DNA from: Akkermansiaceae bacterium
Lineage (GTDB): Bacteria > Verrucomicrobiota > Verrucomicrobiia > Verrucomicrobiales > Akkermansiaceae
Reading direction: 5' to 3'
Assembly: GCA_903906515.1 (NCBI GenBank)
Contig: CAIVKO010000065.1
Location: forward strand, 62,001 to 126,000
Length of the DNA stretch: 64,000 nucleotides
In this document: piece by piece, positions 1 through 64,000 of the stretch
Layout: the number at the start of each line of letters is the position of its first letter
Numbering within the stretch: position 1 is the stretch's first letter
The notes under the pieces: generated by a model
What the model saw: the letters and a program-made list of their open reading frames with translations, nothing else
Database searches by the model: none
What the model was told of the DNA's origin: nothing
Program-made: the position numbers and the translations under genes

Positions 1-44
1 AACCCGATCTTGCCCAGCTCCACAGTGGGATTATACTGGCGACC

Positions 45-266
45 GTGATTCAGCCTGAAAAAGACCGCTCGCACTGGACGATTCGCAAGTTTTCCTCACA
101 TGAGGAACTCCGGTGTCAACAGGTCAGAGACTGGCAGGCCATGAGTGGAAAGAGAAGACGCGAGGCGGCTTGGGAGCTCGTGGTCGATTACTGGGTAGGC
201 ATGAAAGGAAAACACCCCGATGAACTCCGACTTCAAAGATCTGTTGCGCATATTGTCCGAATGTGA
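45..266 (+). CDS. Small partner protein of a nucleotidyltransferase (putative antitoxin), 5' end uncertain
   Basis: 73 aa from a GTG start. The frame is open to the first base of the window, so the true start may lie upstream and the gene may be 5'-partial. Its 3' end overlaps the following nucleotidyltransferase gene by 47 nt, which suggests translational coupling. The layout (FSSHEEL, then an R/W-rich helix, then a C-terminal KGKHPDELRLQR) resembles, from memory, small helical proteins encoded just upstream of single-domain nucleotidyltransferases, a common toxin-antitoxin-like pair. Antitoxin or chaperone function is inference from the overlap. No catalytic motif is visible. Confidence 0.55.
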   Translation: MIQPEKDRSHWTIRKFSSHEELRCQQVRDWQAMSGKRRREAAWELVVDYWVGMKGKHPDELRLQRSVAHIVRM

Positions 267-660
267 GGTTCACTTTTTGGTGGTAGGCGGCTACGCGGTG
301 ATCCATCACTCCCAACCCCGCTACACCAAAGACCTCGATATTTGGATTGAGCCCAGTCCCGAGAACGCCAAAAAACTGATGAGGGCGTTCCGAATTTTCG
401 GTGTTCCGATGCTCAATTTGTCTCCGGAAGATTTTACCACACCCGGCACCCAGCTCAGTCTTGGAGTCGCACCCTGTGAAATCGATTTTCTCACGACCAT
501 TCCCGGTTTGGATTTTGAAACCGCATGGCTAAACCGGGTCATCTCGGAAGAGGAAGATTTTTCCATCCCCTACCTCGGCAAATCCGACCTCATCCTCGCC
601 AAACAAACCGCAGGACGCCTGCAGGACCTCGCCGATATCGAAGAACTCCGCCGCGTTTGA
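220..660 (+). CDS. Minimal nucleotidyltransferase (AbiEii/DUF6036-like toxin-type)
   Basis: 146 aa. The protein starts as a pol-beta-type nucleotidyltransferase: VVGGYAVIHH (about residues 21-30) is the G-G/S motif, DLDIW (about 39-43) carries the paired metal-binding aspartates, and EIDFL (about 88-92) supplies the third carboxylate. Such proteins transfer a nucleotide to RNA, tRNA or protein, and several are toxins of TA pairs. The target cannot be read here. The ATG lies inside the preceding small gene, with a weak AAAGGAA about 10 nt upstream. Length fits a stand-alone catalytic domain without the long C-terminus of AbiEii. Confident as a nucleotidyltransferase fold; toxin role is inferred from the pairing. 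Confidence 0.75.
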   Translation: MNSDFKDLLRILSECEVHFLVVGGYAVIHHSQPRYTKDLDIWIEPSPENAKKLMRAFRIFGVPMLNLSPEDFTTPGTQLSLGVAPCEIDFLTTIPGLDFETAWLNRVISEEEDFSIPYLGKSDLILAKQTAGRLQDLADIEELRRV

Positions 661-738
661 AGGCCGATGAGCCATCTTGTCACGATCTCAGCTTTTGCCT
701 CGCCACCGCGCCGTCGTCCCGCTTGACTCCGCGCGCCG

Positions 739-2742
739 ATGGCTTCCTCGTTTTCTTTCGACTCCCTGAATCAAGCCCAGCGCCAAGCGGTTGGCGCGCT
801 GGACGGTCCTGTCATGATCCTGGCCGGCGCAGGCACCGGCAAAACCCGCACCGTCACCTGCCGGATCGCCCACATGCTGGAGAAAAAGATCCCGCCTGCG
901 GAAATACTCGCCGTCACCTTCACCAACAAGGCCGCTTCCGAAATGCGTGAACGGATCGGCGGCATGGTCAGCAAAAAGGCCGCCGGAGAAATGACCGTCT
1001 GCACGTTCCATTCTCTCTGCGTCCGTCTGTTGCGCGGTGGCATCGACAAACTCGGTTACAAGAAAAACTTCTCGATCTGTTCACACTCGGACCAGGTTGG
1101 CCTGATGAAACAACTCCTCGTCCGCATGGGCGGATCCTCGGAAAAGGTGAAACCGGAAACCGTGCTCGGTGCGATCTCGAACGCGAAAAACAAGGGCATC
1201 GATCCCGCCACGCTCGATGACGATTATTTCGCCAATCTCTCCGTGGCCTATCAGAACGAACTCCGCGCCCAGAATGCCGTGGATTTCGACGACCTCCTTC
1301 TTTTCGGCGAGAAAATCCTGCGTGAGCACGATGACGTCCGGGACATGTTTCGCCAGCGTTTCACCCGCGTGACCGTGGACGAGTTCCAGGACACAAACGC
1401 GCTCCAGATGCAGCTTCTCCAGCAGCTCGTCGGTCCGCCTTATCATGTTTGTGTCGTCGGCGATGATGACCAGTCGATCTACGGTTGGCGCGGCGCGGAG
1501 GTGGCGAACATCTTGGAATTCGAGCGCTTTTTCGATAATCCGAAGATCATCCGGTTGGAAGAAAACTATCGATCCACCCACGCCGTTCTTCACACCGCGA
1601 ACAGCCTGATCAAACACAACCGCGGACGCCGCGAGAAAATCCTCCGTTCCACCCGCAAAGGCGGCGACCCCGTTCGCATCGTGGCCATGCCTGGTGATGA
1701 CGAGGAGGCCGAGTTCATCGCCGAAGAAATCCTCGCCGGTAAAGGCGCGGTCGGCCGCAACTGGGAGGATTTTGCCGTGCTTTTCCGCACCAACGGCCAG
1801 AGCCGCAAACTCGAACTCGCCCTGCGCGAGCGCAAGATCCCTTACCGCATGGTCGGCGCGCAGAGTTTTTACGACCGCCGCGAGGTCCGAGATGTTCTCG
1901 CCTACGCCCAGCTCCTCGCTTCGCCTGATGCCGATGTCCCACTGCTCCGCATCCTGAACGCACCTAACAGAGGTATCGGCCAATCCTCCGCCGTGCTCGC
2001 CACCGAGTGGAGCCGCGATCACCACGAATCAGTCTGGCAGGCGCTCTGCGACCCGAATTTCACCTACTCGCTCGGTGCAAAAACCCGCCACGCCATCGAA
2101 GAATTCGTCGCCCTGATCGCCGGTGCGAAGAACCGTATCGAACTCAACCACGAAAACCCGGCCGACGTCCTTCACGGCCTGATCAAGGAGATCGAATACC
2201 TGCCGTGGATCGAACGCGGCTGCAAAACCGACAACGAACGCCAGCAACGCGGCGAAGGCATCCAGATGGTCATCGACAGCCTGCGCGCCCACGCCGCCAA
2301 AGGCAAAAAACTCCAATCCTTCCTCGACGACAGCGCTCTAGCCTCCGATCGCGAGGACGACGATCTCGAAAAAAAACAAGGTGCCACCCTGATCACCTTG
2401 CATGCGTCGAAAGGCTTGGAGTTTCCCATCGTTTTCCTCGTCGGTCTGGAAGAAGGGTTTCTGCCCCACACCCGCAGCATCGCGGAGGGCACCAAGGACG
2501 AGGAGCGCCGCTTGCTCTACGTCGGCATCACCCGCGCACAGGACAATCTAACAATGACCTATTGCTCCAAGCGCATCAAATGGGGTCAGGAAACCGGTTG
2601 TCAGCCCAGCTCGTTCATCGGCGAGTTGGATGATGAGCACATCGACTTCACCACCTACGACGACATCCTCGGTGCCGAACCCAGTAGCGATGAGTTGGAC
2701 AATTTCTTCGGCAACCTCAAGGGGATGCTCAATGATATTTGA
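739..2742 (+). CDS. rep: ATP-dependent DNA helicase, Rep/UvrD family (SF1)
   Basis: 667 aa superfamily 1A 3'-5' DNA helicase acting at stalled forks or in repair. Motifs appear in order: Q-motif region LNQAQRQAV near residue 10, Walker A AGAGTGKT (about 29-36), DEFQDT Walker B (about 213), GDDDQSIYGWRG motif III (about 240), LEENYRS motif IV, LHASKGLEF motif V (about 553) and GITRAQ motif VI (about 595). Length (E. coli Rep is 673 aa) and the motif V-VI segment with EEGFLPH and DEERRLLYVGITRAQ are closer to Rep than to UvrD or PcrA, and there is no long C-terminal extension. It is intact and not tightly linked to the gene before it (78 nt gap). Confidence 0.92.
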   Translation: MASSFSFDSLNQAQRQAVGALDGPVMILAGAGTGKTRTVTCRIAHMLEKKIPPAEILAVTFTNKAASEMRERIGGMVSKKAAGEMTVCTFHSLCVRLLRGGIDKLGYKKNFSICSHSDQVGLMKQLLVRMGGSSEKVKPETVLGAISNAKNKGIDPATLDDDYFANLSVAYQNELRAQNAVDFDDLLLFGEKILREHDDVRDMFRQRFTRVTVDEFQDTNALQMQLLQQLVGPPYHVCVVGDDDQSIYGWRGAEVANILEFERFFDNPKIIRLEENYRSTHAVLHTANSLIKHNRGRREKILRSTRKGGDPVRIVAMPGDDEEAEFIAEEILAGKGAVGRNWEDFAVLFRTNGQSRKLELALRERKIPYRMVGAQSFYDRREVRDVLAYAQLLASPDADVPLLRILNAPNRGIGQSSAVLATEWSRDHHESVWQALCDPNFTYSLGAKTRHAIEEFVALIAGAKNRIELNHENPADVLHGLIKEIEYLPWIERGCKTDNERQQRGEGIQMVIDSLRAHAAKGKKLQSFLDDSALASDREDDDLEKKQGATLITLHASKGLEFPIVFLVGLEEGFLPHTRSIAEGTKDEERRLLYVGITRAQDNLTMTYCSKRIKWGQETGCQPSSFIGELDDEHIDFTTYDDILGAEPSSDELDNFFGNLKGMLNDI

Positions 2743-2992
2743 ATAAAAAGCATCAAGCGCCCTGATCCCATCGGGAAATGATTTGGGGTATTCCGGCAGT
2801 TGCGTGTCTTGGGTCTTGCGGGCCAAAGGTCAAATGCCATACCTGCCCATGGCAGCGCGATAGGAATGTTTTTATCCGTTAGGTGAAGGCTGAAGGCCGT
2901 TCCATCCAGTCCACCCCACCGTAGCCAGTCACGCGAGCTGAACTGTCACGTTTGTTTTTGGATGAAGCGGTGGCAGGAATCTGTCATCCTCT

Positions 2993-3310
2993 TCAGAATT
3001 TTAGCTTGGCGGGCTTTTGCGCGTCGCGATTGAGTTTGTCGCAGACGAGGCTGCAGAGGTCGAAGACCATCGGGTCGGCGATCTGGTAGCGCACTTGGGT
3101 GCCATGTTTCCGGCGGTTGACGATGCCGGCATCGTGCAACAACTTGAGTTGTTTGGAGATATTGGCCTGGCTGGTGGTCAGGCGCTCAACGATCTCTGAA
3201 ACACTCAGCTCTCCGGATTTTAACTCCTGAAGGATCGACAGACGCGTGGATTCCGCAAATGCACGAAATAAATTGGCCACACGTTCGAGTTGGGCGATGT
3301 CGAGTTTCAT
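2993..3310 (-). CDS. ArsR-family winged-helix transcriptional regulator
   Basis: 105 aa from ATG at 3310 (MKLDIAQLER); a TTG three codons upstream is less likely. Typical ArsR/SmtB layout: helical N-terminus with FRAFAESTRLSILQEL, recognition helix SQANISKQLKLLHDAG, and beta-wing RRKHGTQVRYQI. No CxC or clustered-histidine metal site is visible; the only cysteines are the two in the C-terminal helix (CSLVCDKL), so the effector is unknown. The gene is downstream of and co-directional with the ABC exporter/DUF1854 pair across an 80-nt gap that holds an imperfect palindrome, so autoregulation is plausible. Confidence 0.85.
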   Translation of the reverse strand: MKLDIAQLERVANLFRAFAESTRLSILQELKSGELSVSEIVERLTTSQANISKQLKLLHDAGIVNRRKHGTQVRYQIADPMVFDLCSLVCDKLNRDAQKPAKLKF

Positions 3311-3341
3311 CCGACGCAATTCTAAACCATCGGTTTCTTAT

Positions 3342-3359
3342 CACAAGTATAATCATGTG
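3342..3359. promoter_or_regulatory. Imperfect palindrome, candidate ArsR operator
   Basis: Two 9-bp half sites (CACAAGTAT and, on the other strand, CACATGATT) match at six of nine positions and are centred about 40 bp upstream of the ArsR start. Position and symmetry fit an autoregulatory operator. The assignment is inference. Confidence 0.35.
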
Positions 3360-3389
3360 GCTATACGGTGTTTTTTACGACCGGTAGTT

Positions 3390-3857
3390 TCAGAGGAAAC
3401 GATCAAGGATTTTCCGGCTGTTAGCATCAAGTGCCTGGGGATCGCGGATCAGGAACTGGATGCCACGGCTGTCCACGATGAGCAGGGTGGGGGCGGCGAG
3501 AAGGCGGATATCTTCCTCCGTCTTGAGGATGAGGTGGGTATCACCGTGGTCGGTTTCCACCTGCCAAGTGCTTGGGGTGGAGAATGAGGAGACGCTCTTG
3601 ACGCGGAGGATTTCGGGCATGAATCCGCTGATGGCCAGTTTGTTCATGACGATGGCGCGTAGTGGTTCCGCCAAGGAGTCCAGATTGGGAATCCATGCCA
3701 GTTCATGGCCGTCTTGGGCTAGCAAGGCAATGCTCTCTGTCGCAGCGGTGATGGGGAAGGCGCGGACTGCCTCGATGTTGACGTGTTCGGCCCCGTCCGC
3801 GTTGGTGAAGACGAGCTGTCCGAAGGTGTTGAGGTGGAGTTGGTAGTCGCCGTCCAT
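3390..3857 (-). CDS. DUF1854 family protein, partner of the adjacent ABC exporter
   Basis: 155 aa, starting 6 nt after the stop of the upstream ABC exporter gene, so almost certainly the same operon. The protein contains FPITAATESIALL and a C-terminal region ending LLIVDSRGIQFLIRDP, matching my memory of the DUF1854 family. These proteins are encoded beside a dedicated exporter-type ABC protein and the pair has been linked to cyanophycin metabolism in annotation resources. No signal peptide or membrane segment is visible. Biochemical function is unknown. No cyanophycin synthetase or cyanophycinase gene is present in this window, so that link cannot be tested here. Confidence 0.7.
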   Translation of the reverse strand: MDGDYQLHLNTFGQLVFTNADGAEHVNIEAVRAFPITAATESIALLAQDGHELAWIPNLDSLAEPLRAIVMNKLAISGFMPEILRVKSVSSFSTPSTWQVETDHGDTHLILKTEEDIRLLAAPTLLIVDSRGIQFLIRDPQALDANSRKILDRFL

Positions 3858-3863
3858 GGTAGG

Positions 3864-6173
3864 TCAGATTTCCTTGAGGGTGGGCAGATCCACAGGCTCG
3901 TCGTCATCCGTAGGGGGGGCTGCGGGCGGACCGTTGAAAAACGCGGTTTGTGCCTGATCGAGTCGGTAGTAGGCACCTTTGTTGGCCATCAACTCCTCAT
4001 GCCGGCCTTCCTCCACGATGCGACCGTGGTCGAACACCACGAGGCGGTCCGCGCGGCGCAGCGTGGAAAGCCGGTGGGCGATGGCCAGGGTGGTGCGGCC
4101 GCGGATCAGATTGTCGAGTGCGGCCTGGATCTCCAACTCGGTCTCGGTATCGACCGATGAGGTGGCCTCATCGAGAATGAGGATGCGCGGGTCGATGAGC
4201 AGGGCGCGGGCGATCGAGATGCGCTGGCGTTCGCCACCGGAGAGTGCTTGGCCGCGTTCGCCGACGAGCGAGTCATAGCCCTGCGGCAGGCGCAGGATGA
4301 ACTCATGGGCGTGGGCGGCGCGGGCGGCAGCGACGATTTCCTCACGGCTGGCGTCGGATTTGCCGTAGGCGATGTTTTCGGAAATCGTGCCGAAAAACAA
4401 AAATGGCTCCTGCAAGACGAGTCCGATGTTGCGACGGTATTCGGCCACCGGTAGCGAGCGGATGTCCACACCTTCGATGCGGATAGAGCCTTCCGCCACA
4501 TCATAAAACCGGCAGATCAGATTGACCAGCGTGCTCTTGCCGGATCCGCTATGCCCGACCAGTCCGATCATCTCGCCGGGATTGATGGTTAGATCGATGT
4601 CATGCAGGATGGCGCGGGTGCCGTAGCGGAAGCCGACTCCGCGCACCTCGATCGCGCCGCTGATCGCGGGCAGGTGCACCGGATGTGTGGGCTCGGGCAC
4701 ACTGGAAACCTGATCAAGGATATCGAAAATCCGTTTTGCTCCGGCGGCGGCCTTTTCGGTGACGGAAACGATGCGGCTCATCGAGCCGAGGCGTGAGTAG
4801 AAACGCCCGGTATAGGCTATGAAGGTCAGCAGCACGCCGGTCGTGATCTGGTTTTTCGAAACCAGCCAGATGCCGAATCCCCAGACGACGAGTTGGCCGA
4901 TCTCTGTGAAAACCGTGACTGTCGGGGTGAAGAGCGACCAGACCTTGTTGACGCGGTTGTTGACGGCGAGATTGCGCGCGTTGGCAACGCGGAAACGCCT
5001 GACCTCACGTTTTTCCTGGGCGAAGGCTTTGACCACGCGGATGCCGGGAATGGTGTCCGCCAACACGCTGGTAACCTCCGACCAGATTCGATAGACCTGC
5101 TCGAAACCGTTGCCCAGGCGGTTTCTTACGAGTTGGATCAACCACGCGATCACCGGTAGGGGTGCCAGTGTTACCAATGCCAGCCACGGATTGATCGAAA
5201 TCAGGATGGCCGCAGTCATCAGGATCATCAGCAGGTCGGTGAGGAAGTCTAGCAGATGAGAGGAAAGGAAGACACAGATGCGATCGCTGCCCGACGAGAT
5301 GCGGGCCATCAGGTCGCCGGTACGTTTACCTCCGAAGTATTCGAGCGAGAGTCCCTGAAGGTGTTCGTAAGTGGCGGTGCGGAGGTCGGATCCGATGCTC
5401 TCGCTGACGATGGCGAGGATGTAGGTTTTCGCCCAATCGAGCATCCACGCGAGCACCGCCGCACCTAACAATCCGCCGAGTAGCAAGGTCACCTTGTCGG
5501 GATCGATGGGTACACCGTTTTTGAAAGGAATGAGAACATCATCCGTGATCGGTCGGATCAGATAGGGCGGGACCAGGGTGGCTCCGGTGGCTAACAGGGT
5601 GAGTCCGAATCCGTAGGCCAGTGAGCGCCGGTATGGCCGGGCGAAACGCCAGAGGCGGAATAAGGTCCAGACCGATGGCCGGGTATGGACGGCGACAGCA
5701 CAGGAGGGACAATCATCGAGGCCCGCCGGGATCGGGGTTTCACAAATCGGGCAGAGAGCACCCGCCGGGGGGGGGGGCTCGCGGTTTTCCGTGACGGCTT
5801 TGATGTGTTCCTGAAACCGTTCGGTGAGCCGCCGGACAGCCGTATCCCGACCGAGGGTGTGGTGCCAGCGTGCCAGCAGGCGGTCGGCATCACTCAGTGC
5901 CAGCGTGCCCACGCCGGCGTGGTCGCGATGTTCCAACACGAGTCCGGGTCGAAGTTCCCACTGCCGCCATTCCCCGTCGAGGGATTTGGAAAGGATTTGG
6001 AATTCAGTGAGGATGACAACGCCGCTGTGGAAACGCAGCGATTCATCGAGATCGGTATCGAGGTAGGCGATGACGGAATCTTGATTGTTCTTGTGGGCGG
6101 CCATTTCACCCAACCACGGCTCGGGAAGAGTCGTGTGATCGGCAGGAGTGGGCAAGGGTGCGGACGGGGTCAT
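3864..6173 (-). CDS. ABC exporter (fused permease-ATPase) with N-terminal zinc-ribbon extension, DUF1854-associated
   Basis: 769 aa. Residues 1 to about 165 form a soluble extension of the kind seen in DUF1854-linked transporters; it ends in a proline run and a zinc ribbon (CPIC about 140, CPSC about 154). The six-helix exporter domain spans about 175-480. The nucleotide-binding domain (about 505-740) has Walker A GLVGHSGSGKST, Q-loop LVLQEPF, signature LSGGERQR, Walker B LILDEATSSVD and H-loop AHRLSTL, all intact. It should act as a homodimeric inner-membrane exporter; the substrate is unknown. DUF1854 follows 6 nt downstream. An 11-nt C tract lies in the linker before the zinc ribbon and could cause slippage. 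The frame is intact in this sequence. Confidence 0.88.
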   Translation of the reverse strand: MTPSAPLPTPADHTTLPEPWLGEMAAHKNNQDSVIAYLDTDLDESLRFHSGVVILTEFQILSKSLDGEWRQWELRPGLVLEHRDHAGVGTLALSDADRLLARWHHTLGRDTAVRRLTERFQEHIKAVTENREPPPPAGALCPICETPIPAGLDDCPSCAVAVHTRPSVWTLFRLWRFARPYRRSLAYGFGLTLLATGATLVPPYLIRPITDDVLIPFKNGVPIDPDKVTLLLGGLLGAAVLAWMLDWAKTYILAIVSESIGSDLRTATYEHLQGLSLEYFGGKRTGDLMARISSGSDRICVFLSSHLLDFLTDLLMILMTAAILISINPWLALVTLAPLPVIAWLIQLVRNRLGNGFEQVYRIWSEVTSVLADTIPGIRVVKAFAQEKREVRRFRVANARNLAVNNRVNKVWSLFTPTVTVFTEIGQLVVWGFGIWLVSKNQITTGVLLTFIAYTGRFYSRLGSMSRIVSVTEKAAAGAKRIFDILDQVSSVPEPTHPVHLPAISGAIEVRGVGFRYGTRAILHDIDLTINPGEMIGLVGHSGSGKSTLVNLICRFYDVAEGSIRIEGVDIRSLPVAEYRRNIGLVLQEPFLFFGTISENIAYGKSDASREEIVAAARAAHAHEFILRLPQGYDSLVGERGQALSGGERQRISIARALLIDPRILILDEATSSVDTETELEIQAALDNLIRGRTTLAIAHRLSTLRRADRLVVFDHGRIVEEGRHEELMANKGAYYRLDQAQTAFFNGPPAAPPTDDDEPVDLPTLKEI
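5767..5777. repeat. 11-nt G/C homopolymer inside the ABC exporter gene
   Basis: Eleven consecutive G on the plus strand (C in the coding strand), encoding the proline run just before the zinc ribbon. Tracts of this length are prone to slipped-strand mispairing; a one-base change would truncate the protein before its membrane domain. Confidence 0.9.
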
Positions 6174-6314
6174 CGATGAACGGCCTTCGGTTTACGCGGC
6201 AGGCACCAAAGGCAACGTGTCGCTCTCCGGCAGGGTTTTGGCGCATTCTGCCGGTCATGCAATACAAATGATCCATCGTTGTGGATGATAACCGATTTTA
6301 TGTCGGAATACCGC

Positions 6315-6340
6315 TTGACAGCTGGGGTGGTTGGTATCTT
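6315..6340 (+). promoter_or_regulatory. Possible promoter of the TPR/ExbB/ExbD cluster
   Basis: A perfect TTGACA at 6315-6320 precedes TATCTT at 6335-6340 in the divergent gap between the ABC exporter and the TPR gene. The 14-bp spacing is shorter than standard, so only the -35-like hexamer is persuasive. A purine-rich GGAAG lies 8 nt before the ATG at 6361. Confidence 0.3.
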
Positions 6341-6360
6341 AACTTTCGGAAGCTCACGGT

Positions 6361-9354
6361 ATGTTGATCAAATCGCTCAGATTCCCCGCGCTTGTCGCGG
6401 TTATGCTCTCCATCGGTCTTGTCACCCATGCGGATGCCCAGGCTCCTGCACCCGCGCCCAAGCCGGCACCCGCGGCACCCGCGGCACCCGCGGCACCCGC
6501 GGCACCCGCGGCACCCGCGGCACCCGCGGGGCCTGTGCTTCCGGTCGTGAATTCACCTGCCAGGCTGAACAAAATGTTCACCGATGCGGAGGCAGCATTC
6601 GGAGCAAAAGACTACACCACTGGAATCTCCAAAATTAAGGAATTGCTCACAGCTCTCGGGCCCGGCAAGGAGGCCCCGTATGAGTTGCTTTATTTCTACA
6701 TCGGTCTCGGCAATCTTTTGAATAACAACTTGCCGGATGCCGAAGCGGGGTTCAATGATGCTATCAAGCGTTATCCGAATGGGGAATACACCTCCCGTTC
6801 ATACCTCGGGCTCGGGCGGGCCTGCATGATGCAGGATGCCCCGGAGAAAAAGGAAGAGGCCATCGGCGCGCTCAAGCTTGCCGCAGCGGATCCGAAATAC
6901 CGTTCGGAGGCGGGCCTCTGGCTCGGTCAGGTTTATACAGGACTCAAGAGAAACGAGGAAGCTTTGAAGGTCTTCCGCAGCCTGATGGGTTCCGACGTGC
7001 GCACTCCCCAGCAGACCACCGCTGCGGTGGAAGCCGTCGGAATTCTCGCGGAGCTTGGTAAACTGGATGATCTCATTGCCTATCTCGACCGCCTCTCCCA
7101 TCAGTCTGGCGTGCGTGATGCGATGGCATGGTTTACCAATCAGATCGTCGTCCGCGGTGACGAACTGGTCGGTGACAAGGCTTATGAACCCGCCCTGATC
7201 ATTTACCGATCGGTGCAATCGCGTCGACAAATTCTCGATACCCAGGCAACCGCGCTGGAGTCGATGCGCAAGGATCTCAAAGCACTCGAAGCACGCGTGG
7301 AGTCGGAAAAAAACAAGCCGCTCAAAGAACACACCAACGCCTCCGAACTCGCCGGTGCCCTCAAACCGGCCATCGAGCTTGCCGAGAGCGCGATGAAGGC
7401 CATCGAGGAAAAAGCCGATCTCGACGCAGCATTGCTGATGCGCCGCGGGCGCTGCCTTTTCTATTTGAAACGCGATGAGGAGGCGCTCACCTGTTTTCGC
7501 GCTCTGCGGGAGAAGTTCCCCACATCCGCCGATGCCGAGTCCGCTGCCTACGCGGAAATCATGATCCTGAACAAACGTCAGGACATTGAGGGTATCAAGG
7601 AGAAGAGTGACCAGTACATGCGGAAATACCCGGAATCCACTCGACTCGAGCAAGTTGCCACGCTCGCCGGTGAGGTGCTTGTGCAAAGCGGGAAATGGAA
7701 GGAAGTCGGAACCTTCTACCGCGGTCTGGAAACCAAATTTCCCAATTCCGAGTCCCTCGAACGTTATGTGTTTTTCCAAGCCTTGGCTTTCTTCCAAGAT
7801 GCCAATTTCAAAGAATCCACACCCCTGTTCGAGAAGTTCCTCAAGAGCTATGCCAGCAGCCCGCTCGCAGAAACTGCTTTCTACTACGTGGCGATGTCGA
7901 ATTTCCTCAGCAATGAGTATAAGAAGACCCTTGCTTCCTGCCGCGACTACCTCGCCAAATTCCCCGGCGGACGCTACGCCGGGGATATGCAATACCGGCT
8001 TTCTTATATCGATTTCAACGACAAAGAAGTCGATCAGACCGACAAGATCATCCGCGACCTCGGCGGTTTCCTCACAGAGCATCCAGAAGATCTTTCCAAC
8101 GGGTCTATGCTCTGCCTGATGGCGGATACCTATAAGAAGAAAAAGGAAAAAGCCAAGACCGACGAAGAAGGTAAAAAGTTCGAAGATCAGGCCTTGCAGT
8201 GCTTTGACAAGGTGATCTGGATGAACGAAAGACCGGACGACGTCATCCAGTATGCCATCGACAACTCCACGACCATCCTCCAAGGACGCAAGGACTGGAC
8301 GGCCATCGCCGAACTTCACGGAAAATTCCTCAAAACCAAGCCGAATAGTCCGCTGGCTCTAATTTCCGCCACTTGGGTGGCCAAGGCTTTTGCGCGCGCT
8401 GGCAGGGCCGCCGAAGCCGCCGAGCTGCTTGCTACCACCCTCAAGTCTCGCATCGCTGATCCGTCGGTCGAGCAAGTGGAGACCCTCATCGACGAACTCG
8501 TGAAGTCGATGGTTCCGCGCAAGAAGGCCAGAGACATCGATCTTAAAGCCCTCGATCAACAACTTGTTGATCTTCTCAACAAGAACATCGTCCAGCCAAA
8601 CCCCACCACCAACGCCCGGACCTATTATGCCCGCGCACGTCTCGCCCAGATGGTGAAAGAGACCAAGCTTTCCGACCTCTACCTGAAAGGCATTGCCACC
8701 GCCAACGCCAAGGATCCTTCGGCTCTCAGTCCTGCGTTACTAGCGGTTTCCGGGGAAATCCTGCTCAAGGACGGTGATCTTGACGGAGCGGAGGCGATGT
8801 TCAAGCGCCTCAGCGACCGTTATAACGACTCGATGTTCTCGGATGCCGGACCGGTCGGAATCGGCTACGTCGCGCTAGCCCGCAAGAAACCGGAGGAAGC
8901 GCTCAGGATTTTTGAGAATGTTCTCGAAAACAACGCCGGCACGTCCCGTCTCAATGAAACCACCCTCGGTAAACTGCAGGCCTTGGTGGAGCTCGACAAG
9001 CTCAAGCCAGCCACCGATCTCGCTCTTGTCATGGCCAGCGACAAATCGTTCCGTGGGGAAACGGCTGCCAAAGCCTATCTCCAACTCGGCTTGATCTATC
9101 AAAAGGAGGCGACCAAAACTGTTGGCCCTGCCGCCAAAGAGTTTCTAGCCAAGGCTCACGGAACCTTTCAGCGAGTGTACGTGGCCTATCAGGGTTTCCC
9201 CGATATCTGTTCGGAAGCTTACTGGCAGGCTTACAAGGTGTTGATTCAGCTCAAGGAGGACGTCCAAGCCCAGGAAACCCTCAAGGCACTGGCCGTTCAT
9301 CCGAAACTCCAGAAGACTGCTCGCTGTATCGAAGCCCAAGGATTGGTCAAATAA
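6361..9354 (+). CDS. Large secreted tetratricopeptide-repeat protein of the ExbB/ExbD cluster
   Basis: 997 aa. Residues 1 to about 27 are a Sec signal peptide (hydrophobic core then ADAQA). A proline/alanine linker follows, built from seven perfect 9-bp repeats, and the rest is a solenoid of TPR-like helix pairs; examples are GLGNLLNNNLPDAEAGFNDA and KRDEEALTCFRALREKFP. There is no membrane anchor beyond the signal, so a periplasmic location is expected. It is the first gene of a run that continues with another secreted protein, ExbB, two ExbD and a toroid-domain protein. A scaffold role between the inner-membrane motor and a periplasmic or outer-membrane target is inference from that context. 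Confidence 0.82.
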   Translation: MLIKSLRFPALVAVMLSIGLVTHADAQAPAPAPKPAPAAPAAPAAPAAPAAPAAPAGPVLPVVNSPARLNKMFTDAEAAFGAKDYTTGISKIKELLTALGPGKEAPYELLYFYIGLGNLLNNNLPDAEAGFNDAIKRYPNGEYTSRSYLGLGRACMMQDAPEKKEEAIGALKLAAADPKYRSEAGLWLGQVYTGLKRNEEALKVFRSLMGSDVRTPQQTTAAVEAVGILAELGKLDDLIAYLDRLSHQSGVRDAMAWFTNQIVVRGDELVGDKAYEPALIIYRSVQSRRQILDTQATALESMRKDLKALEARVESEKNKPLKEHTNASELAGALKPAIELAESAMKAIEEKADLDAALLMRRGRCLFYLKRDEEALTCFRALREKFPTSADAESAAYAEIMILNKRQDIEGIKEKSDQYMRKYPESTRLEQVATLAGEVLVQSGKWKEVGTFYRGLETKFPNSESLERYVFFQALAFFQDANFKESTPLFEKFLKSYASSPLAETAFYYVAMSNFLSNEYKKTLASCRDYLAKFPGGRYAGDMQYRLSYIDFNDKEVDQTDKIIRDLGGFLTEHPEDLSNGSMLCLMADTYKKKKEKAKTDEEGKKFEDQALQCFDKVIWMNERPDDVIQYAIDNSTTILQGRKDWTAIAELHGKFLKTKPNSPLALISATWVAKAFARAGRAAEAAELLATTLKSRIADPSVEQVETLIDELVKSMVPRKKARDIDLKALDQQLVDLLNKNIVQPNPTTNARTYYARARLAQMVKETKLSDLYLKGIATANAKDPSALSPALLAVSGEILLKDGDLDGAEAMFKRLSDRYNDSMFSDAGPVGIGYVALARKKPEEALRIFENVLENNAGTSRLNETTLGKLQALVELDKLKPATDLALVMASDKSFRGETAAKAYLQLGLIYQKEATKTVGPAAKEFLAKAHGTFQRVYVAYQGFPDICSEAYWQAYKVLIQLKEDVQAQETLKALAVHPKLQKTARCIEAQGLVK
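6466..6528 (+). repeat. Perfect 9-bp tandem repeat, seven units, in frame
   Basis: Seven identical GCACCCGCG units encode Ala-Pro-Ala repeats directly after the signal peptide of the TPR protein. The unit is a multiple of three, so copy-number changes would alter linker length without breaking the frame. Confidence 0.95.
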
Positions 9355-9365
9355 TCTCTCACCCC

Positions 9366-10211
9366 ATGGTCCTTCCCTTTCCCATCATCCGATCCACTGT
9401 TCTCGCTTTAGCGGTTTCATTGTCTGCTCACGCGGCGGATCCCGCCCGCATTGTTTTCCAAAGTGGAAGATCCACCCCCATCACCAATGTCATCCTCCAA
9501 GGGGATCAGCTGGTAATCAAAACCCTCGCTGACGGCTTCGCGGAGGGCCAAGTGCTGTCATTGCAAAGCGCAGACCACGTTTATGGCATCAAACCCCCGG
9601 AAATCAACCAAGCTCTTGCCATCCTGCTGACTGATCGAGATAAAGCCAAAGATGCCCGGAAATTGCTCGATCCAATCCTGGCAGAGCATAAGATCACTGC
9701 TAAAATTCCTGGCAATTTCTGGCTGGAGGCGGCCAAAGTCATGCTGGTGACCTATGCCATACAGGCGGATAGCACAGCCCTGACCAATATAGGTAAGGAA
9801 ATTTCTGACGCCACACCCGCGCCGGGTACCGATCCTTTCGTCGCGCTCGGCAAGGCGCTTATGATGTCTCCTCTGACGAAGCTGGAGGAGCGTGATGCCG
9901 CATTGTCCGAACAGACAACCGACAATCTGCCTGCTGATATCTGTGCATTTGCCGAGTTCTTCCGTGGCGAACTTTTCAAAAAAGAAAATCGGGATTTGCA
10001 GGCGTTGGATTGCTTTCTGAGGGTTTCCTGCCTATATCCTTCCGGAGGGTTGATACTCAACGCCGCGTCTGAAATTAAAGCCGCCGATCTGCTGGCCGCC
10101 GCAGGTAAGCCTGACGAGGCTCTCGAGCTTGCCAACTCCGCCCTCCGCAGTGCCGTCGGCACTGTGCTGGTAGAGGAGGCTAACAAGCGTATTCAAAGTC
10201 TCAAAAAGTAA
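9366..10211 (+). CDS. Secreted hypothetical protein of the ExbB/ExbD cluster
   Basis: 281 aa, 11 nt after the TPR gene. An N-terminal signal peptide ends near SAHAAD. A short beta-rich segment (IVFQSGRSTPITNVILQGDQ) resembles small domains that open envelope proteins. The remainder is helical and TPR-like (AEFFRGELFKKENRDLQALD; AGKPDEALELANSALR). I do not recognise a named family. Its position between the TPR protein and ExbB suggests it is a periplasmic part of the same machine. The start ATG lacks a Shine-Dalgarno sequence (upstream CTCTCACCCC). Confidence 0.7.
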   Translation: MVLPFPIIRSTVLALAVSLSAHAADPARIVFQSGRSTPITNVILQGDQLVIKTLADGFAEGQVLSLQSADHVYGIKPPEINQALAILLTDRDKAKDARKLLDPILAEHKITAKIPGNFWLEAAKVMLVTYAIQADSTALTNIGKEISDATPAPGTDPFVALGKALMMSPLTKLEERDAALSEQTTDNLPADICAFAEFFRGELFKKENRDLQALDCFLRVSCLYPSGGLILNAASEIKAADLLAAAGKPDEALELANSALRSAVGTVLVEEANKRIQSLKK

Positions 10212-10245
10212 TTCATCCAAACAACCCCTAACTCTGCCACAAACC

Positions 10246-11028
10246 ATGAAGAAATACATCCACACCGCGATGTTCACCGCATTGCTCCTGCTTCCCTCGA
10301 TCGCCGCCGCCGCCGAAGCGGCCGGTGGCACGGTCATTAAAAAAACCTTTCTCCAAACTCTTAAGGAAGGTGGTTGGTGTATGTGGCCCATCGGCGGTTT
10401 CTCCATCGCTACCGTCTGGCTCATCATCGACATCTGGCTGCGCACTGCCCCCAAGAAGATGAGTCCTCCTGCGGATGTAGCGGCCGCCCGCCAAACCTTC
10501 ATCTCGGGTGACTACGTGGGTGCCTATCAGGCGATGAAAGCTGCTGTCAGCCCATTCGCCCAGGTCGTGCGCGCCGCTCTATCTTCCGTTGGATACGGCA
10601 AGGAAGCCTCCGAAGAAGCCCTGCTCGCCGAGTTGGATAAAATCAACTCCACGCTCCAGACCCGCATCAACTACCTATCCGTTATCGGGGTTTGCACGCC
10701 GATGGTCGGTCTGCTGGGTACGGTTTCCGGTATGCGCGGCGCGTTCGCCACCATTGCCGAACCCACTCAGCTTGCGGGTCACATCGGGGAAGTGCTCATC
10801 GCCACGGCCTCGGGTCTGTTCATCGCCATTCCCGCGTTCATGGGTTTCTATTTCCTGCGTAACAAGCTTCAGGGCAGCATCCACACCCTTCAGGAAATGG
10901 CGGAAGGCCTGTTCCGTAATGCGCCTTACGAATACCTCAGGGATGCGGACGTGGGTCAAGAGGAAACCTACGCTGCACTACCCAACTGGGTGGTCACTGC
11001 CGAAGAAGGTGCGGAGCCCATTGCGTAA
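10246..11028 (+). CDS. exbB: MotA/TolQ/ExbB proton channel family protein
   Basis: 260 aa. A cleavable-looking signal peptide (residues 1-25, ending AAAAEAA) precedes the ExbB core. Membrane segments are visible near residues 48-66, 145-167 and 183-205. The family signature is present: GVCTPMVGLLGTVSGMRGAF in the second segment, and LIATASGLFIAIPAF in the third. ExbB pentamers with ExbD form the proton-driven motor in the inner membrane. Two ExbD genes follow within about 50 nt each. N-terminal signal-like extensions are common in ExbB proteins of this clade. Assignment to ExbB rather than TolQ rests on family resemblance and the absence of Tol-Pal genes here. Confidence 0.9.
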   Translation: MKKYIHTAMFTALLLLPSIAAAAEAAGGTVIKKTFLQTLKEGGWCMWPIGGFSIATVWLIIDIWLRTAPKKMSPPADVAAARQTFISGDYVGAYQAMKAAVSPFAQVVRAALSSVGYGKEASEEALLAELDKINSTLQTRINYLSVIGVCTPMVGLLGTVSGMRGAFATIAEPTQLAGHIGEVLIATASGLFIAIPAFMGFYFLRNKLQGSIHTLQEMAEGLFRNAPYEYLRDADVGQEETYAALPNWVVTAEEGAEPIA

Positions 11029-11075
11029 GCCCGGACTCTTGTTTCATCAACCCATAACCCTAACCACACAATCTC

Positions 11076-11507
11076 ATGGCCGGCGGCGGAGGAGGAAGTG
11101 AAAACGGCGAACCGGAGTTCCAGATCGCTCCGATGATCGACGTATTGTTGGTCTTGCTCGTGTTCTTCATGAGTACGACCACGGCTCACGTTTTGAAGGT
11201 GGACAAGGATATTAAACTGCCCGTGTCCCCAAATGCCAGCAAGCCCAAAGAAGACATGGCCAAACACGAATTGGCTATCAACGTTCGATGGAAAGAAGGA
11301 AAGGCCGTCGTGAAAGTTGATGATATTCCCTATCCAGACCTCAACGCGCTTATCCCTGTGCTCCAGGATCGGAAAAAAGCAGACCCTCTCCTGCGCATCG
11401 TGGTCCGTGGTGATGCGGCACTTCCCGCCATCGAAATCCAGCGTGTCATGAATATCGTTGGAGAAGGCGGCATCGCGGATATTGCCTTCGCAGCACTCAG
11501 TAAATAA
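11076..11507 (+). CDS. exbD: ExbD/TolR biopolymer transport protein (first copy)
   Basis: 143 aa. A glycine-rich start is followed by FQIAPMIDVLLVLLVFFM (about residues 15-33), the single membrane helix with the conserved aspartate that carries protons through the ExbB ring. The periplasmic domain (about 40-143) has the usual ExbD beta-alpha layout, ending VVRGDAALPAIEIQRVM. It lies between exbB and a second exbD. The start has no Shine-Dalgarno sequence (CACAATCTC before ATG). Confidence 0.92.
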   Translation: MAGGGGGSENGEPEFQIAPMIDVLLVLLVFFMSTTTAHVLKVDKDIKLPVSPNASKPKEDMAKHELAINVRWKEGKAVVKVDDIPYPDLNALIPVLQDRKKADPLLRIVVRGDAALPAIEIQRVMNIVGEGGIADIAFAALSK

Positions 11508-11514
11508 TACGTCA

Positions 11515-11967
11515 GTGAAAAAAAGACACAAAAAACAATCCTCCGAGGTCAATCTGGGTTTCCAAATTGCCCCGATGATCGACGTGGTTTTCGTGATCAT
11601 GCTCTTTTTCATGGCCATGGTGGGATCTTTGAAAATTGAGAACTCACACAACACCAAGCTGCCGGGAAAAGTCGAGGCTAGCACCGCCACCAACCTGCCG
11701 GATGAGATTTCCATCCGTATCGAGGACGATGGTCAGATCTACCTCAATGAGGATGCTCTGGACAGTCCGGAATCAAAAAATCTTCCTGAGCTTGCAGGGA
11801 GCCTCAATCAATTGCGCGAGAGCAGTGACTCCTCCCAATCCCAAGTTCTCGTTACCATCTACGCGAATGAACAGGCGAGATATGAACGCATCGTTGACAC
11901 GCTGGACGCACTCAGCCGAGCGAAAATCTCCAATGTCTCATTCCAGGCCGGATCTCCCGATCAATAA
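11515..11967 (+). CDS. exbD: ExbD/TolR biopolymer transport protein (second copy)
   Basis: 150 aa from a GTG at 11515, only 7 nt after the first exbD. This start gives a basic cytoplasmic tail (MKKRHKKQSSE) directly before the membrane helix; longer starts would read into the upstream gene. FQIAPMIDVVFVIMLFFM carries the proton-relaying aspartate. The periplasmic domain includes ISIRIEDDGQIYLNEDAL and ends in IVDTLDALSRAKISNVSF. Paired exbD genes after one exbB suggest a heterodimeric ExbD in the motor, as in other systems with two ExbD proteins. Confidence 0.9.
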   Translation: MKKRHKKQSSEVNLGFQIAPMIDVVFVIMLFFMAMVGSLKIENSHNTKLPGKVEASTATNLPDEISIRIEDDGQIYLNEDALDSPESKNLPELAGSLNQLRESSDSSQSQVLVTIYANEQARYERIVDTLDALSRAKISNVSFQAGSPDQ

Positions 11968-12086
11968 TATCCTGCATTTTTTTCTAAGTTAATTCGGAGT
12001 CACCCGTTCCACCGCTACCGAACGCGGGCACTCTTAGGGAAGTCCTCCCGCTTTCACAGACCTTAACTCCAAACACCAACCTTGTC

Positions 12087-13610
12087 ATGAGCGATCACCA
12101 AGACGAAAACTTCACGATTGATATTGCGAAACCCCGCCTCGGCTTTTGGCAGAGGCTTGGCGGCACCTCGCTGACGATTGCTCTGATCGTCCATATCATC
12201 GCCCTGATCATTGGCGCTATTTGGATTTTCCAAATCATCACGCCGCCAGATAAAAAAGTCGATTTCATGCCCCCTGGCGGCGGCGGCGGAGAGCGTGGCG
12301 CGGAAACCAAGGTCAATACCAAGAAACGCGCAACCATCACTCCCACCACCAATGTCAAACGTGTCTTTGCCGAGGGAGCTGTGTCGAATTTTGCCATCCC
12401 TGATCCGGGTGACAACTTTGGGGAGATGTCCGCGCTGAGTTCGCTGAGTGGCGGTGGGCCTTCGGGGGGCTTGGGTGGTGCCGGTAGCGGCAAGGGCTTC
12501 GGCGGCGGCAGCGGTGGTGGTGCCGGACTCGGGATGGGCACCGGCAGCGGCAAGCTCTTCGGCCTGATTCCAGACACCATGCGCAAGCGTTGCTCGAAGG
12601 AAGACCGACTCGCTCGTCTACGGGAAAACGGAGGCACGCCGGCCTGCGAAGAAGCAGTTTTGAAAGGTCTTCGTTGGCTGAAGGCGAATCAGAGCCCCGA
12701 TGGCTCTTGGGGTCCGCAAAAGCATGCCATGACGGGTCTGGCTCTGCTTGCCTACTTCGGCCATTGCGAAACTCCGATATCCGAGGAGTTCGGTGAATCC
12801 GTTTTGAAAGCCATCGTCTTTCTGGTCGATGCAGGTGCCAAAAACAACGGCATGTTGAGCGCCAATATCAAAGGCCAACCCGCGCCTTACGAACACGCCA
12901 TCGCCACCTACGCCTTGGGCGAAGCCGCCACTTTTTGCAAGGACCTTAAAATCGACGTTCCCTCGCTCATGGAGGTGACCGAAAAGGCCGGCCAGTATAT
13001 CATCGACAATCAGCACGAGAATGGCGGTTGGTCCTACGGGTATGCCACGGTAGCGGGTCACACAGATTCCTCGGTCGTCGGCTGGCAACTCCAGGCTCTC
13101 AAGGCGTGTAGCCACACCAGCATCAAATACAAGGGGATGAAATCCTCTGTCGATAAAGGTCTCAAATACCTAATCACTTGTCAGGCAGCCGACGGAAGCT
13201 TTGGTTACTCCGGCCCGGGTAACCGACCTGGACTAACCGGAGTGGGTGTCCTTTGCCATCAAATGTGGGGTGAGGAAAAGTCCAAGGCGGTCCGCATCGG
13301 GGTGAAATACATCAAGGAAAACTTCAAACTGGATTGGAACACCCCCAACTCCGATATTTACAGCCATTATTATGCATCTCAAGCCATGATGCAGGCAGGC
13401 GGCAGTAATTGGAAGTCCTACAACGACATGTTCCGCGATCAAGTTCTGAACAACCAGAACCCAGATGGTTCATGGAAGGCACCTGCATATCCACTTCATG
13501 GTGCAAGCCCGGTTTACATCAATACGCTCTGCATCTTGATGCTGGAAGTCTATTACCGCTTCCTCAACTCCAGCGGTGGCGGCGGGATCAAGGAACGCTC
13601 AGGGATCTGA
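12087..13610 (+). CDS. TonB-position membrane-anchored protein with C-terminal alpha/alpha-toroid (prenyltransferase/squalene-cyclase-like) domain
   Basis: 507 aa. The N-terminus is TonB-like: a short cytoplasmic part, one membrane helix (about residues 28-52, TIALIVHIIALIIGAIWIF), then a linker with PPGGGGGER and a long glycine-rich stretch (about 121-155). Instead of a TonB C-terminal domain, residues about 185-500 form repeats of the terpene-cyclase/prenyltransferase toroid: LRWLKANQSPDGSWG, ENGGWSYG, ADGSFGYSG and NPDGSWKAP. No DxDD squalene-cyclase acid motif is seen, so binding rather than catalysis is likelier. It is the last gene of the exbB-exbD-exbD run; energised movement of the toroid domain by the motor is inference. 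Confidence 0.8.
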   Translation: MSDHQDENFTIDIAKPRLGFWQRLGGTSLTIALIVHIIALIIGAIWIFQIITPPDKKVDFMPPGGGGGERGAETKVNTKKRATITPTTNVKRVFAEGAVSNFAIPDPGDNFGEMSALSSLSGGGPSGGLGGAGSGKGFGGGSGGGAGLGMGTGSGKLFGLIPDTMRKRCSKEDRLARLRENGGTPACEEAVLKGLRWLKANQSPDGSWGPQKHAMTGLALLAYFGHCETPISEEFGESVLKAIVFLVDAGAKNNGMLSANIKGQPAPYEHAIATYALGEAATFCKDLKIDVPSLMEVTEKAGQYIIDNQHENGGWSYGYATVAGHTDSSVVGWQLQALKACSHTSIKYKGMKSSVDKGLKYLITCQAADGSFGYSGPGNRPGLTGVGVLCHQMWGEEKSKAVRIGVKYIKENFKLDWNTPNSDIYSHYYASQAMMQAGGSNWKSYNDMFRDQVLNNQNPDGSWKAPAYPLHGASPVYINTLCILMLEVYYRFLNSSGGGGIKERSGI

Positions 13611-13618
13611 GTTCCCGA

Positions 13619-14068
13619 TCACTCGGCTGCTGCCGGGACGATCAGGGTGGGAACGGCGGCCTTGCGGACCATGCCTTCCGCCACGCTGCCCAAAAGCAGG
13701 GATGCAATCACACCATGGCCGTGCGATCCGAGCACCACGAAATCCGCACCGCTGTCCTTCACGTAATCCAGAAGCGAGTGAAGCGGACTCCCCTCGGCAA
13801 TCTGCGTGGTGGCATTCGGTAGCCCGGCTTTTACCGAATCAAGGAGAGCCTCCAGTTTGTCACCTGCCCTGCGTTTGGCCTCTTCCTGATAGGCGTGCAG
13901 TGCTGGAAACTCATCGGGAGTGAAGCCATAAGCCGTATAACTCGGCTCCGGTTCCACGACGTGAAATAAACATAAGCGCGCTCCAAAGGCCTTCGCTAGT
14001 CCTACACCCATTTCAAGCACGCCCGTGGTGGCGTTTGAGAAATCCACTGCTGCTACAATTGTTTTCAT
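13619..14068 (-). CDS. Universal stress protein, UspA family
   Basis: 149 aa from ATG at 14068 (MKTIVAAVDFS); upstream in-frame codons are not family-like. The core is a single Usp domain. The nucleotide-binding signature near the C-terminus is GSHGHGVIASLLLGSVAEG, the expected G-2x-G-9x-G-S pattern, so an ATP-binding Usp is likely. It is convergent with the toroid gene (8 nt between stops) and divergent from the AI-2E-family permease, with which it shares a 117-nt promoter region. The role in stress is known only at family level. Confidence 0.9.
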   Translation of the reverse strand: MKTIVAAVDFSNATTGVLEMGVGLAKAFGARLCLFHVVEPEPSYTAYGFTPDEFPALHAYQEEAKRRAGDKLEALLDSVKAGLPNATTQIAEGSPLHSLLDYVKDSGADFVVLGSHGHGVIASLLLGSVAEGMVRKAAVPTLIVPAAAE

Positions 14069-14185
14069 GGCAGTTGGAATTACGCATTTTTTGCTGTCGT
14101 ATGCAAGCCTGAATTCAGCGTGTGAAAATTCTTTAGGAAACCCGCTGGCAGGATGGCAGGAAAAAGGATACAGTAGCCACAACGA

Positions 14186-15499
14186 ATGCCGCCGTCCGCA
14201 AAAGACCGATTCTGGAAAACCGAGCCTCTGTTAGGAGGTTTGGCTCTGCTGTTGTTGCTGGCAGGCTGTTTTTTCGTGCTGCGGCACTTCCTGACCGCGT
14301 TGGTGTGGGCGATCATCCTGACCTATTCGCTCTATCCATTGCAGCGGTTGTTCACCCGCTGGTTCGGCGGGATGCGGACGTTGGCCGCTTGCCTGGTGAC
14401 GCTCACGGTGGCGGTGTTGCTGGCGGGACCGGTGATCCTCATCGGGGTAAGTCTGGCAGATGACGGCAGGGTTTTGGCCATCGCGACGAGAAAGTGGGCG
14501 ATGGATCTCCCTGATGCTCCACCAGCATGGATTAGTGATGTCCCCGTGGTGGGGGCGGAAGTGCAAGTCTATTGGAAGGGGTTTTCTGAAGACCGGAAAC
14601 GCTGGATCGACCAAGTCGATAAAGAGTTGAAAACCACCCCTCCACGGCCGAAAATCGTGTTGGAAACCGATAACGGCTTGGTGGTGCAGGATCCGCCGCC
14701 GCCACCGCCTAAGACAGAGGAATCTAAACCACCGGGCACAAGTGTTGATGGAAATGCTAACGAAAAGGCTGATGAAGAACCGGCAAAAACGGAATCCTCG
14801 CATTTGGTGGTGGTTTTGGCGAAATTTCTGACATGGGCGAAGTCCGGATTATACGCTGGCGGGAAGGCGGTGCTGCAAGGGGTGATTCAGATGTTGATCA
14901 GCGCGTTCCTGGCATTTTTCTTGTTGCGGGATGCTCCGGAGTTGTCTGCCCGCCTTGCGGTGGCGGTGGAGCGCCTCGCGGGGGACCGTGGCAAGCATTT
15001 GATCAAGGTGGCGAGTGACACCGTGCGCGGGGTGATATACGGGATTCTTGGGACTGCGATCGCGCAGGCCTTGGTGGCAGGTTTGGGTTTCTATATTGCA
15101 GGGGTTCCCGGGGTGGTTTTGCTCTCTGTGCTGACGTTTTTATTTGCAGTGCTGCCATTCGGTCCGCCGCTTATCTGGGTGCCGGCATCATTGTGGCTTT
15201 TTGCCCAAGGTCAGCCGGGATACGCGCTTTTCATGGCTTTGTGGGGTCTGCTGGGGATCAGCAGCGTGGATAATTTCCTGCGGCCGTATTTGATCAGCCA
15301 AGGCAACAAAATGCCTTATGCGTTGGTGTTTTGTGGAGTGATCGGCGGGGCTCTGGCCTTTGGCTTGGTTGGGGTTTTCCTCGGGCCCACGTTGTTGGCG
15401 GTGGCCTTCCGCTTGGTCGATGAATGGTCGTCCAACCGGCCTCATCCGCAGCTGAATCCGATGGCTGAAGGGATTTCGGAATTGCAAACCGATCCGTGA
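14186..15499 (+). CDS. AI-2E family transporter (PerM/YdiK-type permease)
   Basis: 437 aa integral membrane protein. Two N-terminal helices (about residues 15-75) and a C-terminal cluster (about 225-415) match the family: the region around YGILGTAIAQALVAGLGFY and FLFAVLPFGPPLIWVPASL is its most conserved part. A hydrophilic insert of roughly 90 residues between them contains a proline run and a glutamate/lysine-rich stretch. Family members are linked to AI-2 or ion export, so no substrate is assigned. The next gene starts at or within 20 nt of the stop, suggesting an operon. Confidence 0.85.
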   Translation: MPPSAKDRFWKTEPLLGGLALLLLLAGCFFVLRHFLTALVWAIILTYSLYPLQRLFTRWFGGMRTLAACLVTLTVAVLLAGPVILIGVSLADDGRVLAIATRKWAMDLPDAPPAWISDVPVVGAEVQVYWKGFSEDRKRWIDQVDKELKTTPPRPKIVLETDNGLVVQDPPPPPPKTEESKPPGTSVDGNANEKADEEPAKTESSHLVVVLAKFLTWAKSGLYAGGKAVLQGVIQMLISAFLAFFLLRDAPELSARLAVAVERLAGDRGKHLIKVASDTVRGVIYGILGTAIAQALVAGLGFYIAGVPGVVLLSVLTFLFAVLPFGPPLIWVPASLWLFAQGQPGYALFMALWGLLGISSVDNFLRPYLISQGNKMPYALVFCGVIGGALAFGLVGVFLGPTLLAVAFRLVDEWSSNRPHPQLNPMAEGISELQTDP

Positions 15500-15516
15500 T
15501 AAGAGAACACCGGGTC

Positions 15517-16653
15517 ATGGCGGTGAGCCCTTCGGCATTGGGTAAAGTGGTGGAAGTGTTTGAGCGGAATTTCCGTGACCGTAAGGAATTGGGTGCGTCT
15601 GTGAGCATCTGGTGGGGAGGAGTAGAGGTTCTTTCGCGCAGCCATGGTTGGTGCGAGCGGGAGAAAACACGTGCGTGGACGGCGGCTACGCTCGTTCCGG
15701 TGTATTCCGCCACGAAGGTGCCGGCGGCGGCGACTCTGCTCTTGGCGCTCTCGCAACATGGATTGAACGAGGAAACGCCGGTGCGCGAGGTTTGGCCGCG
15801 TTTCCCCGTGGCAGAGGCACGGTTTTTCCACCTGCTGTCCCACCAGTGTGGGTTGCCTGTGTTGGATCGTAGAGTGAGCGTATTCGATCATGCCGCGGTG
15901 GTTGCGGCTATCGAGGAACAAACGCCGACATGGCCGTTGGGCGCGGGCCATGGCTATCACCCACGAACGTTCGGGAGCTTGGTGGACGAACCTGTGCGCC
16001 GTCTCACTGGCCTGACGCTCGGCGGGTATTGGAGGGAAATGATCGCGGGGCCGCTGGCGCTGGATTTCTGGATCGGTCTGCCGGAAACCGAATGGCCGCG
16101 CGTGGCCAGGCTTTATCCGGGAAAGGCCGGCAAGGATGATCTGGCAGATGCATTTTACAAACAGCTCACGACCTCCGGGACTCTTACTCGCCGCGCGTTT
16201 TCATCGCCGCGAGGCCTCCATGCCATTCATGAAATGAACGATTCCAGAGCGTGGTCGGCCGGGTTGCCTGCGCTCGGTGGCGTGGGCACAGCCGCCGCGC
16301 TGGCGAAATTCTATCAGGCGTCGATCGGTGCGATTTCCAGTCCGTTGCCGGCGGGGGTGATTCATGCACTGTCCAGGGCGCGTTCTCATGCGGAAGATCG
16401 GGTGTTGCTGCGACCCACGGTGTTCACCTGTGGTGCCCAGCAGGATCCGCGCGATGCGGGCGGCCGGAAGATCCGCGAGACTTACGGGCCGTCGGTTTCC
16501 GCGTTCGGTCATCCCGGTGCCGGCGGCAGTCATGCCCTGGGTGATCCGGAAACCGGGGTTTCCTTCGCTTACGTGATGAATCAGATGGACCTCAGCGTGA
16601 TGCCCGCACAGAAGTGCCAGGAGATGGTCAATGCCTTGTTTTCAGAGGTGTGA
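15517..16653 (+). CDS. Serine hydrolase, beta-lactamase class C / esterase EstB-like
   Basis: 378 aa from ATG at 15517, which has AAGAG about 10 nt upstream; a GTG at 15496 overlapping the previous stop would add seven residues. Catalytic elements: YSATK near residue 62 is the S-x-x-K nucleophile motif, GYHPRTFG matches the Tyr loop (Y-x-N region), and FGHPGAGGS matches the third motif (H-x-G replacing K-T-G), typical of esterase-like members. No signal peptide, so a cytoplasmic esterase or peptidase is likelier than antibiotic resistance. Substrate unknown. Confidence 0.82.
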   Translation: MAVSPSALGKVVEVFERNFRDRKELGASVSIWWGGVEVLSRSHGWCEREKTRAWTAATLVPVYSATKVPAAATLLLALSQHGLNEETPVREVWPRFPVAEARFFHLLSHQCGLPVLDRRVSVFDHAAVVAAIEEQTPTWPLGAGHGYHPRTFGSLVDEPVRRLTGLTLGGYWREMIAGPLALDFWIGLPETEWPRVARLYPGKAGKDDLADAFYKQLTTSGTLTRRAFSSPRGLHAIHEMNDSRAWSAGLPALGGVGTAAALAKFYQASIGAISSPLPAGVIHALSRARSHAEDRVLLRPTVFTCGAQQDPRDAGGRKIRETYGPSVSAFGHPGAGGSHALGDPETGVSFAYVMNQMDLSVMPAQKCQEMVNALFSEV

Positions 16654-16675
16654 TGTGCACTCGAAAACGGGAGAA

Positions 16676-18055
16676 TCACGAGTAGGATGATTCCACCCGC
16701 TGGGCCACGTCGCGGTATCCGTAATCGACTTCGTAGATTTGTTTGAAGCAATCGAGTGCAGCTGCTTTATCGCCCATCTCGCTGTGGATGAGGCCTTTTT
16801 CGTAGAGCACTTCCTTTTTGGTGCCGTCCATGGCGTGGAGATCGGCGAGGGCATCGGTCAGTTGTTTGATCGAGAGGTCGAACATGCCCTTGGATTTGAA
16901 TGTGCGACCGAGCAGGAGTAGGACCTTGGTGCGGATGTGCGGGTTGCGGGTGGCTTGCTGAAGGTGGGGAATCGCCCCGCTGAAGTCGCCCAAGTTGTAG
17001 AGGGCGCTACCGAGTTCAAACCGGAGTTGGGGATCGGTTGGGTTCTGTTCGACACGGTTCTGGGCTTCCTGGACCTGCTCTGCCAAGCGATCCGCTCGGC
17101 GGGCGGCGAGCGCGGCCTTGAGATCGGCGTTATCTGGATCTGTGGCCACGGCGGCTTCGAGATTTTTCAAGTCGGATTCGATGGCGCGGTCCTTCATGAC
17201 CCCGGCCTTGGTGGCGAGGGCGACGTCGCCATTGCTCAGGGTGTGGGCCCATGTGTAGAAAGTCTGGGCATTTTGCCAGTCTTCGAGTTGTTCGTAGATG
17301 ACGGCGAGTTCCTTGACGGTGGCGAGGTGGTTGGGATCCGCGTTGTATCTCTCGATGATGGAGTCGCGGCGTTCCAAGAGTTGCTCCATGGTGAGGCCGG
17401 CGCGGGATGATTTTTCAATCTCCTCAAACTGGGCGACGTCCCGCATGAGGGTGCGCATGTCGGCGTTCTCGTCCCACTTTTGTTTTTGCATGGAGGCGCG
17501 TGCTGAGGCATCCTTGGAACCCTTGATGGCCACGCCATCGGTTGGGTGGTGTTTGATGATATCGTTGTAAACCTCGGCGGCCATGGTGGGTTGCTCGCGG
17601 GTGATGTAAAACGAGGCGAGCTTGTGGAGGAGTTTCGCGCTTTCAGGGTTTCCACTGCGGACGGTCTCAAGGGCGAAGGCTGCGGTCTCGAAAAGTTCGA
17701 GTTTGAGGCACACATCGAAGAGTAGGTCGTTTGCGCCCTCGTTGAGGGGGTCTTTTTCAAGTTCTTTTTCGATGAGTGGCAAGGTCCCAAGAGGATCTTT
17801 CTTGGCGTTGCTCTGGAGTTTCATGAGGCCCATGCCGCCGCCGAAAAGCCCGCCTTTTTTCTTGATGCCTCCGGCGCTCTGTAATTCGCATCGGCGAAGC
17901 AATTTACGTCCTTGGAGAAACTCCGGGCTCTCCTTGAGAACTCCTTGAATCAGACTGATCGCGTAGTCGAGATTGGATGCTTGGACAGCGGTGATCGCCT
18001 TGAGCCAAAGCGGTTTCAGCTTGGGTTGTAGGTCGTTTTCAGTGATCTCAGGCAT
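16676..18055 (-). CDS. Cytoplasmic tetratricopeptide-repeat protein
   Basis: 459 aa from ATG at 18055 (MPEITENDL); the frame is open farther upstream but that part lacks family-like sequence. An N-terminal region with a glycine/lysine-rich loop (GGIKKKGGLFGGG) is followed by several TPR units, for example ELGSALYNLGDFSGAIPHLQ and EKGLIHSEMGDKAAALDCFK. No signal peptide or membrane helix, so it probably acts as an adaptor in the cytoplasm. It is divergent from infA and not obviously part of an operon. No specific function can be assigned. Confidence 0.75.
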   Translation of the reverse strand: MPEITENDLQPKLKPLWLKAITAVQASNLDYAISLIQGVLKESPEFLQGRKLLRRCELQSAGGIKKKGGLFGGGMGLMKLQSNAKKDPLGTLPLIEKELEKDPLNEGANDLLFDVCLKLELFETAAFALETVRSGNPESAKLLHKLASFYITREQPTMAAEVYNDIIKHHPTDGVAIKGSKDASARASMQKQKWDENADMRTLMRDVAQFEEIEKSSRAGLTMEQLLERRDSIIERYNADPNHLATVKELAVIYEQLEDWQNAQTFYTWAHTLSNGDVALATKAGVMKDRAIESDLKNLEAAVATDPDNADLKAALAARRADRLAEQVQEAQNRVEQNPTDPQLRFELGSALYNLGDFSGAIPHLQQATRNPHIRTKVLLLLGRTFKSKGMFDLSIKQLTDALADLHAMDGTKKEVLYEKGLIHSEMGDKAAALDCFKQIYEVDYGYRDVAQRVESSYS

Positions 18056-18278
18056 GACGAGGGAACGAGTTGATGGGATTTGATGCGATCGAACGAGGCC
18101 GACGACAGGAGGACTTTGTATCCTTGATGGCGGCTTGGCAAGCGCGGGAGAATAGGAAAACAAATGAAAGAACCCCAATTCGGTGATTTTTGCTGTTGCT
18201 GGCGGGGTGAGGATAAGATACCGAAGCAACGTCGTCTGGAAATCCCAGAAGAGCGACAGCATCATCCCAAGTCATCTC

Positions 18279-18575
18279 ATGCCTCCGCGCCCACAAAATA
18301 GAGGAAGTCGTTCCAGTAATCGCAATCGCTACGGTCCACCCAAACGCTCCACCAAGGACGAGGAGGAGAAGGCTGTGGAGGTGGATGGCGAGATTTCCTC
18401 GGTGCTTGCGGGTACGATGTTCCGCGTGAGGCTGGAGAGTGGTCATGAGGTGCTGGCCCACATTTCCGGGAAAATGCGTAAGCGTTTCATCCGTCTCGTG
18501 GTGGGGGATAAAGTCAAGATGGAGATGTCTCCATACGATTTGACGAAAGCGCGGATTGTTTTCCGCATGAGCTGA
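18279..18575 (+). CDS. infA: Translation initiation factor IF-1 with basic N-terminal extension
   Basis: 98 aa from ATG at 18279. The S1/OB-fold core (about residues 30-98) carries [33 protein letters not shown] and [18 protein letters not shown], all diagnostic of IF-1, which binds the 30S A site during initiation. Canonical IF-1 is about 72 aa; here about 28 extra residues (rich in Arg, Asn, Pro, Lys) precede the core. A start closer to the core is not available as a good ATG. It is convergent with scpA (11 nt between stops). Confidence 0.93.
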
Positions 18576-18586
18576 TCCGGGATTCT

Positions 18587-19351
18587 TCAATCCTCCCCTG
18601 TTTCCAGTGCTGCCACTGCATGGATGCCGCGCCGTTCGATGACGATGTCTCCGAGTAGATCGCTCTGGCGGACGACGAACTGGTTGAGTTTCATGAGTTC
18701 CAGGAGTGCCAGGAAGGTGACGATGACCTCGGCCTTGGTGGTTGCGGATTGGAACAACTCCTCGAAACGTCTCGCTTCGCCGGGTTGGAAATTCCGCATG
18801 AGTAGATCGATCTTGTCCGATACCGTGTAACGGTCGTCGATGATGTCGCCGAAATCATGGGATTCCTCGAAGCGCTTGAGGACATTCTGGAAAGCGCGGA
18901 TCAGGTCGAAAATCGAGACTTCCGCGAGTGTCGGCGGGGTTTCCACGGGTGCCTCCACGGTGTCCGGTTGGTGGGCGAAGCGGCCTTCCTGCTCTAGCTC
19001 CCGCAGCGAGAGGAAGCCAGCGGCGTCCTTGAACTTTTTGTATTCGATGAGCTGCCGGATGAGTTCCCAGCGAGGGTCGTCGTCCTCCGCGTCTTCCTCC
19101 GGCGGTTGCTCCGCCCGCGGCAATAGGGTGCGGCTTTTCAAATACATCAGATTGGCGGCCATCACGATGAACTCGGAGGCAAGATCGATGTTGAGCAGCT
19201 TGAAGGTGTTGATGTAATCGAGATATTGCCGGGTGATGTGCTCGATGGAAATCGAGTGGATATCCACCTCGTCTTTTTTGATGAGATAGAGCAGGAGGTC
19301 GAGCGGGCCTTCGAAGATTTCGAGGCGGACTTTGTAGTCGTTGGTTTCCAC
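18587..19351 (-). CDS. scpA: Segregation and condensation protein A
   Basis: 254 aa from GTG at 19351 (METNDYKVR), the start that best fits the family; a GTG at 19408 would add 19 residues. ScpA is the kleisin of the Smc-ScpAB condensin. Family signatures are clear: FEGPLDLLLYLIKKDEVDI at the N-terminus, then LASEFIVMAANLMYLKSRTLLP, and a C-terminal winged-helix part ending VVRQSDLLGDIVIER that contacts Smc. An acidic linker (EEDAEDDD) separates them. scpB and smc are not in the window. Confidence 0.93.
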   Translation of the reverse strand: METNDYKVRLEIFEGPLDLLLYLIKKDEVDIHSISIEHITRQYLDYINTFKLLNIDLASEFIVMAANLMYLKSRTLLPRAEQPPEEDAEDDDPRWELIRQLIEYKKFKDAAGFLSLRELEQEGRFAHQPDTVEAPVETPPTLAEVSIFDLIRAFQNVLKRFEESHDFGDIIDDRYTVSDKIDLLMRNFQPGEARRFEELFQSATTKAEVIVTFLALLELMKLNQFVVRQSDLLGDIVIERRGIHAVAALETGED

Positions 19352-19455
19352 GGGGCGGGTGGTAGAGCAAAAGCCGATTGAGAGCGAGGGTAATTTTCGC
19401 CTCGCCACTGCGGCGGTCTGAGGTTTTACTGCCCGTGCCCCAGTAGGTGAGAATC

Positions 19456-21099
19456 ATGGAACCCGAACAACTTCAGAATTTCAATGAACGATTGAGCCAA
19501 TGGGTGTCCAGTCAGGGGTTTTGGTTTCAAGTTCGCTATTCGATGTCGGCCAGCGGGGCCAAGGGGCGCATTTTATTCCATCTGCTCAAGATGGGTTTCC
19601 GGATTTTGATCTTCCTGCTTCTCGTGGCCGTGGGGGGGTGGGTTTACTTAGTGAAACGCACGGATTCCGGGCGTTTTGTGGAAAGTCAGAAAAAGGAAAT
19701 CCAGGAAAGACTCTCGGCATCCGACCTCGAAATGAGGGGTTACCGGCGTGCCCAGGGACAGCTCGAAATCAGCCGTCTTGCGGCGGAAGGAAAGAAGAAT
19801 ACGTTTTTCACCACCCTGGAGGCACGCAGCATCCGCTGTAACATGAGTCTTGTGGACGGATTGTTTGGCGTTTGGAAAACGGGCACCATCTCGATCGCCA
19901 ACCTCGATATCGATCTGCGCGCCGGTGCTGACGATCCTGAGGCGGCAAGCCGACTCGCGGCAGCGCTGTTCCGCAAGTCCTCCAAAATCGATGCGACTTC
20001 GTTCGAAGTCGGCAATGCCACTTTGCGCTGGGGATTTTCCGAGCGGACACAGGGGGCTATCATCGGCAGCACGATGCGGCTCAACCGCCATGGCGATGGA
20101 TGGAAGATTTATATCGAGGGCGGCACCTTTAGTCAAAACTGGCTGCGAAATCTTCAGATCGTCCGCATCGAAGCCGTCTTCGATAGGGATACTTTGGTGT
20201 TTCAGAAGGCCGAACTGAGACACAATCAAGGAAACTTGGATTTTTCCGGGCTCTGCGTGACGGGCGGCGAACGTCCCGGGGTGGCTGGAATTGCTAAAAT
20301 CCGCAATCTCAAGTTAGAGAATATCATTCCGCCAGCCCTGCAAAGTTTTGTGGAAGGTTCGATCTCTGGTGATTTCAAAGTGAGCGGATCGACCAATTCA
20401 TCGGATGGTATCGGTTTCGAAGGACAGGTCGTGCTGGATGGCAAAGACTTCATTTCATTGCGGGAAAGGATCCATCTGCTCAAGGCCTTGTCTGTGGTGG
20501 ATTATTCGAGGAATTATCATCGCGTTGATTTCCGCGAGGGGTCCTTCCAGATGAAGACCATCAATGGCGGCATGGAACTGAGCGAGGTGAAATTGAAAGC
20601 AAATGAGTTGTTAACCCTTGAGGGAAATATGAAGGTCCGGCTGCCAACCCCAGCGGAAATTCAAGAAGCCATTACTAAGGGCGCCAGTATGAACAATTCG
20701 CCTTTGTTCTCTGCCGAGGACGAGGACGCAGTGGAATGGAATTTGTCCAAGTCTGAATCCGATTTCAGCCTCAAACGCGCCGCTATGGAGGTTCAGCGCA
20801 TCATGGAGGGCAAGCAAACTCTCGAATCGCTCTCGCTGTTCGACCGTCTGAGTGTGAGTTTGGAGAAGCGCCGCGTAGAGCAAATGGAGTCGGAACGCAT
20901 GTCGCGGATGCTCCACTACGAAGGGCTTTTTCAGGTCACCATTCCAGGAGACGGCTTTGAGAGAGCTCCTCGGCTGCGCGAGATGTATCCCGTGGACCCG
21001 GGGTCTGGCAGGATTCCGATCAAGGTTCCGATAGAGGGAGATATCTATGATATCACCTTGAAACAGGCGGAGGATACCTATGTTCGAGGGCAGCGCTGA
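19456..21099 (+). CDS. AsmA-like membrane protein of unknown function
   Basis: 547 aa from ATG at 19456, which has one of the few clear Shine-Dalgarno sequences in the window (AGGTGAG, 19445-19451). A cytoplasmic N-terminus is followed by one membrane helix (about residues 47-66, FRILIFLLLVAVGGWVYLV) and a large extracytoplasmic domain. Repeated beta-rich segments such as GNLDFSGLCVTGG and LTLEGNMKVRLPTP, and VEGSISGDFKVSGS, resemble the AsmA/TamB-like C-terminal region. Such proteins are linked to outer-membrane lipid homeostasis. Family assignment is tentative. Confidence 0.6.
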   Translation: MEPEQLQNFNERLSQWVSSQGFWFQVRYSMSASGAKGRILFHLLKMGFRILIFLLLVAVGGWVYLVKRTDSGRFVESQKKEIQERLSASDLEMRGYRRAQGQLEISRLAAEGKKNTFFTTLEARSIRCNMSLVDGLFGVWKTGTISIANLDIDLRAGADDPEAASRLAAALFRKSSKIDATSFEVGNATLRWGFSERTQGAIIGSTMRLNRHGDGWKIYIEGGTFSQNWLRNLQIVRIEAVFDRDTLVFQKAELRHNQGNLDFSGLCVTGGERPGVAGIAKIRNLKLENIIPPALQSFVEGSISGDFKVSGSTNSSDGIGFEGQVVLDGKDFISLRERIHLLKALSVVDYSRNYHRVDFREGSFQMKTINGGMELSEVKLKANELLTLEGNMKVRLPTPAEIQEAITKGASMNNSPLFSAEDEDAVEWNLSKSESDFSLKRAAMEVQRIMEGKQTLESLSLFDRLSVSLEKRRVEQMESERMSRMLHYEGLFQVTIPGDGFERAPRLREMYPVDPGSGRIPIKVPIEGDIYDITLKQAEDTYVRGQR

Positions 21100-21160
21100 A
21101 GCGTCGGAGTCGTAGCGGCTTTTCCGTGCAGTCCGGCGGCTCTCCTTCTCCATCATTCTC

Positions 21161-22438
21161 ATGGAAATTCCCTGCAATGCATTTAACCGCTGGTGGATCG
21201 CCGCCGCCGGAACTGTCCTCCAGCTCTGCCTCGGGACCGTTTACGCGTGGAGTTATTTCCAGAAGCCGCTGGTGGATGCTTATGGTTGGAGTAACACGCA
21301 GGTGGCGTGGGTGTTCAGTCTGGCCATCTGTTGCCTCGGTCTTGCCGCCGCTTGGGGCGGGATGAATCTGGAAAAGATCGGCCCGCGGCGTCTTGCCATC
21401 GCGGGCGGGTTGCTTTTCGGCGGTGGATATCTGTTGGCTGCGCTGGCATTGCAGATGAAATCGCTGGCGTTGTTATACCTCGGTTACGGACTTTGCGGCG
21501 GGTGCGGCCTCGGCCTCGGATATGTCACCCCCGTGGCAACCGCCGCAAAGTGGTTCCCTGACAAAAAGGGGCTGGTCACCGGTATGGTCATCATGGGCTT
21601 TGGTTTCGGTGCGCTGCTCATGAGCAAGATACTCATGCCGGCGCTCATGGCCGCGACCGGAGGAAATTTACCTGCGGTTTTCGCCTGCCTCGGCGCGGGT
21701 TTGGGATTGATCACGGTGGTTTGCGGATGGGTCCTGCGCAATCCTCCCGCAGGACTCCTCTCGTCCGAATCCCGGGAAACGGACCCTGGTATCGCGGGCC
21801 CCAGCGTGCGGAATTGCCTGCTATCCGGGCGCTTTGCCATTATCTGGGGCGTTTTTTTCTGCAATATCGTCGCAGGCATATCGATCATCGGATTTCAATC
21901 TCCACTTCTCCAGGATTTATTGAAACGGAGCAGTCCCGAACTAATGGTCCTGTCCCTGGCCGCCGCCGGATCCACTTTGATCGCGGTGAGTTCGCTGTTC
22001 AATGGCATCGGCCGGTTTTTCTGGGGTGGAGTCTCGGACAGGATAGGTCGCGTGAGGACATTCCGCATCATCCTCGCTACCCAGATCATTGCATTTCTGA
22101 TTCTGGCGAATGTGACGCAACCTTGGATTTTCGTCATCCTTGTTTGTTATGTGCTGCTCTGTTATGGCGGCGGCTTCGGGACGATGCCCTCGCTCGTGCT
22201 CGACGTGTTCGGTAGTCGCTTGATGCCGGTGATCTACGGTACCGTGCTCACGGCATGGTCCGCGGGAGGGATTGTCGGACCCCAAATGGTCGCCGTGATG
22301 AAGGATTTCTATGGGGAAAACGCCTCCAGGTATTCATTTTTGTTAGGAGCTTCCTTGCTCACCTTGGGGTTCATCCTGTCCCTGATTCTCTCAGATAGGC
22401 CGTTTGCACGGACTTCTTCCATCCGGGACGATCGCTAA
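21161..22438 (+). CDS. MFS transporter, OFA (oxalate/formate antiporter) family
   Basis: 425 aa with twelve predicted membrane helices. The N-terminal stretch NRWWIAAAGTVLQLCLGTVY with AWSYFQKPL is characteristic of the OFA subgroup of the major facilitator superfamily, as is GLGLGYVTPVATAAKWFPDK between helices 4 and 5. OFA members move oxalate, formate or other monocarboxylates. It is the first gene of a run with three folate one-carbon genes (69 nt to the next), including formate-THF ligase, so formate or a related one-carbon acid is an attractive substrate. That substrate is inferred from context only. Confidence 0.82.
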   Translation: MEIPCNAFNRWWIAAAGTVLQLCLGTVYAWSYFQKPLVDAYGWSNTQVAWVFSLAICCLGLAAAWGGMNLEKIGPRRLAIAGGLLFGGGYLLAALALQMKSLALLYLGYGLCGGCGLGLGYVTPVATAAKWFPDKKGLVTGMVIMGFGFGALLMSKILMPALMAATGGNLPAVFACLGAGLGLITVVCGWVLRNPPAGLLSSESRETDPGIAGPSVRNCLLSGRFAIIWGVFFCNIVAGISIIGFQSPLLQDLLKRSSPELMVLSLAAAGSTLIAVSSLFNGIGRFFWGGVSDRIGRVRTFRIILATQIIAFLILANVTQPWIFVILVCYVLLCYGGGFGTMPSLVLDVFGSRLMPVIYGTVLTAWSAGGIVGPQMVAVMKDFYGENASRYSFLLGASLLTLGFILSLILSDRPFARTSSIRDDR

Positions 22439-22507
22439 GTACCCAATCACCAAAAAAACATCCCAGAACACAAGACCGCACCGCGCCATCCCATGTAGGG
22501 TGCCCCT

Positions 22508-24145
22508 GTGAACCCTGAGATTTCAGTTAGCAATGATCCGTGCCAGCCCCCGCAGCGGGAAAACGCGGTGGCCGCCTCGTTCCGCAATCTCCTGAATGGT
22601 GGGAAATTCGTTTATGGCGCGGAATTGGTCACCACCCGCGGCATCCCGGAGGCAAACGGTCCGCCGAAATTGGTAGAACTCGGCGAAGCCCTCGCTGCGG
22701 ACTCGCGTATCTCCTGGGTCTCCATCACTGACAATCCCGGCGGAAATCCGATGCTCCCGGCGGACTGGCTCGCCAATATCCTCAAGCCGACCGGTAAACA
22801 ACTCGTCATCCACCTCACCTGTAAGGATCTCAATCGCAACGGTCTGGAATCCGCCGCATGGCGCTACTCTGCGGAAGGATTTCACAACATCCTCGTGCTC
22901 ACCGGCGACTATCCGGCTGCTGCGGGCTTCCAGGGCCAGGCGCTCCCGGTGTTCGATCTGGATTCGGTAGGCTTGATCACGATGCTCAAGGCCATGAACG
23001 ATGGGATGGAGGTGTCCAGGCCCAATGGGAAATTAGACCGTCTGCCAAAAACCGATTTTTTTATCGGCGCCGCGGTCTCCCCCTTCAAAAGGCAGGAGCG
23101 CGAGCTGATGCCGCAGTATTTCAAACTTGCCCGCAAGATCCGGAGCGGCGCGGAATGGGTCATCCCGCAACTCGGCTACGACATACGGAAGTTTCATGAA
23201 ATCAGCCTGTTTATGGACTGGGCTGGTCTATCCTCTCCCATCGTCGGCAATGTTTATGTCCTCAACAAGACAGTGGCCGGATTGTTCAATAAAAACAGGA
23301 TCCCCGGTTGCGTCGTCAGTGACGAGTTGCTGGCAATGGCGGAAAAATACGCCGCCGGCCCGGACAAGGGTCGCGCGTTTTTCCTCGAACTCGCGGCCAA
23401 ACAACTCGCGGCCTTCAAGGGCATGGGATTTGCAGCGGGTTACCTCGGTGGCGTGCATACCGCCGATGCTTTTGCCAAAATCATCGACATGGCGGAAGGT
23501 TTCGGCGCGGATGATTGGAAGGAGTTCGCCAAAGAAATCCAGTTTCCAAAAACCGATGAGTTCTATTTGTTTGAAAAGGATGAGGCCACCGGTCTGGGTG
23601 ATCGCGAGCGTCTCAATGAGTCCTATGTCAAATCACTGAAAACCCCGCCCAGGGCCGGTGATGTGACATTGAGCTATCAACTCACCCGCATGATCCACTC
23701 GCTGGCATTCACGCCGGGAAAAATGATGTTTCCCTCGTTGCAGAAATTCTACGGACGGCTCGAATCCGGTGGCAGCCGCCGCACGCTCGGTGCCCTCCAC
23801 AGGATCGAACACGCGTCCAAATCCCTGCTCTACGGCTGCCGTGACTGCGGGGATTGCGCTCTGCCGCATACCGGATACCTCTGCCCCCGCGCCTCATGCT
23901 CCAAAACCCAGCGCAACGGCCCATGCGGCGGATCCTTCGACGGGCGCTGCGAGCTGGATGACAAGGAATGCCTCTGGGCACGGGCTTATGACCGCCTGAA
24001 GTATTATCATGAATCCGCGGAAATCTTCGATGGTCCGCCGGTGGTCGCTAATGCCGCACTCGTCGGGACATCCGCTTGGGCTAACAACTTCCTCGGCCGT
24101 GACCACCAGCACACCACGCCTCCGGACAAACCCTCTCAATCCTGA
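22508..24145 (+). CDS. metF: Methylenetetrahydrofolate reductase with fused MetV-like cysteine-rich C-terminal domain
   Basis: 545 aa. Residues about 30-330 form the MTHFR barrel (KFVYGAELVTTRG; ISWVSITDNPGGNPM; HNILVLTGDYP), reducing methylene-THF to methyl-THF. Residues about 440-490 are cysteine-rich (CRDCGDCALPHTGYLCPRA, then RNGPCGGSFDGRC), matching the C-terminal MTHFR domain that in acetogens is the separate subunit MetV. The protein is therefore a MetF-MetV fusion, longer than canonical MetF (about 300 aa). The next gene, a methyl-THF methyltransferase, starts 26 nt downstream. Electron donor cannot be read from sequence; the acetogen-type partner domain suggests something other than simple NADH use. 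Confidence 0.85.
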   Translation: MNPEISVSNDPCQPPQRENAVAASFRNLLNGGKFVYGAELVTTRGIPEANGPPKLVELGEALAADSRISWVSITDNPGGNPMLPADWLANILKPTGKQLVIHLTCKDLNRNGLESAAWRYSAEGFHNILVLTGDYPAAAGFQGQALPVFDLDSVGLITMLKAMNDGMEVSRPNGKLDRLPKTDFFIGAAVSPFKRQERELMPQYFKLARKIRSGAEWVIPQLGYDIRKFHEISLFMDWAGLSSPIVGNVYVLNKTVAGLFNKNRIPGCVVSDELLAMAEKYAAGPDKGRAFFLELAAKQLAAFKGMGFAAGYLGGVHTADAFAKIIDMAEGFGADDWKEFAKEIQFPKTDEFYLFEKDEATGLGDRERLNESYVKSLKTPPRAGDVTLSYQLTRMIHSLAFTPGKMMFPSLQKFYGRLESGGSRRTLGALHRIEHASKSLLYGCRDCGDCALPHTGYLCPRASCSKTQRNGPCGGSFDGRCELDDKECLWARAYDRLKYYHESAEIFDGPPVVANAALVGTSAWANNFLGRDHQHTTPPDKPSQS

Positions 24146-24171
24146 TCCATTTTTACTAACATACCACGACC

Positions 24172-25038
24172 ATGCCCATACCCAACCTGACCATCATCGG
24201 CGAATCCATCAATGATTCGGTGCCGTCCACCCACAAATTCTTCGAAGCAGGTGATATCACCGGCCTCAAGGAGCTCGCTATCGCCCAGGATGTCGGCGGG
24301 GCTGGTTATATCGATGTGAATGTCGGCCCGCGCTCCGGTGAATTCCTTGCGGAAATGGTTCGTAATGTCCAAAGCGTCACCATCAAGCCGCTATCGATCG
24401 ACACACCGGATCCCGCCATGGCGGAAATCGGTCTCAAGGCCTACGACCGCGACCGTGCCGGTGGTGTGATGCCCATCCTTAACTCGATTTCCCCGCTGCG
24501 CATGGAGATGTTCGATCTCTACAAGATCATGCCGTTCATGCCGATCCTGCTGGCTTCGGAACGTGTGGAAAATGGAGTTGGAAAACCCAACCACGCTGCG
24601 GAAGAAGTTTATCAGACGGCCCTGCTGATGGTCAGAGAAGCCGCTAAGCACGGTATTCCTGTGGACCAGTGCATCATCGACCCCGCGATCTCACCGATCG
24701 GCGCGGATACCGAGGGGCGCTTCCATTGCCTGATGGGAGCCATCCGCCTGATCCATGGAGATCCGGAGCTCAAGGGTGTGCACATGTCCGTGGGATTGAG
24801 CAATTTCAGCGTCATGATCCCGCCGAAGCGCGCCGATGGTTCGCCCTCCAAAGGTCCGCTCGAAAGCGCGTTCCTCACCATGGCCGTGCCGATGGGCATG
24901 GACTTTGTCATCGGCTCCGTGAAAAGGAAATATGAAATTCTCACACCGGATCATCCGGCGATGCAGTGTCTGAATGATTGCATGACGCTCGAAGGCTTCG
25001 ACGTCATCATGCGCGTCCAGGAATATTATGCCGACTGA
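24172..25038 (+). CDS. Methyltetrahydrofolate methyltransferase (MeTr/AcsE-like, pterin-binding family)
   Basis: 288 aa single pterin-binding TIM barrel. Motifs match methyl-THF:corrinoid methyltransferases: GESIND, GGAGYIDVNVGPRSGE, IKPLSIDTPDP, ILNSISPLR, IIDPAISPIGADTEG and VHMSVGLSNFSVMIPP. The acetogen enzyme AcsE (262 aa) passes the methyl group of methyl-THF to the corrinoid iron-sulfur protein. Methionine synthase carries a homologous domain but is much larger. The gene sits between metFV and fhs (26 and 33 nt), supporting a methyl-THF role. No corrinoid protein or acetyl-CoA synthase gene is in the window, so the methyl acceptor is unknown. Confidence 0.8.
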   Translation: MPIPNLTIIGESINDSVPSTHKFFEAGDITGLKELAIAQDVGGAGYIDVNVGPRSGEFLAEMVRNVQSVTIKPLSIDTPDPAMAEIGLKAYDRDRAGGVMPILNSISPLRMEMFDLYKIMPFMPILLASERVENGVGKPNHAAEEVYQTALLMVREAAKHGIPVDQCIIDPAISPIGADTEGRFHCLMGAIRLIHGDPELKGVHMSVGLSNFSVMIPPKRADGSPSKGPLESAFLTMAVPMGMDFVIGSVKRKYEILTPDHPAMQCLNDCMTLEGFDVIMRVQEYYAD

Positions 25039-25071
25039 TAGAAGCCATCTTCTCACTTCAATTCCATTCTC

Positions 25072-26757
25072 ATGAAAAAATCTCCGGTTCCGTCCGATAT
25101 CGACATCGCCCGCGAGGCACGCATGCTGCCGATCGAAAAAGTCGCCGAGCGTCTTGATATCCCTACGGATGATCTCGAACACTATGGCAAATACAAGGCC
25201 AAGGTGTCGCTCGACTTCCTCAACAGTCGCAGCCAGGCCAAGCCCGGCAAGTTGGTGTTGGTGACCGCCATCTCGCCCACTCCCGCGGGTGAGGGAAAAA
25301 CCACCACCACTATCGGTCTGGGAGACGGGCTCAACCGCATCGGCAAGCGCACCACCGTCTGCCTGCGCGAGCCATCGCTGGGACCCTGCTTCGGCATGAA
25401 AGGCGGAGCCGCTGGCGGTGGATATGCCCAGGTGGTTCCGATGGAGGACATCAACCTGCATTTTACCGGAGATTTTCACGCTCTAACATCCGCGCACAAC
25501 CTGCTGGCGGCGATGGTGGACAACCACCTCAACCACGGCAATGCCCTTGGCATCGATCCCTCGCGCATCGTCTGGAAACGGGTGATGGACATGAATGACC
25601 GCTCGCTGCGTGAAATCGTCGTCGGCCTCGGCGGCCCGGCCAACGGCGTGTGCCATGAATCCGGATTTGACATCACTGTGGCTTCCGAAGTCATGGCGAT
25701 CTTCTGTCTGTCGCAATCGCTGGCGGAACTTCGCGAGCGCCTCGGTAAAATCATTATCGGCTACACCCGCGACAAACAACCTGTCACCGCCGCGCAACTC
25801 AAGGCCAACGGTGCCATGACCGTGCTGCTCCGGGATGCCATCAAACCCAACCTTGTCCAGACCCTCGAAAACAATCCGGCCTTTGTTCACGGAGGTCCCT
25901 TTGCTAACATCGCGCACGGCTGCAACAGCGTCATCGCCACCAAGCTCTCGATGAGCCTCAGCGATTTCACCGTCACCGAAGCCGGCTTCGGTGCCGACCT
26001 GGGCGCGGAGAAATTCCTCGATATCAAGTGCCGCCAGGCTGGCATCCGCCCGGATGTGGTGGTGCTGGTCGCTACCGTCCGAGCCCTGAAAATGCACGGT
26101 GGTGTTGATAAAAAAGACCTGCTTCCTCCCAACCCGGATGCCGTGCTCCGCGGTCTCGCCAATCTGGAGAAACATTTGTCGAACATTTCCGGATTCGGGC
26201 TTCCCGTGGTCGTCGCGATCAACCACTTCACCTCGGATGCGGAAGAGGAACTCAGCATCATCGAGCAACGCTGCGCCGCTCTTGGCGTGAAAGCCGTGCG
26301 CGCCACCCATTGGGCACACGGAGGTGCCGGAACAGAGGAGCTCGCCCGTGTCGTTGCTGAACTCGCGGAGAACGCCCCCAACACCTTCGATTTCCTCTAC
26401 CCGCCGGAAATGCCGCTCTGGGAAAAGGTGCGCACCATCGCCCAGAAAATCTATGGTGCCAACGATATCACCGCGAACAATCAGGTGCGGGCGAAATTCA
26501 ACGATCTCGAAAAAGCCGGTTTCGGCAACTTCACGGTCTGCCTCGCCAAGACCCAGTATTCGTTCTCCACGGACCCCGCCCTCTGCGGTCGTCCCACTGA
26601 TTTTGAAGTGGTCATTCGCGATGTCAAAATCTCCGCGGGTGCCGGCTTTATCGTCGTTCTAACCGGCGATATCATGACCATGCCGGGCCTGCCTAAAGTA
26701 CCGTCTGCGGAGGTCATCGATATTGACGAAAATGGACGGATCGTCGGATTGTTCTAA
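25072..26757 (+). CDS. fhs: Formate-tetrahydrofolate ligase
   Basis: 561 aa, full length for the family (about 555-560). It makes 10-formyl-THF from formate, ATP and THF. The signature near residue 65 is [20 protein letters not shown] (P-loop), and [20 protein letters not shown] follows. Further conserved blocks are [11 protein letters not shown] and [11 protein letters not shown]. It is the last gene of the OFA-metFV-MeTr-fhs run and is followed by a probable terminator. Together the genes supply reactions at both ends of the folate methyl branch; folD, needed between them, is elsewhere. Confidence 0.95.
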
Positions 26758-26800
26758 ACAGGTTGGAGAAAAATCCAAGGAGTCACTTTTGTTTGAAGGT

Positions 26801-26832
26801 TCCGGGTAGAATGACCCGGAGACTGGTTTTTT
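26801..26832 (+). terminator. Probable Rho-independent terminator after fhs
   Basis: A perfect 7-bp stem (TCCGGGT / ACCCGGA) with a 6-nt loop at 26801-26820 is followed six bases later by a run of six T (26827-26832). The gap between stem and T run makes it weaker than a textbook terminator. Confidence 0.45.
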
Positions 26833-26978
26833 GAGGTGTGGACAGAGGGATCCAATCCGGGACCGGTCAGAATACTCCCTCAATCACCAGTGGCGCGGAG
26901 TGTGAAATCCGCCTAAAATGAAGAATACCTGAATCGCCAGAAATGAAAAATTTCAACATTCATTTTTTTCCTTGCAAT

Positions 26979-27000
26979 CATATCGCATATTTGAGATATG
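26979..27000. promoter_or_regulatory. Palindromic operator overlapping the ArsR start codon
   Basis: CATATC and GATATG, perfect 6-bp arms 10 bp apart, form a 22-bp dyad whose right arm ends on the ATG (26998-27000). Dyads with ATAT-type arms are typical ArsR-family operators, and position implies autorepression of this gene together with the disulfide reductase. Confidence 0.55.
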
Positions 27001-27312
27001 AAATCCATGCCTGTTGCGAAACTTGAAGCATTTGAGAAATCGGCGGTGAGCATGGCGGCCTTTGCCAAGGCTTTGGCGCATCCTGCGCGGATCTGTATTC
27101 TGCGGTATTTGGCGGGTAAGGGAGAGGTGGCGTGCATGGACATCGTGGCGGCTTTACCACTGTCCCAGCCAGCTTGTTCCCGCCACATCAACGAGCTGCG
27201 CAAGGCCGGCCTCTTAAAATCACGCGAGCGAGGGAGTCATGTGTTTTTCCAAATCGACGAATCCGCGCTCAGCCGCTTTTGTCAAGCGATGAATCAAACC
27301 CTGCATCCCTGA
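26998..27312 (+). CDS. ArsR-family repressor, possibly thiol/persulfide-sensing
   Basis: 104 aa winged helix: FAKALAHPARICILRYLAG, recognition helix SQPACSRHINELRKAGLL, wing RERGSHVFFQI. Cysteines lie at about 33, 46, 60 and 95; C46 (in the helix after KGEVA) and C95 (last helix) are placed roughly like the dithiol pair of SqrR/BigR persulfide sensors, which is suggestive only. No metal-binding CxC is present. A dyad overlaps its start, and the next gene, 32 nt on, is a CoA-disulfide reductase with rhodanese domain, which supports sulfur or redox sensing. ATG at 27007 is an alternative start. Confidence 0.85.
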   Translation: MKSMPVAKLEAFEKSAVSMAAFAKALAHPARICILRYLAGKGEVACMDIVAALPLSQPACSRHINELRKAGLLKSRERGSHVFFQIDESALSRFCQAMNQTLHP

Positions 27313-27344
27313 AAATCTCAAATTCCAAAATCCACATTTCCATC

Positions 27345-28976
27345 ATGAAACCAAACATTGAAACCCTAGTCATCGTCGGCGGAGTGGCCGGTGGTGCGTC
27401 TGCCGCAGCCCGTGCCCGCCGTCATTCGGAATCCACGCACATCATCCTCATCGAGCGCGGGCCGGATGTGTCATTCGCCAACTGCGGACTTCCCTATCAC
27501 ATTGGCGGTGAGATTCCGGACCGTGCAGAGCTTGCCATCCAGACGCCGGCCAGCTTGCGTGCCATCCTCAATCTTGATGTCCGCACCTTGACGGAGACCA
27601 TCGCCATTGACCGTGGGCAGCGAGAGGTTCGGGTTCGTTCACTCACGGATAGTTCCGAGTCGGTGATCGCATACGACAAGCTCATTTTAGCGCCTGGGGC
27701 CAGCCCGTTGCGTCCGCCATTGCCGGGGATCGACAGTCCGCTCATCCACACGTTGCGCAATCTACAGGATATGGACCGCATCAAGGAGGCTGCGGCGAAG
27801 GTAGATCACGTGGCCATCATCGGCGCGGGTTTCATCGGTCTGGAAATGGCCGAGCAGCTTCATGCCATCGGCAAGAAAGTCAGCGTCATCGAGCTTCAGC
27901 CACAAGTGTTGCCACAGATGGATGCGGAGATGGTGCGTCCGCTGGAAAAAGCGCTGGGAGACAAGGGCGTGGAATTGATCCTAGGTGATGGTATCGATGG
28001 ATTTGAAACCATGTCTAACGGAATTTCAGCCAAACTCAAATCCGGAAGATCGCTGGAAACCGGTTTGGTGATCCTATCGATCGGCGTGCGTCCGGAAAGC
28101 GGTCTGGCCAAGGATGCGGGTCTTGAGCTCGGCCCGCGCGGCCATATCAAGGTCGATTCCTATCAGCTGACATCTGATCCGGACATTTATGCGGTCGGAG
28201 ATGTTTGTGAAACGGCGGAGCCGGTTCTCGGCAAGCGTGCAGCGATTCCACTTGGTGGCCCTGCGAACCGTCAGGGTCGCACAGCAGCCGATCATATTTT
28301 CACCGGACAGAAAGCGTTGCCCTATCCCGGCAGCATCGGCACCGCCATCGTGCGCGTGTTCGATCATGCGGCTGGAATCACCGGATATTCGGAATCCCGT
28401 CTCAAGGCGGAGGGTGTTTCCTATCAGGCTGTCACCGTCAACGGATCGTCCCACGCCAGTTATTTTCCTGGAGCGGAAACCATTACTTTCAAATTGTTGT
28501 GGAATCCGGAAACCGGACACGTGCTCGGCGCCCAGGCCAGCGGCAAGGATGGGGTGGACAAGCGCCTTGATGTCATTGCCACGGCACTGCGGGGACGTCT
28601 GACCATCGATGATCTGGCGCATCTGGAACTGGCCTATGCGCCACCGTTCGGCAATGCCAAGGATGTCATCAACGTCGCAGGATTCGCCGCCGGCAATATC
28701 CGCGACGGGTTGTTAGTTCCGGTGGAGGAACTCGCGGATGCGGGGGACCAGATCATCGACGTCCGCCCCGCCGCCGTTGCCGCGAAACGTCCGGTGCCGG
28801 GTGCTAAAAACATCCCGCTGGGTGAACTCCGCGGGCGACTGGGAGAAATCGACGCCTCCAAGCCGGTCTTCACCATCTGCCAGATGGGGAAAACCAGTTA
28901 TTTCGCCGCTCGCATTCTGGCCAATCACGGATTCGACGCCCGCAGCATCCTCGGCGGTGCCCATCATCAGATGTGA
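27345..28976 (+). CDS. cdr: CoA-disulfide reductase fused to C-terminal rhodanese domain
   Basis: 543 aa from ATG at 27345; longer in-frame readings run into the ArsR gene. FAD domain: VIVGGVAGGASAAARARR. The catalytic cysteine of CoA-disulfide reductases is in SFANCGLPYHIGG (about residue 46). NAD(P)H domain: AIIGAGFIGLEMAE. A second FAD block is DIYAVGDV. The C-terminal rhodanese domain (about 455-543) has the active loop CQMGKTS (about 511). Such fusions reduce CoA disulfide or CoA/polysulfide persulfides. Regulation by the upstream ArsR is inferred from the operator dyad and 32-nt spacing. Confidence 0.9.
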   Translation: MKPNIETLVIVGGVAGGASAAARARRHSESTHIILIERGPDVSFANCGLPYHIGGEIPDRAELAIQTPASLRAILNLDVRTLTETIAIDRGQREVRVRSLTDSSESVIAYDKLILAPGASPLRPPLPGIDSPLIHTLRNLQDMDRIKEAAAKVDHVAIIGAGFIGLEMAEQLHAIGKKVSVIELQPQVLPQMDAEMVRPLEKALGDKGVELILGDGIDGFETMSNGISAKLKSGRSLETGLVILSIGVRPESGLAKDAGLELGPRGHIKVDSYQLTSDPDIYAVGDVCETAEPVLGKRAAIPLGGPANRQGRTAADHIFTGQKALPYPGSIGTAIVRVFDHAAGITGYSESRLKAEGVSYQAVTVNGSSHASYFPGAETITFKLLWNPETGHVLGAQASGKDGVDKRLDVIATALRGRLTIDDLAHLELAYAPPFGNAKDVINVAGFAAGNIRDGLLVPVEELADAGDQIIDVRPAAVAAKRPVPGAKNIPLGELRGRLGEIDASKPVFTICQMGKTSYFAARILANHGFDARSILGGAHHQM

Positions 28977-29073
28977 GTGGGAGATCGCGGCCACGTCCAG
29001 ACACATGGTTTCATCGATTTTGTGCTTGTCGTGGCAGGGCGGGCGACCGCTGATGGTATAAATCCTTTATCCC

Positions 29074-29547
29074 ATGTTCAACCTCTCCATACCTTGGTGG
29101 GAATTCGTCATCCGCTGCGTGATTGTTTACGTCTTCCTGCTGGCCTTGCTCAGGATTTCCGGCAAGCGCCAGATCGGCCAGCTTTCGCCCTTCGATCTTG
29201 TGCTCCTGCTGGTGCTCTCGAACGCCGTGCAGAACTCAATGAACGGCGGCGACAACTCCCTGCTCGGCGGACTCATCGCCGCGACCACTTTGGTCGTCCT
29301 CAACTACCTTGTCGGTCAGGCCGTATTTCGCAACAAGCGCTTGGAATTCATGATCGAGGGTCGTCCACAGATCCTGATCCACGATGGCAGACTCTTCGAG
29401 GACATCATGGCCCGATCCCAGCTCACGCACCACGAACTCAACGCCGCACTCCGCCAGAGCGGATGTTCCAACATAGAGGAAGTTCACTGTGCGATCCTCG
29501 AAAACAACGGCTCCGTCACCGTCACATCCCGCAAGAACCACTCATAG
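29074..29547 (+). CDS. DUF421 (YetF-like) membrane protein
   Basis: 157 aa. Two to three N-terminal membrane helices (WWEFVIRCVIVYVFLLALL; LLGGLIAATTLVVLNYLVG) flank the family block RISGKRQIGQLSPFDLVLLL. A small alpha/beta domain follows (FMIEGRPQILIHDGRLFEDI; HHELNAALRQSG). This is the DUF421/YetF layout, a short version with one soluble domain. Function unknown. The stop overlaps the left outer end of a palindromic repeat element. The start has no Shine-Dalgarno sequence (CTTTATCCC before ATG). Confidence 0.85.
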   Translation: MFNLSIPWWEFVIRCVIVYVFLLALLRISGKRQIGQLSPFDLVLLLVLSNAVQNSMNGGDNSLLGGLIAATTLVVLNYLVGQAVFRNKRLEFMIEGRPQILIHDGRLFEDIMARSQLTHHELNAALRQSGCSNIEEVHCAILENNGSVTVTSRKNHS

Positions 29548-29718
29548 AGCCTGTCTTATAAATGGCAGGGACCGATCTCCGAGCGGTCCGGTAAATGAAA
29601 TGCGAACGCGAGGCCCATGAAAGTAATTAAAAATCAAATCATGGACGATGGTTCACACCTCATTCTCGCGGACCGCTCGGAGATCGGTCCCTGCCTTTGC
29701 GTGTTTTTCAGACACGCT
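29547..29718. mobile_element. MITE-like palindromic element, copy A
   Basis: The core 29564-29695 has perfect 27-bp inverted ends (29564-29590 and 29669-29695, beginning GGCAGGGACCGATCTCCG). The inner sequence is itself an imperfect palindrome. Outer flanks (AGCnTGTCT followed by an A-rich run) are shared with copies B and C. There is no coding capacity. The element is probably mobilised in trans; no transposase or RAYT gene is present nearby. Confidence 0.8.
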
Positions 29719-30261
29719 AATGGGTGTGACGTCGGAAGTCGCGTTCAGCACGCGTTTCCATAGCTCGTCTTCGCCGGTGTGGCCGTGTTGTCGGAGCATG
29801 CTGGAAATATCCGCAAGTAAGAGCTCCGGACAGGTCGGGTCTCCGGTCAGGGTGGGCCGCGCCGCGCAGGCCAGCGCCCACATGGCCCATGCGCGGGCCA
29901 TGCGGATTTCCCTGCGCTCCCCGCGCAACCGGCACGCCTGGTGTTGGAAGCTCAGGCGGGGATTGCCGGGGAAGTCATCGCTGTCATGATGGGCGAGTAT
30001 CCATCTAACCGCCGCGTAGGGTAGCGGCCATGCGGACAAAACAGGATCGTTTTCCGGCAAGTCCGCATAGAGTGCCCGGGTGAGCGCCAACAAAGAGCGT
30101 CCGGCATGACCCGTTCGCCACAGATGATGGGCGTAAACCAATGCCGATTCGTAAAACCCGGCGTCCCTGCGCGTCCCGTACCGACTCAGCACCCGGTAGT
30201 CGAGCGGACCGCCGGGATCTGGCAAATGCGGACAGGTCGGTAACTGTCGGTCATGGTTCAT
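29653..30261 (-). CDS. Conserved hypothetical protein with element-derived C-terminus
   Basis: 202 aa, no recognised domain, no signal peptide. The N-terminus is rich in His, Pro and Cys (LPTCPHLPDPGGPLDYRVLS). The middle is helical with many Trp and Ala residues (MARAWAMWALACAA). The last 13 codons (GTDLRAVRENEV and stop) lie inside the right inverted repeat of palindromic element A, so the element evidently inserted at the 3' end and replaced the original tail. Whether the protein is still functional is unknown. It is divergently placed from no close partner; pyruvate kinase lies downstream on the same strand side after 70 nt of non-coding sequence. Confidence 0.65.
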   Translation of the reverse strand: MNHDRQLPTCPHLPDPGGPLDYRVLSRYGTRRDAGFYESALVYAHHLWRTGHAGRSLLALTRALYADLPENDPVLSAWPLPYAAVRWILAHHDSDDFPGNPRLSFQHQACRLRGERREIRMARAWAMWALACAARPTLTGDPTCPELLLADISSMLRQHGHTGEDELWKRVLNATSDVTPISVSEKHAKAGTDLRAVRENEV

Positions 30262-30334
30262 TTCCGGTTTGGAGAAAATCTAACAATCAACACGCATGAG
30301 GAGAAAATAGAATCGCCCGTTCCCGTCAAAACGA

Positions 30335-31738
30335 CTACGCGTGGTGGAGAAGGATCGAGTTGGCGGCGAAGTGATCGGAGAGGATGTCCGCGACGATAAC
30401 GATCGGGTTTCCGGGATGAACGAATCCTTCCTTGAGGAGGTATTTGGTGACGTTCTGGATGGTTTCCTCGATGCTGGTGGAAAATGGCAGCTTGATGGCT
30501 GTCATGCCGCGTGTGAGGGCCATTTGACGACAGACTCTGTCCCTCGGTGAGATGGCGAAAATTTCGGCGGTGCGCGGGCGGAGCATGCCCAGGTGGTTTG
30601 CCAGGATGCCGCGGTGGGTGAGTACCACGAGGCGCGCGCCCGGCAGTGAATCTGCTAGAGTGGCTGCGGCGCGCGCGGTTTTCTGGCGTTCGTCACGCAG
30701 CAGCACGTTCTGGCCGAATCCGAGACCGCCGGAACGTTCGATGCGTGTGGAAATACGGACGAGGGCCTCGACGCAGCGTTCGGGGTATCGTCCCACGGAT
30801 GTTTCACCGGAAAGCATCAGGGAGTCGGCTTCTTCATAAGCTGCATTCATCACATCGGTCACTTCCGCGCGGGTGGGCGTGGGGTTGCTGATCATGGATT
30901 CGAGAAGCTGGGTGGCGACGATCACGCGGGTGCCGAGTTCGTGGCAGCGCCTGATGATGCGGCGTTGTAGCAATGGCAGTTCCTCAAACTCGACTTCGGT
31001 GCCAAGGTCGCCGCGTGCGATCATGATGACATCCGCTTCGGTGATGATGGCATCGATGTTCCGGATTGCTTCCTGGTCCTCGATTTTGGCGATGATCTGG
31101 GCATCGCCTTCCAGGGTTTTCATCGCATTGCGGAGTTCGCGGACGTGGGCGGCATCCCGCACGAACGATCCGGCGATGTAATCCGCGCCGCATTCCACGG
31201 CGAGGGCGAGGTCCTTGTGGTCTTTTTCAGTTAGGGCGGGGAGGTTGAGGCGGACGCCGGGTAGGTTGATGTGGCGGCGTGATCCCATCGTGCCGGGAGT
31301 TTTCACCGTGCAGAGGATGCGGTCCGCCTCCACCACATCGATGTGCATGAGCAAGGCTCCGTTATCCACGACGAGGGTGTTGCCCACGGAGACATCGCTC
31401 ATCAGTCCGTCGTAATTCACGGTGGTGGATTTTCCGGCGGTGGCAGTTGTGGTTTCTTTGCGGAATTCGACTTGATCTCCCTCGACAAGGGTTAGCGGTT
31501 GCGGGAGGTCACCGGTGCGGATCGATGGACCCGTTAGATCGAAGAGCACGCCGATGTGTTCGTTGCGCTTTTCGGCCAGACGACGGACGATTTTGACCAG
31601 CCCGGCGGCCCATGTGTGTTTGGCATGGCTCATGTTGATCCGGAATACGTTGGTTCCGGCTTCCATGAGTTTGCCGATCATTTCCTCTGACTCCGTGGCG
31701 GGGCCGAGTGTGCAGATGATTTTCGTTTTTCGGGACAT
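30335..31738 (-). CDS. pyk: Pyruvate kinase
   Basis: 467 aa from ATG at 31738 (MSRKTKIICTLGP). Converts phosphoenolpyruvate and ADP to pyruvate and ATP in glycolysis. Domain A motifs: RINMSHA at the N-terminus (most enzymes have N-F-S-H-G, so this is a mild variant), AKIEDQEAI with the catalytic lysine, and IMIARGDLGTEVEFEELP, the metal and PEP site. SGETSVGRYP follows. The B domain and a C-terminal domain are present, so length is normal. A TATAAT 13 nt before the ATG (31752-31757 on this strand) hints at a very short leader, but no matching -35 was seen. The caspase gene ends 25 nt upstream. Confidence 0.95.
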   Translation of the reverse strand: MSRKTKIICTLGPATESEEMIGKLMEAGTNVFRINMSHAKHTWAAGLVKIVRRLAEKRNEHIGVLFDLTGPSIRTGDLPQPLTLVEGDQVEFRKETTTATAGKSTTVNYDGLMSDVSVGNTLVVDNGALLMHIDVVEADRILCTVKTPGTMGSRRHINLPGVRLNLPALTEKDHKDLALAVECGADYIAGSFVRDAAHVRELRNAMKTLEGDAQIIAKIEDQEAIRNIDAIITEADVIMIARGDLGTEVEFEELPLLQRRIIRRCHELGTRVIVATQLLESMISNPTPTRAEVTDVMNAAYEEADSLMLSGETSVGRYPERCVEALVRISTRIERSGGLGFGQNVLLRDERQKTARAAATLADSLPGARLVVLTHRGILANHLGMLRPRTAEIFAISPRDRVCRQMALTRGMTAIKLPFSTSIEETIQNVTKYLLKEGFVHPGNPIVIVADILSDHFAANSILLHHA

Positions 31739-31763
31739 GGTGAAATTTGAGATTATAAGTGGT

Positions 31764-33158
31764 TTACGGGATGTCTGACAGCGCGTCTTGTGCCAGTTTT
31801 CTGGCCTTGGTTTGTTTGAATTTGCTGCTGGCGGCGGTGGTGAAATCGGCTTTGGCTTCCTCCTTGTGGCCGAGCGCGAGGTGGGCGCGGCCGCGGTTGA
31901 ACACGGGGTATGCGTCATCGGGGGAGAGGCGGATGGCCGCGTTGTAGGCGGTGAGGGCATCTCCGGCCTTGTCTAACAATAATAGGCAGTCGCCGCGCCG
32001 GTTCTGCGCCTTGGCCGTGAGCGGGGACTTCTGCGAGTGGTCGGGCGGCAGGCAATCGCGAATTGCGCTGAGAACGAGATCGCAAGTCTTCATCGTTGTC
32101 TCGATTTTAGCGGGTGGCAGGTCGCTCGCTTTGAGATCGTCTTTGGTAAGTTCCAGCAGGGTATCCAGCGGTGCGCTGGCGAAATCGCCCGGGCCACGGC
32201 TTGCAGTGGTGAGTCGGAGTGCGTCGATGCATTCTGCGGATTTGCCTGCCGCGGCGAGCTTGTTGATGGCGGCGGGAGTCGGGATTTTCACCGGTTCGGC
32301 CTTCATCGCGCGTGGTTGGCTGTCGGTGGGTGAGGTGTTGGTAACTGCCAGTGTGCTGGGCGCGGGGCCGGCGAGATAGATATCCTCGCCGACGAGTCGC
32401 GAATATTCGGCGGGTATTTGTGCGCCTGAGGTGCGTTTCATGACGTCCGCGCGGGTGCGTTTGAAAACCTGCTCGATCGTGAGACCCGGTGTGCGCAGGT
32501 GCGCGAGCAAGGCTTCGGTGTAGATTCCGTTCGTTCCGTCGCCGTCCTGCGCGGTGTGTCCGGCGTCGGTGGCGAATGCGATGAGCGAGCCCGCCGAAGG
32601 TTTCATTTCCGCGAGGCCGCCCGGAGTTGTGATATCCCGGCTGCGCGGGTTGCGGGCGACGGGTGTGGTTCGGCAGGCGTCGAGGATCACCAGGTTGCAG
32701 CGCCCGCCGGCGGCGCTCATTTCGGCTATCACTTGTTCCGCGTTGAAAAGTTTGGTTTCTGCGAGCATCCGCAGCGAGGTGTCGTCCGCGCCTTCAGGGT
32801 TGTAGCCGGACTTGACGGGGATCAAATAGTTCGACCCTCCGACCGAAATCCCGTGGCCGGCATAGTAAAACAGGGCGACCTCGGCACCGTTCAATTTGGA
32901 GCGGAAGCTGGCGACTGACTTCAGCAGTTCGTCACGGGTGACATTGTGTTCCTCGATGACGGTGAAGCCCAGGCCGCGCAGGGTTTTGGCCACGGTTTTC
33001 GCGTCGTTCACGGAATTTTTCAGCGCGCCCACGCTGGATTCGTATTTGGCATTGCCGATGACCAGTGCGGTGCGCGGGCTGATTTTTGGCGGAGCGGCGA
33101 CAGCCGTGAGCATGAGTCCGGAGAGGACTAGCATCGCATGGCGGAAGCGGGCGGTCAT
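31764..33158 (-). CDS. Secreted caspase-family (C14) peptidase with C-terminal TPR
   Basis: 464 aa from ATG at 33158 (alternative ATG 33170). A signal peptide (AMLVLSGLMLTAVAAP) leads into a caspase p20-like domain: TALVIGNAKYESSVGAL, catalytic histidine in FYYAGHGIS (about residue 99) and catalytic cysteine in VILDACRTTP (about 158). The dyad is intact, so a proteolytic role is possible. The C-terminal third contains at least one TPR pair (YNAAIRLSPDDAYPVFNRGR). The signal predicts a periplasmic location, unlike cytoplasmic metacaspases. Same strand as pyruvate kinase, 25 nt apart; a functional link is not evident. Confidence 0.85.
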   Translation of the reverse strand: MTARFRHAMLVLSGLMLTAVAAPPKISPRTALVIGNAKYESSVGALKNSVNDAKTVAKTLRGLGFTVIEEHNVTRDELLKSVASFRSKLNGAEVALFYYAGHGISVGGSNYLIPVKSGYNPEGADDTSLRMLAETKLFNAEQVIAEMSAAGGRCNLVILDACRTTPVARNPRSRDITTPGGLAEMKPSAGSLIAFATDAGHTAQDGDGTNGIYTEALLAHLRTPGLTIEQVFKRTRADVMKRTSGAQIPAEYSRLVGEDIYLAGPAPSTLAVTNTSPTDSQPRAMKAEPVKIPTPAAINKLAAAGKSAECIDALRLTTASRGPGDFASAPLDTLLELTKDDLKASDLPPAKIETTMKTCDLVLSAIRDCLPPDHSQKSPLTAKAQNRRGDCLLLLDKAGDALTAYNAAIRLSPDDAYPVFNRGRAHLALGHKEEAKADFTTAASSKFKQTKARKLAQDALSDIP

Positions 33159-33276
33159 GGCCGGTAGCATGCGAAATTCACCGGGCAGGTCAATCCCAAC
33201 GCTTTGGCCTGCTTGAGTTGGGTAATACACAAGGGATGGTCGAACTGGATTATCGGCACTGACAGGAAGAATTTGA

Positions 33277-33386
33277 ACCGCCAAGACGCCAAGGAAAACT
33301 CCATATGGGGCATTTGAAATCCGTTTCGATTTCTACAGACACGATCTATCTTTCATTCGACTTGGCGCACTTGGCGTCTTGGCGGT
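33277..33386. repeat. Intergenic inverted repeat (17-bp arms)
   Basis: Perfect 17-bp arms (ACCGCCAAGACGCCAAG at 33277-33293 and its complement at 33370-33386) flank 76 bp of unique sequence. Sequences of this type are, from memory, frequent between genes in several bacterial phyla. It lies between purC and the caspase gene, whose coding ends point away from it in this window. Confidence 0.75.
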
Positions 33387-33437
33387 GAAAAACCTCTTCA
33401 CTCTTCCTAATGGAGCCACCCTGGTCCGCCTGATCTA

Positions 33438-34151
33438 TCAGGAGAGGTTCTCCTTCACCCGGCCGAGGACTTCCTCGTAGGCTTCCATGACATTGCCGAG
33501 ATCGCGGCGGAAGCGGTCCTTGTCCATTTTCTCGCCGGTTTTGAGATCCCACAGGCGGCAGCCGTCCGGGCTGATTTCATCCGCGAGAACGATCACGGAT
33601 GGGTCGGAACCCAGGCGGCCGTATTCGAGTTTGAAGTCGACGAGCTTGAGTCCGCATTTGGCGAAGAATTCGCTGAGAAGATCGTTCACCTTGAGGGCGG
33701 AAGAGCGTAGGTGGGCGAGATCCTGCGGTGTGGCGAGGCCCATTTCGCGGATGTAGTCGTCGTTGATGAGCGGGTCGCCCAGTTCGTCGCTCTTGTAGGA
33801 GAATTCGACGATGGGTTGGGTGAAAACGTGGCCTTCTTTGATGCCGGTGCGTTTTGTGAAGCTGCCAGCCGCGATATTGCGCACGATCACCTCGACCATG
33901 AGGATGTCGACTTTTTTGACTTCGACGTTGGTTTCATCGATCTCGCGGACGAAGTGGGTGGGGACGCCTTGTTTTTCAAGCATTCCGTAGATGAGCGTGC
34001 TGATGGCGTTGTTGAAACGGCCTTTGTTTTCGAAGCTCACCTTTTTCTCGCCATTGAAGGCTGTGGCGTCGTTTTTGAACTCCATGCGGAGCGTGTTTGG
34101 ATTTTCAGTCGCCCAAAGTCGTTTCGATTTGCCTTCGTAAAGTGGAGTCAT
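33438..34151 (-). CDS. purC: Phosphoribosylaminoimidazole-succinocarboxamide synthase
   Basis: 237 aa, normal length. Ligates aspartate to CAIR with ATP in purine synthesis. Motifs: LYEGKSKRLW at the N-terminus (ATP site), AFNGEKK, RNIAAGSFTKRTGI, VDFKLEYGRLG and LADEISPDGCRLWD (substrate and metal site). The start ATG at 34151 is the family start. Not adjacent to other pur genes here. Confidence 0.96.
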   Translation of the reverse strand: MTPLYEGKSKRLWATENPNTLRMEFKNDATAFNGEKKVSFENKGRFNNAISTLIYGMLEKQGVPTHFVREIDETNVEVKKVDILMVEVIVRNIAAGSFTKRTGIKEGHVFTQPIVEFSYKSDELGDPLINDDYIREMGLATPQDLAHLRSSALKVNDLLSEFFAKCGLKLVDFKLEYGRLGSDPSVIVLADEISPDGCRLWDLKTGEKMDKDRFRRDLGNVMEAYEEVLGRVKENLS

Positions 34152-34233
34152 GGCCAGTTCCTATGATCGCACGTCATCGGGGTCAAGCGCATGTCAACGA
34201 ATGCATGAAATTTTCCGGGATCCGTCCTTCTTT

Positions 34234-35622
34234 TCACGACAAGCCATGCTGGGCATGTCGCTCGACCATGGTCCATGCCGCTTCGGGGACCAGTTTGCGC
34301 CATCCTTCATCACCCGCCGCGATCATCCGGGACACATCGCGTCCGGTATAGGCGAGCAGTGATTTGTCGCCGCAGGAAATCCCGTGGATGCGGCCGTTTT
34401 CCACAAAATGTTGATAGAGATGTAGGCAGTTTTCCGGGGCGCGGAAGGTTTCGGCGGTCACGAGTTCGCCCGTCTTGCGGTTTTCCCAAGGAAACACTTC
34501 GAGGGTCACCCCCTTTTTGAACAGTCGGCCGAAGGATTCCAGCAATCCACCCGCAAGACTCTCCGACCACTTGGCTTTGAAGAGCTCGTTGAGCAGTCCG
34601 ATGCTGAGCACGATGCCGACGGGTTTGCTGGTGTAGCGGTTCAGGAACGCGGCGATGCGATGGAACTCCGCGCAGCTGGAGAGTAGCACGGTCTTGCCCA
34701 ATGCCTGGAGCGCATCGGCGCGATCGATGAAATCCACTGGGTCGATCTCCGCATCGCGCAGCAGGTTGTGCATTGAGATTTCACAAAGCTCGATTTCGGA
34801 TCCCTGGTCTTCCGGAGCGAGTGATCGTGAGAAGTCGGCCCTGGCTTGTTCGAGCATGGTCAGGTGCAGATTGAGGACCGGATTGAAGCTGCCGCGCAGC
34901 AGGAGCACCGGATGGCGGTAGAGCGCCTCCGCGGGCTGCACGATTTCGCCATTCGGCAGGAACATCGTGGCATCCGTCAAACCGCTCTGGACAAGTTGCA
35001 GGGCGCACAGGCGGTTGTCGAAAAATCCGTATCCGTGGCCGGTGAATTTCAGGAAATCCACCTCCACCCTGCCGGGAGTGAGATTGTCTAACAGCGACTC
35101 CGTGAACTGTCGGAGGTGGCCGCGTTGGTGGAAGGCGGCGTGGATCAGGTTCAGGCCGATGATACCGAGCGCCTCCATCTGGTCGATCGTGCTTTGTTCG
35201 AGCAATCTGACATGCAGGGTGATATCGGACGGAGGATCGCCGGGTTTCATTTGATAGCGGATGCCCAGCCAGCCATGGCACTCGCCGGAGTCTTTGTAAC
35301 CGCGGGCCCGCACGGTATTGCAGAATGAGAAGAAAGTGGTTTCGTTGCCGCGCTTGGGACCGAGTCTTTCTAACAATATCGCGTATTCGTGGTCGAGCAT
35401 GGCGGCCAGGCGGACGGCCGAGACATAGCGCTCGGTGCGGCCGTAGATAGCGTCGCTCATGGTCATGTCATAAGCGGAGATTGTTTTGGCGACGAGGCCC
35501 GCAGTGCCGGAGGCGCGGAAAAACCAATTGGCGGTTTCCTGACCGGCACCGATTTCGGCGAAGGTGCCATAGACCTGCGGGTCCAGATTCAGATCGAGGG
35601 CTTTATCGTAGGATGTCTGCAT
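34234..35622 (-). CDS. Conserved protein of unknown function (sometimes annotated as nicotinate-nucleotide adenylyltransferase)
   Basis: 462 aa from ATG at 35622, whose A is also the last base of the upstream stop (TAATG overlap), so translation is probably coupled. The N-terminal block MQTSYDKALDLNLDPQVYGT and further blocks such as GIRYQMKPGDPPSDITLHVR are, from memory, strongly conserved in a widespread bacterial family. The adenylyltransferase name used for some members rests on weak similarity: RGSFNPVLNLHLTML looks like the H-x-G-H-type nucleotidyltransferase start but without the motif. I would not assign that activity. No membrane segment or signal peptide. Confidence 0.65.
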   Translation of the reverse strand: MQTSYDKALDLNLDPQVYGTFAEIGAGQETANWFFRASGTAGLVAKTISAYDMTMSDAIYGRTERYVSAVRLAAMLDHEYAILLERLGPKRGNETTFFSFCNTVRARGYKDSGECHGWLGIRYQMKPGDPPSDITLHVRLLEQSTIDQMEALGIIGLNLIHAAFHQRGHLRQFTESLLDNLTPGRVEVDFLKFTGHGYGFFDNRLCALQLVQSGLTDATMFLPNGEIVQPAEALYRHPVLLLRGSFNPVLNLHLTMLEQARADFSRSLAPEDQGSEIELCEISMHNLLRDAEIDPVDFIDRADALQALGKTVLLSSCAEFHRIAAFLNRYTSKPVGIVLSIGLLNELFKAKWSESLAGGLLESFGRLFKKGVTLEVFPWENRKTGELVTAETFRAPENCLHLYQHFVENGRIHGISCGDKSLLAYTGRDVSRMIAAGDEGWRKLVPEAAWTMVERHAQHGLS

Positions 35623-36758
35623 TATGGTGTGGGTTCGGTTTCCAAAACCCACCCTTCGGAGACAAAGCCGTCGATGATGACTTGGTTGGATGACAGAGCA
35701 TCTTCAGGGAATCGGAGGGCGAGGGTGAGAGATGCTTGCTTCATGCCGACTGGTAGCCGGAGTCTGGCATCGAGTGGCGAGTTCCGCTCGACGTAACCGT
35801 AAACCGAGTGTTTGCGATCGGGCGATTCGATCCGGTATGACTGCCATCTTTGTTCATCGGCAAAGAAGAAGTTATAGTATTGCACCGCACTGAGAGTCAC
35901 CCGGAAAAGCTTGGGTGTCCGGGGTTTGGTCACGACTAAATCATCCCATGAAACCTCGGACCAGCCGACCCAGCTTTCCCAGTCGATCTTGATGCCGGAT
36001 GGGGACTCGAAAAAGTAGAGCGGTTTCCCCACAAAATCCTTGTTTCGGACCATGACGCCGATGATTGATCCCGTGCGGAAAACTCTGGTGGTTGTATTGA
36101 ATGAGGACATGCCAGGCGCGGTGACTTTGCCATCGGGGTAGAATTTTTTCATCCGGCCTTCCGCCACATTCGGATTGCGCACCAGCGGAAGCAGTTCCTC
36201 GATGCTGATGGCTTCCATGAATTTTTTGGCCAAGGCTTCTGCTTTTGTCAGAAATGCCGCATCGCTGCGTTCGGCATCAGTCGTCGGGTCTTTGACGGGA
36301 GGAGGAGCTGCCGGAGCGGATGGAGTCGGAGGTTGTGACGCGAGATCGGCTTTGCCCTTGACCTCGCGGAGCATGGCCATGAGGACCATGGCCACGATCA
36401 CGCCAAACAAGGTGGCCCCGCCGATAAACCACCAGAACATCTGGCGTTTGTCGTCGCTCGCTGGGAGTGGGGTTCCGCCAAGGGCTCGGTCCCATCCGTG
36501 TTCTTCGGATTTTCGGGACTTTTTTTTGCGTTTCTCGCTTTGGGTTGCCTGCCGGGCGGCTTTCGCAGCCGCAGCTTCCGCCGCCACCGAACGCAGGGAA
36601 AGCACCAATGGCGGTGGCACATCCGAAGCGGTGGGAATCTTCAGGATTCTCCGGCAACTCGGGCATACGATCGCGCGCCCGTCATGGTCGCGCGGCACGC
36701 GGAACACGAACCGACAATCGGGGCACACAAACCCGCTCCAGCGGCGGGAACTTTCCAT
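35622..36758 (-). CDS. Zinc-ribbon single-pass membrane protein of unknown function
   Basis: 378 aa from ATG at 36758. A zinc ribbon (CPDC about residue 12, CPSC about 32) opens the protein, followed by a Lys/Arg-rich cytoplasmic stretch, one membrane helix (about 107-129, FWWFIGGATLFGVIVAMVL), a proline-rich linker and a C-terminal extracytoplasmic domain of about 230 residues (EELLPLVRNP; WESWVGWSEVSWDDLVV). This layout resembles planctomycete/verrucomicrobial membrane proteins with an N-terminal ribbon; I cannot name the family. Its stop overlaps the start of the downstream unknown gene, so the two are likely co-expressed. A TTG farther upstream could add 16 residues. Confidence 0.6.
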   Translation of the reverse strand: MESSRRWSGFVCPDCRFVFRVPRDHDGRAIVCPSCRRILKIPTASDVPPPLVLSLRSVAAEAAAAKAARQATQSEKRKKKSRKSEEHGWDRALGGTPLPASDDKRQMFWWFIGGATLFGVIVAMVLMAMLREVKGKADLASQPPTPSAPAAPPPVKDPTTDAERSDAAFLTKAEALAKKFMEAISIEELLPLVRNPNVAEGRMKKFYPDGKVTAPGMSSFNTTTRVFRTGSIIGVMVRNKDFVGKPLYFFESPSGIKIDWESWVGWSEVSWDDLVVTKPRTPKLFRVTLSAVQYYNFFFADEQRWQSYRIESPDRKHSVYGYVERNSPLDARLRLPVGMKQASLTLALRFPEDALSSNQVIIDGFVSEGWVLETEPTP

Positions 36759-36960
36759 TGTCTCAGGCACGCGGTGATTTTGATCTGTTTCCGCTATCTT
36801 CTGCAAGCTCGGGAATTACCGCAGGGGCAAAAAGGAGTTCTTGCGTGGGCCGGGTGGGAGGGTGGTTCATCGGGATTGTGGGAGCCGTCGTAATGAAGAA
36901 TTATTTTACCTGATATTGCTTCCACTCAGGGTTTCTTGCATAGTGTCCAGCGTTCCGCAA

Positions 36961-38616
36961 ATGCTCACCCTTCTCAAAATTCGCAATCTTGCTCTTGTCG
37001 ATGAACTCACCTGGGAACTTGGCCCGGGACTGATCAGTGTCACGGGTGAAACCGGTGCCGGCAAGTCCGTCATTGTTGGTGCCCTCAAACTTGTGCTCGG
37101 CGAGCGCGCCGAAAAATCCCTGATCCGCACCGGAGAGGACACGTGCTCGGTTGAGGCGGTTTTCGAACTCCGCGATATCCGCGAAATTCAGGGCATTCTC
37201 GAAGATGGCGGCCTCCCGCCATGTGATGATACCCAACTCATCGTGCGCCGTGTGATCGGGCTGTCGGCGAACCGCCAGTTTGTGAATGATTCGCCCGTCA
37301 CCCTGGCGTTGCTGAAGCGCCTGGGCGAGCATCTTGTAGATCTTCACGGCCCGCACGACCACCAATCATTGTTATCCACCGAGCGCCAGCTTGCCATGTT
37401 GGATGCCTACGCCGGTGCGGACGCCGCCCACGCCACCTATCGTGAAAATTTCCGTGCGTGGCGGTCCAAGGTCACCGAGTTGGACGAACTCCGCCATGCG
37501 GAAAGCGCCAGCGAGCAGGAAATCGAATTGTTACGCTATCAAATCGAGGAAATCGATGCCGCCAACCTCAAGCCCGAGGATGAGCAGGACCTTGAAGACC
37601 GCTGGCGGCGCGCCTCCAATTCAAGCCGGTTGGTGGAATCCGCTGCTGCCGCCGCCACCGCCCTCAATGGCGAGGACGGCATCCTCGATCGACTCACGGA
37701 AGTCCAGAAACTCGTGCGCGAACTCGAAAAACTCGATCCATCGATTTGCGAGCGCACCGGCGCATTGGAAACCGCCGTGCTCGAACTCCAAGATCTGGAG
37801 GTCAACTTGGCCGAATACGTCGAGGAACTCGACATCGATCCCGCCGAGGCCGCCGCGCTTGAAGAACGGGTGAATTTGTTAGAGTCGCTCAAGCGCAAAT
37901 ACGGCCCCGGCTTGTCGGATGTGCTGGCCCGTCGTGAGAGCGCTTCGGCCCGTCTGGATTCCATCGAAAACCGCGGGGAAAAACTCGAAACCCTCGCGCA
38001 GGAGCTCGCCGCCTGCCGCGCCACACTGGATGCTACCGGCAAGAATCTATCCGCCGCCCGCCGCAAGGCCGCGCCCAAGTTGGCCAAGGAGATTTCCAGT
38101 CAACTCAAGGACCTAGGTTTTAAGCAATCTTCGTTCGAAGCTCCGCTCCACCCGCTTTCCGATCCAGGTCCGCAGGGGTTTGAATCCATTGAATTCCAAT
38201 TCGGCCCCAATCCCGGAGAACCCCTGCTGCCACTGCGCCAGATCGCCTCCTCCGGTGAGATCAGCCGCGTCATGCTCGCCGTGAAATCCGCTCTCGCAGA
38301 TCAGGATGCCACGCCGCTGATGGTTTTCGATGAAATCGATGCCAACGTCGGTGGCGAAGTGGCGCGTGCGGTGGGGCGGAAGATGGCGGCGCTCGGCACG
38401 CGCCATCAGGTCGTGGCCATCACCCATTTTCCGCAGGTCGCCGCCACAGCGTCGCTTCACTTTGTCGTCGAAAAGGAAGTTTCCGGCGGCCGCACCCGCT
38501 CGCGGCTTTTCCCGGTCCATGGCGAAACCCGCATCCAGGAACTTGTCCGCATGTTGGGCGGGGGAGGGGAACAGGCCCGCGCGATGGCCGCCTCACTTCT
38601 CGCTCCGGCGGAATGA
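36961..38616 (+). CDS. recN: DNA repair protein RecN
   Basis: 551 aa from ATG at 36961 (E. coli RecN 553 aa); the frame is open upstream but the family start is here. SMC-like ATPase for double-strand break repair. Walker A TGETGAGKSV, HGPHDHQSLL block, a central coiled coil (about residues 150-350), the ABC signature SSGEISRVMLAVK and Walker B PLMVFDEIDANVGG are intact. The sigma-factor gene follows 49 nt downstream on the same strand. Confidence 0.95.
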   Translation: MLTLLKIRNLALVDELTWELGPGLISVTGETGAGKSVIVGALKLVLGERAEKSLIRTGEDTCSVEAVFELRDIREIQGILEDGGLPPCDDTQLIVRRVIGLSANRQFVNDSPVTLALLKRLGEHLVDLHGPHDHQSLLSTERQLAMLDAYAGADAAHATYRENFRAWRSKVTELDELRHAESASEQEIELLRYQIEEIDAANLKPEDEQDLEDRWRRASNSSRLVESAAAAATALNGEDGILDRLTEVQKLVRELEKLDPSICERTGALETAVLELQDLEVNLAEYVEELDIDPAEAAALEERVNLLESLKRKYGPGLSDVLARRESASARLDSIENRGEKLETLAQELAACRATLDATGKNLSAARRKAAPKLAKEISSQLKDLGFKQSSFEAPLHPLSDPGPQGFESIEFQFGPNPGEPLLPLRQIASSGEISRVMLAVKSALADQDATPLMVFDEIDANVGGEVARAVGRKMAALGTRHQVVAITHFPQVAATASLHFVVEKEVSGGRTRSRLFPVHGETRIQELVRMLGGGGEQARAMAASLLAPAE

Positions 38617-38665
38617 TCAATGGATGTGGACTTTCTGAACAACCGACACTGATCCCGGCGCTAAC

Positions 38666-39262
38666 ATGAGTGACGAGCCTGAAATGAAGACCCTTTCCGC
38701 AGTCGAGGAAAGTAAACCCAGCGCGTCCGAATGGCGCGCCTGGCTGGAGGTCCACGGCCCGAAGCTCCTGCTCTTCGCCCGCCAGCAAACCCGCTCACAT
38801 CAGGATGCCGAGGATGTGCTCCAGGATGCTCTCGTCAAACTCATCGATAAAATCCAGTCCAACGAATTCATCGGCGGCGAGGAATCCTGGCAGCCTTACC
38901 TTTACACCACCATCCGCCGCCTTGCCATCGACCTCAGCCGCCGCGATGACCGCCGCAAGCGCCGCGAAGACACCGTCGGAACCGAGACCGGCGAAGTCGC
39001 ACAGGAAACATTCGATCCGTGGTTCGACAGCGAATCGTCCGACGATGAAACCCGCTCCCAACTGGAGGAAAAACTCAAGGATGTCCCGGAAAAATTCGCG
39101 GAAGTCATCATCATGAAAATCTGGGGAGAGAAGACATTCGCCGAAATCGGTGAAATTCTTGGAATTTCTCAAAACACGGCAGCCTCCCGGTATCGCTATG
39201 GTCTTGAAGCTCTCAAACGCTCGCTCGGTGGTGCCCGCCGCCGCGGCGATCTTTCCATCTGA
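38666..39262 (+). CDS. ECF-type RNA polymerase sigma factor
   Basis: 198 aa. Sigma-70 region 2 is seen around residues 25-95 (RSHQDAEDVLQDALVKLIDK) and region 4 near 150-195 (FAEIGEILGISQNTAASRYR). An acidic linker with DSESSDDETRSQ separates them. A 39-residue N-terminus before region 2 is longer than usual. The next gene, 33 nt on, encodes a single-pass membrane protein in the place of an anti-sigma factor, followed by a PDZ protein, a typical membrane-signalling order. Promoter targets cannot be inferred. Confidence 0.9.
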   Translation: MSDEPEMKTLSAVEESKPSASEWRAWLEVHGPKLLLFARQQTRSHQDAEDVLQDALVKLIDKIQSNEFIGGEESWQPYLYTTIRRLAIDLSRRDDRRKRREDTVGTETGEVAQETFDPWFDSESSDDETRSQLEEKLKDVPEKFAEVIIMKIWGEKTFAEIGEILGISQNTAASRYRYGLEALKRSLGGARRRGDLSI

Positions 39263-39295
39263 GCCGTCACACGGTTTTCACCACCCCGCACGACC

Positions 39296-39925
39296 ATGTC
39301 ACCAGACACATCATCCATTGAGGCCGATTTACGGAACCTCCGTGCCTCAGCGCTCGATGAAGCGTTGCTTGCGCGATTGGAAGCCTGCGCTGCTGACACT
39401 TGGACCCAGCTCACGCCTGCGGAAATCGCTCTTGAAAACCGCCTTCGTGCCATCGCGCCCGCACCGCTTTCCCCAGCGTTGATGGCCTCTCTAGAATCCG
39501 TTGTCAGCGTTGTTTCTTTCCCATCTGAGAAAAACATCGTGCGATTCCCATCGCGGCAATTCGCCACTCCGCACCACAACCGCAGGTGGTGGGCCGCTGC
39601 TGCCGCTGTGGCTGTGATCGGTGCCGTGTCCGCGCTCATGATGCCCGGAGACCGTGGATCCGGTCCTGCTCCGATCGCGAATCAGCCTGCCCCTGCTGTG
39701 ATCCATCCTTCACCTGTTTCGGACGCATTCGTGCCCGCCGGCTTCAACCGTGACCTCCGCGAAGCACGGGATGAAGGGATTGTCTGGCAATCTAACAACG
39801 AGGCCCACCGCGTGCTCAAGGTGGTTTACATGGAACGCGTGACTCTGAAGGCTCCGGACGGCCGGGTCTATGAAGTCGAGCGTCCTCGCGTCGAATATAT
39901 CCACATGCCGGAACAATCCGACTGA
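39296..39925 (+). CDS. Putative membrane anti-sigma factor
   Basis: 209 aa. A cytoplasmic N-terminal half of about 95 residues, helical and with an LRASALDEALLARLEAC segment, precedes one membrane helix (about 97-116, WWAAAAAVAVIGAVSALMM) and a periplasmic domain ending VEYIHMPEQSD. No zinc-binding HxxxCxxC anti-sigma motif is seen. The role is inferred from position 33 nt after an ECF sigma gene and from the topology. It could instead be an unrelated membrane protein. Confidence 0.55.
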   Translation: MSPDTSSIEADLRNLRASALDEALLARLEACAADTWTQLTPAEIALENRLRAIAPAPLSPALMASLESVVSVVSFPSEKNIVRFPSRQFATPHHNRRWWAAAAAVAVIGAVSALMMPGDRGSGPAPIANQPAPAVIHPSPVSDAFVPAGFNRDLREARDEGIVWQSNNEAHRVLKVVYMERVTLKAPDGRVYEVERPRVEYIHMPEQSD

Positions 39926-39981
39926 TTTTCAAGTTTCCCTGCTGACATCGCCCGTTTGATCCACCCCCGAATCCGCCGATC

Positions 39982-40902
39982 ATGAAAACCCGGTTATTTT
40001 ATCTCATCACTGCCGTGCTTGTCACCCCGGTTTTCGCCATCGAAGCACCGGCTGACAATGCCGCTCCGCCCGCTGCTGCTGCCGCTGACGCACGCGAAGC
40101 CAAGCCCGCAGATCCCGCCAAGCCTGAGGAAAAAGCGGAAATCGCCTTTCTCGGTGTCGGGACCACAGAGGTCCCGGACATCCTCGCGGAGCATCTGAAC
40201 CTCAAAGCCGAAGAGGGAGTTCTGGTGAATACTCTCCAACCAGACGGTCCTGCGGCCAAGGCCGGAATCGCCGTCAACGACATCATCACCCGCATCGCTG
40301 GTCAACGCGTCGGATCGACATTGGATGTCGGCGAGACAGTCCGCTCCCACAAACCCGGAGAAACCATCCGTCTGGACGTGATCCACAAGGGGAAACCCAC
40401 CGGTCTCGATGTTGCTCTCGGCACTCGTCCGCAAGCTCTCGAAGACATGCTGGACATGCCGGACGTGCAGGCTCTCGAAGGAGTTCCCATGGAAATGCAG
40501 GACCGCCTTCGCGATATGAAAAAACGCATCGGTGCCATGGAGTTGAAAATCGGAGGTCTCGGGAAAGGCAATGCCCAAGGTCTTCACGGAATGGGCAAAA
40601 TTGAAATAGCCAATGGCGCGTCTTTCCGCATGATGGACACCAATGGGAGCGTCGAAATGAAGTCCAATGATGATGGCAAGGAGATCACTATCCGGGATCC
40701 GAATGACAAGGTGACATGGTCCGGACCGTGGGATACCGAACAGGACAAGGCTGCCGCTCCGGCCGATATCCGCCAGCGCATCGAGCGCCTCAACCTAGAT
40801 AACCGTGCCAATGGAAATCGTTTACACTTCAATATGGGTATGGACGGAATCATTCCCCAACCCGATCTCAAGGGGGACGAGGCTGACGGCGAACCCAAAT
40901 AA
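39982..40902 (+). CDS. Secreted PDZ-domain protein
   Basis: 306 aa. Signal peptide 1-20 (LFYLITAVLVTPVFAIEA), Ala/Pro/Lys/Asp-rich linker, then one PDZ domain (about residues 55-150): FLGVGTTEVPDILAEHLNLK, GVLVNTLQPDGPAAKAGI, VNDIITRIAGQRVGS. No trypsin-like catalytic domain, so it is not a complete HtrA protease. The remaining half carries a low-complexity helix with GMGKIE and a C-terminal strand-rich region. Its place after the sigma and putative anti-sigma genes suggests a periplasmic sensor or adaptor. Confidence 0.8.
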   Translation: MKTRLFYLITAVLVTPVFAIEAPADNAAPPAAAAADAREAKPADPAKPEEKAEIAFLGVGTTEVPDILAEHLNLKAEEGVLVNTLQPDGPAAKAGIAVNDIITRIAGQRVGSTLDVGETVRSHKPGETIRLDVIHKGKPTGLDVALGTRPQALEDMLDMPDVQALEGVPMEMQDRLRDMKKRIGAMELKIGGLGKGNAQGLHGMGKIEIANGASFRMMDTNGSVEMKSNDDGKEITIRDPNDKVTWSGPWDTEQDKAAAPADIRQRIERLNLDNRANGNRLHFNMGMDGIIPQPDLKGDEADGEPK

Positions 40903-40974
40903 TTCCACGGGTCCTTTAAAACCGGATAGCTGAGAATTTCAGACAAATACGGGTGGCTCCTTCGTTCTCATCGC

Positions 40975-42153
40975 GTGAAATACGCTCTTATCGCCTCCAT
41001 GGTGCTCGCTACGGTTCCCGCCGTGGCTCAGCAAGCCGCCCCAGCCCCGACGCTTGTCGCCGGATCTGAAGTCAAGATCGAGTCCTTGATAGAGGCCAAG
41101 TGGGTGCAAGGAGAGCCCTTCAAGGCTTTTGAACCCGGTAAAATCTATATGTTCGAGTGCTGGGCTACTTGGTGTGGTCCCTGCATCGCTTCTATCCCTC
41201 ATATCAACGAACTCCATAAAAAATTCTACGATAAAGGGCTGCGTCTCTATGGCATGAACATCTGGGAGGATGATTACGCAAAGGTTGAGAATTTCGTCAA
41301 AACCAAGGGTGAAGGGATGTCCTACCCCGTGGCCTTCACCGGTAGGGGGTCATCTTTCGAAATCAATTGGCTCAAACCCGCCGGAGTGAACAGCGTCCCT
41401 TGTGCATTGATCGTCAAGGATGGTAAACTGGTGCTGCGCTCGCGATTTTTGGACGTCACCGACGAACTCATCGAGGCGCTGCTTGCCGGAGGAGAAACTT
41501 CTCAAAAGGCCGTCACTGAGTTTGAAAACGGTGAACAGACCGCGGAAAAGATCATGGCTTTGATCAGGGAGTTCTCCCTGGCGTCTCAAAAGAGTGATGC
41601 CGCAGCCATGGAGAAAATAATCGTGGAGATCGAGAAGACTGATCCCAACATGATGCAATTGCCGATGATGAAAATCGATATACTGATGGTCAGAAAGGAG
41701 TTTGCAGCCGCGATAAAAATGCTGGAGGAACTTCCTGACCCACAGCAGCGCCAGATGACATCTTCGATGGTGGCCGGCAAGATCGCTTCGGAAAAGGACT
41801 CCGATGCCTATCCTGTGGATTTCGTTAAAACCATCGTGAAGGACCAGGAAAAAATATCCGCCCTTCAGAATCCTGTGGGCTTGGTGACTCTATCCAGTCT
41901 TCAATGGAGGGTGGACGACAAAGAAGCAGCCCTGAAATCGGCGAAGTCCGCAGTCACCGCAGTTAAAGACCCAAACGCGCGGAAATTTCCGGTTGCTCCC
42001 TTCGAAAAGTTCGCGAAATCCGTCGAGGATGGAACCATGCCGACAATGGAAGAGTTCTCTCAATGGATGACGGCTGAATTGAAAGCGGCGCATCTTGCCA
42101 AGCAGGCCGCATCCGCCACGCCGGCCGCGCCTGCGGCACCCGCAGTCAAGTGA
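40975..42153 (+). CDS. TlpA/thioredoxin-fold secreted protein with helical C-terminal extension
   Basis: 392 aa from GTG at 40975. A signal peptide (LIASMVLATVPAVAQQ) is followed by a thioredoxin-like domain (about residues 35-165) with the redox motif CWATWCGPC near residue 66, which fits a periplasmic thiol-disulfide oxidoreductase. The rest (about 170-380) is helical, TPR-like, and ends in an Ala/Pro tail. Located 72 nt after the PDZ gene on the same strand. Confidence 0.82.
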   Translation: MKYALIASMVLATVPAVAQQAAPAPTLVAGSEVKIESLIEAKWVQGEPFKAFEPGKIYMFECWATWCGPCIASIPHINELHKKFYDKGLRLYGMNIWEDDYAKVENFVKTKGEGMSYPVAFTGRGSSFEINWLKPAGVNSVPCALIVKDGKLVLRSRFLDVTDELIEALLAGGETSQKAVTEFENGEQTAEKIMALIREFSLASQKSDAAAMEKIIVEIEKTDPNMMQLPMMKIDILMVRKEFAAAIKMLEELPDPQQRQMTSSMVAGKIASEKDSDAYPVDFVKTIVKDQEKISALQNPVGLVTLSSLQWRVDDKEAALKSAKSAVTAVKDPNARKFPVAPFEKFAKSVEDGTMPTMEEFSQWMTAELKAAHLAKQAASATPAAPAAPAVK

Positions 42154-42225
42154 CGCGTGAGACGTCGGTCTGGATTTATATGATCGCATTTCCGCTGGCG
42201 GTGGGGTACATGTGCTCCCACTGCT

Positions 42226-45200
42226 ATGGAAGGCCTCGTCATTCTGCTGGTTCTCGTCTGTTTGTGGACATTGTTAGCGCCGCTCATAGCGTTGGTCAAC
42301 GCGTCTTCTGCTGAAAGAAAAGCGGAGGATGCCAAGCGGCAGGCGTGGGAACTGGGCGAAAGACTGGCGGCGTTGGAGCGCGAGTTGCGCAAACTGCGGA
42401 ATGATTCGATCAACAAGGAACATGAGGAGATAGAAAAAGCCCCAGAGGTTTCCGCGCCGCGCGAAAGGGTGGTGCTTCCTGAGGTGAGGAGCTCGATGTT
42501 GATGCCGCCGCCGTTGAAGGTGGCACCCGAACCTGCGCCGGTGAAGCCGCCTGTCGTCGATTGGGATCCGCACGTCGCGATGTCTCAGGTGACTGCGGAT
42601 ACCGAACCGGAGGAGGAAAAAGAGCCGTTTTCGCTGGAGCAATTCATGGGCGTGAAACTTTTCGCATGGCTGGGCGGGGTCGCGATGTTTTTCGGGGTGA
42701 TCTTTTTTGTGAAGTATGCGTTTGAGAACAACCTGATTCCGCCGGCGGTGCGGGTGGCTCTCGGGTTCTTGAGCGGAGCCGCATTGCTGGTCGGCGGGCT
42801 GCTCACGCACCGTGTGCCGAAATACAAGGTGCTCGGCCAGGTGTTCTGCGCGACGGGTGTGGTGATCCTCTACGGGGTGAGTTTCGCGGCGCACGCGATC
42901 TATCGGTTTCCGGCGTTCGGCACGGTGCCCACGATGGTGCTGATGAGCCTGATTACGCTGGTGGCATTCCTGATCGCGGTGCGGCTGGACGCGCTGGTGG
43001 TGGCGGTGCTTGGGATGCTCGGCGGATTTCTAACACCCGTGTTGGTTTCAACCGGGCGTGATGAGGTGTTCGGTTTGTTTGGATACATCGCGCTGCTCGA
43101 TATCGGGCTGCTGGCGGTTTCGCGGCACAGGCGCTGGCGTTTCCTTGTGGCGGCAGCGGCGCTAGGGACGGTGGTGATGCAGATCGGTTGGAGCAAAGAG
43201 TTTTTCATGGTGGGTCGTTATTTCGAAGGGAATCGGATCCTCATTCCGATGGGGGTTCTGGTGTTTTTCATCGGTCTGTTCAAAGGTGGATGCTGGTGGG
43301 GTAGGAAACGCGTGGAGTTCATTCCCTATGCCGAGGGATCCGTGCTGGGGCTTGCGGCGGTGGCGATGGTGTTCGCCTTCACGATGCTCTCATTCCATCA
43401 GGTGGCGGAGCGATATTTCCTGTTATACGGGTTCATCATGCTGATCCAACTGGCGGTGGTGGCCGTGGCCACGATGCGTCCGCAGTTGGCTAAGGCGCAG
43501 ATCATTGCGGCGTTGATCGCATTCATGCACCTCGCCGCATGGAGCACATGGTATCTCACGCCGGCCAACCTTGTCGGAGCGCTTGCGCTCTATCTGGTGT
43601 TTGGTGCGCTGCACGCCGTGGTGCCGGTAGTGCTGGCGAGGCGCATGCCGGCATTGTCTGCGGGGATGACGTTCCAAGCCGGGCCATGGTTCGCGCCGCT
43701 CATGGTGTTGATGATGCTGCTGCCGTTGTTCCATCTGTCGCCGGTGCCGATGTTGATTTGGCCCGCGATCCTGACCGTGGATTTGTTAGTCATCGTTCTG
43801 GCCGTTGCCACGGGCAGAATGCTTCCGGTGCTGGCATCGCTGTCTCTGACTCTGGGGGTGGCCGCGATGTGGATTTTGAAAATCCCGCCAAAAACCGGCT
43901 CCCTGATGCCGATCCTCGGAGTGATTAGTGGGTTTTCATTGGTTTTTGCCTTGGCTGGGAAGTGGCTCGCACGGGGGATGCCAGCTGAGGAAGACAAGGA
44001 AAATCCGGAAATGAATGTGGCTTCCATGCTGCCGGTGTGCTCGGCGATGCTGCCGTTCGGCTTGCTGGTGTTGGCGTTGTTGCAACTGCCGGTAGCCAAT
44101 CCATCGCCGGTGTTCGGAGTGGCCTTGCTGATGACAGTGCTTCTATCAGGTCTGGCGCTGCTCGGTAAACAGGGGCCGTTGGTGCTGGCCGCTCTGGTCT
44201 GCACGCTGGCGGTGGAGGCGGTCTGGCACAACCATGATTTCCAAGCAGATTCACCGATGACGGCGCTCTGGTGGTATCTGGGTTTTTACGGGTTGTTCAT
44301 GGTGTTTCCCTTTGTGTTCCGCAAGGCGTGTGCTGGTCAGGCCGCGCCGTGGATCGCGAGCGCCTTGTCCGGTGTGGGGCATTTCCTGCTGGTGCATGAT
44401 CTGGTGAAACGTTCGTTCCCGAACAGCATGATGGGATTGGTTCCGGCGGCATTCGCAGTGCCCGCGCTGATTGGATTGGTTGTGGTGGTGCGGCAGGTGT
44501 CGGCCATGGACAGTCTCAATCGAAGCCGGATGGCATGGTTCGGTGGAGTGGCTTTGTTTTTCATCACCTTGATTTTCCCGATCCAGTTCGACCGCCAGTG
44601 GATCACGGTGAGTTGGGCCTTGGAAGGGGCTTTGTTGTTGTGGCTGTTCCGTCGCGTGCCGCATCCGGGATTGCAGCTCACCGGCCTCGCCTTGCTGGCG
44701 GTTTGTTTCGTTCGTCTGGCGCTGAATCCAGCAGTATTCACCGACTATGCGCGTAGTGGAACGGCGATTCTCAACTGGCACTTGTATGCTTACGGTGTCG
44801 TGGCGGCGGCCCAGTTCGCCGGGGCCGGATGGTTCTCGGATCCGTCCGGGCGATGGAATGTCTACCCGCCGCGCGGCGTGTTGCAGGCTTTCGGCGGTGT
44901 GCTCTTGTTCCTGCTGCTCAACATCGAGATTGCGGATTATTTCACCAAACCCGGCGACCGTTGCGTGGCCTTTGTCTTCGGCGGGAATTTCGCACGAGAC
45001 ATGACCTACAGCATCGCATGGGGGTTATTTTCCCTGATCGTGCTGGGAATCGGTTTCTGGAGGCATTCCAAATACGCGCGCTACGCCGCCACCGGCCTGC
45101 TGGTGGTCACGGTGCTCAAGGTGCTGGTGCACGACATGGCGGCCAGCCAGACGATTTTCCGGATTGGTGCTCTGTTGGGTGTGGCTATCATCACCTTTGT

Positions 45201-45249
45201 CGCGGCATTCCTCTATCAACGGTTCTTCGACCGAATCAAACTGTCATGA
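42226..45249 (+). CDS. DUF2339 polytopic membrane protein
   Basis: 1007 aa. A short N-terminal helix and coiled-coil region (about residues 25-60) and an acidic/proline linker precede roughly 25 membrane helices. The family block at the first helices is VKLFAWLGGVAMFFGVIFFV, followed by ENNLIPPAVRVALGFLSGAA. DUF2339 proteins have no established function. The DUF3999 gene overlaps by 4 nt (ATGA), a pairing seen in other bacteria, so the two are probably one complex. Confidence 0.87.
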   Translation: MEGLVILLVLVCLWTLLAPLIALVNASSAERKAEDAKRQAWELGERLAALERELRKLRNDSINKEHEEIEKAPEVSAPRERVVLPEVRSSMLMPPPLKVAPEPAPVKPPVVDWDPHVAMSQVTADTEPEEEKEPFSLEQFMGVKLFAWLGGVAMFFGVIFFVKYAFENNLIPPAVRVALGFLSGAALLVGGLLTHRVPKYKVLGQVFCATGVVILYGVSFAAHAIYRFPAFGTVPTMVLMSLITLVAFLIAVRLDALVVAVLGMLGGFLTPVLVSTGRDEVFGLFGYIALLDIGLLAVSRHRRWRFLVAAAALGTVVMQIGWSKEFFMVGRYFEGNRILIPMGVLVFFIGLFKGGCWWGRKRVEFIPYAEGSVLGLAAVAMVFAFTMLSFHQVAERYFLLYGFIMLIQLAVVAVATMRPQLAKAQIIAALIAFMHLAAWSTWYLTPANLVGALALYLVFGALHAVVPVVLARRMPALSAGMTFQAGPWFAPLMVLMMLLPLFHLSPVPMLIWPAILTVDLLVIVLAVATGRMLPVLASLSLTLGVAAMWILKIPPKTGSLMPILGVISGFSLVFALAGKWLARGMPAEEDKENPEMNVASMLPVCSAMLPFGLLVLALLQLPVANPSPVFGVALLMTVLLSGLALLGKQGPLVLAALVCTLAVEAVWHNHDFQADSPMTALWWYLGFYGLFMVFPFVFRKACAGQAAPWIASALSGVGHFLLVHDLVKRSFPNSMMGLVPAAFAVPALIGLVVVVRQVSAMDSLNRSRMAWFGGVALFFITLIFPIQFDRQWITVSWALEGALLLWLFRRVPHPGLQLTGLALLAVCFVRLALNPAVFTDYARSGTAILNWHLYAYGVVAAAQFAGAGWFSDPSGRWNVYPPRGVLQAFGGVLLFLLLNIEIADYFTKPGDRCVAFVFGGNFARDMTYSIAWGLFSLIVLGIGFWRHSKYARYAATGLLVVTVLKVLVHDMAASQTIFRIGALLGVAIITFVAAFLYQRFFDRIKLS

Positions 45250-47219
45250 AATCCTCCATTGCCATTGGGTTGTCCATGGTCGCGGGTCATCTGGCATCCG
45301 CTGTGGAAACAGATCACCGTGCCTGGAAGTGGGAAGCTCCGGTCACTGTCGATAGGCCTGGTATGGTCCGGCTTGAAATTCCACCGGCTGTGTTAGATGT
45401 GTCGGAACAGCAGAATTTGGATGACTTGCGTATCTTGTCACCTGCGGGAGTGGAAACGTCGTGTGTGGTTGAAATTCCACGAAAAGGCAGGGAAGTTTCC
45501 AGCAACGCGTCGGGTTTCAAGACCATGCTCGTGGGTAAGACCACCGTGATCGAAGTGGCTCCGGCGAAGGAGGATCGGATAGAGTTGCTAGAGTTGGTTT
45601 CTCCGGCACGGGAGTTTATTAAATCCGTGACCATCGCTGGCCGGAAAGGCGATGAATGGCAGACATTGGAGGAAAACGCAGTGATTTTCCGCCAAACCGG
45701 TGGGACGGAGCGCATGAGGATTTCGATTCCCGAAGGTGCATGGGAAGGCTTTCGATTCACCATCGACGATGAGCGCGCCCAGCCGATTCCCTTTACGGGA
45801 GCACGCTTGATTTCGACGTCCAGAAAAGCGGCGACTGTCGAGTATCCAGTGGTCCTCGGGGAGCGAAAGGAAGTCGCGGGAGAAACCCGACTCACTCTGG
45901 ATTTGGGTGCCCGCAATCTGAATATGGACGCACTTCAGTTCGAGATTGCAGACGCGGTTTTCAGCAGGACTTGCACGGTTGCATTTGAATACCGGACACC
46001 GATGGGTGGCGGAGGCGGATCGGCATGGGCGGACTCGAAGATTTTTCGAGTGGCGGGGGATTACGGGAAATCCGCCGAAAAACTTGTGATTTCGCCCGAT
46101 CTTCGGCGGATGCCCGTGCGTAAATTGGTGGCCACCATCCACAATGATGACAGCCCTCCGCTGGCGATCACCGGAGTGAAAGTCCGGTGTTATCCGACGA
46201 TTCTAATCTTCCACGCATCCGAGGCGGGGGCTTGGCGATTGATCACAGGTAACAAATCTGCAAAACATCCGAACTATGGATTGAGTTCATGGAGCGAATC
46301 TTTGGCTACGGCGGGTGGTCAATGCCCCACTCTCGGTCCGTTGAAATTGAAAATGGACTATCAGATCCCCGCGGCATTGCCCGGTGTGGACCCCGCAGGC
46401 GCGGAAATCGGTATCGAGAAATGGACGCGCCGCCGCGCAGTGGTTCCCGCGTCGTTCGGGGTGATCCGCTTGGAACTCGATGCCCTCGCTCTAGCAGTTT
46501 GTCAGTCGGGGCTCGGCGATGTGCGACTGGTGCAGAGTGGTCGGCAGATTCCTTATCTGGTCAAGCCGGGCAGTGTGATGCGCGAGATGAAACCCAATGC
46601 CGTGTTGTTGCGCAACGATCCCAAGCGCCCGACGGTATCGCGTTGGGAAATCCTACTTCCATTGGCGGATGTGCCGTTCGCCGAACTCTGTGCCCGATCC
46701 TCATCGCCGATGTTTTCCCGCAGGTTGGTGGCTTCCATCGAGAGGAAGGATGAACTCGGCAATACCCGCTCCGAGAGCGTGGGGCAGGCGGATTGGATAA
46801 AATCGGGCGGTGTCGATACTCCATTGGTCATCAATCTCGGTGGTCTGCGCATGCCGCGCACGCTGATGTTGGAAACCGACCATGGCGACAATCCTCCGAT
46901 TTCGTTGGACGTTGTGGTGTTGAGGTTCTCCGCACCATCGATTACTGCCAAGCTAACCGATTCCGCTCCGCTTTTCCTCTACTACGGAAATCCCGGGGCT
47001 TCCGCGCCCGAATATGACCTGCGGCTCGTACGTAATGAATTGCTTTCGGCGGATTCGCAATCGGCGGACCTCGGCGACGAAGAGATCCTCAAGCCTCAGT
47101 CGCCGGACCAACGGGCGATCGACACAGGTTCTCCATGGCTCTGGGCTGCGCTCGCCGGCGTGGTCGCGGTTTTGTTAGCTATCGTCGCCAAACTGTTGCC
47201 GGCTCGGCAGGGTGTTTGA
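45246..47219 (+). CDS. DUF3999 secreted/membrane-anchored protein
   Basis: 657 aa from ATG at 45246, overlapping the stop of the DUF2339 gene. Signal peptide (SIAIGLSMVAGHLASAV), a large extracytoplasmic beta-rich region in which the two halves repeat similar layouts, and a C-terminal membrane helix (WLWAALAGVVAVLLAIVAKL, about residues 632-652) that anchors it. This is the DUF3999 plan. Longer in-frame readings start inside DUF2339 and are not real. Function unknown. Confidence 0.83.
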   Translation: MKSSIAIGLSMVAGHLASAVETDHRAWKWEAPVTVDRPGMVRLEIPPAVLDVSEQQNLDDLRILSPAGVETSCVVEIPRKGREVSSNASGFKTMLVGKTTVIEVAPAKEDRIELLELVSPAREFIKSVTIAGRKGDEWQTLEENAVIFRQTGGTERMRISIPEGAWEGFRFTIDDERAQPIPFTGARLISTSRKAATVEYPVVLGERKEVAGETRLTLDLGARNLNMDALQFEIADAVFSRTCTVAFEYRTPMGGGGGSAWADSKIFRVAGDYGKSAEKLVISPDLRRMPVRKLVATIHNDDSPPLAITGVKVRCYPTILIFHASEAGAWRLITGNKSAKHPNYGLSSWSESLATAGGQCPTLGPLKLKMDYQIPAALPGVDPAGAEIGIEKWTRRRAVVPASFGVIRLELDALALAVCQSGLGDVRLVQSGRQIPYLVKPGSVMREMKPNAVLLRNDPKRPTVSRWEILLPLADVPFAELCARSSSPMFSRRLVASIERKDELGNTRSESVGQADWIKSGGVDTPLVINLGGLRMPRTLMLETDHGDNPPISLDVVVLRFSAPSITAKLTDSAPLFLYYGNPGASAPEYDLRLVRNELLSADSQSADLGDEEILKPQSPDQRAIDTGSPWLWAALAGVVAVLLAIVAKLLPARQGV

Positions 47220-47256
47220 TCCTCCCGGGTAACTTGTCGGTTCGTTTTTCTCTTTG

Positions 47257-47430
47257 AGCCTGTCTTAAAAGTGGCAGGGACCGACCTCCGGGGCGGTCCG
47301 GCAAATGGAAGGAGAGCGCGGATGATCATGAACATGCTTGATAATCGACTCATGGCTGATCGTTCATGCCTCAATCTCGCGGACCGCCCGGAGGTCGAGT
47401 CCCTGCCTTCGGGAATATTCAGACATGCTC
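47257..47430. mobile_element. MITE-like palindromic element, copy B
   Basis: The core 47274-47408 has ends related to copy A (GGCAGGGAC at the left; its complement at the right) but with mismatches and an indel, so this copy looks older. The outer flank (GAGCCTGTCTTAAAA) matches copy A. Located between DUF3999 and the zincin gene, 6 nt from the latter's stop. Confidence 0.75.
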
Positions 47431-47435
47431 GTATT

Positions 47436-47801
47436 TCACTCCAACCCGCGTTGACTCACATCGTCCTCATCCCATCCGAGGTAGTGGCCGAGTTCGTGCA
47501 GGAAGGTGGTGCCCACTTCATCGCGGAAGTCCTGCTCATCCTCTTCCACCCACTCCCAGAGATTTTGCAAAAATAGCCGGATTCTCGGCAGTTCCGCAGG
47601 GTCCCCGTCCTCCATCGCGGAACAACCTTCGAACAACCCGAGTTCGTCTCCGGCAAGTTCCTCATCAAAGGATCCCTGGCCGGGTTTTTCCTCCATCGAT
47701 ACCGGTACTGCCAGCGCCGCATCCCGCACGTCTTTCGGCAGCACCTTGATCAGGGCCTTGAGTTCTTCATCTGCCCATTGGCTAAGTGTCGTGAAATCCA
47801 T
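47436..47801 (-). CDS. Small metallopeptidase-like protein (zincin, HExxH)
   Basis: 121 aa from ATG at 47801 (MDFTTLSQWADEEL). The C-terminus has FLHELGHYLGWDEDDV with the HExxH zinc motif at about 103-107. The size and the motif near the end fit the 'metallopeptidase family protein' (Zincin_1, PF06262) group, whose function is unknown. An acidic middle region (EEDEQDF) is typical. Stop lies 6 nt from repeat element B. Confidence 0.75.
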   Translation of the reverse strand: MDFTTLSQWADEELKALIKVLPKDVRDAALAVPVSMEEKPGQGSFDEELAGDELGLFEGCSAMEDGDPAELPRIRLFLQNLWEWVEEDEQDFRDEVGTTFLHELGHYLGWDEDDVSQRGLE

Positions 47802-47987
47802 GCCCACGGATTAGCTCTTGTATCGCGTCAACGCAACATCATATCTCATCAAAGGAAATGCCATCCTCCGCAATGCTTGCTCTACCGGTTTGCTAGCTTG
47901 CATGGAGGGAGGAAACTTCGGATTTCTGGATAAAACCATCCTCGGATCCCTTCGCCTGGAAATTGAATTTTCCCTGATCGAAACTCA

Positions 47988-48416
47988 TCAGGGTTTCCTC
48001 ATGCTGTCCAAGGTTTTGAATTCCTTGTTAGTGATCGGATACGGTCCGGAAAACTCGATGTGCTGCGCGCGCTCGGGTTGCGTCCGGATGGCATAGGCTT
48101 CGCGCTTGGCCAGATAATAGAGTATGAAGTAGCTGCGGTTTTGATCGTGGGTCTCGGCCAGAAAGTCGGGCGATCCTTTCGATTCCAGAAATATGGCCAG
48201 ATCGGGGTAAATCTGCTTCTGGGCGGTGAGGCGGTAATGACCGAACGAGGGTGGCTCATTGCGCACCAGCATCATTTGATTTCTGGCCATCGAGGATGCG
48301 CTGCCGGGCAGCCCGGATTCCTCGAAATCCGCGCATCCTGCTAACAGAAATCCGGCGGCGGCCATCCACATCGCCTTGGTCGGACCTGACAAAATATTTT
48401 TAAGGATTCGCGGCAT
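47988..48416 (-). CDS. Lipoprotein of unknown function
   Basis: 142 aa. The lipobox LLAGC (cysteine about residue 28) after a hydrophobic stretch (MWMAAAGF) identifies a lipoprotein. The mature part has no recognised domain; conserved-looking segments are YFILYYLAKREAYAIR and FSGPYPITNKEF. It is separated from the preceding protease gene by only 4 nt, so the two are likely co-transcribed. Confidence 0.72.
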   Translation of the reverse strand: MPRILKNILSGPTKAMWMAAAGFLLAGCADFEESGLPGSASSMARNQMMLVRNEPPSFGHYRLTAQKQIYPDLAIFLESKGSPDFLAETHDQNRSYFILYYLAKREAYAIRTQPERAQHIEFSGPYPITNKEFKTLDSMRKP

Positions 48417-48420
48417 CGGT

Positions 48421-49197
48421 TCACTCTACGTCGGATGAAGGCGTGATGTTTCGCGCGCGATCCGCTTGAATCAAAGCCTCGATTGATCGGGCATTCGGCC
48501 GGGTGGCTTCGGAATCGACGAAAAATGCGGTTTCCATGGGCACGAAAAACTCGACGGCGGAATTGATGCCTACCAAGTTGCCATAGGCATCCACCACCGG
48601 GCCACCGCTGTCGCCGGGTTGCAGAGGGATATCGAGCTTGAACTTCCGGATGCGTCGTAATCCGCCCTCGGGGGCGATCGAGGAGCTGAGTTTTCCGGGT
48701 GGGCTTTTGAAACCTGTGGCGATGCCGCCGTGAATCACCGGGGTGCCGGATGGCAGCCAGCGATTTGGCGCGGTCCAGTGGTAGTAGTTCGGTGTTTTCA
48801 CCGGGATTTTCAACAGTGCCAAATCACCACCCTCGGAGCGCCATACGACCCTGGCTTTCGAGGGGACGAGGCGCCCGTCCTTGCCGTAAAGCACGAACAC
48901 ATGGCGGCCTTGCATGCTGGCCAGGACATGGTTGGCCGTGAGAAAATAGCCGTCCGGAGCAATCGGGGTGGAGGAACCTCCATCGGCGTCCCCCGGAGAA
49001 CGTTGGCCGGTGAATCCCTGACTCACCCAGTGCACAAGATCGCTGCGGTCCGTCACAATCACGGCACCCACCCGCTGCACCACCTGGCGGCGGATCTCAG
49101 GACCCGGCACTTTCGGGTCGACCGCTGGCGGGGTGGAGCACGATGAAACCCACCCTATCGCCATCAATAAACCCAGTAAACGTATGATCCTGTGCAT
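48421..49197 (-). CDS. Trypsin-like serine protease, lipoprotein
   Basis: 258 aa from ATG at 49197 (49215 would add six residues). A lipobox (GWVSSC, cysteine about 20) predicts lipid anchoring. Catalytic triad elements: His in FLTANHVLA (about 88), Asp in EGGDLALLKI (about 124) and Ser in QPGDSGGPVVD (about 196). No PDZ domain follows, so it differs from DegP/DegQ. It lies 4 nt upstream of a lipoprotein gene. Substrate unknown. Confidence 0.87.
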   Translation of the reverse strand: MHRIIRLLGLLMAIGWVSSCSTPPAVDPKVPGPEIRRQVVQRVGAVIVTDRSDLVHWVSQGFTGQRSPGDADGGSSTPIAPDGYFLTANHVLASMQGRHVFVLYGKDGRLVPSKARVVWRSEGGDLALLKIPVKTPNYYHWTAPNRWLPSGTPVIHGGIATGFKSPPGKLSSSIAPEGGLRRIRKFKLDIPLQPGDSGGPVVDAYGNLVGINSAVEFFVPMETAFFVDSEATRPNARSIEALIQADRARNITPSSDVE

Positions 49198-49242
49198 CCA
49201 CGCGGATGATATCATCTGGGGATCGATTCGTCACACCCGATT

Positions 49243-50271
49243 TCAAGAGTCCCGCAACAATCTTTCCACCACCCGACGGAAGGGTGCCGCCATCGCCAGC
49301 GAGGAAATGTTTTCCGGATCGATCCATGTGTCGCCGGGCAAATGCTTGAATGATCGGCTCGCAGGCACCCGGTGCACGCGCAGGGTGACCCGGTAGCGGG
49401 TGATGGAGTAAATTTCATCTAACAGCACTTGGAGCCCCGCTGTCTCGCCGACTTCACGGACAGGCAGTTTCCACAATCCGGTGCGGCGTTTTCCCGTCTC
49501 ATGGTGGAGCAGCACGCGGCCTAGCTTGTCTCTCGCCCAGAGTGCGTGTTCCTCGATTGCGGTCACCGCTGTTTTTCGTGCTTTTACCGGTAGTTTTTCC
49601 GGTGCCCTCGATCTGCAGAATCGAGCCACCGGGCATATCAGGCAATCAGGAACACCCGGCCTGCAAACCGTCTGGCCCAATTCCATCAGCGCCGCGTGAT
49701 ATTCGCGCGGATGATCACCGCAGGCCAGTTCCTCCGCCCATGACCAGAGGAGTTTGAGTCCCGCCGTCTCATCCGCCGGGTCGGAAAAATCCATGATCCG
49801 TGAAATGACACGCGCCACATTGCCATCGACCAACACGGCGGGCAGTCCGAACGCGAACGCCCGCAAGGCACCCGCCGTGTAGCGGCCGATTCCCGGCAGC
49901 TTGAGAAGATTTTCCAAATCATCCGGAAAGACCCCGCCGTGTTCGGCAATCACCGCCCGCGCTGTGTCCCGCAACATCCTCGCACGGCGGTAGTAGCCGA
50001 GTCCTTCCCACGCCTTGAGTAAATCCGCGTCATTCGCAGCAGCCAGAGTCCTTGCATCGGGAAATGATGTTAGAAATCGTGTGTAGTATCCCTTTCCCAG
50101 CACTGTGGAGATCTGCGTCTGTTGGAGCATGACCTCGGAAATCAGAATTTCATACGGATCGATCGTCCGCCGCCAAGGATAGTCCTTGCCATGCGTGGTG
50201 AACCACGAGACCAGCGACTCACGGAATGATTTCCGATCTTTCAGCGCACTGGTTTTGTATCGGGGCTTCAT
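49243..50271 (-). CDS. mutY: A/G-specific adenine glycosylase
   Basis: 342 aa from ATG at 50271 (a TTG at 50310 could add 13 residues). Removes adenine opposite 8-oxoguanine. Motifs: SEVMLQQTQ (catalytic glutamate), LPGIGRYTAGA (helix-hairpin-helix), VDGNVARVISR (catalytic aspartate) and the C-x6-C-x2-C-x5-C 4Fe-4S loop in CRPGVPDCLICPVARFC. The NUDIX-like C-terminal domain is present (WKLPV region). Full-length MutY. Confidence 0.95.
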   Translation of the reverse strand: MKPRYKTSALKDRKSFRESLVSWFTTHGKDYPWRRTIDPYEILISEVMLQQTQISTVLGKGYYTRFLTSFPDARTLAAANDADLLKAWEGLGYYRRARMLRDTARAVIAEHGGVFPDDLENLLKLPGIGRYTAGALRAFAFGLPAVLVDGNVARVISRIMDFSDPADETAGLKLLWSWAEELACGDHPREYHAALMELGQTVCRPGVPDCLICPVARFCRSRAPEKLPVKARKTAVTAIEEHALWARDKLGRVLLHHETGKRRTGLWKLPVREVGETAGLQVLLDEIYSITRYRVTLRVHRVPASRSFKHLPGDTWIDPENISSLAMAAPFRRVVERLLRDS

Positions 50272-50415
50272 CGTGCGGCGAGTCTTCCCTGATTTCACGC
50301 CATCCGCCAAGTCAATCCTCGCTACCTTGCCTGCACTCTCTGCTGGTTGGCACGGAAGTTTTTTCCGTCTTGCGCCCTTCAGAATTGGCGGTTCTTCGAC
50401 CTTCGACTGACAGCC

Positions 50416-51213
50416 TCATGGCATGACTTCCGACCGACGTGCGCGTTTTTCAAACAACTGGGTTTCGCGATATCCGGCGGCTTTGGCGATCTGGATGGCT
50501 TTGGCAAAATCGCGGGCGATTTCCTCGGGCGCGTGCGAGTCCGAGGAAATTACCAGAGGGACGCCGGCGGAACAGGCGAGCTCGAGAAAACCGCTCGATG
50601 GATACGCATCTGCGCAGGGTTTGTGCCAACCGGCGGTGTTGAGTTCGATCACACTGCCCGATGCGGCGATGGCATCCACCACCGGTTCGTAATAACGATT
50701 GAGATCGCCGGGCGGGATGTGGGCGAACTTTTTCACCAAATCCGGGTGACCAAGGATATCGAACAACCCGCTATCGGCCATTTGCGCGTAGGTTTCCCAG
50801 TAGCGCGTCCAAACCGCCTCGACATCACTCTGCGCCCAACGGCCGAGCCATTTAGGGTTGTCGAAATCCCAATCGCCCAGGTAGTGGACCGAGCCGATCA
50901 GGTAATCCCACTCGTAACGTGATGCGAGGTCGGCGATCCATGATTCGCAGCCGGCCAGCCAATCGCACTCGAGCCCCGCGCGGATGGGGATGCGGCCCGC
51001 TGCGTGTTTGCGGGCGCGCTTGATCCAGTCGAAATACGCCGGAAGCTCGGCTACCGCCATCCTCCAGTCGTCGAATGGCTCGGGAATCTGTGGAGCATGG
51101 TCGGAAATCCCGTATTCCGTAAGGCCCGCCGCCAGGGCGGATTCGACAAATTTCTCCGGCTCTCCATGGGCGTGACGGCAGAGCGGAGTGTGGGTGTGGT
51201 AATCGGCTGGCAT
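50416..51213 (-). CDS. PHP-family histidinol-phosphatase
   Basis: 265 aa. Metal-binding blocks of the PHP domain: DYHTHTPLCRHA, ISDHAPQIPE, GLECDW, IGSVHYLGDW, LGHPDLVKKF, ELNTAGW, and SSDSHAPEEIA. Length and order match HisK-type histidinol-phosphatases, which complete histidine synthesis, though other PHP phosphatases are similar. The start ATG at 51213 is the family start (MPADYHTH). Divergent from pta. Confidence 0.85.
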   Translation of the reverse strand: MPADYHTHTPLCRHAHGEPEKFVESALAAGLTEYGISDHAPQIPEPFDDWRMAVAELPAYFDWIKRARKHAAGRIPIRAGLECDWLAGCESWIADLASRYEWDYLIGSVHYLGDWDFDNPKWLGRWAQSDVEAVWTRYWETYAQMADSGLFDILGHPDLVKKFAHIPPGDLNRYYEPVVDAIAASGSVIELNTAGWHKPCADAYPSSGFLELACSAGVPLVISSDSHAPEEIARDFAKAIQIAKAAGYRETQLFEKRARRSEVMP

Positions 51214-51293
51214 GGAAACTTGGTGTGAATCGGGTTGAACCGCTTGCCCGTTTCATACTAGAGTCCTGCCACGGTGCAAGCACCGCCGTTTTC

Positions 51294-52367
51294 ATGAACG
51301 ATTTTTCCACAGAGCCGAAGACCGGCAAAAATGTCATACTTCACCTCCTTGACCAGCTGCGCAGGCATCCGAAGCGCGTCGTGTTCACGGAGGGCGAGGA
51401 TATCCGCGTCATCGAGGCGGCGGCGAGATTGGTGAAGGAGGAAGTGGTGACGCCGGTCCTGCTGGGAAACCGCGAACGCATCCGGGCGCTGGCTGCCAAA
51501 CACTCTGTTTCGCTGAAGTTCATCCACCTCATCGATCCTCCGACGGCGTCGGACTTCGGATTGTTCTGCCAGCGGGTGGAAAATATGGCCCGCTACCGGA
51601 CGATGTCGTTGGGGAAACCCGAGGAAATCGTTGCCCGTCCGAGCTATTTCGGGGCCTTGATGGTCCAATACGGGCAGGTCGATGCCATCGTTGGCGGCAA
51701 TCAATCGATGCCGGCTTCCTATTTTCGTGCGCTCCTTCACACCATCAAGCCGCTGCCCGATGTCCCGAAAATTTTCGGGGTTTCCATCCTCGTGGGATCG
51801 CATCTGAAAAATCTCGGCAGCTCGGGCATCCTGTTTCTCGCGGATTGCGGACTCATTCCAAATCCGGGCGTCAGCGAACTCGCCGCCATCGCCGTGGAAA
51901 CCGGAAAACTCGCCCGCCATTTTCTCGGCCACAAACCGCTGGTCGCCATGCTCAGCCACTCGACCATGGGCAGCGCGGGCACGGTCGATGCACAACGCGT
52001 CGCTGCCGCCGCCTCGCTCGCCCAGGCCAAAGTGCGCGAGAGTTTCCTCGATATGGAGATCGAGGGTGAAATCCAGGCCGATGTCGCGCTCGACCCTGAA
52101 GCCGCGGAAATCAAACTTTCTCTCGCACAATTCCGGCCCACCGCCGACGTGCTGGTTTTTCCCAATCTGGATGCCGCTCATATTTCGCTCAAGCTCCTGC
52201 AACATGTCGCCGGGGCCCAAGCCTACGGCCAGTTGATTCTCGGCCTCGCGCGTCCGGCCGCCCAAGTCCCGCGCACCGCCACCGTGGAAACCATCTTCGG
52301 CACCGCCGCCGCCATCGCCGTGGAAGCTATCAAGTTCCACCATCTCTATCCGGACGGCGAGGTTTGA
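51294..52367 (+). CDS. pta: Phosphate acetyltransferase
   Basis: 357 aa from ATG at 51294. Interconverts acetyl-CoA and acetyl phosphate. Motifs: VFTEGEDIRVIEAA, DAIVGGNQSMPASYFRALL, LIPNPGVSELAAIA and MLSHSTMGSAGTVDAQRVA, typical of the PTA_PTB family (a phosphate butyryltransferase is less likely given motif context). It is the short catalytic form without the N-terminal P-loop domain of E. coli Pta. No ack gene is adjacent. Confidence 0.9.
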   Translation: MNDFSTEPKTGKNVILHLLDQLRRHPKRVVFTEGEDIRVIEAAARLVKEEVVTPVLLGNRERIRALAAKHSVSLKFIHLIDPPTASDFGLFCQRVENMARYRTMSLGKPEEIVARPSYFGALMVQYGQVDAIVGGNQSMPASYFRALLHTIKPLPDVPKIFGVSILVGSHLKNLGSSGILFLADCGLIPNPGVSELAAIAVETGKLARHFLGHKPLVAMLSHSTMGSAGTVDAQRVAAAASLAQAKVRESFLDMEIEGEIQADVALDPEAAEIKLSLAQFRPTADVLVFPNLDAAHISLKLLQHVAGAQAYGQLILGLARPAAQVPRTATVETIFGTAAAIAVEAIKFHHLYPDGEV

Positions 52368-52399
52368 GTGTGCTACGCGTGTTTCCCTGCCAGGTTCCC

Positions 52400-52565
52400 C
52401 GAACATAATCGCAGGCAGGGACCGATCCTCCGGGCGGTCCGCGAAAATGAGATGTGAACGATAGACCATGAGATTTTTTAAGCATTTTCATGGTCACCTG
52501 CGTCCTCATTCCATACGCAGGACCGCCCGGAGGATCGGTCCCTGCCATTTTTAAGACACAATCTA
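52400..52565. mobile_element. MITE-like palindromic element, copy C
   Basis: The core 52414-52546 has 27-bp perfect inverted ends beginning GGCAGGGACCGATCCTCC. The inner left arm (GATGTGAAC, GACCATGAG) matches the inner right arm of copy A. The right outer end (TGTCTTAAAAATGGCAGGG read on the minus strand) matches the left outer end of A and B. Located just after pta. The left outer flank is not conserved. Confidence 0.78.
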
Positions 52566-53022
52566 AGATCGCAATTATCAGGCTTTGTCATCGTTACCCG
52601 TTTCTGGCGCTCCCTCTAGGAATCCTCGATGCCGCCCTGAAGTTTTCGGGCGTTCTCAACCTTTGCCCTTGTCGCATCGCCTGGAGATGGATTGACTCAC
52701 AGCGTCCGCTTCGGCGGATGGGGACTTAGAAATCCTCGCACGAAGCGGTTGGCAATGACCGCAACCATTGCCGCCAAACCGACCCACAAAGGCCGGGGAG
52801 GCGGCGGCGCATGTCCAGGCCTTCTTCCACGGGAGTTGGCTAAAGGCCGTTGCGGTCGACTTCGTGCGACTTTCTAACTCCCCGTCCACCGGAAGGACGC
52901 ATTATTATGCCTTCTTCCGCCCGACACACGCCGGTCGTCGCACTTTGTTTTGCGACTTCGCCCCGCTCTACCGTGGAGCGGCTTCTCCGTTTTGACACGC
53001 AACCTCCAACCCCCGGTGTGCC
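52566..53022. other. Gene-poor stretch upstream of the type III R-M system
   Basis: 457 bp between element C and the methylase gene. Both strands contain short open frames without recognisable domains. A 75-codon plus-strand frame at 52768-52995, ending near 20 nt before mod, has no credible start context and is probably not real. On the minus strand a frame of about 30 codons around 52740-52800 looks protein-like but has no start or homologue I recognise, so it could be a gene remnant. No promoter or hairpin is convincing. Confidence 0.4.
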
Positions 53023-54687
53023 GTGCCCACGCTGAACTGGATCGGAAAAGAGGCCGTGGTGAGACACCACAAGGAAGTTCCGTTCCGTCTGCTCGAACCT
53101 GACAAGAAGCTTTCCCATGGCGATCCCACCTCTGGCAATCTGATCGTCGAGGGTGACAATCTCCATGCGCTCAAGGCTCTGTTGCCTCGCTACGCGGGGA
53201 AAGTGCAATGCATATATATTGATCCTCCTTACAACACGGGCAAAGAGGGATGGATTTATAACGACAACGTAAATTCTCCGGAAATATCACGTTGGCTCGG
53301 TCAAACCGTCGGCAAGGAGGCCGAAGACCTATCGCGTCACGATAAGTGGCTCTGCATGATGTATCCGAGACTGGTGTTATTGAAGCAGTTTCTTAGTGAA
53401 AACGGGGTGATTTTTATTTCGATAGATGACAACGCTCTTCCCCTTTTGCTCTTCCTGCTCGATGAGATTTTTGGGAAACGCAACCAACTGGCGGTCTTCT
53501 GCTGGAGAACTGAAGGGAATTTTGACAACCAAGCAAAAGTAAAGATCTGTCACGAGTATGTCGTTTCGTATTGTCTCAAAATCGAAAATTTCCCGCATCC
53601 TCCGATTATAGATCCTGCAATTGATTCCAGCAGTAAACTTTTTCGAGATCAAATTCGAAACACGATTGTCAAGAACGGGCCTAAAAACCCGGTTTCTCCA
53701 ATAAAACTGCCGAAAGGATTTCCGGCAAACTTCGAAAGAGGTCGTCTAACTGGAGCAAAAGGAGCTTGGCCTGTCTTCTCTGAAGAGGCAATAATCGAAG
53801 ACGGCAAACTTGTATCCGAAGTTGAAGTCAGTAGTGGTTGGAGTTCCAAAGCCCTAGCGGAAGAATTTATCAAATCAGGATGCAAACCAATTTTAGACGG
53901 TAAGGGGCAAACGACATATTTTGAACTCGTATCTTCCGGCACGGTCGAGATCGTCAAAGATCGAAAAACCTCCAGCCACGTTGTGAGTGTGCTCCAACAA
54001 AAAGGCAGCACCCAAAACACCTCCTCTGCACTTTCCAAGATGGGAATCAAGTTCGACTATCCGAAACCGGTTGAGTTGTTGTCTTACTTGATTTCGATGA
54101 TTGCAGATAAGGAGGCTTTGATTCTCGATTCCTTCGCGGGCTCCGGCACGACAGCCCATGCAGTTCTTAAACAAAATACTGAGGACGGAGGAGACAGAAA
54201 GTTCATCCTTGTGGAATTGGGAAAAGATATTTGCAAAGACATCACCGCCGAGCGGGTGCGGCGGGTTGCGGGTGGTTACACGAATGCCAAGGGTGAGAAA
54301 GTAGAAGGCCTTGGCGGCGGTTTTCAATACTGCCGCCTGAGCAAGGATCCCTTGTTCGATGCCACAGGTGCGGTGCGGGAAGATGTGCGTTTCGCACAGT
54401 TGGCGGAATTCGTGTGGTTTGCGGAGACGGGCACGGGTTTCATCGGCAAGGCGAATAGTCCATTGCTGGGAGTGCATCAGGGCATGGCGGTCTATCTGCT
54501 CTACAACGGCATTCTTAAGGACAAATCAGTGGACGGCGGCAACGTGCTGACGGCGTCGGTGCTGGCGCTTTTGCCACCGCACGACGGCCCGAAGGTGATC
54601 TATGCCGCCGCAAGCCGACTCGGCGCACCACGCCTCCAGCGCGAGCGCATCGTTTTCAAGCAAACCCCTTACGCCCTCGACGTTTGA
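53023..54687 (+). CDS. mod: Type III restriction-modification system DNA methyltransferase (Mod)
   Basis: 554 aa from GTG at 53023. The beta-class order is present: DPPYNTG (motif IV, about residues 67-73) precedes FAGSGTT (motif I, about 370), with a target-recognition region between. DPPY predicts N6-adenine or N4-cytosine methylation; adenine is usual for type III. The recognition region (about 53400-54250) is AT-richer than the flanks, as expected for an exchanged specificity module. The Res gene follows 4 nt downstream. Mod also acts as the specificity subunit of the restriction complex. Confidence 0.9.
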   Translation: MPTLNWIGKEAVVRHHKEVPFRLLEPDKKLSHGDPTSGNLIVEGDNLHALKALLPRYAGKVQCIYIDPPYNTGKEGWIYNDNVNSPEISRWLGQTVGKEAEDLSRHDKWLCMMYPRLVLLKQFLSENGVIFISIDDNALPLLLFLLDEIFGKRNQLAVFCWRTEGNFDNQAKVKICHEYVVSYCLKIENFPHPPIIDPAIDSSSKLFRDQIRNTIVKNGPKNPVSPIKLPKGFPANFERGRLTGAKGAWPVFSEEAIIEDGKLVSEVEVSSGWSSKALAEEFIKSGCKPILDGKGQTTYFELVSSGTVEIVKDRKTSSHVVSVLQQKGSTQNTSSALSKMGIKFDYPKPVELLSYLISMIADKEALILDSFAGSGTTAHAVLKQNTEDGGDRKFILVELGKDICKDITAERVRRVAGGYTNAKGEKVEGLGGGFQYCRLSKDPLFDATGAVREDVRFAQLAEFVWFAETGTGFIGKANSPLLGVHQGMAVYLLYNGILKDKSVDGGNVLTASVLALLPPHDGPKVIYAAASRLGAPRLQRERIVFKQTPYALDV

Positions 54688-54691
54688 CGCC

Positions 54692-57373
54692 ATGGACCCG
54701 CTGACCCCCAAGCTTTATCAGGAGTCCGTGCTGGGAAGCGTGGATACCTATTTCAACGCCTGTCACGAAACCGGCGACCCGGATACGGCTTTCTATCGGA
54801 CGACGAAGGAACTGTGGGGAAACGGTCTGCAATACCGACCGATCGCTGGATTTCCGGCGGATATGCCGTATTTCTGTCTGCGCGTGCCGACCGGTGGCGG
54901 CAAGACCCGTCTTGCCGCCCGCGCGGTGGAACTGGTGAATTCCAAGCTGCTGCGCAGCGAGCATAGCGTGATTCTCTGGTTGGTGCCCTCGAATGCGATT
55001 CGGGAACAAACCTACAAAGCACTCAGGAATCGGGATCATCCCTATCACCAAGACCTCCGGTTGGCGGGGCCGGTCACTGTGATGGATCTTGCCGAGGCGC
55101 GGTCGCTCACGCGGGCGACGCTGGATACCTCGACTGTGGTGATCGTGGCGACGGTGCAGTCCTTCCGTCGCGAAGACACGGAAGGACTGAAGGTGTATGA
55201 GACTAGCGGAGCACTACAGCACCACTTCGATGGCTTGGATGAAGCTCAGCGGGAGAATCTTCTAACTGAGAATGGCGGAGACCGCCCGTCGGTGATTCCA
55301 TATTCCTTTGCCAACGTGCTTCGCTTGCGGCGGCCCTTCATCATCGTGGATGAGGCCCACAACAGCCGGACACCGTTGTCCTTCGACACGCTGGCGCGTT
55401 TCCGCCCGAGCGGTATTCTGGAACTCACGGCCACGCCGGACACCACCAACACGCCCAGCAACGTGCTGCACAGCGTGTCCGCCGCAGAACTCAAGGCGGA
55501 GGACATGATCAAACTTCCGATCCAACTGGAGACAATCCCGGATTGGCAGAAATGCCTCGCCACGGCCATCGACTGCCGTGAGCAACTGCACGAAGCTGCG
55601 CGGCAGGAACACAACGCCGGTGCGAAATACCTGCGCCCGCTGGTGCTGATCCAGGCGCAAGCGCGGCGGACGGGAGTGGAGACGCTGGATGTGGCGGCGG
55701 TGAAGAAGGAACTCATCGAAAACCACAACATCCCGGAAGAGGAAATCGTCATCGCCACAGGTGAGGAGCGCGGCTTGGAACAGTTGGAGAAGGATTACGA
55801 GGGCGGCATCCTTTCGCCCAAGTGCCCGGTGCGTTTCGTGCTGACACAACAGGCGCTTGCGGAGGGCTGGGACTGCGCCAGCGCATACATTCTCGTCAGC
55901 ATGGCAGGCGTGAAAAGCTCGACAGCGGTGGAACAGTTGTTAGGTCGGATTCTCCGCCAGCCGCAAGCGGCGAAGCGGGCGACGGCGGCTTTGAACCGCT
56001 GCTATTCGTATGTGGTTTCGGATGATTTCAGCAGCACCGCGAACGCCTTGCGGGACCGGTTGGTGGAAGGTGCGGGTTTCGAAACTCGGGAAGCGGCTTC
56101 ATTCGTTACGGCAGGTCGCACGGAGCAAGGGAAACTGGATGTCGGATCGGGCCGGATTACGATCACACCGGTGGATGTGAACCTGCCGGAAAAGCCTGAC
56201 CTCAAGGATTTGCCGAAAATCACGAAGGCGAAAATCACATGGGACGCGAAGAAGCATGTGCTGACGATTTCCAGTCCGCTCACCGCGCAAGAAACCGAGA
56301 CTCTCAAAAACAGCGTGGTCTGGGAGGCATCGAAGGAACTCATCGAGCAGGCGGGCGTGGCCAGTCGAACGAATGCGGTGACGGTTTTCCAATCCCCTTC
56401 GGAACGCGGACTTGATTTCCGCGTGCCACAGATGGCGGTGATGGTGCACGGGGAGTTGGTGCTTTTCGACGATCCCGAGGTGTTGGATTATCCATGGGAT
56501 CTGCCGTCTGCTCATGCGTCGCCGGACGCCGATTTTCTCAAGCAACTGAATCTGGCGAACTCCGTGCGGGACGGTGGCATGATCGACATCGACGAGGGCA
56601 AGGTGAAGATCCGTTTCATGGCGGAATTGCAGCGCGACCTTGGCCTGGCCTATCGCCCGGAGCATTGGACGGAAGCGCGGCTCGCGGCGTGGATTTGCCG
56701 CAACCTGCCGGACCCCTACACAACCCATGCCAGCAAGAATACCTTCGTTTCATCATGGCTGGGGAAATTGCTCCAGTACGATGGCTACGATCTGGCCCGT
56801 GCGAATCGACAGAAGTTTCTTATCCGGCAATTGATCGAGGCTCAGATCAAGGATTTGCGGAAAGCCGCCGTCCGAAAAGCCTATCAGCAATTGTTGTTCG
56901 GAGATGATCGAGCGGAGCGCATCAAGGTAGATGATAGCTACCGTTTCGAATTCCACCCGGATTCCTACGCACCAGATCGTGATTACGACGGACGTTTCGG
57001 CGAAGCCGACTTTCAGCACCACTACTACCCGAGAATCGGAGACTTCGATTCAAAAGAGGAATACCTGTGCGCGTGTGAGTTGGAAAAATGGGCGACGCGC
57101 GGACGCATCGACTTCTGGGTGAGGAATCTGGTTAGAAAACCATGCAGTTCGTTTTATCTCCAAACGGCTGAAGGGCGGTTCTATCCGGATTTCGTCTGCC
57201 GTCTGCCGGACAAGACAATTCTGGTCGTGGAATACAAAGGCGGCGACCGCTATGCCGGTGCCAAGATGGACCGGGATATGGGTGACCTCTGGGCGGAACT
57301 GAGCGGCGGAAAGTGCCGATTCGTAATGGCGACGGACAAGAAGTGGGGTGAAATCGATGAGAAGTTGAAGTGA
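54692..57373 (+). CDS. res: Type III restriction endonuclease subunit (Res)
   Basis: 893 aa from ATG at 54692, 4 nt after mod; a longer in-frame reading starts inside mod. SF2 helicase part: Walker A VPTGGGKT (about 68), DEAH box IIVDEAHNS (about 218), LTATPD motif III, and VEQLLGRILRQP motif VI-like (near 414). The C-terminal nuclease region (about 810-880) shows YPDFVCRL and VVEYKGGD (about 846), matching the PD-(D/E)xK pattern. Translocates and cleaves DNA near the unmodified site when complexed with Mod. Confidence 0.92.
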   Translation: MDPLTPKLYQESVLGSVDTYFNACHETGDPDTAFYRTTKELWGNGLQYRPIAGFPADMPYFCLRVPTGGGKTRLAARAVELVNSKLLRSEHSVILWLVPSNAIREQTYKALRNRDHPYHQDLRLAGPVTVMDLAEARSLTRATLDTSTVVIVATVQSFRREDTEGLKVYETSGALQHHFDGLDEAQRENLLTENGGDRPSVIPYSFANVLRLRRPFIIVDEAHNSRTPLSFDTLARFRPSGILELTATPDTTNTPSNVLHSVSAAELKAEDMIKLPIQLETIPDWQKCLATAIDCREQLHEAARQEHNAGAKYLRPLVLIQAQARRTGVETLDVAAVKKELIENHNIPEEEIVIATGEERGLEQLEKDYEGGILSPKCPVRFVLTQQALAEGWDCASAYILVSMAGVKSSTAVEQLLGRILRQPQAAKRATAALNRCYSYVVSDDFSSTANALRDRLVEGAGFETREAASFVTAGRTEQGKLDVGSGRITITPVDVNLPEKPDLKDLPKITKAKITWDAKKHVLTISSPLTAQETETLKNSVVWEASKELIEQAGVASRTNAVTVFQSPSERGLDFRVPQMAVMVHGELVLFDDPEVLDYPWDLPSAHASPDADFLKQLNLANSVRDGGMIDIDEGKVKIRFMAELQRDLGLAYRPEHWTEARLAAWICRNLPDPYTTHASKNTFVSSWLGKLLQYDGYDLARANRQKFLIRQLIEAQIKDLRKAAVRKAYQQLLFGDDRAERIKVDDSYRFEFHPDSYAPDRDYDGRFGEADFQHHYYPRIGDFDSKEEYLCACELEKWATRGRIDFWVRNLVRKPCSSFYLQTAEGRFYPDFVCRLPDKTILVVEYKGGDRYAGAKMDRDMGDLWAELSGGKCRFVMATDKKWGEIDEKLK

Positions 57374-57462
57374 GCCTCCGAACGAGATATGCTATCAGCT
57401 ACCCGTTGTCGCGCTTCAAACTTGAAACTAGAGATGCAATAATTAGTTTCCGCATCTTCTGG

Positions 57463-58239
57463 TCATGCCTGAGGCCAGCGGGTGCTGACTTCAAGAAGCC
57501 AGTTGCGCGCGATAAGTTCGTGGCCTTGCGGGAGAGGGTGTATCCCGTCCCAGATCCACTGTTCAGGAGTCGCCACCTTCGCTGCGGAATCGAAAATATC
57601 CTGAGTCTTGATATGGACTGCGTTGTAGTCTTTTGCCAGTCGGGCGACAACAATGCCGAGTTTGTCAGTGGCACTGCGGCGGGATGACCACGTCTTCTCG
57701 TCCTTCAAGGCTCCAGTTCGCAGGACGAAGGGATCCAGCAGGATAAGTCTCAATTCGGGATTCGAGTTCCTGCTGACATCAAGGATCTTTCGGTAGTCGC
57801 CCTCGAAGTCTTCTTCCGGCACACCTCGGCCGACATCATTGGTGCCGATGAGAATGCTCAGAACGTCAGGCTTCATCTCGACCGCATCCTTTTGCCAGCG
57901 CTTGCGAAGGTCGGCAACCGTGTGCCCGCTGATGCCGCGATTGTAGATGTCCAACTGCGCCTCCGGCATGTCAACACCAAGCCTTGCTGCAATAAGATAC
58001 ACGTAGCTATGACCCAGATAGTGATTGCGATCGCTCTGATTGCGTCCCCAGTTCATGTCGGTGATGGAATCGCCCTGGAATAGAAGGCGGCTGCCTTTAT
58101 TGAAGGATGGTAGTTGGTAGTTGTAACCACCGACTGATGATACATTGGCACGTTGCTGTTCTGCCCGGGCATTGCCGCAGAGCGTTGCGGCACCGACCGC
58201 CGTCATGCTGCCTGTGATGAAAGTACGTCTATCTAGCAT
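57463..58239 (-). CDS. SGNH/GDSL hydrolase with Tat-like signal
   Basis: 258 aa. MLDRRTFITGSMTAVGAATL is a Tat-like signal (RRTFI). Hydrolase blocks: GDSIT with nucleophile Ser (about residue 57), NRGISGHT (block II Gly), GTNDVG (block III Asn) and WDGIHPLPQGHEL (block V Asp-x-x-His). An esterase or carbohydrate deacetylase acting outside the cytoplasm is likely. Convergent with res (89 nt). Confidence 0.87.
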   Translation of the reverse strand: MLDRRTFITGSMTAVGAATLCGNARAEQQRANVSSVGGYNYQLPSFNKGSRLLFQGDSITDMNWGRNQSDRNHYLGHSYVYLIAARLGVDMPEAQLDIYNRGISGHTVADLRKRWQKDAVEMKPDVLSILIGTNDVGRGVPEEDFEGDYRKILDVSRNSNPELRLILLDPFVLRTGALKDEKTWSSRRSATDKLGIVVARLAKDYNAVHIKTQDIFDSAAKVATPEQWIWDGIHPLPQGHELIARNWLLEVSTRWPQA

Positions 58240-58597
58240 GGGTTGTTTTTCTTGTTCGTAGCATCTCCGGACGTGAGATCCAAGAAACTTAAGGGAAACT
58301 CTGGCTCAAAAATCTAAGATTTGACAAGGGAAATCTGGAATCATGAACGTGCATCCGGCCCGATTCGGTTCTGTGTTCTCCCCATGGTAAATCGCAGAAA
58401 AAAGTGCAAGTGACGCCCCTTCTGTCACATCAAAAATCCAAAATCAACTATCGTCATTCGTCAATCAATCCTCTTCCCTGATGACTGCTGGCCGCTGACC
58501 GCTGTCCAATGACCATCCCCACTTTTCCGGTTGTAAGGGGATTTTCCGCGTGATACGCTTCGATCTCTGGAAAAGCAGAGCGAGTGCGACTTAAACC
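58240..58597. other. Intergenic region upstream of the DUF1549/DUF1553 operon
   Basis: 358 bp between two divergent genes. No coding frame is convincing. A TTGACA at 58321-58326 has no good -10 at the right spacing. No clear hairpin or terminator. Confidence 0.35.
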
Positions 58598-60436
58598 ATG
58601 AGCAGAACGCTTCATCACCTGTGCCTGATTTGGGGCGTCTTGACCCTTACCCATGGTTTGCAAGGCGAGCAAAAACCACGGGTGTCGCTCGACGTGGAGT
58701 TGAACGTATTCGAAAGCGCGGTCGCGCCGGCACCGGTGGAACCGATCGACAAGCTGGTGGCGGCGAATTTTGCGACGCTGGGCATCAGGCCGATCCTATG
58801 TTCGGATGCGGTGTTTGTGCGGCGTGTGTATCTCGATGTGATCGGCACGCTGCCGACGGTGGAGGAAGCGAGGAATTTCATCAATGACCCCGACGTTGCG
58901 AACAAACGCCGCCTGCTGATCGACCGGCTTCTGGAGCGCGATGAGTTCGCCGACTTCTGGGCGATGCGCTGGGGCGATGCGTTACGTATCAAGGCCGAGT
59001 TTCCCGTCAACCTCTGGCCCAACGCGGCACAGGCATATCACCGCTGGGTTCGGGCGTCGATCACTTCTAACAAACCATACGATCAATTCGCGCGTGAGCT
59101 CCTCACATCGAGCGGCAGCAATTTCCGGGTGGGTCCGGTCAATTTCTACCGGGCCATCCAGAACCGGACGCCGAAAGGAATCGCCGGAGCCGTGGCCGTG
59201 ACCTTGATGGGAACGCGGACCGACTCATGGCCGAAGGTCAAGCTGGAAGGTATGGCGGCGTTTTTCTCACAGATCGGCTATAAGCCGACGAACGAGTGGA
59301 AGGAGGAGCATGTGTTCTGGGACCCGCTGGGCACCAGCACGACTGCGGGAAACACGGCACCCGGACGCGCGGCCATCTCGCCGCCACCTCCGCCGCCCGC
59401 GCCGAAACCCGATGACAAATCGCCACCTGCTCCGCCACCCGCCGCAACTCCCACGCCACCGCCTGCGGTAGCTCCAGCGCCGACCCCGGCCCTGGTTCGT
59501 CCGCGATCCGCAATTTTTCCGGATGGCAGGAAAATCGAACTGTCGTCGGATCGCGATCCGCGTGAGGTCTTCGCCGAATGGTTGCTCGCTCCGAAAAACC
59601 CGTGGTTCGCCCGCAGTCTCGTCAACCGCTACTGGGCGTGGATCTTCGGGCGTGGCATCATCCACGAGCCCGACGACATCCGTCCTGACAATCCGCCAAG
59701 CAATCCGGCCTTGCTGGCGTATCTGGAGCGCGAGTTGGTTGTTAGCCATTATGACATGAAACACCTCATCAAGGTCATCCTGAACTCCCAAGTCTATCAG
59801 TTTTCCTCCACGCCCCGGTTTAAAATGCCGAAAGCCGAGGCCAATTTCGCGAGTTATCCGCTGCGCCGCATGGACGCGGAGGTATTGATCGATGCGCTCA
59901 ACCGGATCACCGGATCCACGGATCTCTACACCAGCGCGATCCCGGAACCGTTCACCTACATTCCTGAAGACCAACCGGCGATCGCGCTTCCGGACGGCAG
60001 CATCACCAGCCCGTTCCTCGCGCTGTTCGGTCGCTCCGCCCGCGCCACCGGGTTGTTCAGGGAGCGCGACAACAAAACGCTTCCTGCCCAGTGGCTGCAT
60101 CTCCTCAACTCCAGCAGCATCCAGCGCAAGATGGAGCAAAGCGCCAAACTCAAATCGCTTCTGGATCCATCGCGCAAAGAGTCCGAAATCATCGATGATC
60201 TTTATCTAACGATCCTGTCCCGTTTTCCGACGTCGGACGAAGTGAAAATCATCGGAACCTACGGTTTGGCGAAACCCGGGAAACCCGCTCCTCCAGCCAA
60301 ACCCGCGGCACCCGGCCAACCAGCGGCTGCCAACAAGCCCGTTCCCGTTCCGCCGATCATCGTGAAACGCCGCGAAGACTGGCTGGATCTCGCGTGGTCG
60401 CTCATCAACAGCACGGAATTCATTTATCTCCACTAA
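58598..60436 (+). CDS. Secreted DUF1549/DUF1553 domain protein
   Basis: 612 aa. An N-terminal signal (LCLIWGVLTLTHGLQGEQ) precedes a DUF1549 region (about residues 48-240: FVRRVYLDVIGTLPTVEEAR, RDEFADFWAMRWGDALR) and a proline-rich linker (about 263-305) leading into DUF1553 (about 310-600: REVFAEWLLAPKNPWFARSL; LLNSSSIQRKME). Cytochrome-c-type heme motifs (CxxCH), often found before DUF1549 in planctomycetes, are absent, so this is a short type. Secreted location expected. The DUF1501 gene follows 21 nt downstream. Confidence 0.88.
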   Translation: MSRTLHHLCLIWGVLTLTHGLQGEQKPRVSLDVELNVFESAVAPAPVEPIDKLVAANFATLGIRPILCSDAVFVRRVYLDVIGTLPTVEEARNFINDPDVANKRRLLIDRLLERDEFADFWAMRWGDALRIKAEFPVNLWPNAAQAYHRWVRASITSNKPYDQFARELLTSSGSNFRVGPVNFYRAIQNRTPKGIAGAVAVTLMGTRTDSWPKVKLEGMAAFFSQIGYKPTNEWKEEHVFWDPLGTSTTAGNTAPGRAAISPPPPPPAPKPDDKSPPAPPPAATPTPPPAVAPAPTPALVRPRSAIFPDGRKIELSSDRDPREVFAEWLLAPKNPWFARSLVNRYWAWIFGRGIIHEPDDIRPDNPPSNPALLAYLERELVVSHYDMKHLIKVILNSQVYQFSSTPRFKMPKAEANFASYPLRRMDAEVLIDALNRITGSTDLYTSAIPEPFTYIPEDQPAIALPDGSITSPFLALFGRSARATGLFRERDNKTLPAQWLHLLNSSSIQRKMEQSAKLKSLLDPSRKESEIIDDLYLTILSRFPTSDEVKIIGTYGLAKPGKPAPPAKPAAPGQPAAANKPVPVPPIIVKRREDWLDLAWSLINSTEFIYLH

Positions 60437-60457
60437 CAAAAACCACATCTGGACATC

Positions 60458-61855
60458 ATGAGCACGCAACCCGGACTCAACACCGCCCCGGAACATCCAT
60501 ACGGCATGAACCTGAGCCTGGGGCACATCATGAACCGCCGCGAGTCGATGCGGCTCGGCCTGTTCGGAACGGCGGGTTTGTTGTGTGCCGGCAACGTGGT
60601 AGGCAGCGCCACTCCGGTGGCCAACGCAGGCACAACACCCGCGATCAAGGCCAAGGCTAAATCGGTGATCCAGATTTTCCTGTGGGGCGGCATGTCGCAC
60701 ATCGATACCTGGGACCCGAAACCCGATGCCGGCTATGACTACATGGGCGATTTCCGCAAGGCGATCCCGACCAACGTGGACGGCATCCAGCTCGGCGAGT
60801 TGTTTCCCAACATGGCCAAGCAGGCGGACAAGTTTTCGCTCATCCGCAGCATGACCCACCGCAACAACGGCCATGAAACGGCGGCCTACCTCATGCAAAC
60901 CGCGCACGCTCCCGGCGAGCGGCTGGCTTATCCGAGCGTCGGTGCGGTGTTCTCTCACTTCAAGAGTCCGGGCTACAAAGGCCTGATCCCGCCCTACGTG
61001 GTTCTAACACAACCGCAGGGACGCTTTTCGGAAGAAGGCTTCCTCGGACCGAGGATGAAACCCTTTGCCACCGGCGGCGATCCCAACGCGGCCCGCTTCG
61101 AAGTCGAGGGTGTCATTTCGCGCGGCATTACCGACGCACGGCAGTTGGCCCGGCGCGATCTGCTTAAGAAGATGGACACGATGGGTGCCGCCATGGCCGC
61201 CAGCCCGCAAATCGCCGCATCGGAAGAGGCGAAAAAACAGGCGTACGAACTGATCTTGGGGCAGGGCCGTGATGTGTTCGATCTATCAAAAGAGAAACCC
61301 GAGCTGCGCGATCGTTATGGCCGCCACACTTTCGGGCAGGATTGCCTCGCGGCACGCCGAATGGTCGAGGCCGGCGTCCCATACGTCGTCATCAACTATC
61401 CCGGCGGCTGGGACACGCACAGCAACCACTTTTCCACGATGCGCCGCCAGTGCCCGCAATTGGATCAGGGGATAGCCATGCTGCTCCAGGACCTGCATGA
61501 CCACGGCTTGCTGGAATCCACCATCGTTTGGTGCTGCGGCGAGTTTGGCCGCGGACCGAAAGTCGATTGGCAACCACCGTGGAATGGCGGACGCAACCAC
61601 TATGGCAACGTCTTCACCTCGCTCGTCGCCGGTGGCGGATTCAGGGGCGGACACATCGTCGGTTCGTCCGACAAGCGGGCCGAGGAAGTGCAGGATCGTC
61701 CGGTTTATCCGGTGGACTTGTTAGGGAGCATTTACGCGTTGAGCGGCATCGACACGAAGGCCAGGCTTCCTCACCCGATGGGCACGGAGGCCTATGTTCT
61801 TCCATCGGCCGCGGAAGGCGCGAAGTCCGGCGGTCTCCTAACCGAAATCATGTGA
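60458..61855 (+). CDS. DUF1501 domain protein, Tat-like signal
   Basis: 465 aa. MNRRESMRLGLFGTAGLL about 26 residues in provides a twin-arginine signal (RRESMRLG); the preceding 25 residues may belong to a cytoplasmic leader or the start may be at the internal ATG at 60530. Sulfatase-like DUF1501 features: FLWGGMSHIDTWDPKPDA near the N-terminus, then HRNNGHETAAYLMQT and CCGEFGRGPKVDW. The protein is the usual partner of DUF1549/DUF1553. It overlaps the next gene by one base (TGATG). Enzymatic activity unproven. Confidence 0.88.
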   Translation: MSTQPGLNTAPEHPYGMNLSLGHIMNRRESMRLGLFGTAGLLCAGNVVGSATPVANAGTTPAIKAKAKSVIQIFLWGGMSHIDTWDPKPDAGYDYMGDFRKAIPTNVDGIQLGELFPNMAKQADKFSLIRSMTHRNNGHETAAYLMQTAHAPGERLAYPSVGAVFSHFKSPGYKGLIPPYVVLTQPQGRFSEEGFLGPRMKPFATGGDPNAARFEVEGVISRGITDARQLARRDLLKKMDTMGAAMAASPQIAASEEAKKQAYELILGQGRDVFDLSKEKPELRDRYGRHTFGQDCLAARRMVEAGVPYVVINYPGGWDTHSNHFSTMRRQCPQLDQGIAMLLQDLHDHGLLESTIVWCCGEFGRGPKVDWQPPWNGGRNHYGNVFTSLVAGGGFRGGHIVGSSDKRAEEVQDRPVYPVDLLGSIYALSGIDTKARLPHPMGTEAYVLPSAAEGAKSGGLLTEIM

Positions 61856-64000
61856 TGCGCCGGAAATCAAACAGGATCGCGCTGCTGGCCATGGTGGTTT
61901 TCATGGTCGTGGCTCCGGCACTGCACGCGCAGAAGCGGCCGTTCATCGGCTACGTCTATCCCGCCGGTGGCCAACAGGGCACGACGTTCCAAGTCAGGCT
62001 CGGCGGACAGGACCTCGACTCGGTCGATACGGTGCTCGTCACCGGTCCGGGCGTCACCGCCCGTGTCGTTGATTATTACCGGCGCATGAACAATCAGGAG
62101 GTACAGTTGCTGAACGAACAATTGGAAGCGCTGAAGAAAAAACCATCATCCGCAGATCCGACGATGGCCCCAGCGATGGCCCCAGCGATGGCAGCGGAAA
62201 ACCCGGCGATGATGTCGGAGATGTCCGCGGTGAAATCCCCGGAGACTGACAAGCAGGGTGTCGCGAAGAGCCTTGCTGCGGAAATCGAGCAGCGGACCCG
62301 AGAAGCGGTGCAGACCCCCGCGTGTGCGTCGATCGCCAGCATTGTCCTGGTCGAAGTCACTCTTGCCGCCGACGCTCCGCCGGGAAGGAGGGAACTGCGC
62401 CTCGCCACGCCACGCGGCGTTTCAAATCCGTTGTCGTTCATGGTCGGTCAGGTTCCGGAGTCCAGTCGCAAGCCGATGATTTCCGCGACGCTCCAGGTGT
62501 TAGGGAAGGAAGCATCCGCTCTACGCAAGCGTCCGCCCGAGGAGGCGGAGCGGAGCATCACACTGCCTTGCACGGTCAACGGCCAGGTCGCATCCGGCGA
62601 GGTCAATCGCTACCGTTTCCAAGCGAAGAAGGGCCAACGTCTGGTGATTTCTACTCTGGCGCGGCAGTTGATCCCGTATGTCGCCGATGCTGTTCCCGGT
62701 TGGTTCCAACCCGTGCTCGCACTTTACGATGCTAACGGAAAAGAGCAGGCATACGTCGACGACTACCAGTTCAAACCCGATCCGGTGATCCTCTTCGAAG
62801 TGCCAAGAGACGGCGAGTATGTCTGCGCCATCCGCGATGCCATCTATCGCGGACGAGAGGATTTCGTGTATCGAATCACCATTGGCGAGATGCCTTTCAT
62901 CACTGGCATTTTTCCCTTGGGCGGGCCCGTAGGTGCGGCGCGGCTATCTAAAATCCCAGGTTGGGGACTCTCCGGCGCGAAGCTGGACATGCCGCCCGCC
63001 AATGCCGGCCCCGGTGTCGTTGAAATTTCCGCGAACAAAACAGGCCTCGTCTCGAATCGTGTGCCGTTCGAGCTGGATACGCTTTCGGAAGCGCTCGAAA
63101 AAGAACCTAACAATAAAACGGCGGACGCCCAGCAGGTCACGCTACCCGTCATCATCAACGGACGCATTGAAAAGCCGGACGACTGGGATGTTTTCTGTTT
63201 CACCGGCAAGGCGAATGATCCGGTGGTCATTGAAGTGCGGGCCCGCAGGCTCGATTCTCCGCTGGATTCGGTAATCAAGCTCACCGACGCAACCGGAAAG
63301 GTGATTGCTTTCAATGACGATTGCGAGGATCTAACCGCAGGGACGAACACCCATCACGCGGATTCCTATCTGATGACGCAATTGCCTGCGGACGGCACTT
63401 ATTTCGTCCATATCGGCGACACCGCCCGCCACTCGGGCGAGGAATACAGCTACCGCCTGCGGATTAGCGCGCCGCGCCCGGATTTCGAGCTGCGCGTTGT
63501 GCCTTCCAGCGCCAGCTTCGCGATCAAGACCGGAGCGACCGTCAGCGTTTACGCCGTGCGCAAGGATGGATTCACCGGCCCCATCAAACTCACCCTGAAA
63601 AATCCGCCGCCGGAATTCACCGCAGGTCCGGTGACCATCCCCGAAAACCAACCGCTAGCGAAGTTCTACTTCAAGGGTAGTGCGACACCGACAACTACGC
63701 CCGTCGAGCTTTCCATCGTGGGCAGCGCCATGCTCGGTACGCAGGAGACCACCCGTGATGCCGTGCCGGCCGAAGATCGGATGCAGGCATTCTTGTGGCG
63801 GCATCTCGTGCCCGCAAACGATTTGAAAGTCCTCGTTTACGATTCAAAAATCCAACCGCAGCCCAAACACCCCCTTCCATTCAATGCACCACCGTTCGTG
63901 GGCCCGCCTGCGCCCGGCACTAAACCACCGATCCGTCCGGCAGATGTCGCCGCGCCGGCCAACGGCACACCTGCAGTTCCCAAGCCGAAGTTCACAGCAC
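61855..64000 (+). CDS. Secreted PPC-domain protein (3' partial)
   Basis: At least 715 residues, open to the last base, so the gene is cut by the window. The ATG at 61855 overlaps the DUF1501 stop (TGATG), indicating coupling. A signal peptide (LLAMVVFMVVAPALHAQ) precedes a methionine/alanine/proline-rich segment with direct repeats (PAMAPAM near 62163-62190) and at least two PPC-type beta domains, for example RYRFQAKKGQRLVISTLA and DDWDVFCFTGKANDPVVIEV. PPC domains are common in secreted proteins of Verrucomicrobia and Planctomycetes. Function of the whole set is unknown. Confidence 0.85.
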   Translation, partial: MRRKSNRIALLAMVVFMVVAPALHAQKRPFIGYVYPAGGQQGTTFQVRLGGQDLDSVDTVLVTGPGVTARVVDYYRRMNNQEVQLLNEQLEALKKKPSSADPTMAPAMAPAMAAENPAMMSEMSAVKSPETDKQGVAKSLAAEIEQRTREAVQTPACASIASIVLVEVTLAADAPPGRRELRLATPRGVSNPLSFMVGQVPESSRKPMISATLQVLGKEASALRKRPPEEAERSITLPCTVNGQVASGEVNRYRFQAKKGQRLVISTLARQLIPYVADAVPGWFQPVLALYDANGKEQAYVDDYQFKPDPVILFEVPRDGEYVCAIRDAIYRGREDFVYRITIGEMPFITGIFPLGGPVGAARLSKIPGWGLSGAKLDMPPANAGPGVVEISANKTGLVSNRVPFELDTLSEALEKEPNNKTADAQQVTLPVIINGRIEKPDDWDVFCFTGKANDPVVIEVRARRLDSPLDSVIKLTDATGKVIAFNDDCEDLTAGTNTHHADSYLMTQLPADGTYFVHIGDTARHSGEEYSYRLRISAPRPDFELRVVPSSASFAIKTGATVSVYAVRKDGFTGPIKLTLKNPPPEFTAGPVTIPENQPLAKFYFKGSATPTTTPVELSIVGSAMLGTQETTRDAVPAEDRMQAFLWRHLVPANDLKVLVYDSKIQPQPKHPLPFNAPPFVGPPAPGTKPPIRPADVAAPANGTPAVPKPKFTA

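Follow-up and report, generated by a model that had tools for sequence, protein, structure and literature searches.

The four-gene operon described here, from a member of the Akkermansiaceae, which encodes an MFS transporter, a fused MetF-MetV-type reductase (MetFV), a methyltransferase (MeTr) and a formate-tetrahydrofolate ligase (FTHFS), is probably, at roughly 60%, the folate (oxidative) arm of a corrinoid methyl-transfer hub whose parts are spread over the genome. The proposal is built on the genes, their families, their co-occurrence and their neighbourhoods, and from these we infer the reactions of the hub, their direction and their substrates. The features are collected in Table 1, with positions in the window, that is, the whole 64-kb stretch of DNA that was analysed.

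Table 1. Features of the operon and the sequence that follows it
Feature	Position	Strand	Basis
OFA-type MFS monocarboxylate transporter	21161..22438	+	Pfam MFS_1, NCBIfam SfMCT (L-lactate MFS transporter)
Fused MetF-MetV-type methylenetetrahydrofolate reductase (MetFV)	22508..24145	+	Pfam MTHFR + DUF5981; GTG start
MeTr, methyl-THF:corrinoid methyltransferase, 288 aa	24172..25038	+	Pfam Pterin_bind; MtgD-like by context
Formate-tetrahydrofolate ligase (FTHFS)	25072..26757	+	PF01268, 895.9 bits; NCBIfam PRK13505 above cut-off
Terminator-like hairpin and T-run, 3' of the ligase gene	26800..26821	+	Pattern match only

The initial annotation had proposed a single operon with small gaps, and our analysis confirmed that the operon is real and its arrangement conserved. 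All four genes lie on one strand and are separated by 69, 26 and 33 bases. A MeTr relative had flanks of 2.5 kb or more on each side at 52 GTDB loci; MetFV and FTHFS were found within 3 kb of it and on the same strand at 26 of these, and this rose to 19 of 21 loci when the MeTr relative was at least 70% identical; the neighbours are thus conserved together. Terminator-like sites numbered 10 against a mean of 5.7 in shuffled sequences, so that the hairpin is weak evidence on its own.

The identification of the third gene product as a MeTr-like enzyme held up by its family, its residues and its fold. Residues D77, N104, D170 and N211 were invariant in a 32-row alignment of this pterin-binding TIM barrel and correspond by motif to D75, N96, D160 and N199, which we take to be the catalytic set of the Moorella MeTr. 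N199 is also named in the title of PDB entry 2ogy. In a fold search with the AlphaFold model (pLDDT 94.4), the best PDB matches were MeTr, the O-demethylase component 4o1e and MetH folate domains, with TM-scores of 0.80-0.81 for the Thermus MetH folate domain and 0.57-0.72 for MeTr or MtgA. As the Pterin_bind family is common to MeTr and dihydropteroate synthase (DHPS), the gene could in principle encode DHPS or another folate-biosynthesis enzyme, and the operon would then be anabolic folate housekeeping. We give this reading hardly any credence and rejected it on the NCBIfam families and the fold-search ranking: at E 0.01 NCBIfam gave no DHPS family for the protein, the fold search placed MeTr and MetH folate domains at the top and DHPS from rank 40 onwards, and separate DHPS-like genes, judged by eye from their sequences, lie on contigs C228 and C213. 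One PDB match is labelled DHPS, yet it is described as an O-demethylation methyltransferase.

MetFV is a MetF-MetV fusion, as first annotated, since the MTHFR domain and a cysteine-rich DUF5981 domain (PF12225, 85.7 bits against a cut-off of 23) stand in one protein. Its cysteines 444, 447, 450, 459, 464, 473, 481 and 488 were invariant in a 20-row alignment. The MetV protein of acetogen MetVF reductases is predicted to hold two [4Fe-4S] clusters (PMC8760232), for which the eight conserved cysteines would suffice judging from the sequence; the acetogen reductases share the MTHFR and MetV modules with MetFV, which differs from them in being one fused polypeptide. In the AlphaFold model, the N-terminal ~20 residues were of low confidence, and residues 443-449 and 451-480 had a pLDDT below 50; the cysteine region was thus too uncertain for metal sites to be placed. 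The transporter scored above the curated NCBIfam cut-off for SfMCT (335.6 against 320) and below that for the oxalate/formate antiporter (167.6 against 335). Homologs with 60-64% identity follow FTHFS in 13 of 80 relatives' loci, and we propose that the protein is a formate or lactate carrier.

The initial annotation noted that folD and a corrinoid partner were absent. In the window this stands: tblastn with a single query protein per family, and two for UroD, found no corrinoid protein, RACo, FolD, UroD, MTTB or DUF1638. It does not hold for the genome, in which family matches for the corrinoid protein, RACo, FolD and UroD were all located on other contigs than the operon. Contig C208 carries, beside a homocysteine methyltransferase gene, the gene for an MtgC-like corrinoid protein of 209 aa in which both B12 domains are present; the activase RACo (234 bits) is encoded on C48 with DUF1638 directly upstream (tblastn, 33% identity, E 6e-37), and FolD on C108. 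The corrinoid partner thus seemed to be missing only because its gene lies outside the window.

The MetV-type domain and FTHFS would also suit the methyl branch of the acetogenic Wood-Ljungdahl pathway with an AcsE-type MeTr, and MeTr did match the NCBIfam AcsE/ACS methyltransferase model NF040758, though weakly (55.4 bits, cut-off 370). The CoFeSP family (CdhD, PF03599), the one CODH/ACS component searched for, had no match in this 96% complete genome, and the acetogenic frame does not fit for that reason; acetogenesis was rejected and is very improbable. An MtgB-type methyl donor was likewise rejected, as PF06253 had no match in the genome, while 5 of the 21 genomes tested have one.

In the hub that we propose, UroD-superfamily zinc methyltransferases would transfer the methyl group of a methylated substrate to the Co(I) corrinoid of the MtgC-like protein, which RACo and DUF1638 would re-reduce upon oxidation. 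MeTr would pass the methyl group to tetrahydrofolate, MetFV may oxidize methyl-THF to methylene-THF by means of its flavin and the MetV cysteine domain, FolD would yield formyl-THF, and FTHFS running in reverse would release formate and ATP, the former perhaps exported by the OFA-type carrier. The homocysteine methyltransferase beside the corrinoid gene may draw on the hub methyl group for methionine as a side branch. Folate enzymes of this kind are reversible, so the demethylation direction can only be inferred; the oxidation of methyl-THF with NAD(P)+ is uphill. The earlier suggestion was formate assimilation or demethylation in reverse, and the latter is the better supported of the two.

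The co-occurrence of the parts is consistent with the hub. The genomes with UroD proteins, with RACo and with a stand-alone corrinoid protein were the same 12 out of 21, neither UroD nor RACo being matched in the remaining nine, and RACo was found in 11 of 11 genomes with a MeTr relative against 1 of 10 without; the Fisher values (3.4e-6 and 3.4e-5, respectively) overstate independence because the genomes are related and the nine system-less genomes were not randomly drawn. One genome (G018) has RACo, the corrinoid protein and UroD and lacks a MeTr relative. Another (G071) was counted as MeTr-absent, as its weak match lies within a 943-aa frame that is presumably MetH. The gene order corrinoid-MetFV-MeTr-FTHFS on one strand was seen at seven loci (L157, L160, L163, L165, L168, L175, L197), with ~1 kb between MetFV and MeTr at L163 and the corrinoid match inside an 800-aa open frame at L160. 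A corrinoid gene of this type occurs in only 15 of 80 loci, in some of them several kilobases off or on the opposite strand. All 80 records bear a MAG label apart from L156, an assembly named 'isolate AM_0936'.

Formate assimilation is retained in the main rival, a split B12-dependent methionine synthase. Here the carrier would import formate, FTHFS, FolD and MetFV would reduce it to methyl-THF, and MeTr, the corrinoid protein and the homocysteine methyltransferase would make methionine, kept active by RACo and DUF1638. Several neighbourhoods argue for it: in four of seven genomes examined the corrinoid gene and a homocysteine methyltransferase gene sit side by side in divergent orientation, a homocysteine methyltransferase 61-64% identical to the one encoded on C208 follows MeTr at six loci (L169, L180, L192, L200, L201, L202) and FTHFS at L162, a distant one (40-42%) lies downstream of the corrinoid-MetFV-MeTr-FTHFS genes at L157 and L160, and a homocysteine methyltransferase-MTHFR fusion occurs in 17 of 80 loci. 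The top TM-scores of the MeTr model, those of MetH folate domains, point the same way. Phaeobacter is described in PMC5764234 as making methionine likewise with DUF4445 and DUF1638 proteins. The genome already has a MetH, whose Hcy domain is encoded by an ORF of its own, and a homocysteine methyltransferase-MTHFR fusion, which weakens the case, although the activation domain of this MetH is interrupted by a transposase-like insert. Moreover, a split synthase alone leaves unexplained why UroD is limited to genomes with RACo and the corrinoid protein among the 21 tested, and why MeTr adjoins UroD at L133, where the order is corrinoid-MeTr-UroD, MeTr is 88% identical and no homocysteine methyltransferase was found in the 19-kb contig. 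We consider the split synthase unlikely, yet deserving of serious weight.

A precedent for the proposed hub is MtgBCDE of marine Ruegeria, a glycine betaine demethylase system that comes with metF2, RamA and DUF1638 (PMC12478193). According to PMC12478193 and PMC5764234, the MtgBCDE-MetF2 system of Ruegeria pomeroyi and the split synthase of Phaeobacter inhibens share with our genome a stand-alone MtgC-like corrinoid protein, a stand-alone MeTr beside a MetF-type gene, a stand-alone homocysteine methyltransferase, and a RamA/RACo-like activase with DUF1638. Our genome differs from them in having UroD-superfamily proteins instead of an MtgB match, MetF fused to a MetV-type cysteine domain, and FTHFS and an OFA-type carrier within the operon. 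The O-demethylases of acetogens and Desulfitobacterium (MT1, corrinoid protein, MT2, activating enzyme) resemble it in the corrinoid protein, the RACo-type activase and the PDB matches of MeTr to an O-demethylation component (4o1e/4o0q), whereas here the parts are scattered over contigs, CoFeSP has no family match, and 14 UroD matches are possible donor enzymes. Kountz and Balskus reported that type 1 mlp gene clusters are found solely in genera of obligate anaerobes (PMC10418091). Such clusters encode Mlp2 and Mlp3 with a corrinoid protein and an activase, whereas the UroD, corrinoid and RACo genes of our genome lie on different contigs; a THF methyltransferase is present here and absent in C. 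sporogenes and H. thermocellum (PMC10418091).

One of the 14 UroD-superfamily matches is partial. The HxC zinc-type motif, which marks the corrinoid methyltransferases of this superfamily, was found by regular expression in 10 of the 13 full-length proteins and was missing in three. RhaM (rhamnose mutarotase) or RhaT (rhamnose transporter) occurred in 8 of 51 UroD regions, within 1.2 kb of the UroD gene and on its strand, against 0 of 26 controls. This post hoc comparison (one-sided p 0.03) hints at O-methyl deoxysugars as UroD substrates. In our genome, UroD genes with RhaM/RhaT as neighbours lie on contigs C156 and C9. Some UroD enzymes at least may use such sugars, e.g. methyl-rhamnose. Among hand-picked UroD neighbours in our genome, 13 of 20 matched sugar-linked families (GH38 twice, GH29, ROK, SSF twice, three sugar/MFS transporters, RhaM, SMP-30 lactonase, RraA-like and enolase superfamily). 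A general sugar context was rejected, as sugar genes were not clearly in excess in a Pfam comparison with controls, which within its size limits took in 105 of 149 relatives' neighbours and 139 of 160 control genes. GFO_IDH_MocA matched 5 of 105 neighbours and 3 of 139 control proteins, RhaT matched three neighbours and was not among the top 25 families listed for controls, and these listed families included xylose-isomerase-like, SSF, GH43 and rhamnosidase matches. RhaM/RhaT adjacency alone survived the sugar-context tests, post hoc. Branches in the UroD tree were long and 11 of its forks open; given the starred branches, the rhamnose label must have been gained or lost at least four times, a figure that does not say how often it arose.

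It is possible, if doubtful, that in non-acetogenic Verrucomicrobiota and Planctomycetota a battery of zinc UroD enzymes demethylates O-methylated deoxysugars, for example the methyl-rhamnose of algal and cyanobacterial glycans, through one corrinoid protein, with the operon turning the methyl groups into formate and ATP, or methionine. Sugars would then be O-demethylated by way of a corrinoid, a route of which no description was found in the titles and abstract openings among the literature matches listed. If the hub exists, it would explain an acetogen-like methyl-folate module in organisms with no detectable CoFeSP, could let Verrucomicrobiota and Planctomycetota use the methyl groups of methylated organic matter, and would place a hub like that of the marine roseobacters in further phyla, with a different family of donor enzymes. 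It would also give the many UroD-superfamily proteins of these genomes a testable role, with methylated deoxysugars as a candidate for the first class of substrates. As hgcA-like genes are present in three relatives, the methyl-corrinoid and methyl-folate pools may also bear on mercury methylation.

The initial annotation had described one operon with a MetF-MetV fusion, and all four of its genes, for the transporter, MetFV, MeTr and FTHFS, were confirmed and are collinear. The transporter showed its best NCBIfam match to SfMCT, an L-lactate carrier, and passed the cut-off of that model; the cut-off of the oxalate/formate model was not reached. In MetFV, the MTHFR domain is followed by DUF5981, the MetV-type domain, and eight cysteines are invariant in a 20-row alignment, which supported the fusion with a cysteine-rich domain. 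Two [4Fe-4S] clusters are predicted for the MetV of Clostridium ljungdahlii in PMC8760232, and the eight cysteines of MetFV would suit two such clusters.

Coordinates of the operon and of features noted beside it and in related loci
Feature	Sequence	Position	Strand	Remark
OFA-type MFS transporter, MetFV, MeTr, FTHFS	window	21161-26757	+	
ArsR-type regulator, then FAD-dependent disulfide reductase	window	26998-28976	+	just downstream of the operon; reductase with rhodanese-like C-terminus (by eye)
MetFV	L177	8364-9866		order apparently reversed, DUF5981-like cysteine domain before MTHFR-like part (alignment, by eye)
MetH C-terminal ORF	L238 (contig C35 of the window's genome)	4005-8231		1408 aa, two in-frame Y1/IS200-like transposase segments
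RhaM-like protein	L267	6788-7192		beside UroD; lipoprotein-like N-terminal signal (ASCATAPP)
RhaM-like protein	L279	7789-8193		beside UroD; same signal

The MeTr-like protein is not a dihydropteroate synthase (DHPS), as no DHPS model was reported for it in the NCBIfam search and DHPS chains stood far below MeTr and MetH in the fold search. It matched the methyl-THF:corrinoid methyltransferase models below their cut-offs (106/259 and 55/370 bits), and its sequence matches in the PDB were the 4o0q group, MeTr and MetH. The 4o0q group carries a DHPS label in that search, but is described elsewhere as an O-demethylation methyltransferase component. With the AlphaFold model (mean pLDDT 94.4), the MeTr structure 2yck and the O-demethylase component 4o1e came first by E-value (top E 1.4e-14), and the nearest by TM-score were MetH folate domains (0.80-0.81). 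MtgA came at ranks 38-39 (E about 1.5e-7), followed from rank 40 by DHPS chains (E 1.9e-7), both weaker than the best match by several orders of magnitude. D77, N104, D170 and N211 are invariant in a 32-row alignment; judged by motif position, they would correspond to the catalytic residues of Moorella MeTr. A second MeTr subfamily, 32-44% identical to the protein P0003, adjoins an amidohydrolase gene in five loci (checked by Pfam in L042 and L044, by similarity in L043, L045 and L155). RACo is also present in L042 and L155, and L042 further harbors UroD, DUF1638 and homocysteine methyltransferase genes.

The claim that the operon has no corrinoid partner did not hold, because family searches across the whole genome revealed that contig C208 encodes a 209-aa protein in which both B12-binding domains are present. 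Its gene is divergent from a neighbouring homocysteine S-methyltransferase gene. The genome (4.48 Mb, 265 contigs, with computed estimates of 96% completeness and 3.5% contamination), in which the window covers 62001-126000 of contig C65, also encodes the corrinoid activase RACo on C48, with a DUF1638 gene immediately upstream, and FolD was located on C108 by a full-genome search. PF01208 (UroD) gave 14 matches, 13 of them in full-length frames, and 10 of these 13 proteins carry HxC; MtgB and CdhD/CoFeSP (PF03599) gave no match in the family search of this genome. In its MetH ORF, the first transposase segment follows residue ~626 and separates the B12 domain from the activation domain, and the second, at about 990-1236, splits the activation domain. 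An insert at the first site is visible in the aligned MetH segment of G036 and G057, and the longest ORFs of the MetH loci L115 (G036), L116 (G006), L119 (G057) and L110 (G004) contain the NHVH motif as well.

Mausz et al. reported that MtgC and MtgD of Ruegeria pomeroyi are common to glycine betaine demethylation and methionine synthesis, that methyl-H4F oxidation is proposed for metF2, downstream of mtgD, and that RamA and DUF1638 proteins increased on N-osmolytes (PMC12478193). The parts described there correspond to those of the window's genome, the donor excepted: in place of the full MtgBCDE set, our genome lacks MtgB and has UroD proteins, which are also described in O-demethylases and mlp clusters (PMC10418091). 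Because of these Ruegeria-like parts, the absence of MtgB and the presence of UroD, our interpretation of the operon is that it forms the folate arm of a corrinoid hub fed by UroD. The system appears to work like MtgBCDE, yet it is no member of it, since MtgB was searched for in the genome and not found. The folate arm would probably run in the oxidative direction, with formate and ATP produced at the FTHFS step.

A search of 145 genomes gave MeTr relatives in 12, counted as 11 after G071 was set aside because its weak match sits in a 943-aa frame, presumably MetH. A sample of 21 genomes comprised the 12 with a MeTr match and nine chosen, non-randomly, for quality. UroD, RACo and a stand-alone corrinoid protein (47-100% identity to the query) were present together in exactly one common set of 12 of the 21. 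The remaining nine had no match to UroD or RACo, and the corrinoid query met there frames of 913-1211 aa at 31-35% identity, which are presumably MetH. The Fisher values for UroD against RACo (12/12 against 0/9, p 3.4e-6) and for MeTr against RACo (11/11 against 1/10, p 3.4e-5) are inflated by shared ancestry. G018 has RACo, the corrinoid protein and 16 UroD matches, yet no relative of the window's MeTr.

The best 80 of 174 MeTr relatives come, by record titles, from Verrucomicrobia, Planctomycetota, Aminicenantes, Acidobacteria, Bacillota, Spirochaetales, Calditrichota, Kiritimatiellae and others. Same-strand neighbours at a distance of up to 3 kb were counted in the 52 of these loci that extend at least 2.5 kb to either side: MetFV was near MeTr in 28, FTHFS in 31 and both in 26. 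Both were present in 19/21 loci at identity of at least 70%, so that the neighbours are conserved together, in 4/11 at 62-70% and in 3/20 below 62%. Among the best 80, the C208-type corrinoid gene was found in 15, RACo in 4 and UroD in 16, by BLAST against our own reference set, which distant members can escape. Seven loci have the order corrinoid-MetFV-MeTr-FTHFS on one strand (L157, L160, L163, L165, L168, L175, L197); in L163, MetFV and MeTr are about 1 kb apart, and in L160 the corrinoid match is part of an open frame of 800 aa. The order in L133 is corrinoid-MeTr-UroD, without MetFV or FTHFS, and the MeTr of this locus shares 88% identity with that of the window. In the four scanned MetFV-less loci L182, L173, L167 and L172, the gene after MeTr or FTHFS encodes a divergent MTHFR protein that scored 25.9-42.1 bits (cut-off 24); the same protein was recognized by eye in L171, L176, L184, L185 and L193; none was called in L178, L195, L199, L206, L209, L211 and L212. 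A homocysteine methyltransferase gene follows MeTr in L169, L180, L192, L200, L201 and L202, and FTHFS in L162. Therefore, the usual company of MeTr is an MTHFR-type enzyme, with variably FTHFS, a corrinoid protein, a homocysteine methyltransferase or UroD. The strongest alternative to our reading is a split methionine synthase supplied with formate; Price et al. described a split methionine synthase of Phaeobacter, with DUF4445 and DUF1638 proteins (PMC5764234). This synthase and the UroD-fed hub may both be true together, as in Ruegeria.

Regarding the substrates of the UroD proteins, on C156 of the window's genome a gene for a rhamnose mutarotase comes after a UroD gene, and on C9 a RhaT transporter gene lies between two UroD genes. 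Further UroD genes of this genome adjoin GH38, GH29, ROK and sugar transporter genes; a general excess of sugar genes near UroD was not confirmed by a control comparison in relatives. RhaM or RhaT occurred in 8/51 UroD regions (674 kb) and in 0/26 control regions (358 kb), every match at most 1.2 kb from a UroD gene and on the same strand. On the UroD tree, the rhamnose label needed five changes, at least four of them forced by starred branches. As the test was post hoc, devised after the neighbours were seen (one-sided Fisher 0.03), the adjacency is only suggestive as a pointer to UroD substrates. The signals of the RhaM-like proteins in L267 and L279 hint at an exported mutarotase.

Genes for 343-aa proteins with an N(V/I)NVWCAAGKG motif, which we take to be HgcA-like, were observed in L245 (G036:C171), L246 (G055:C329) and L247 (G057:C48). 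In G036 and G057 a ferredoxin gene, presumably like HgcB, adjoins them, and the HgcA-like genes of the three genomes suggest possible mercury methylation in relatives.
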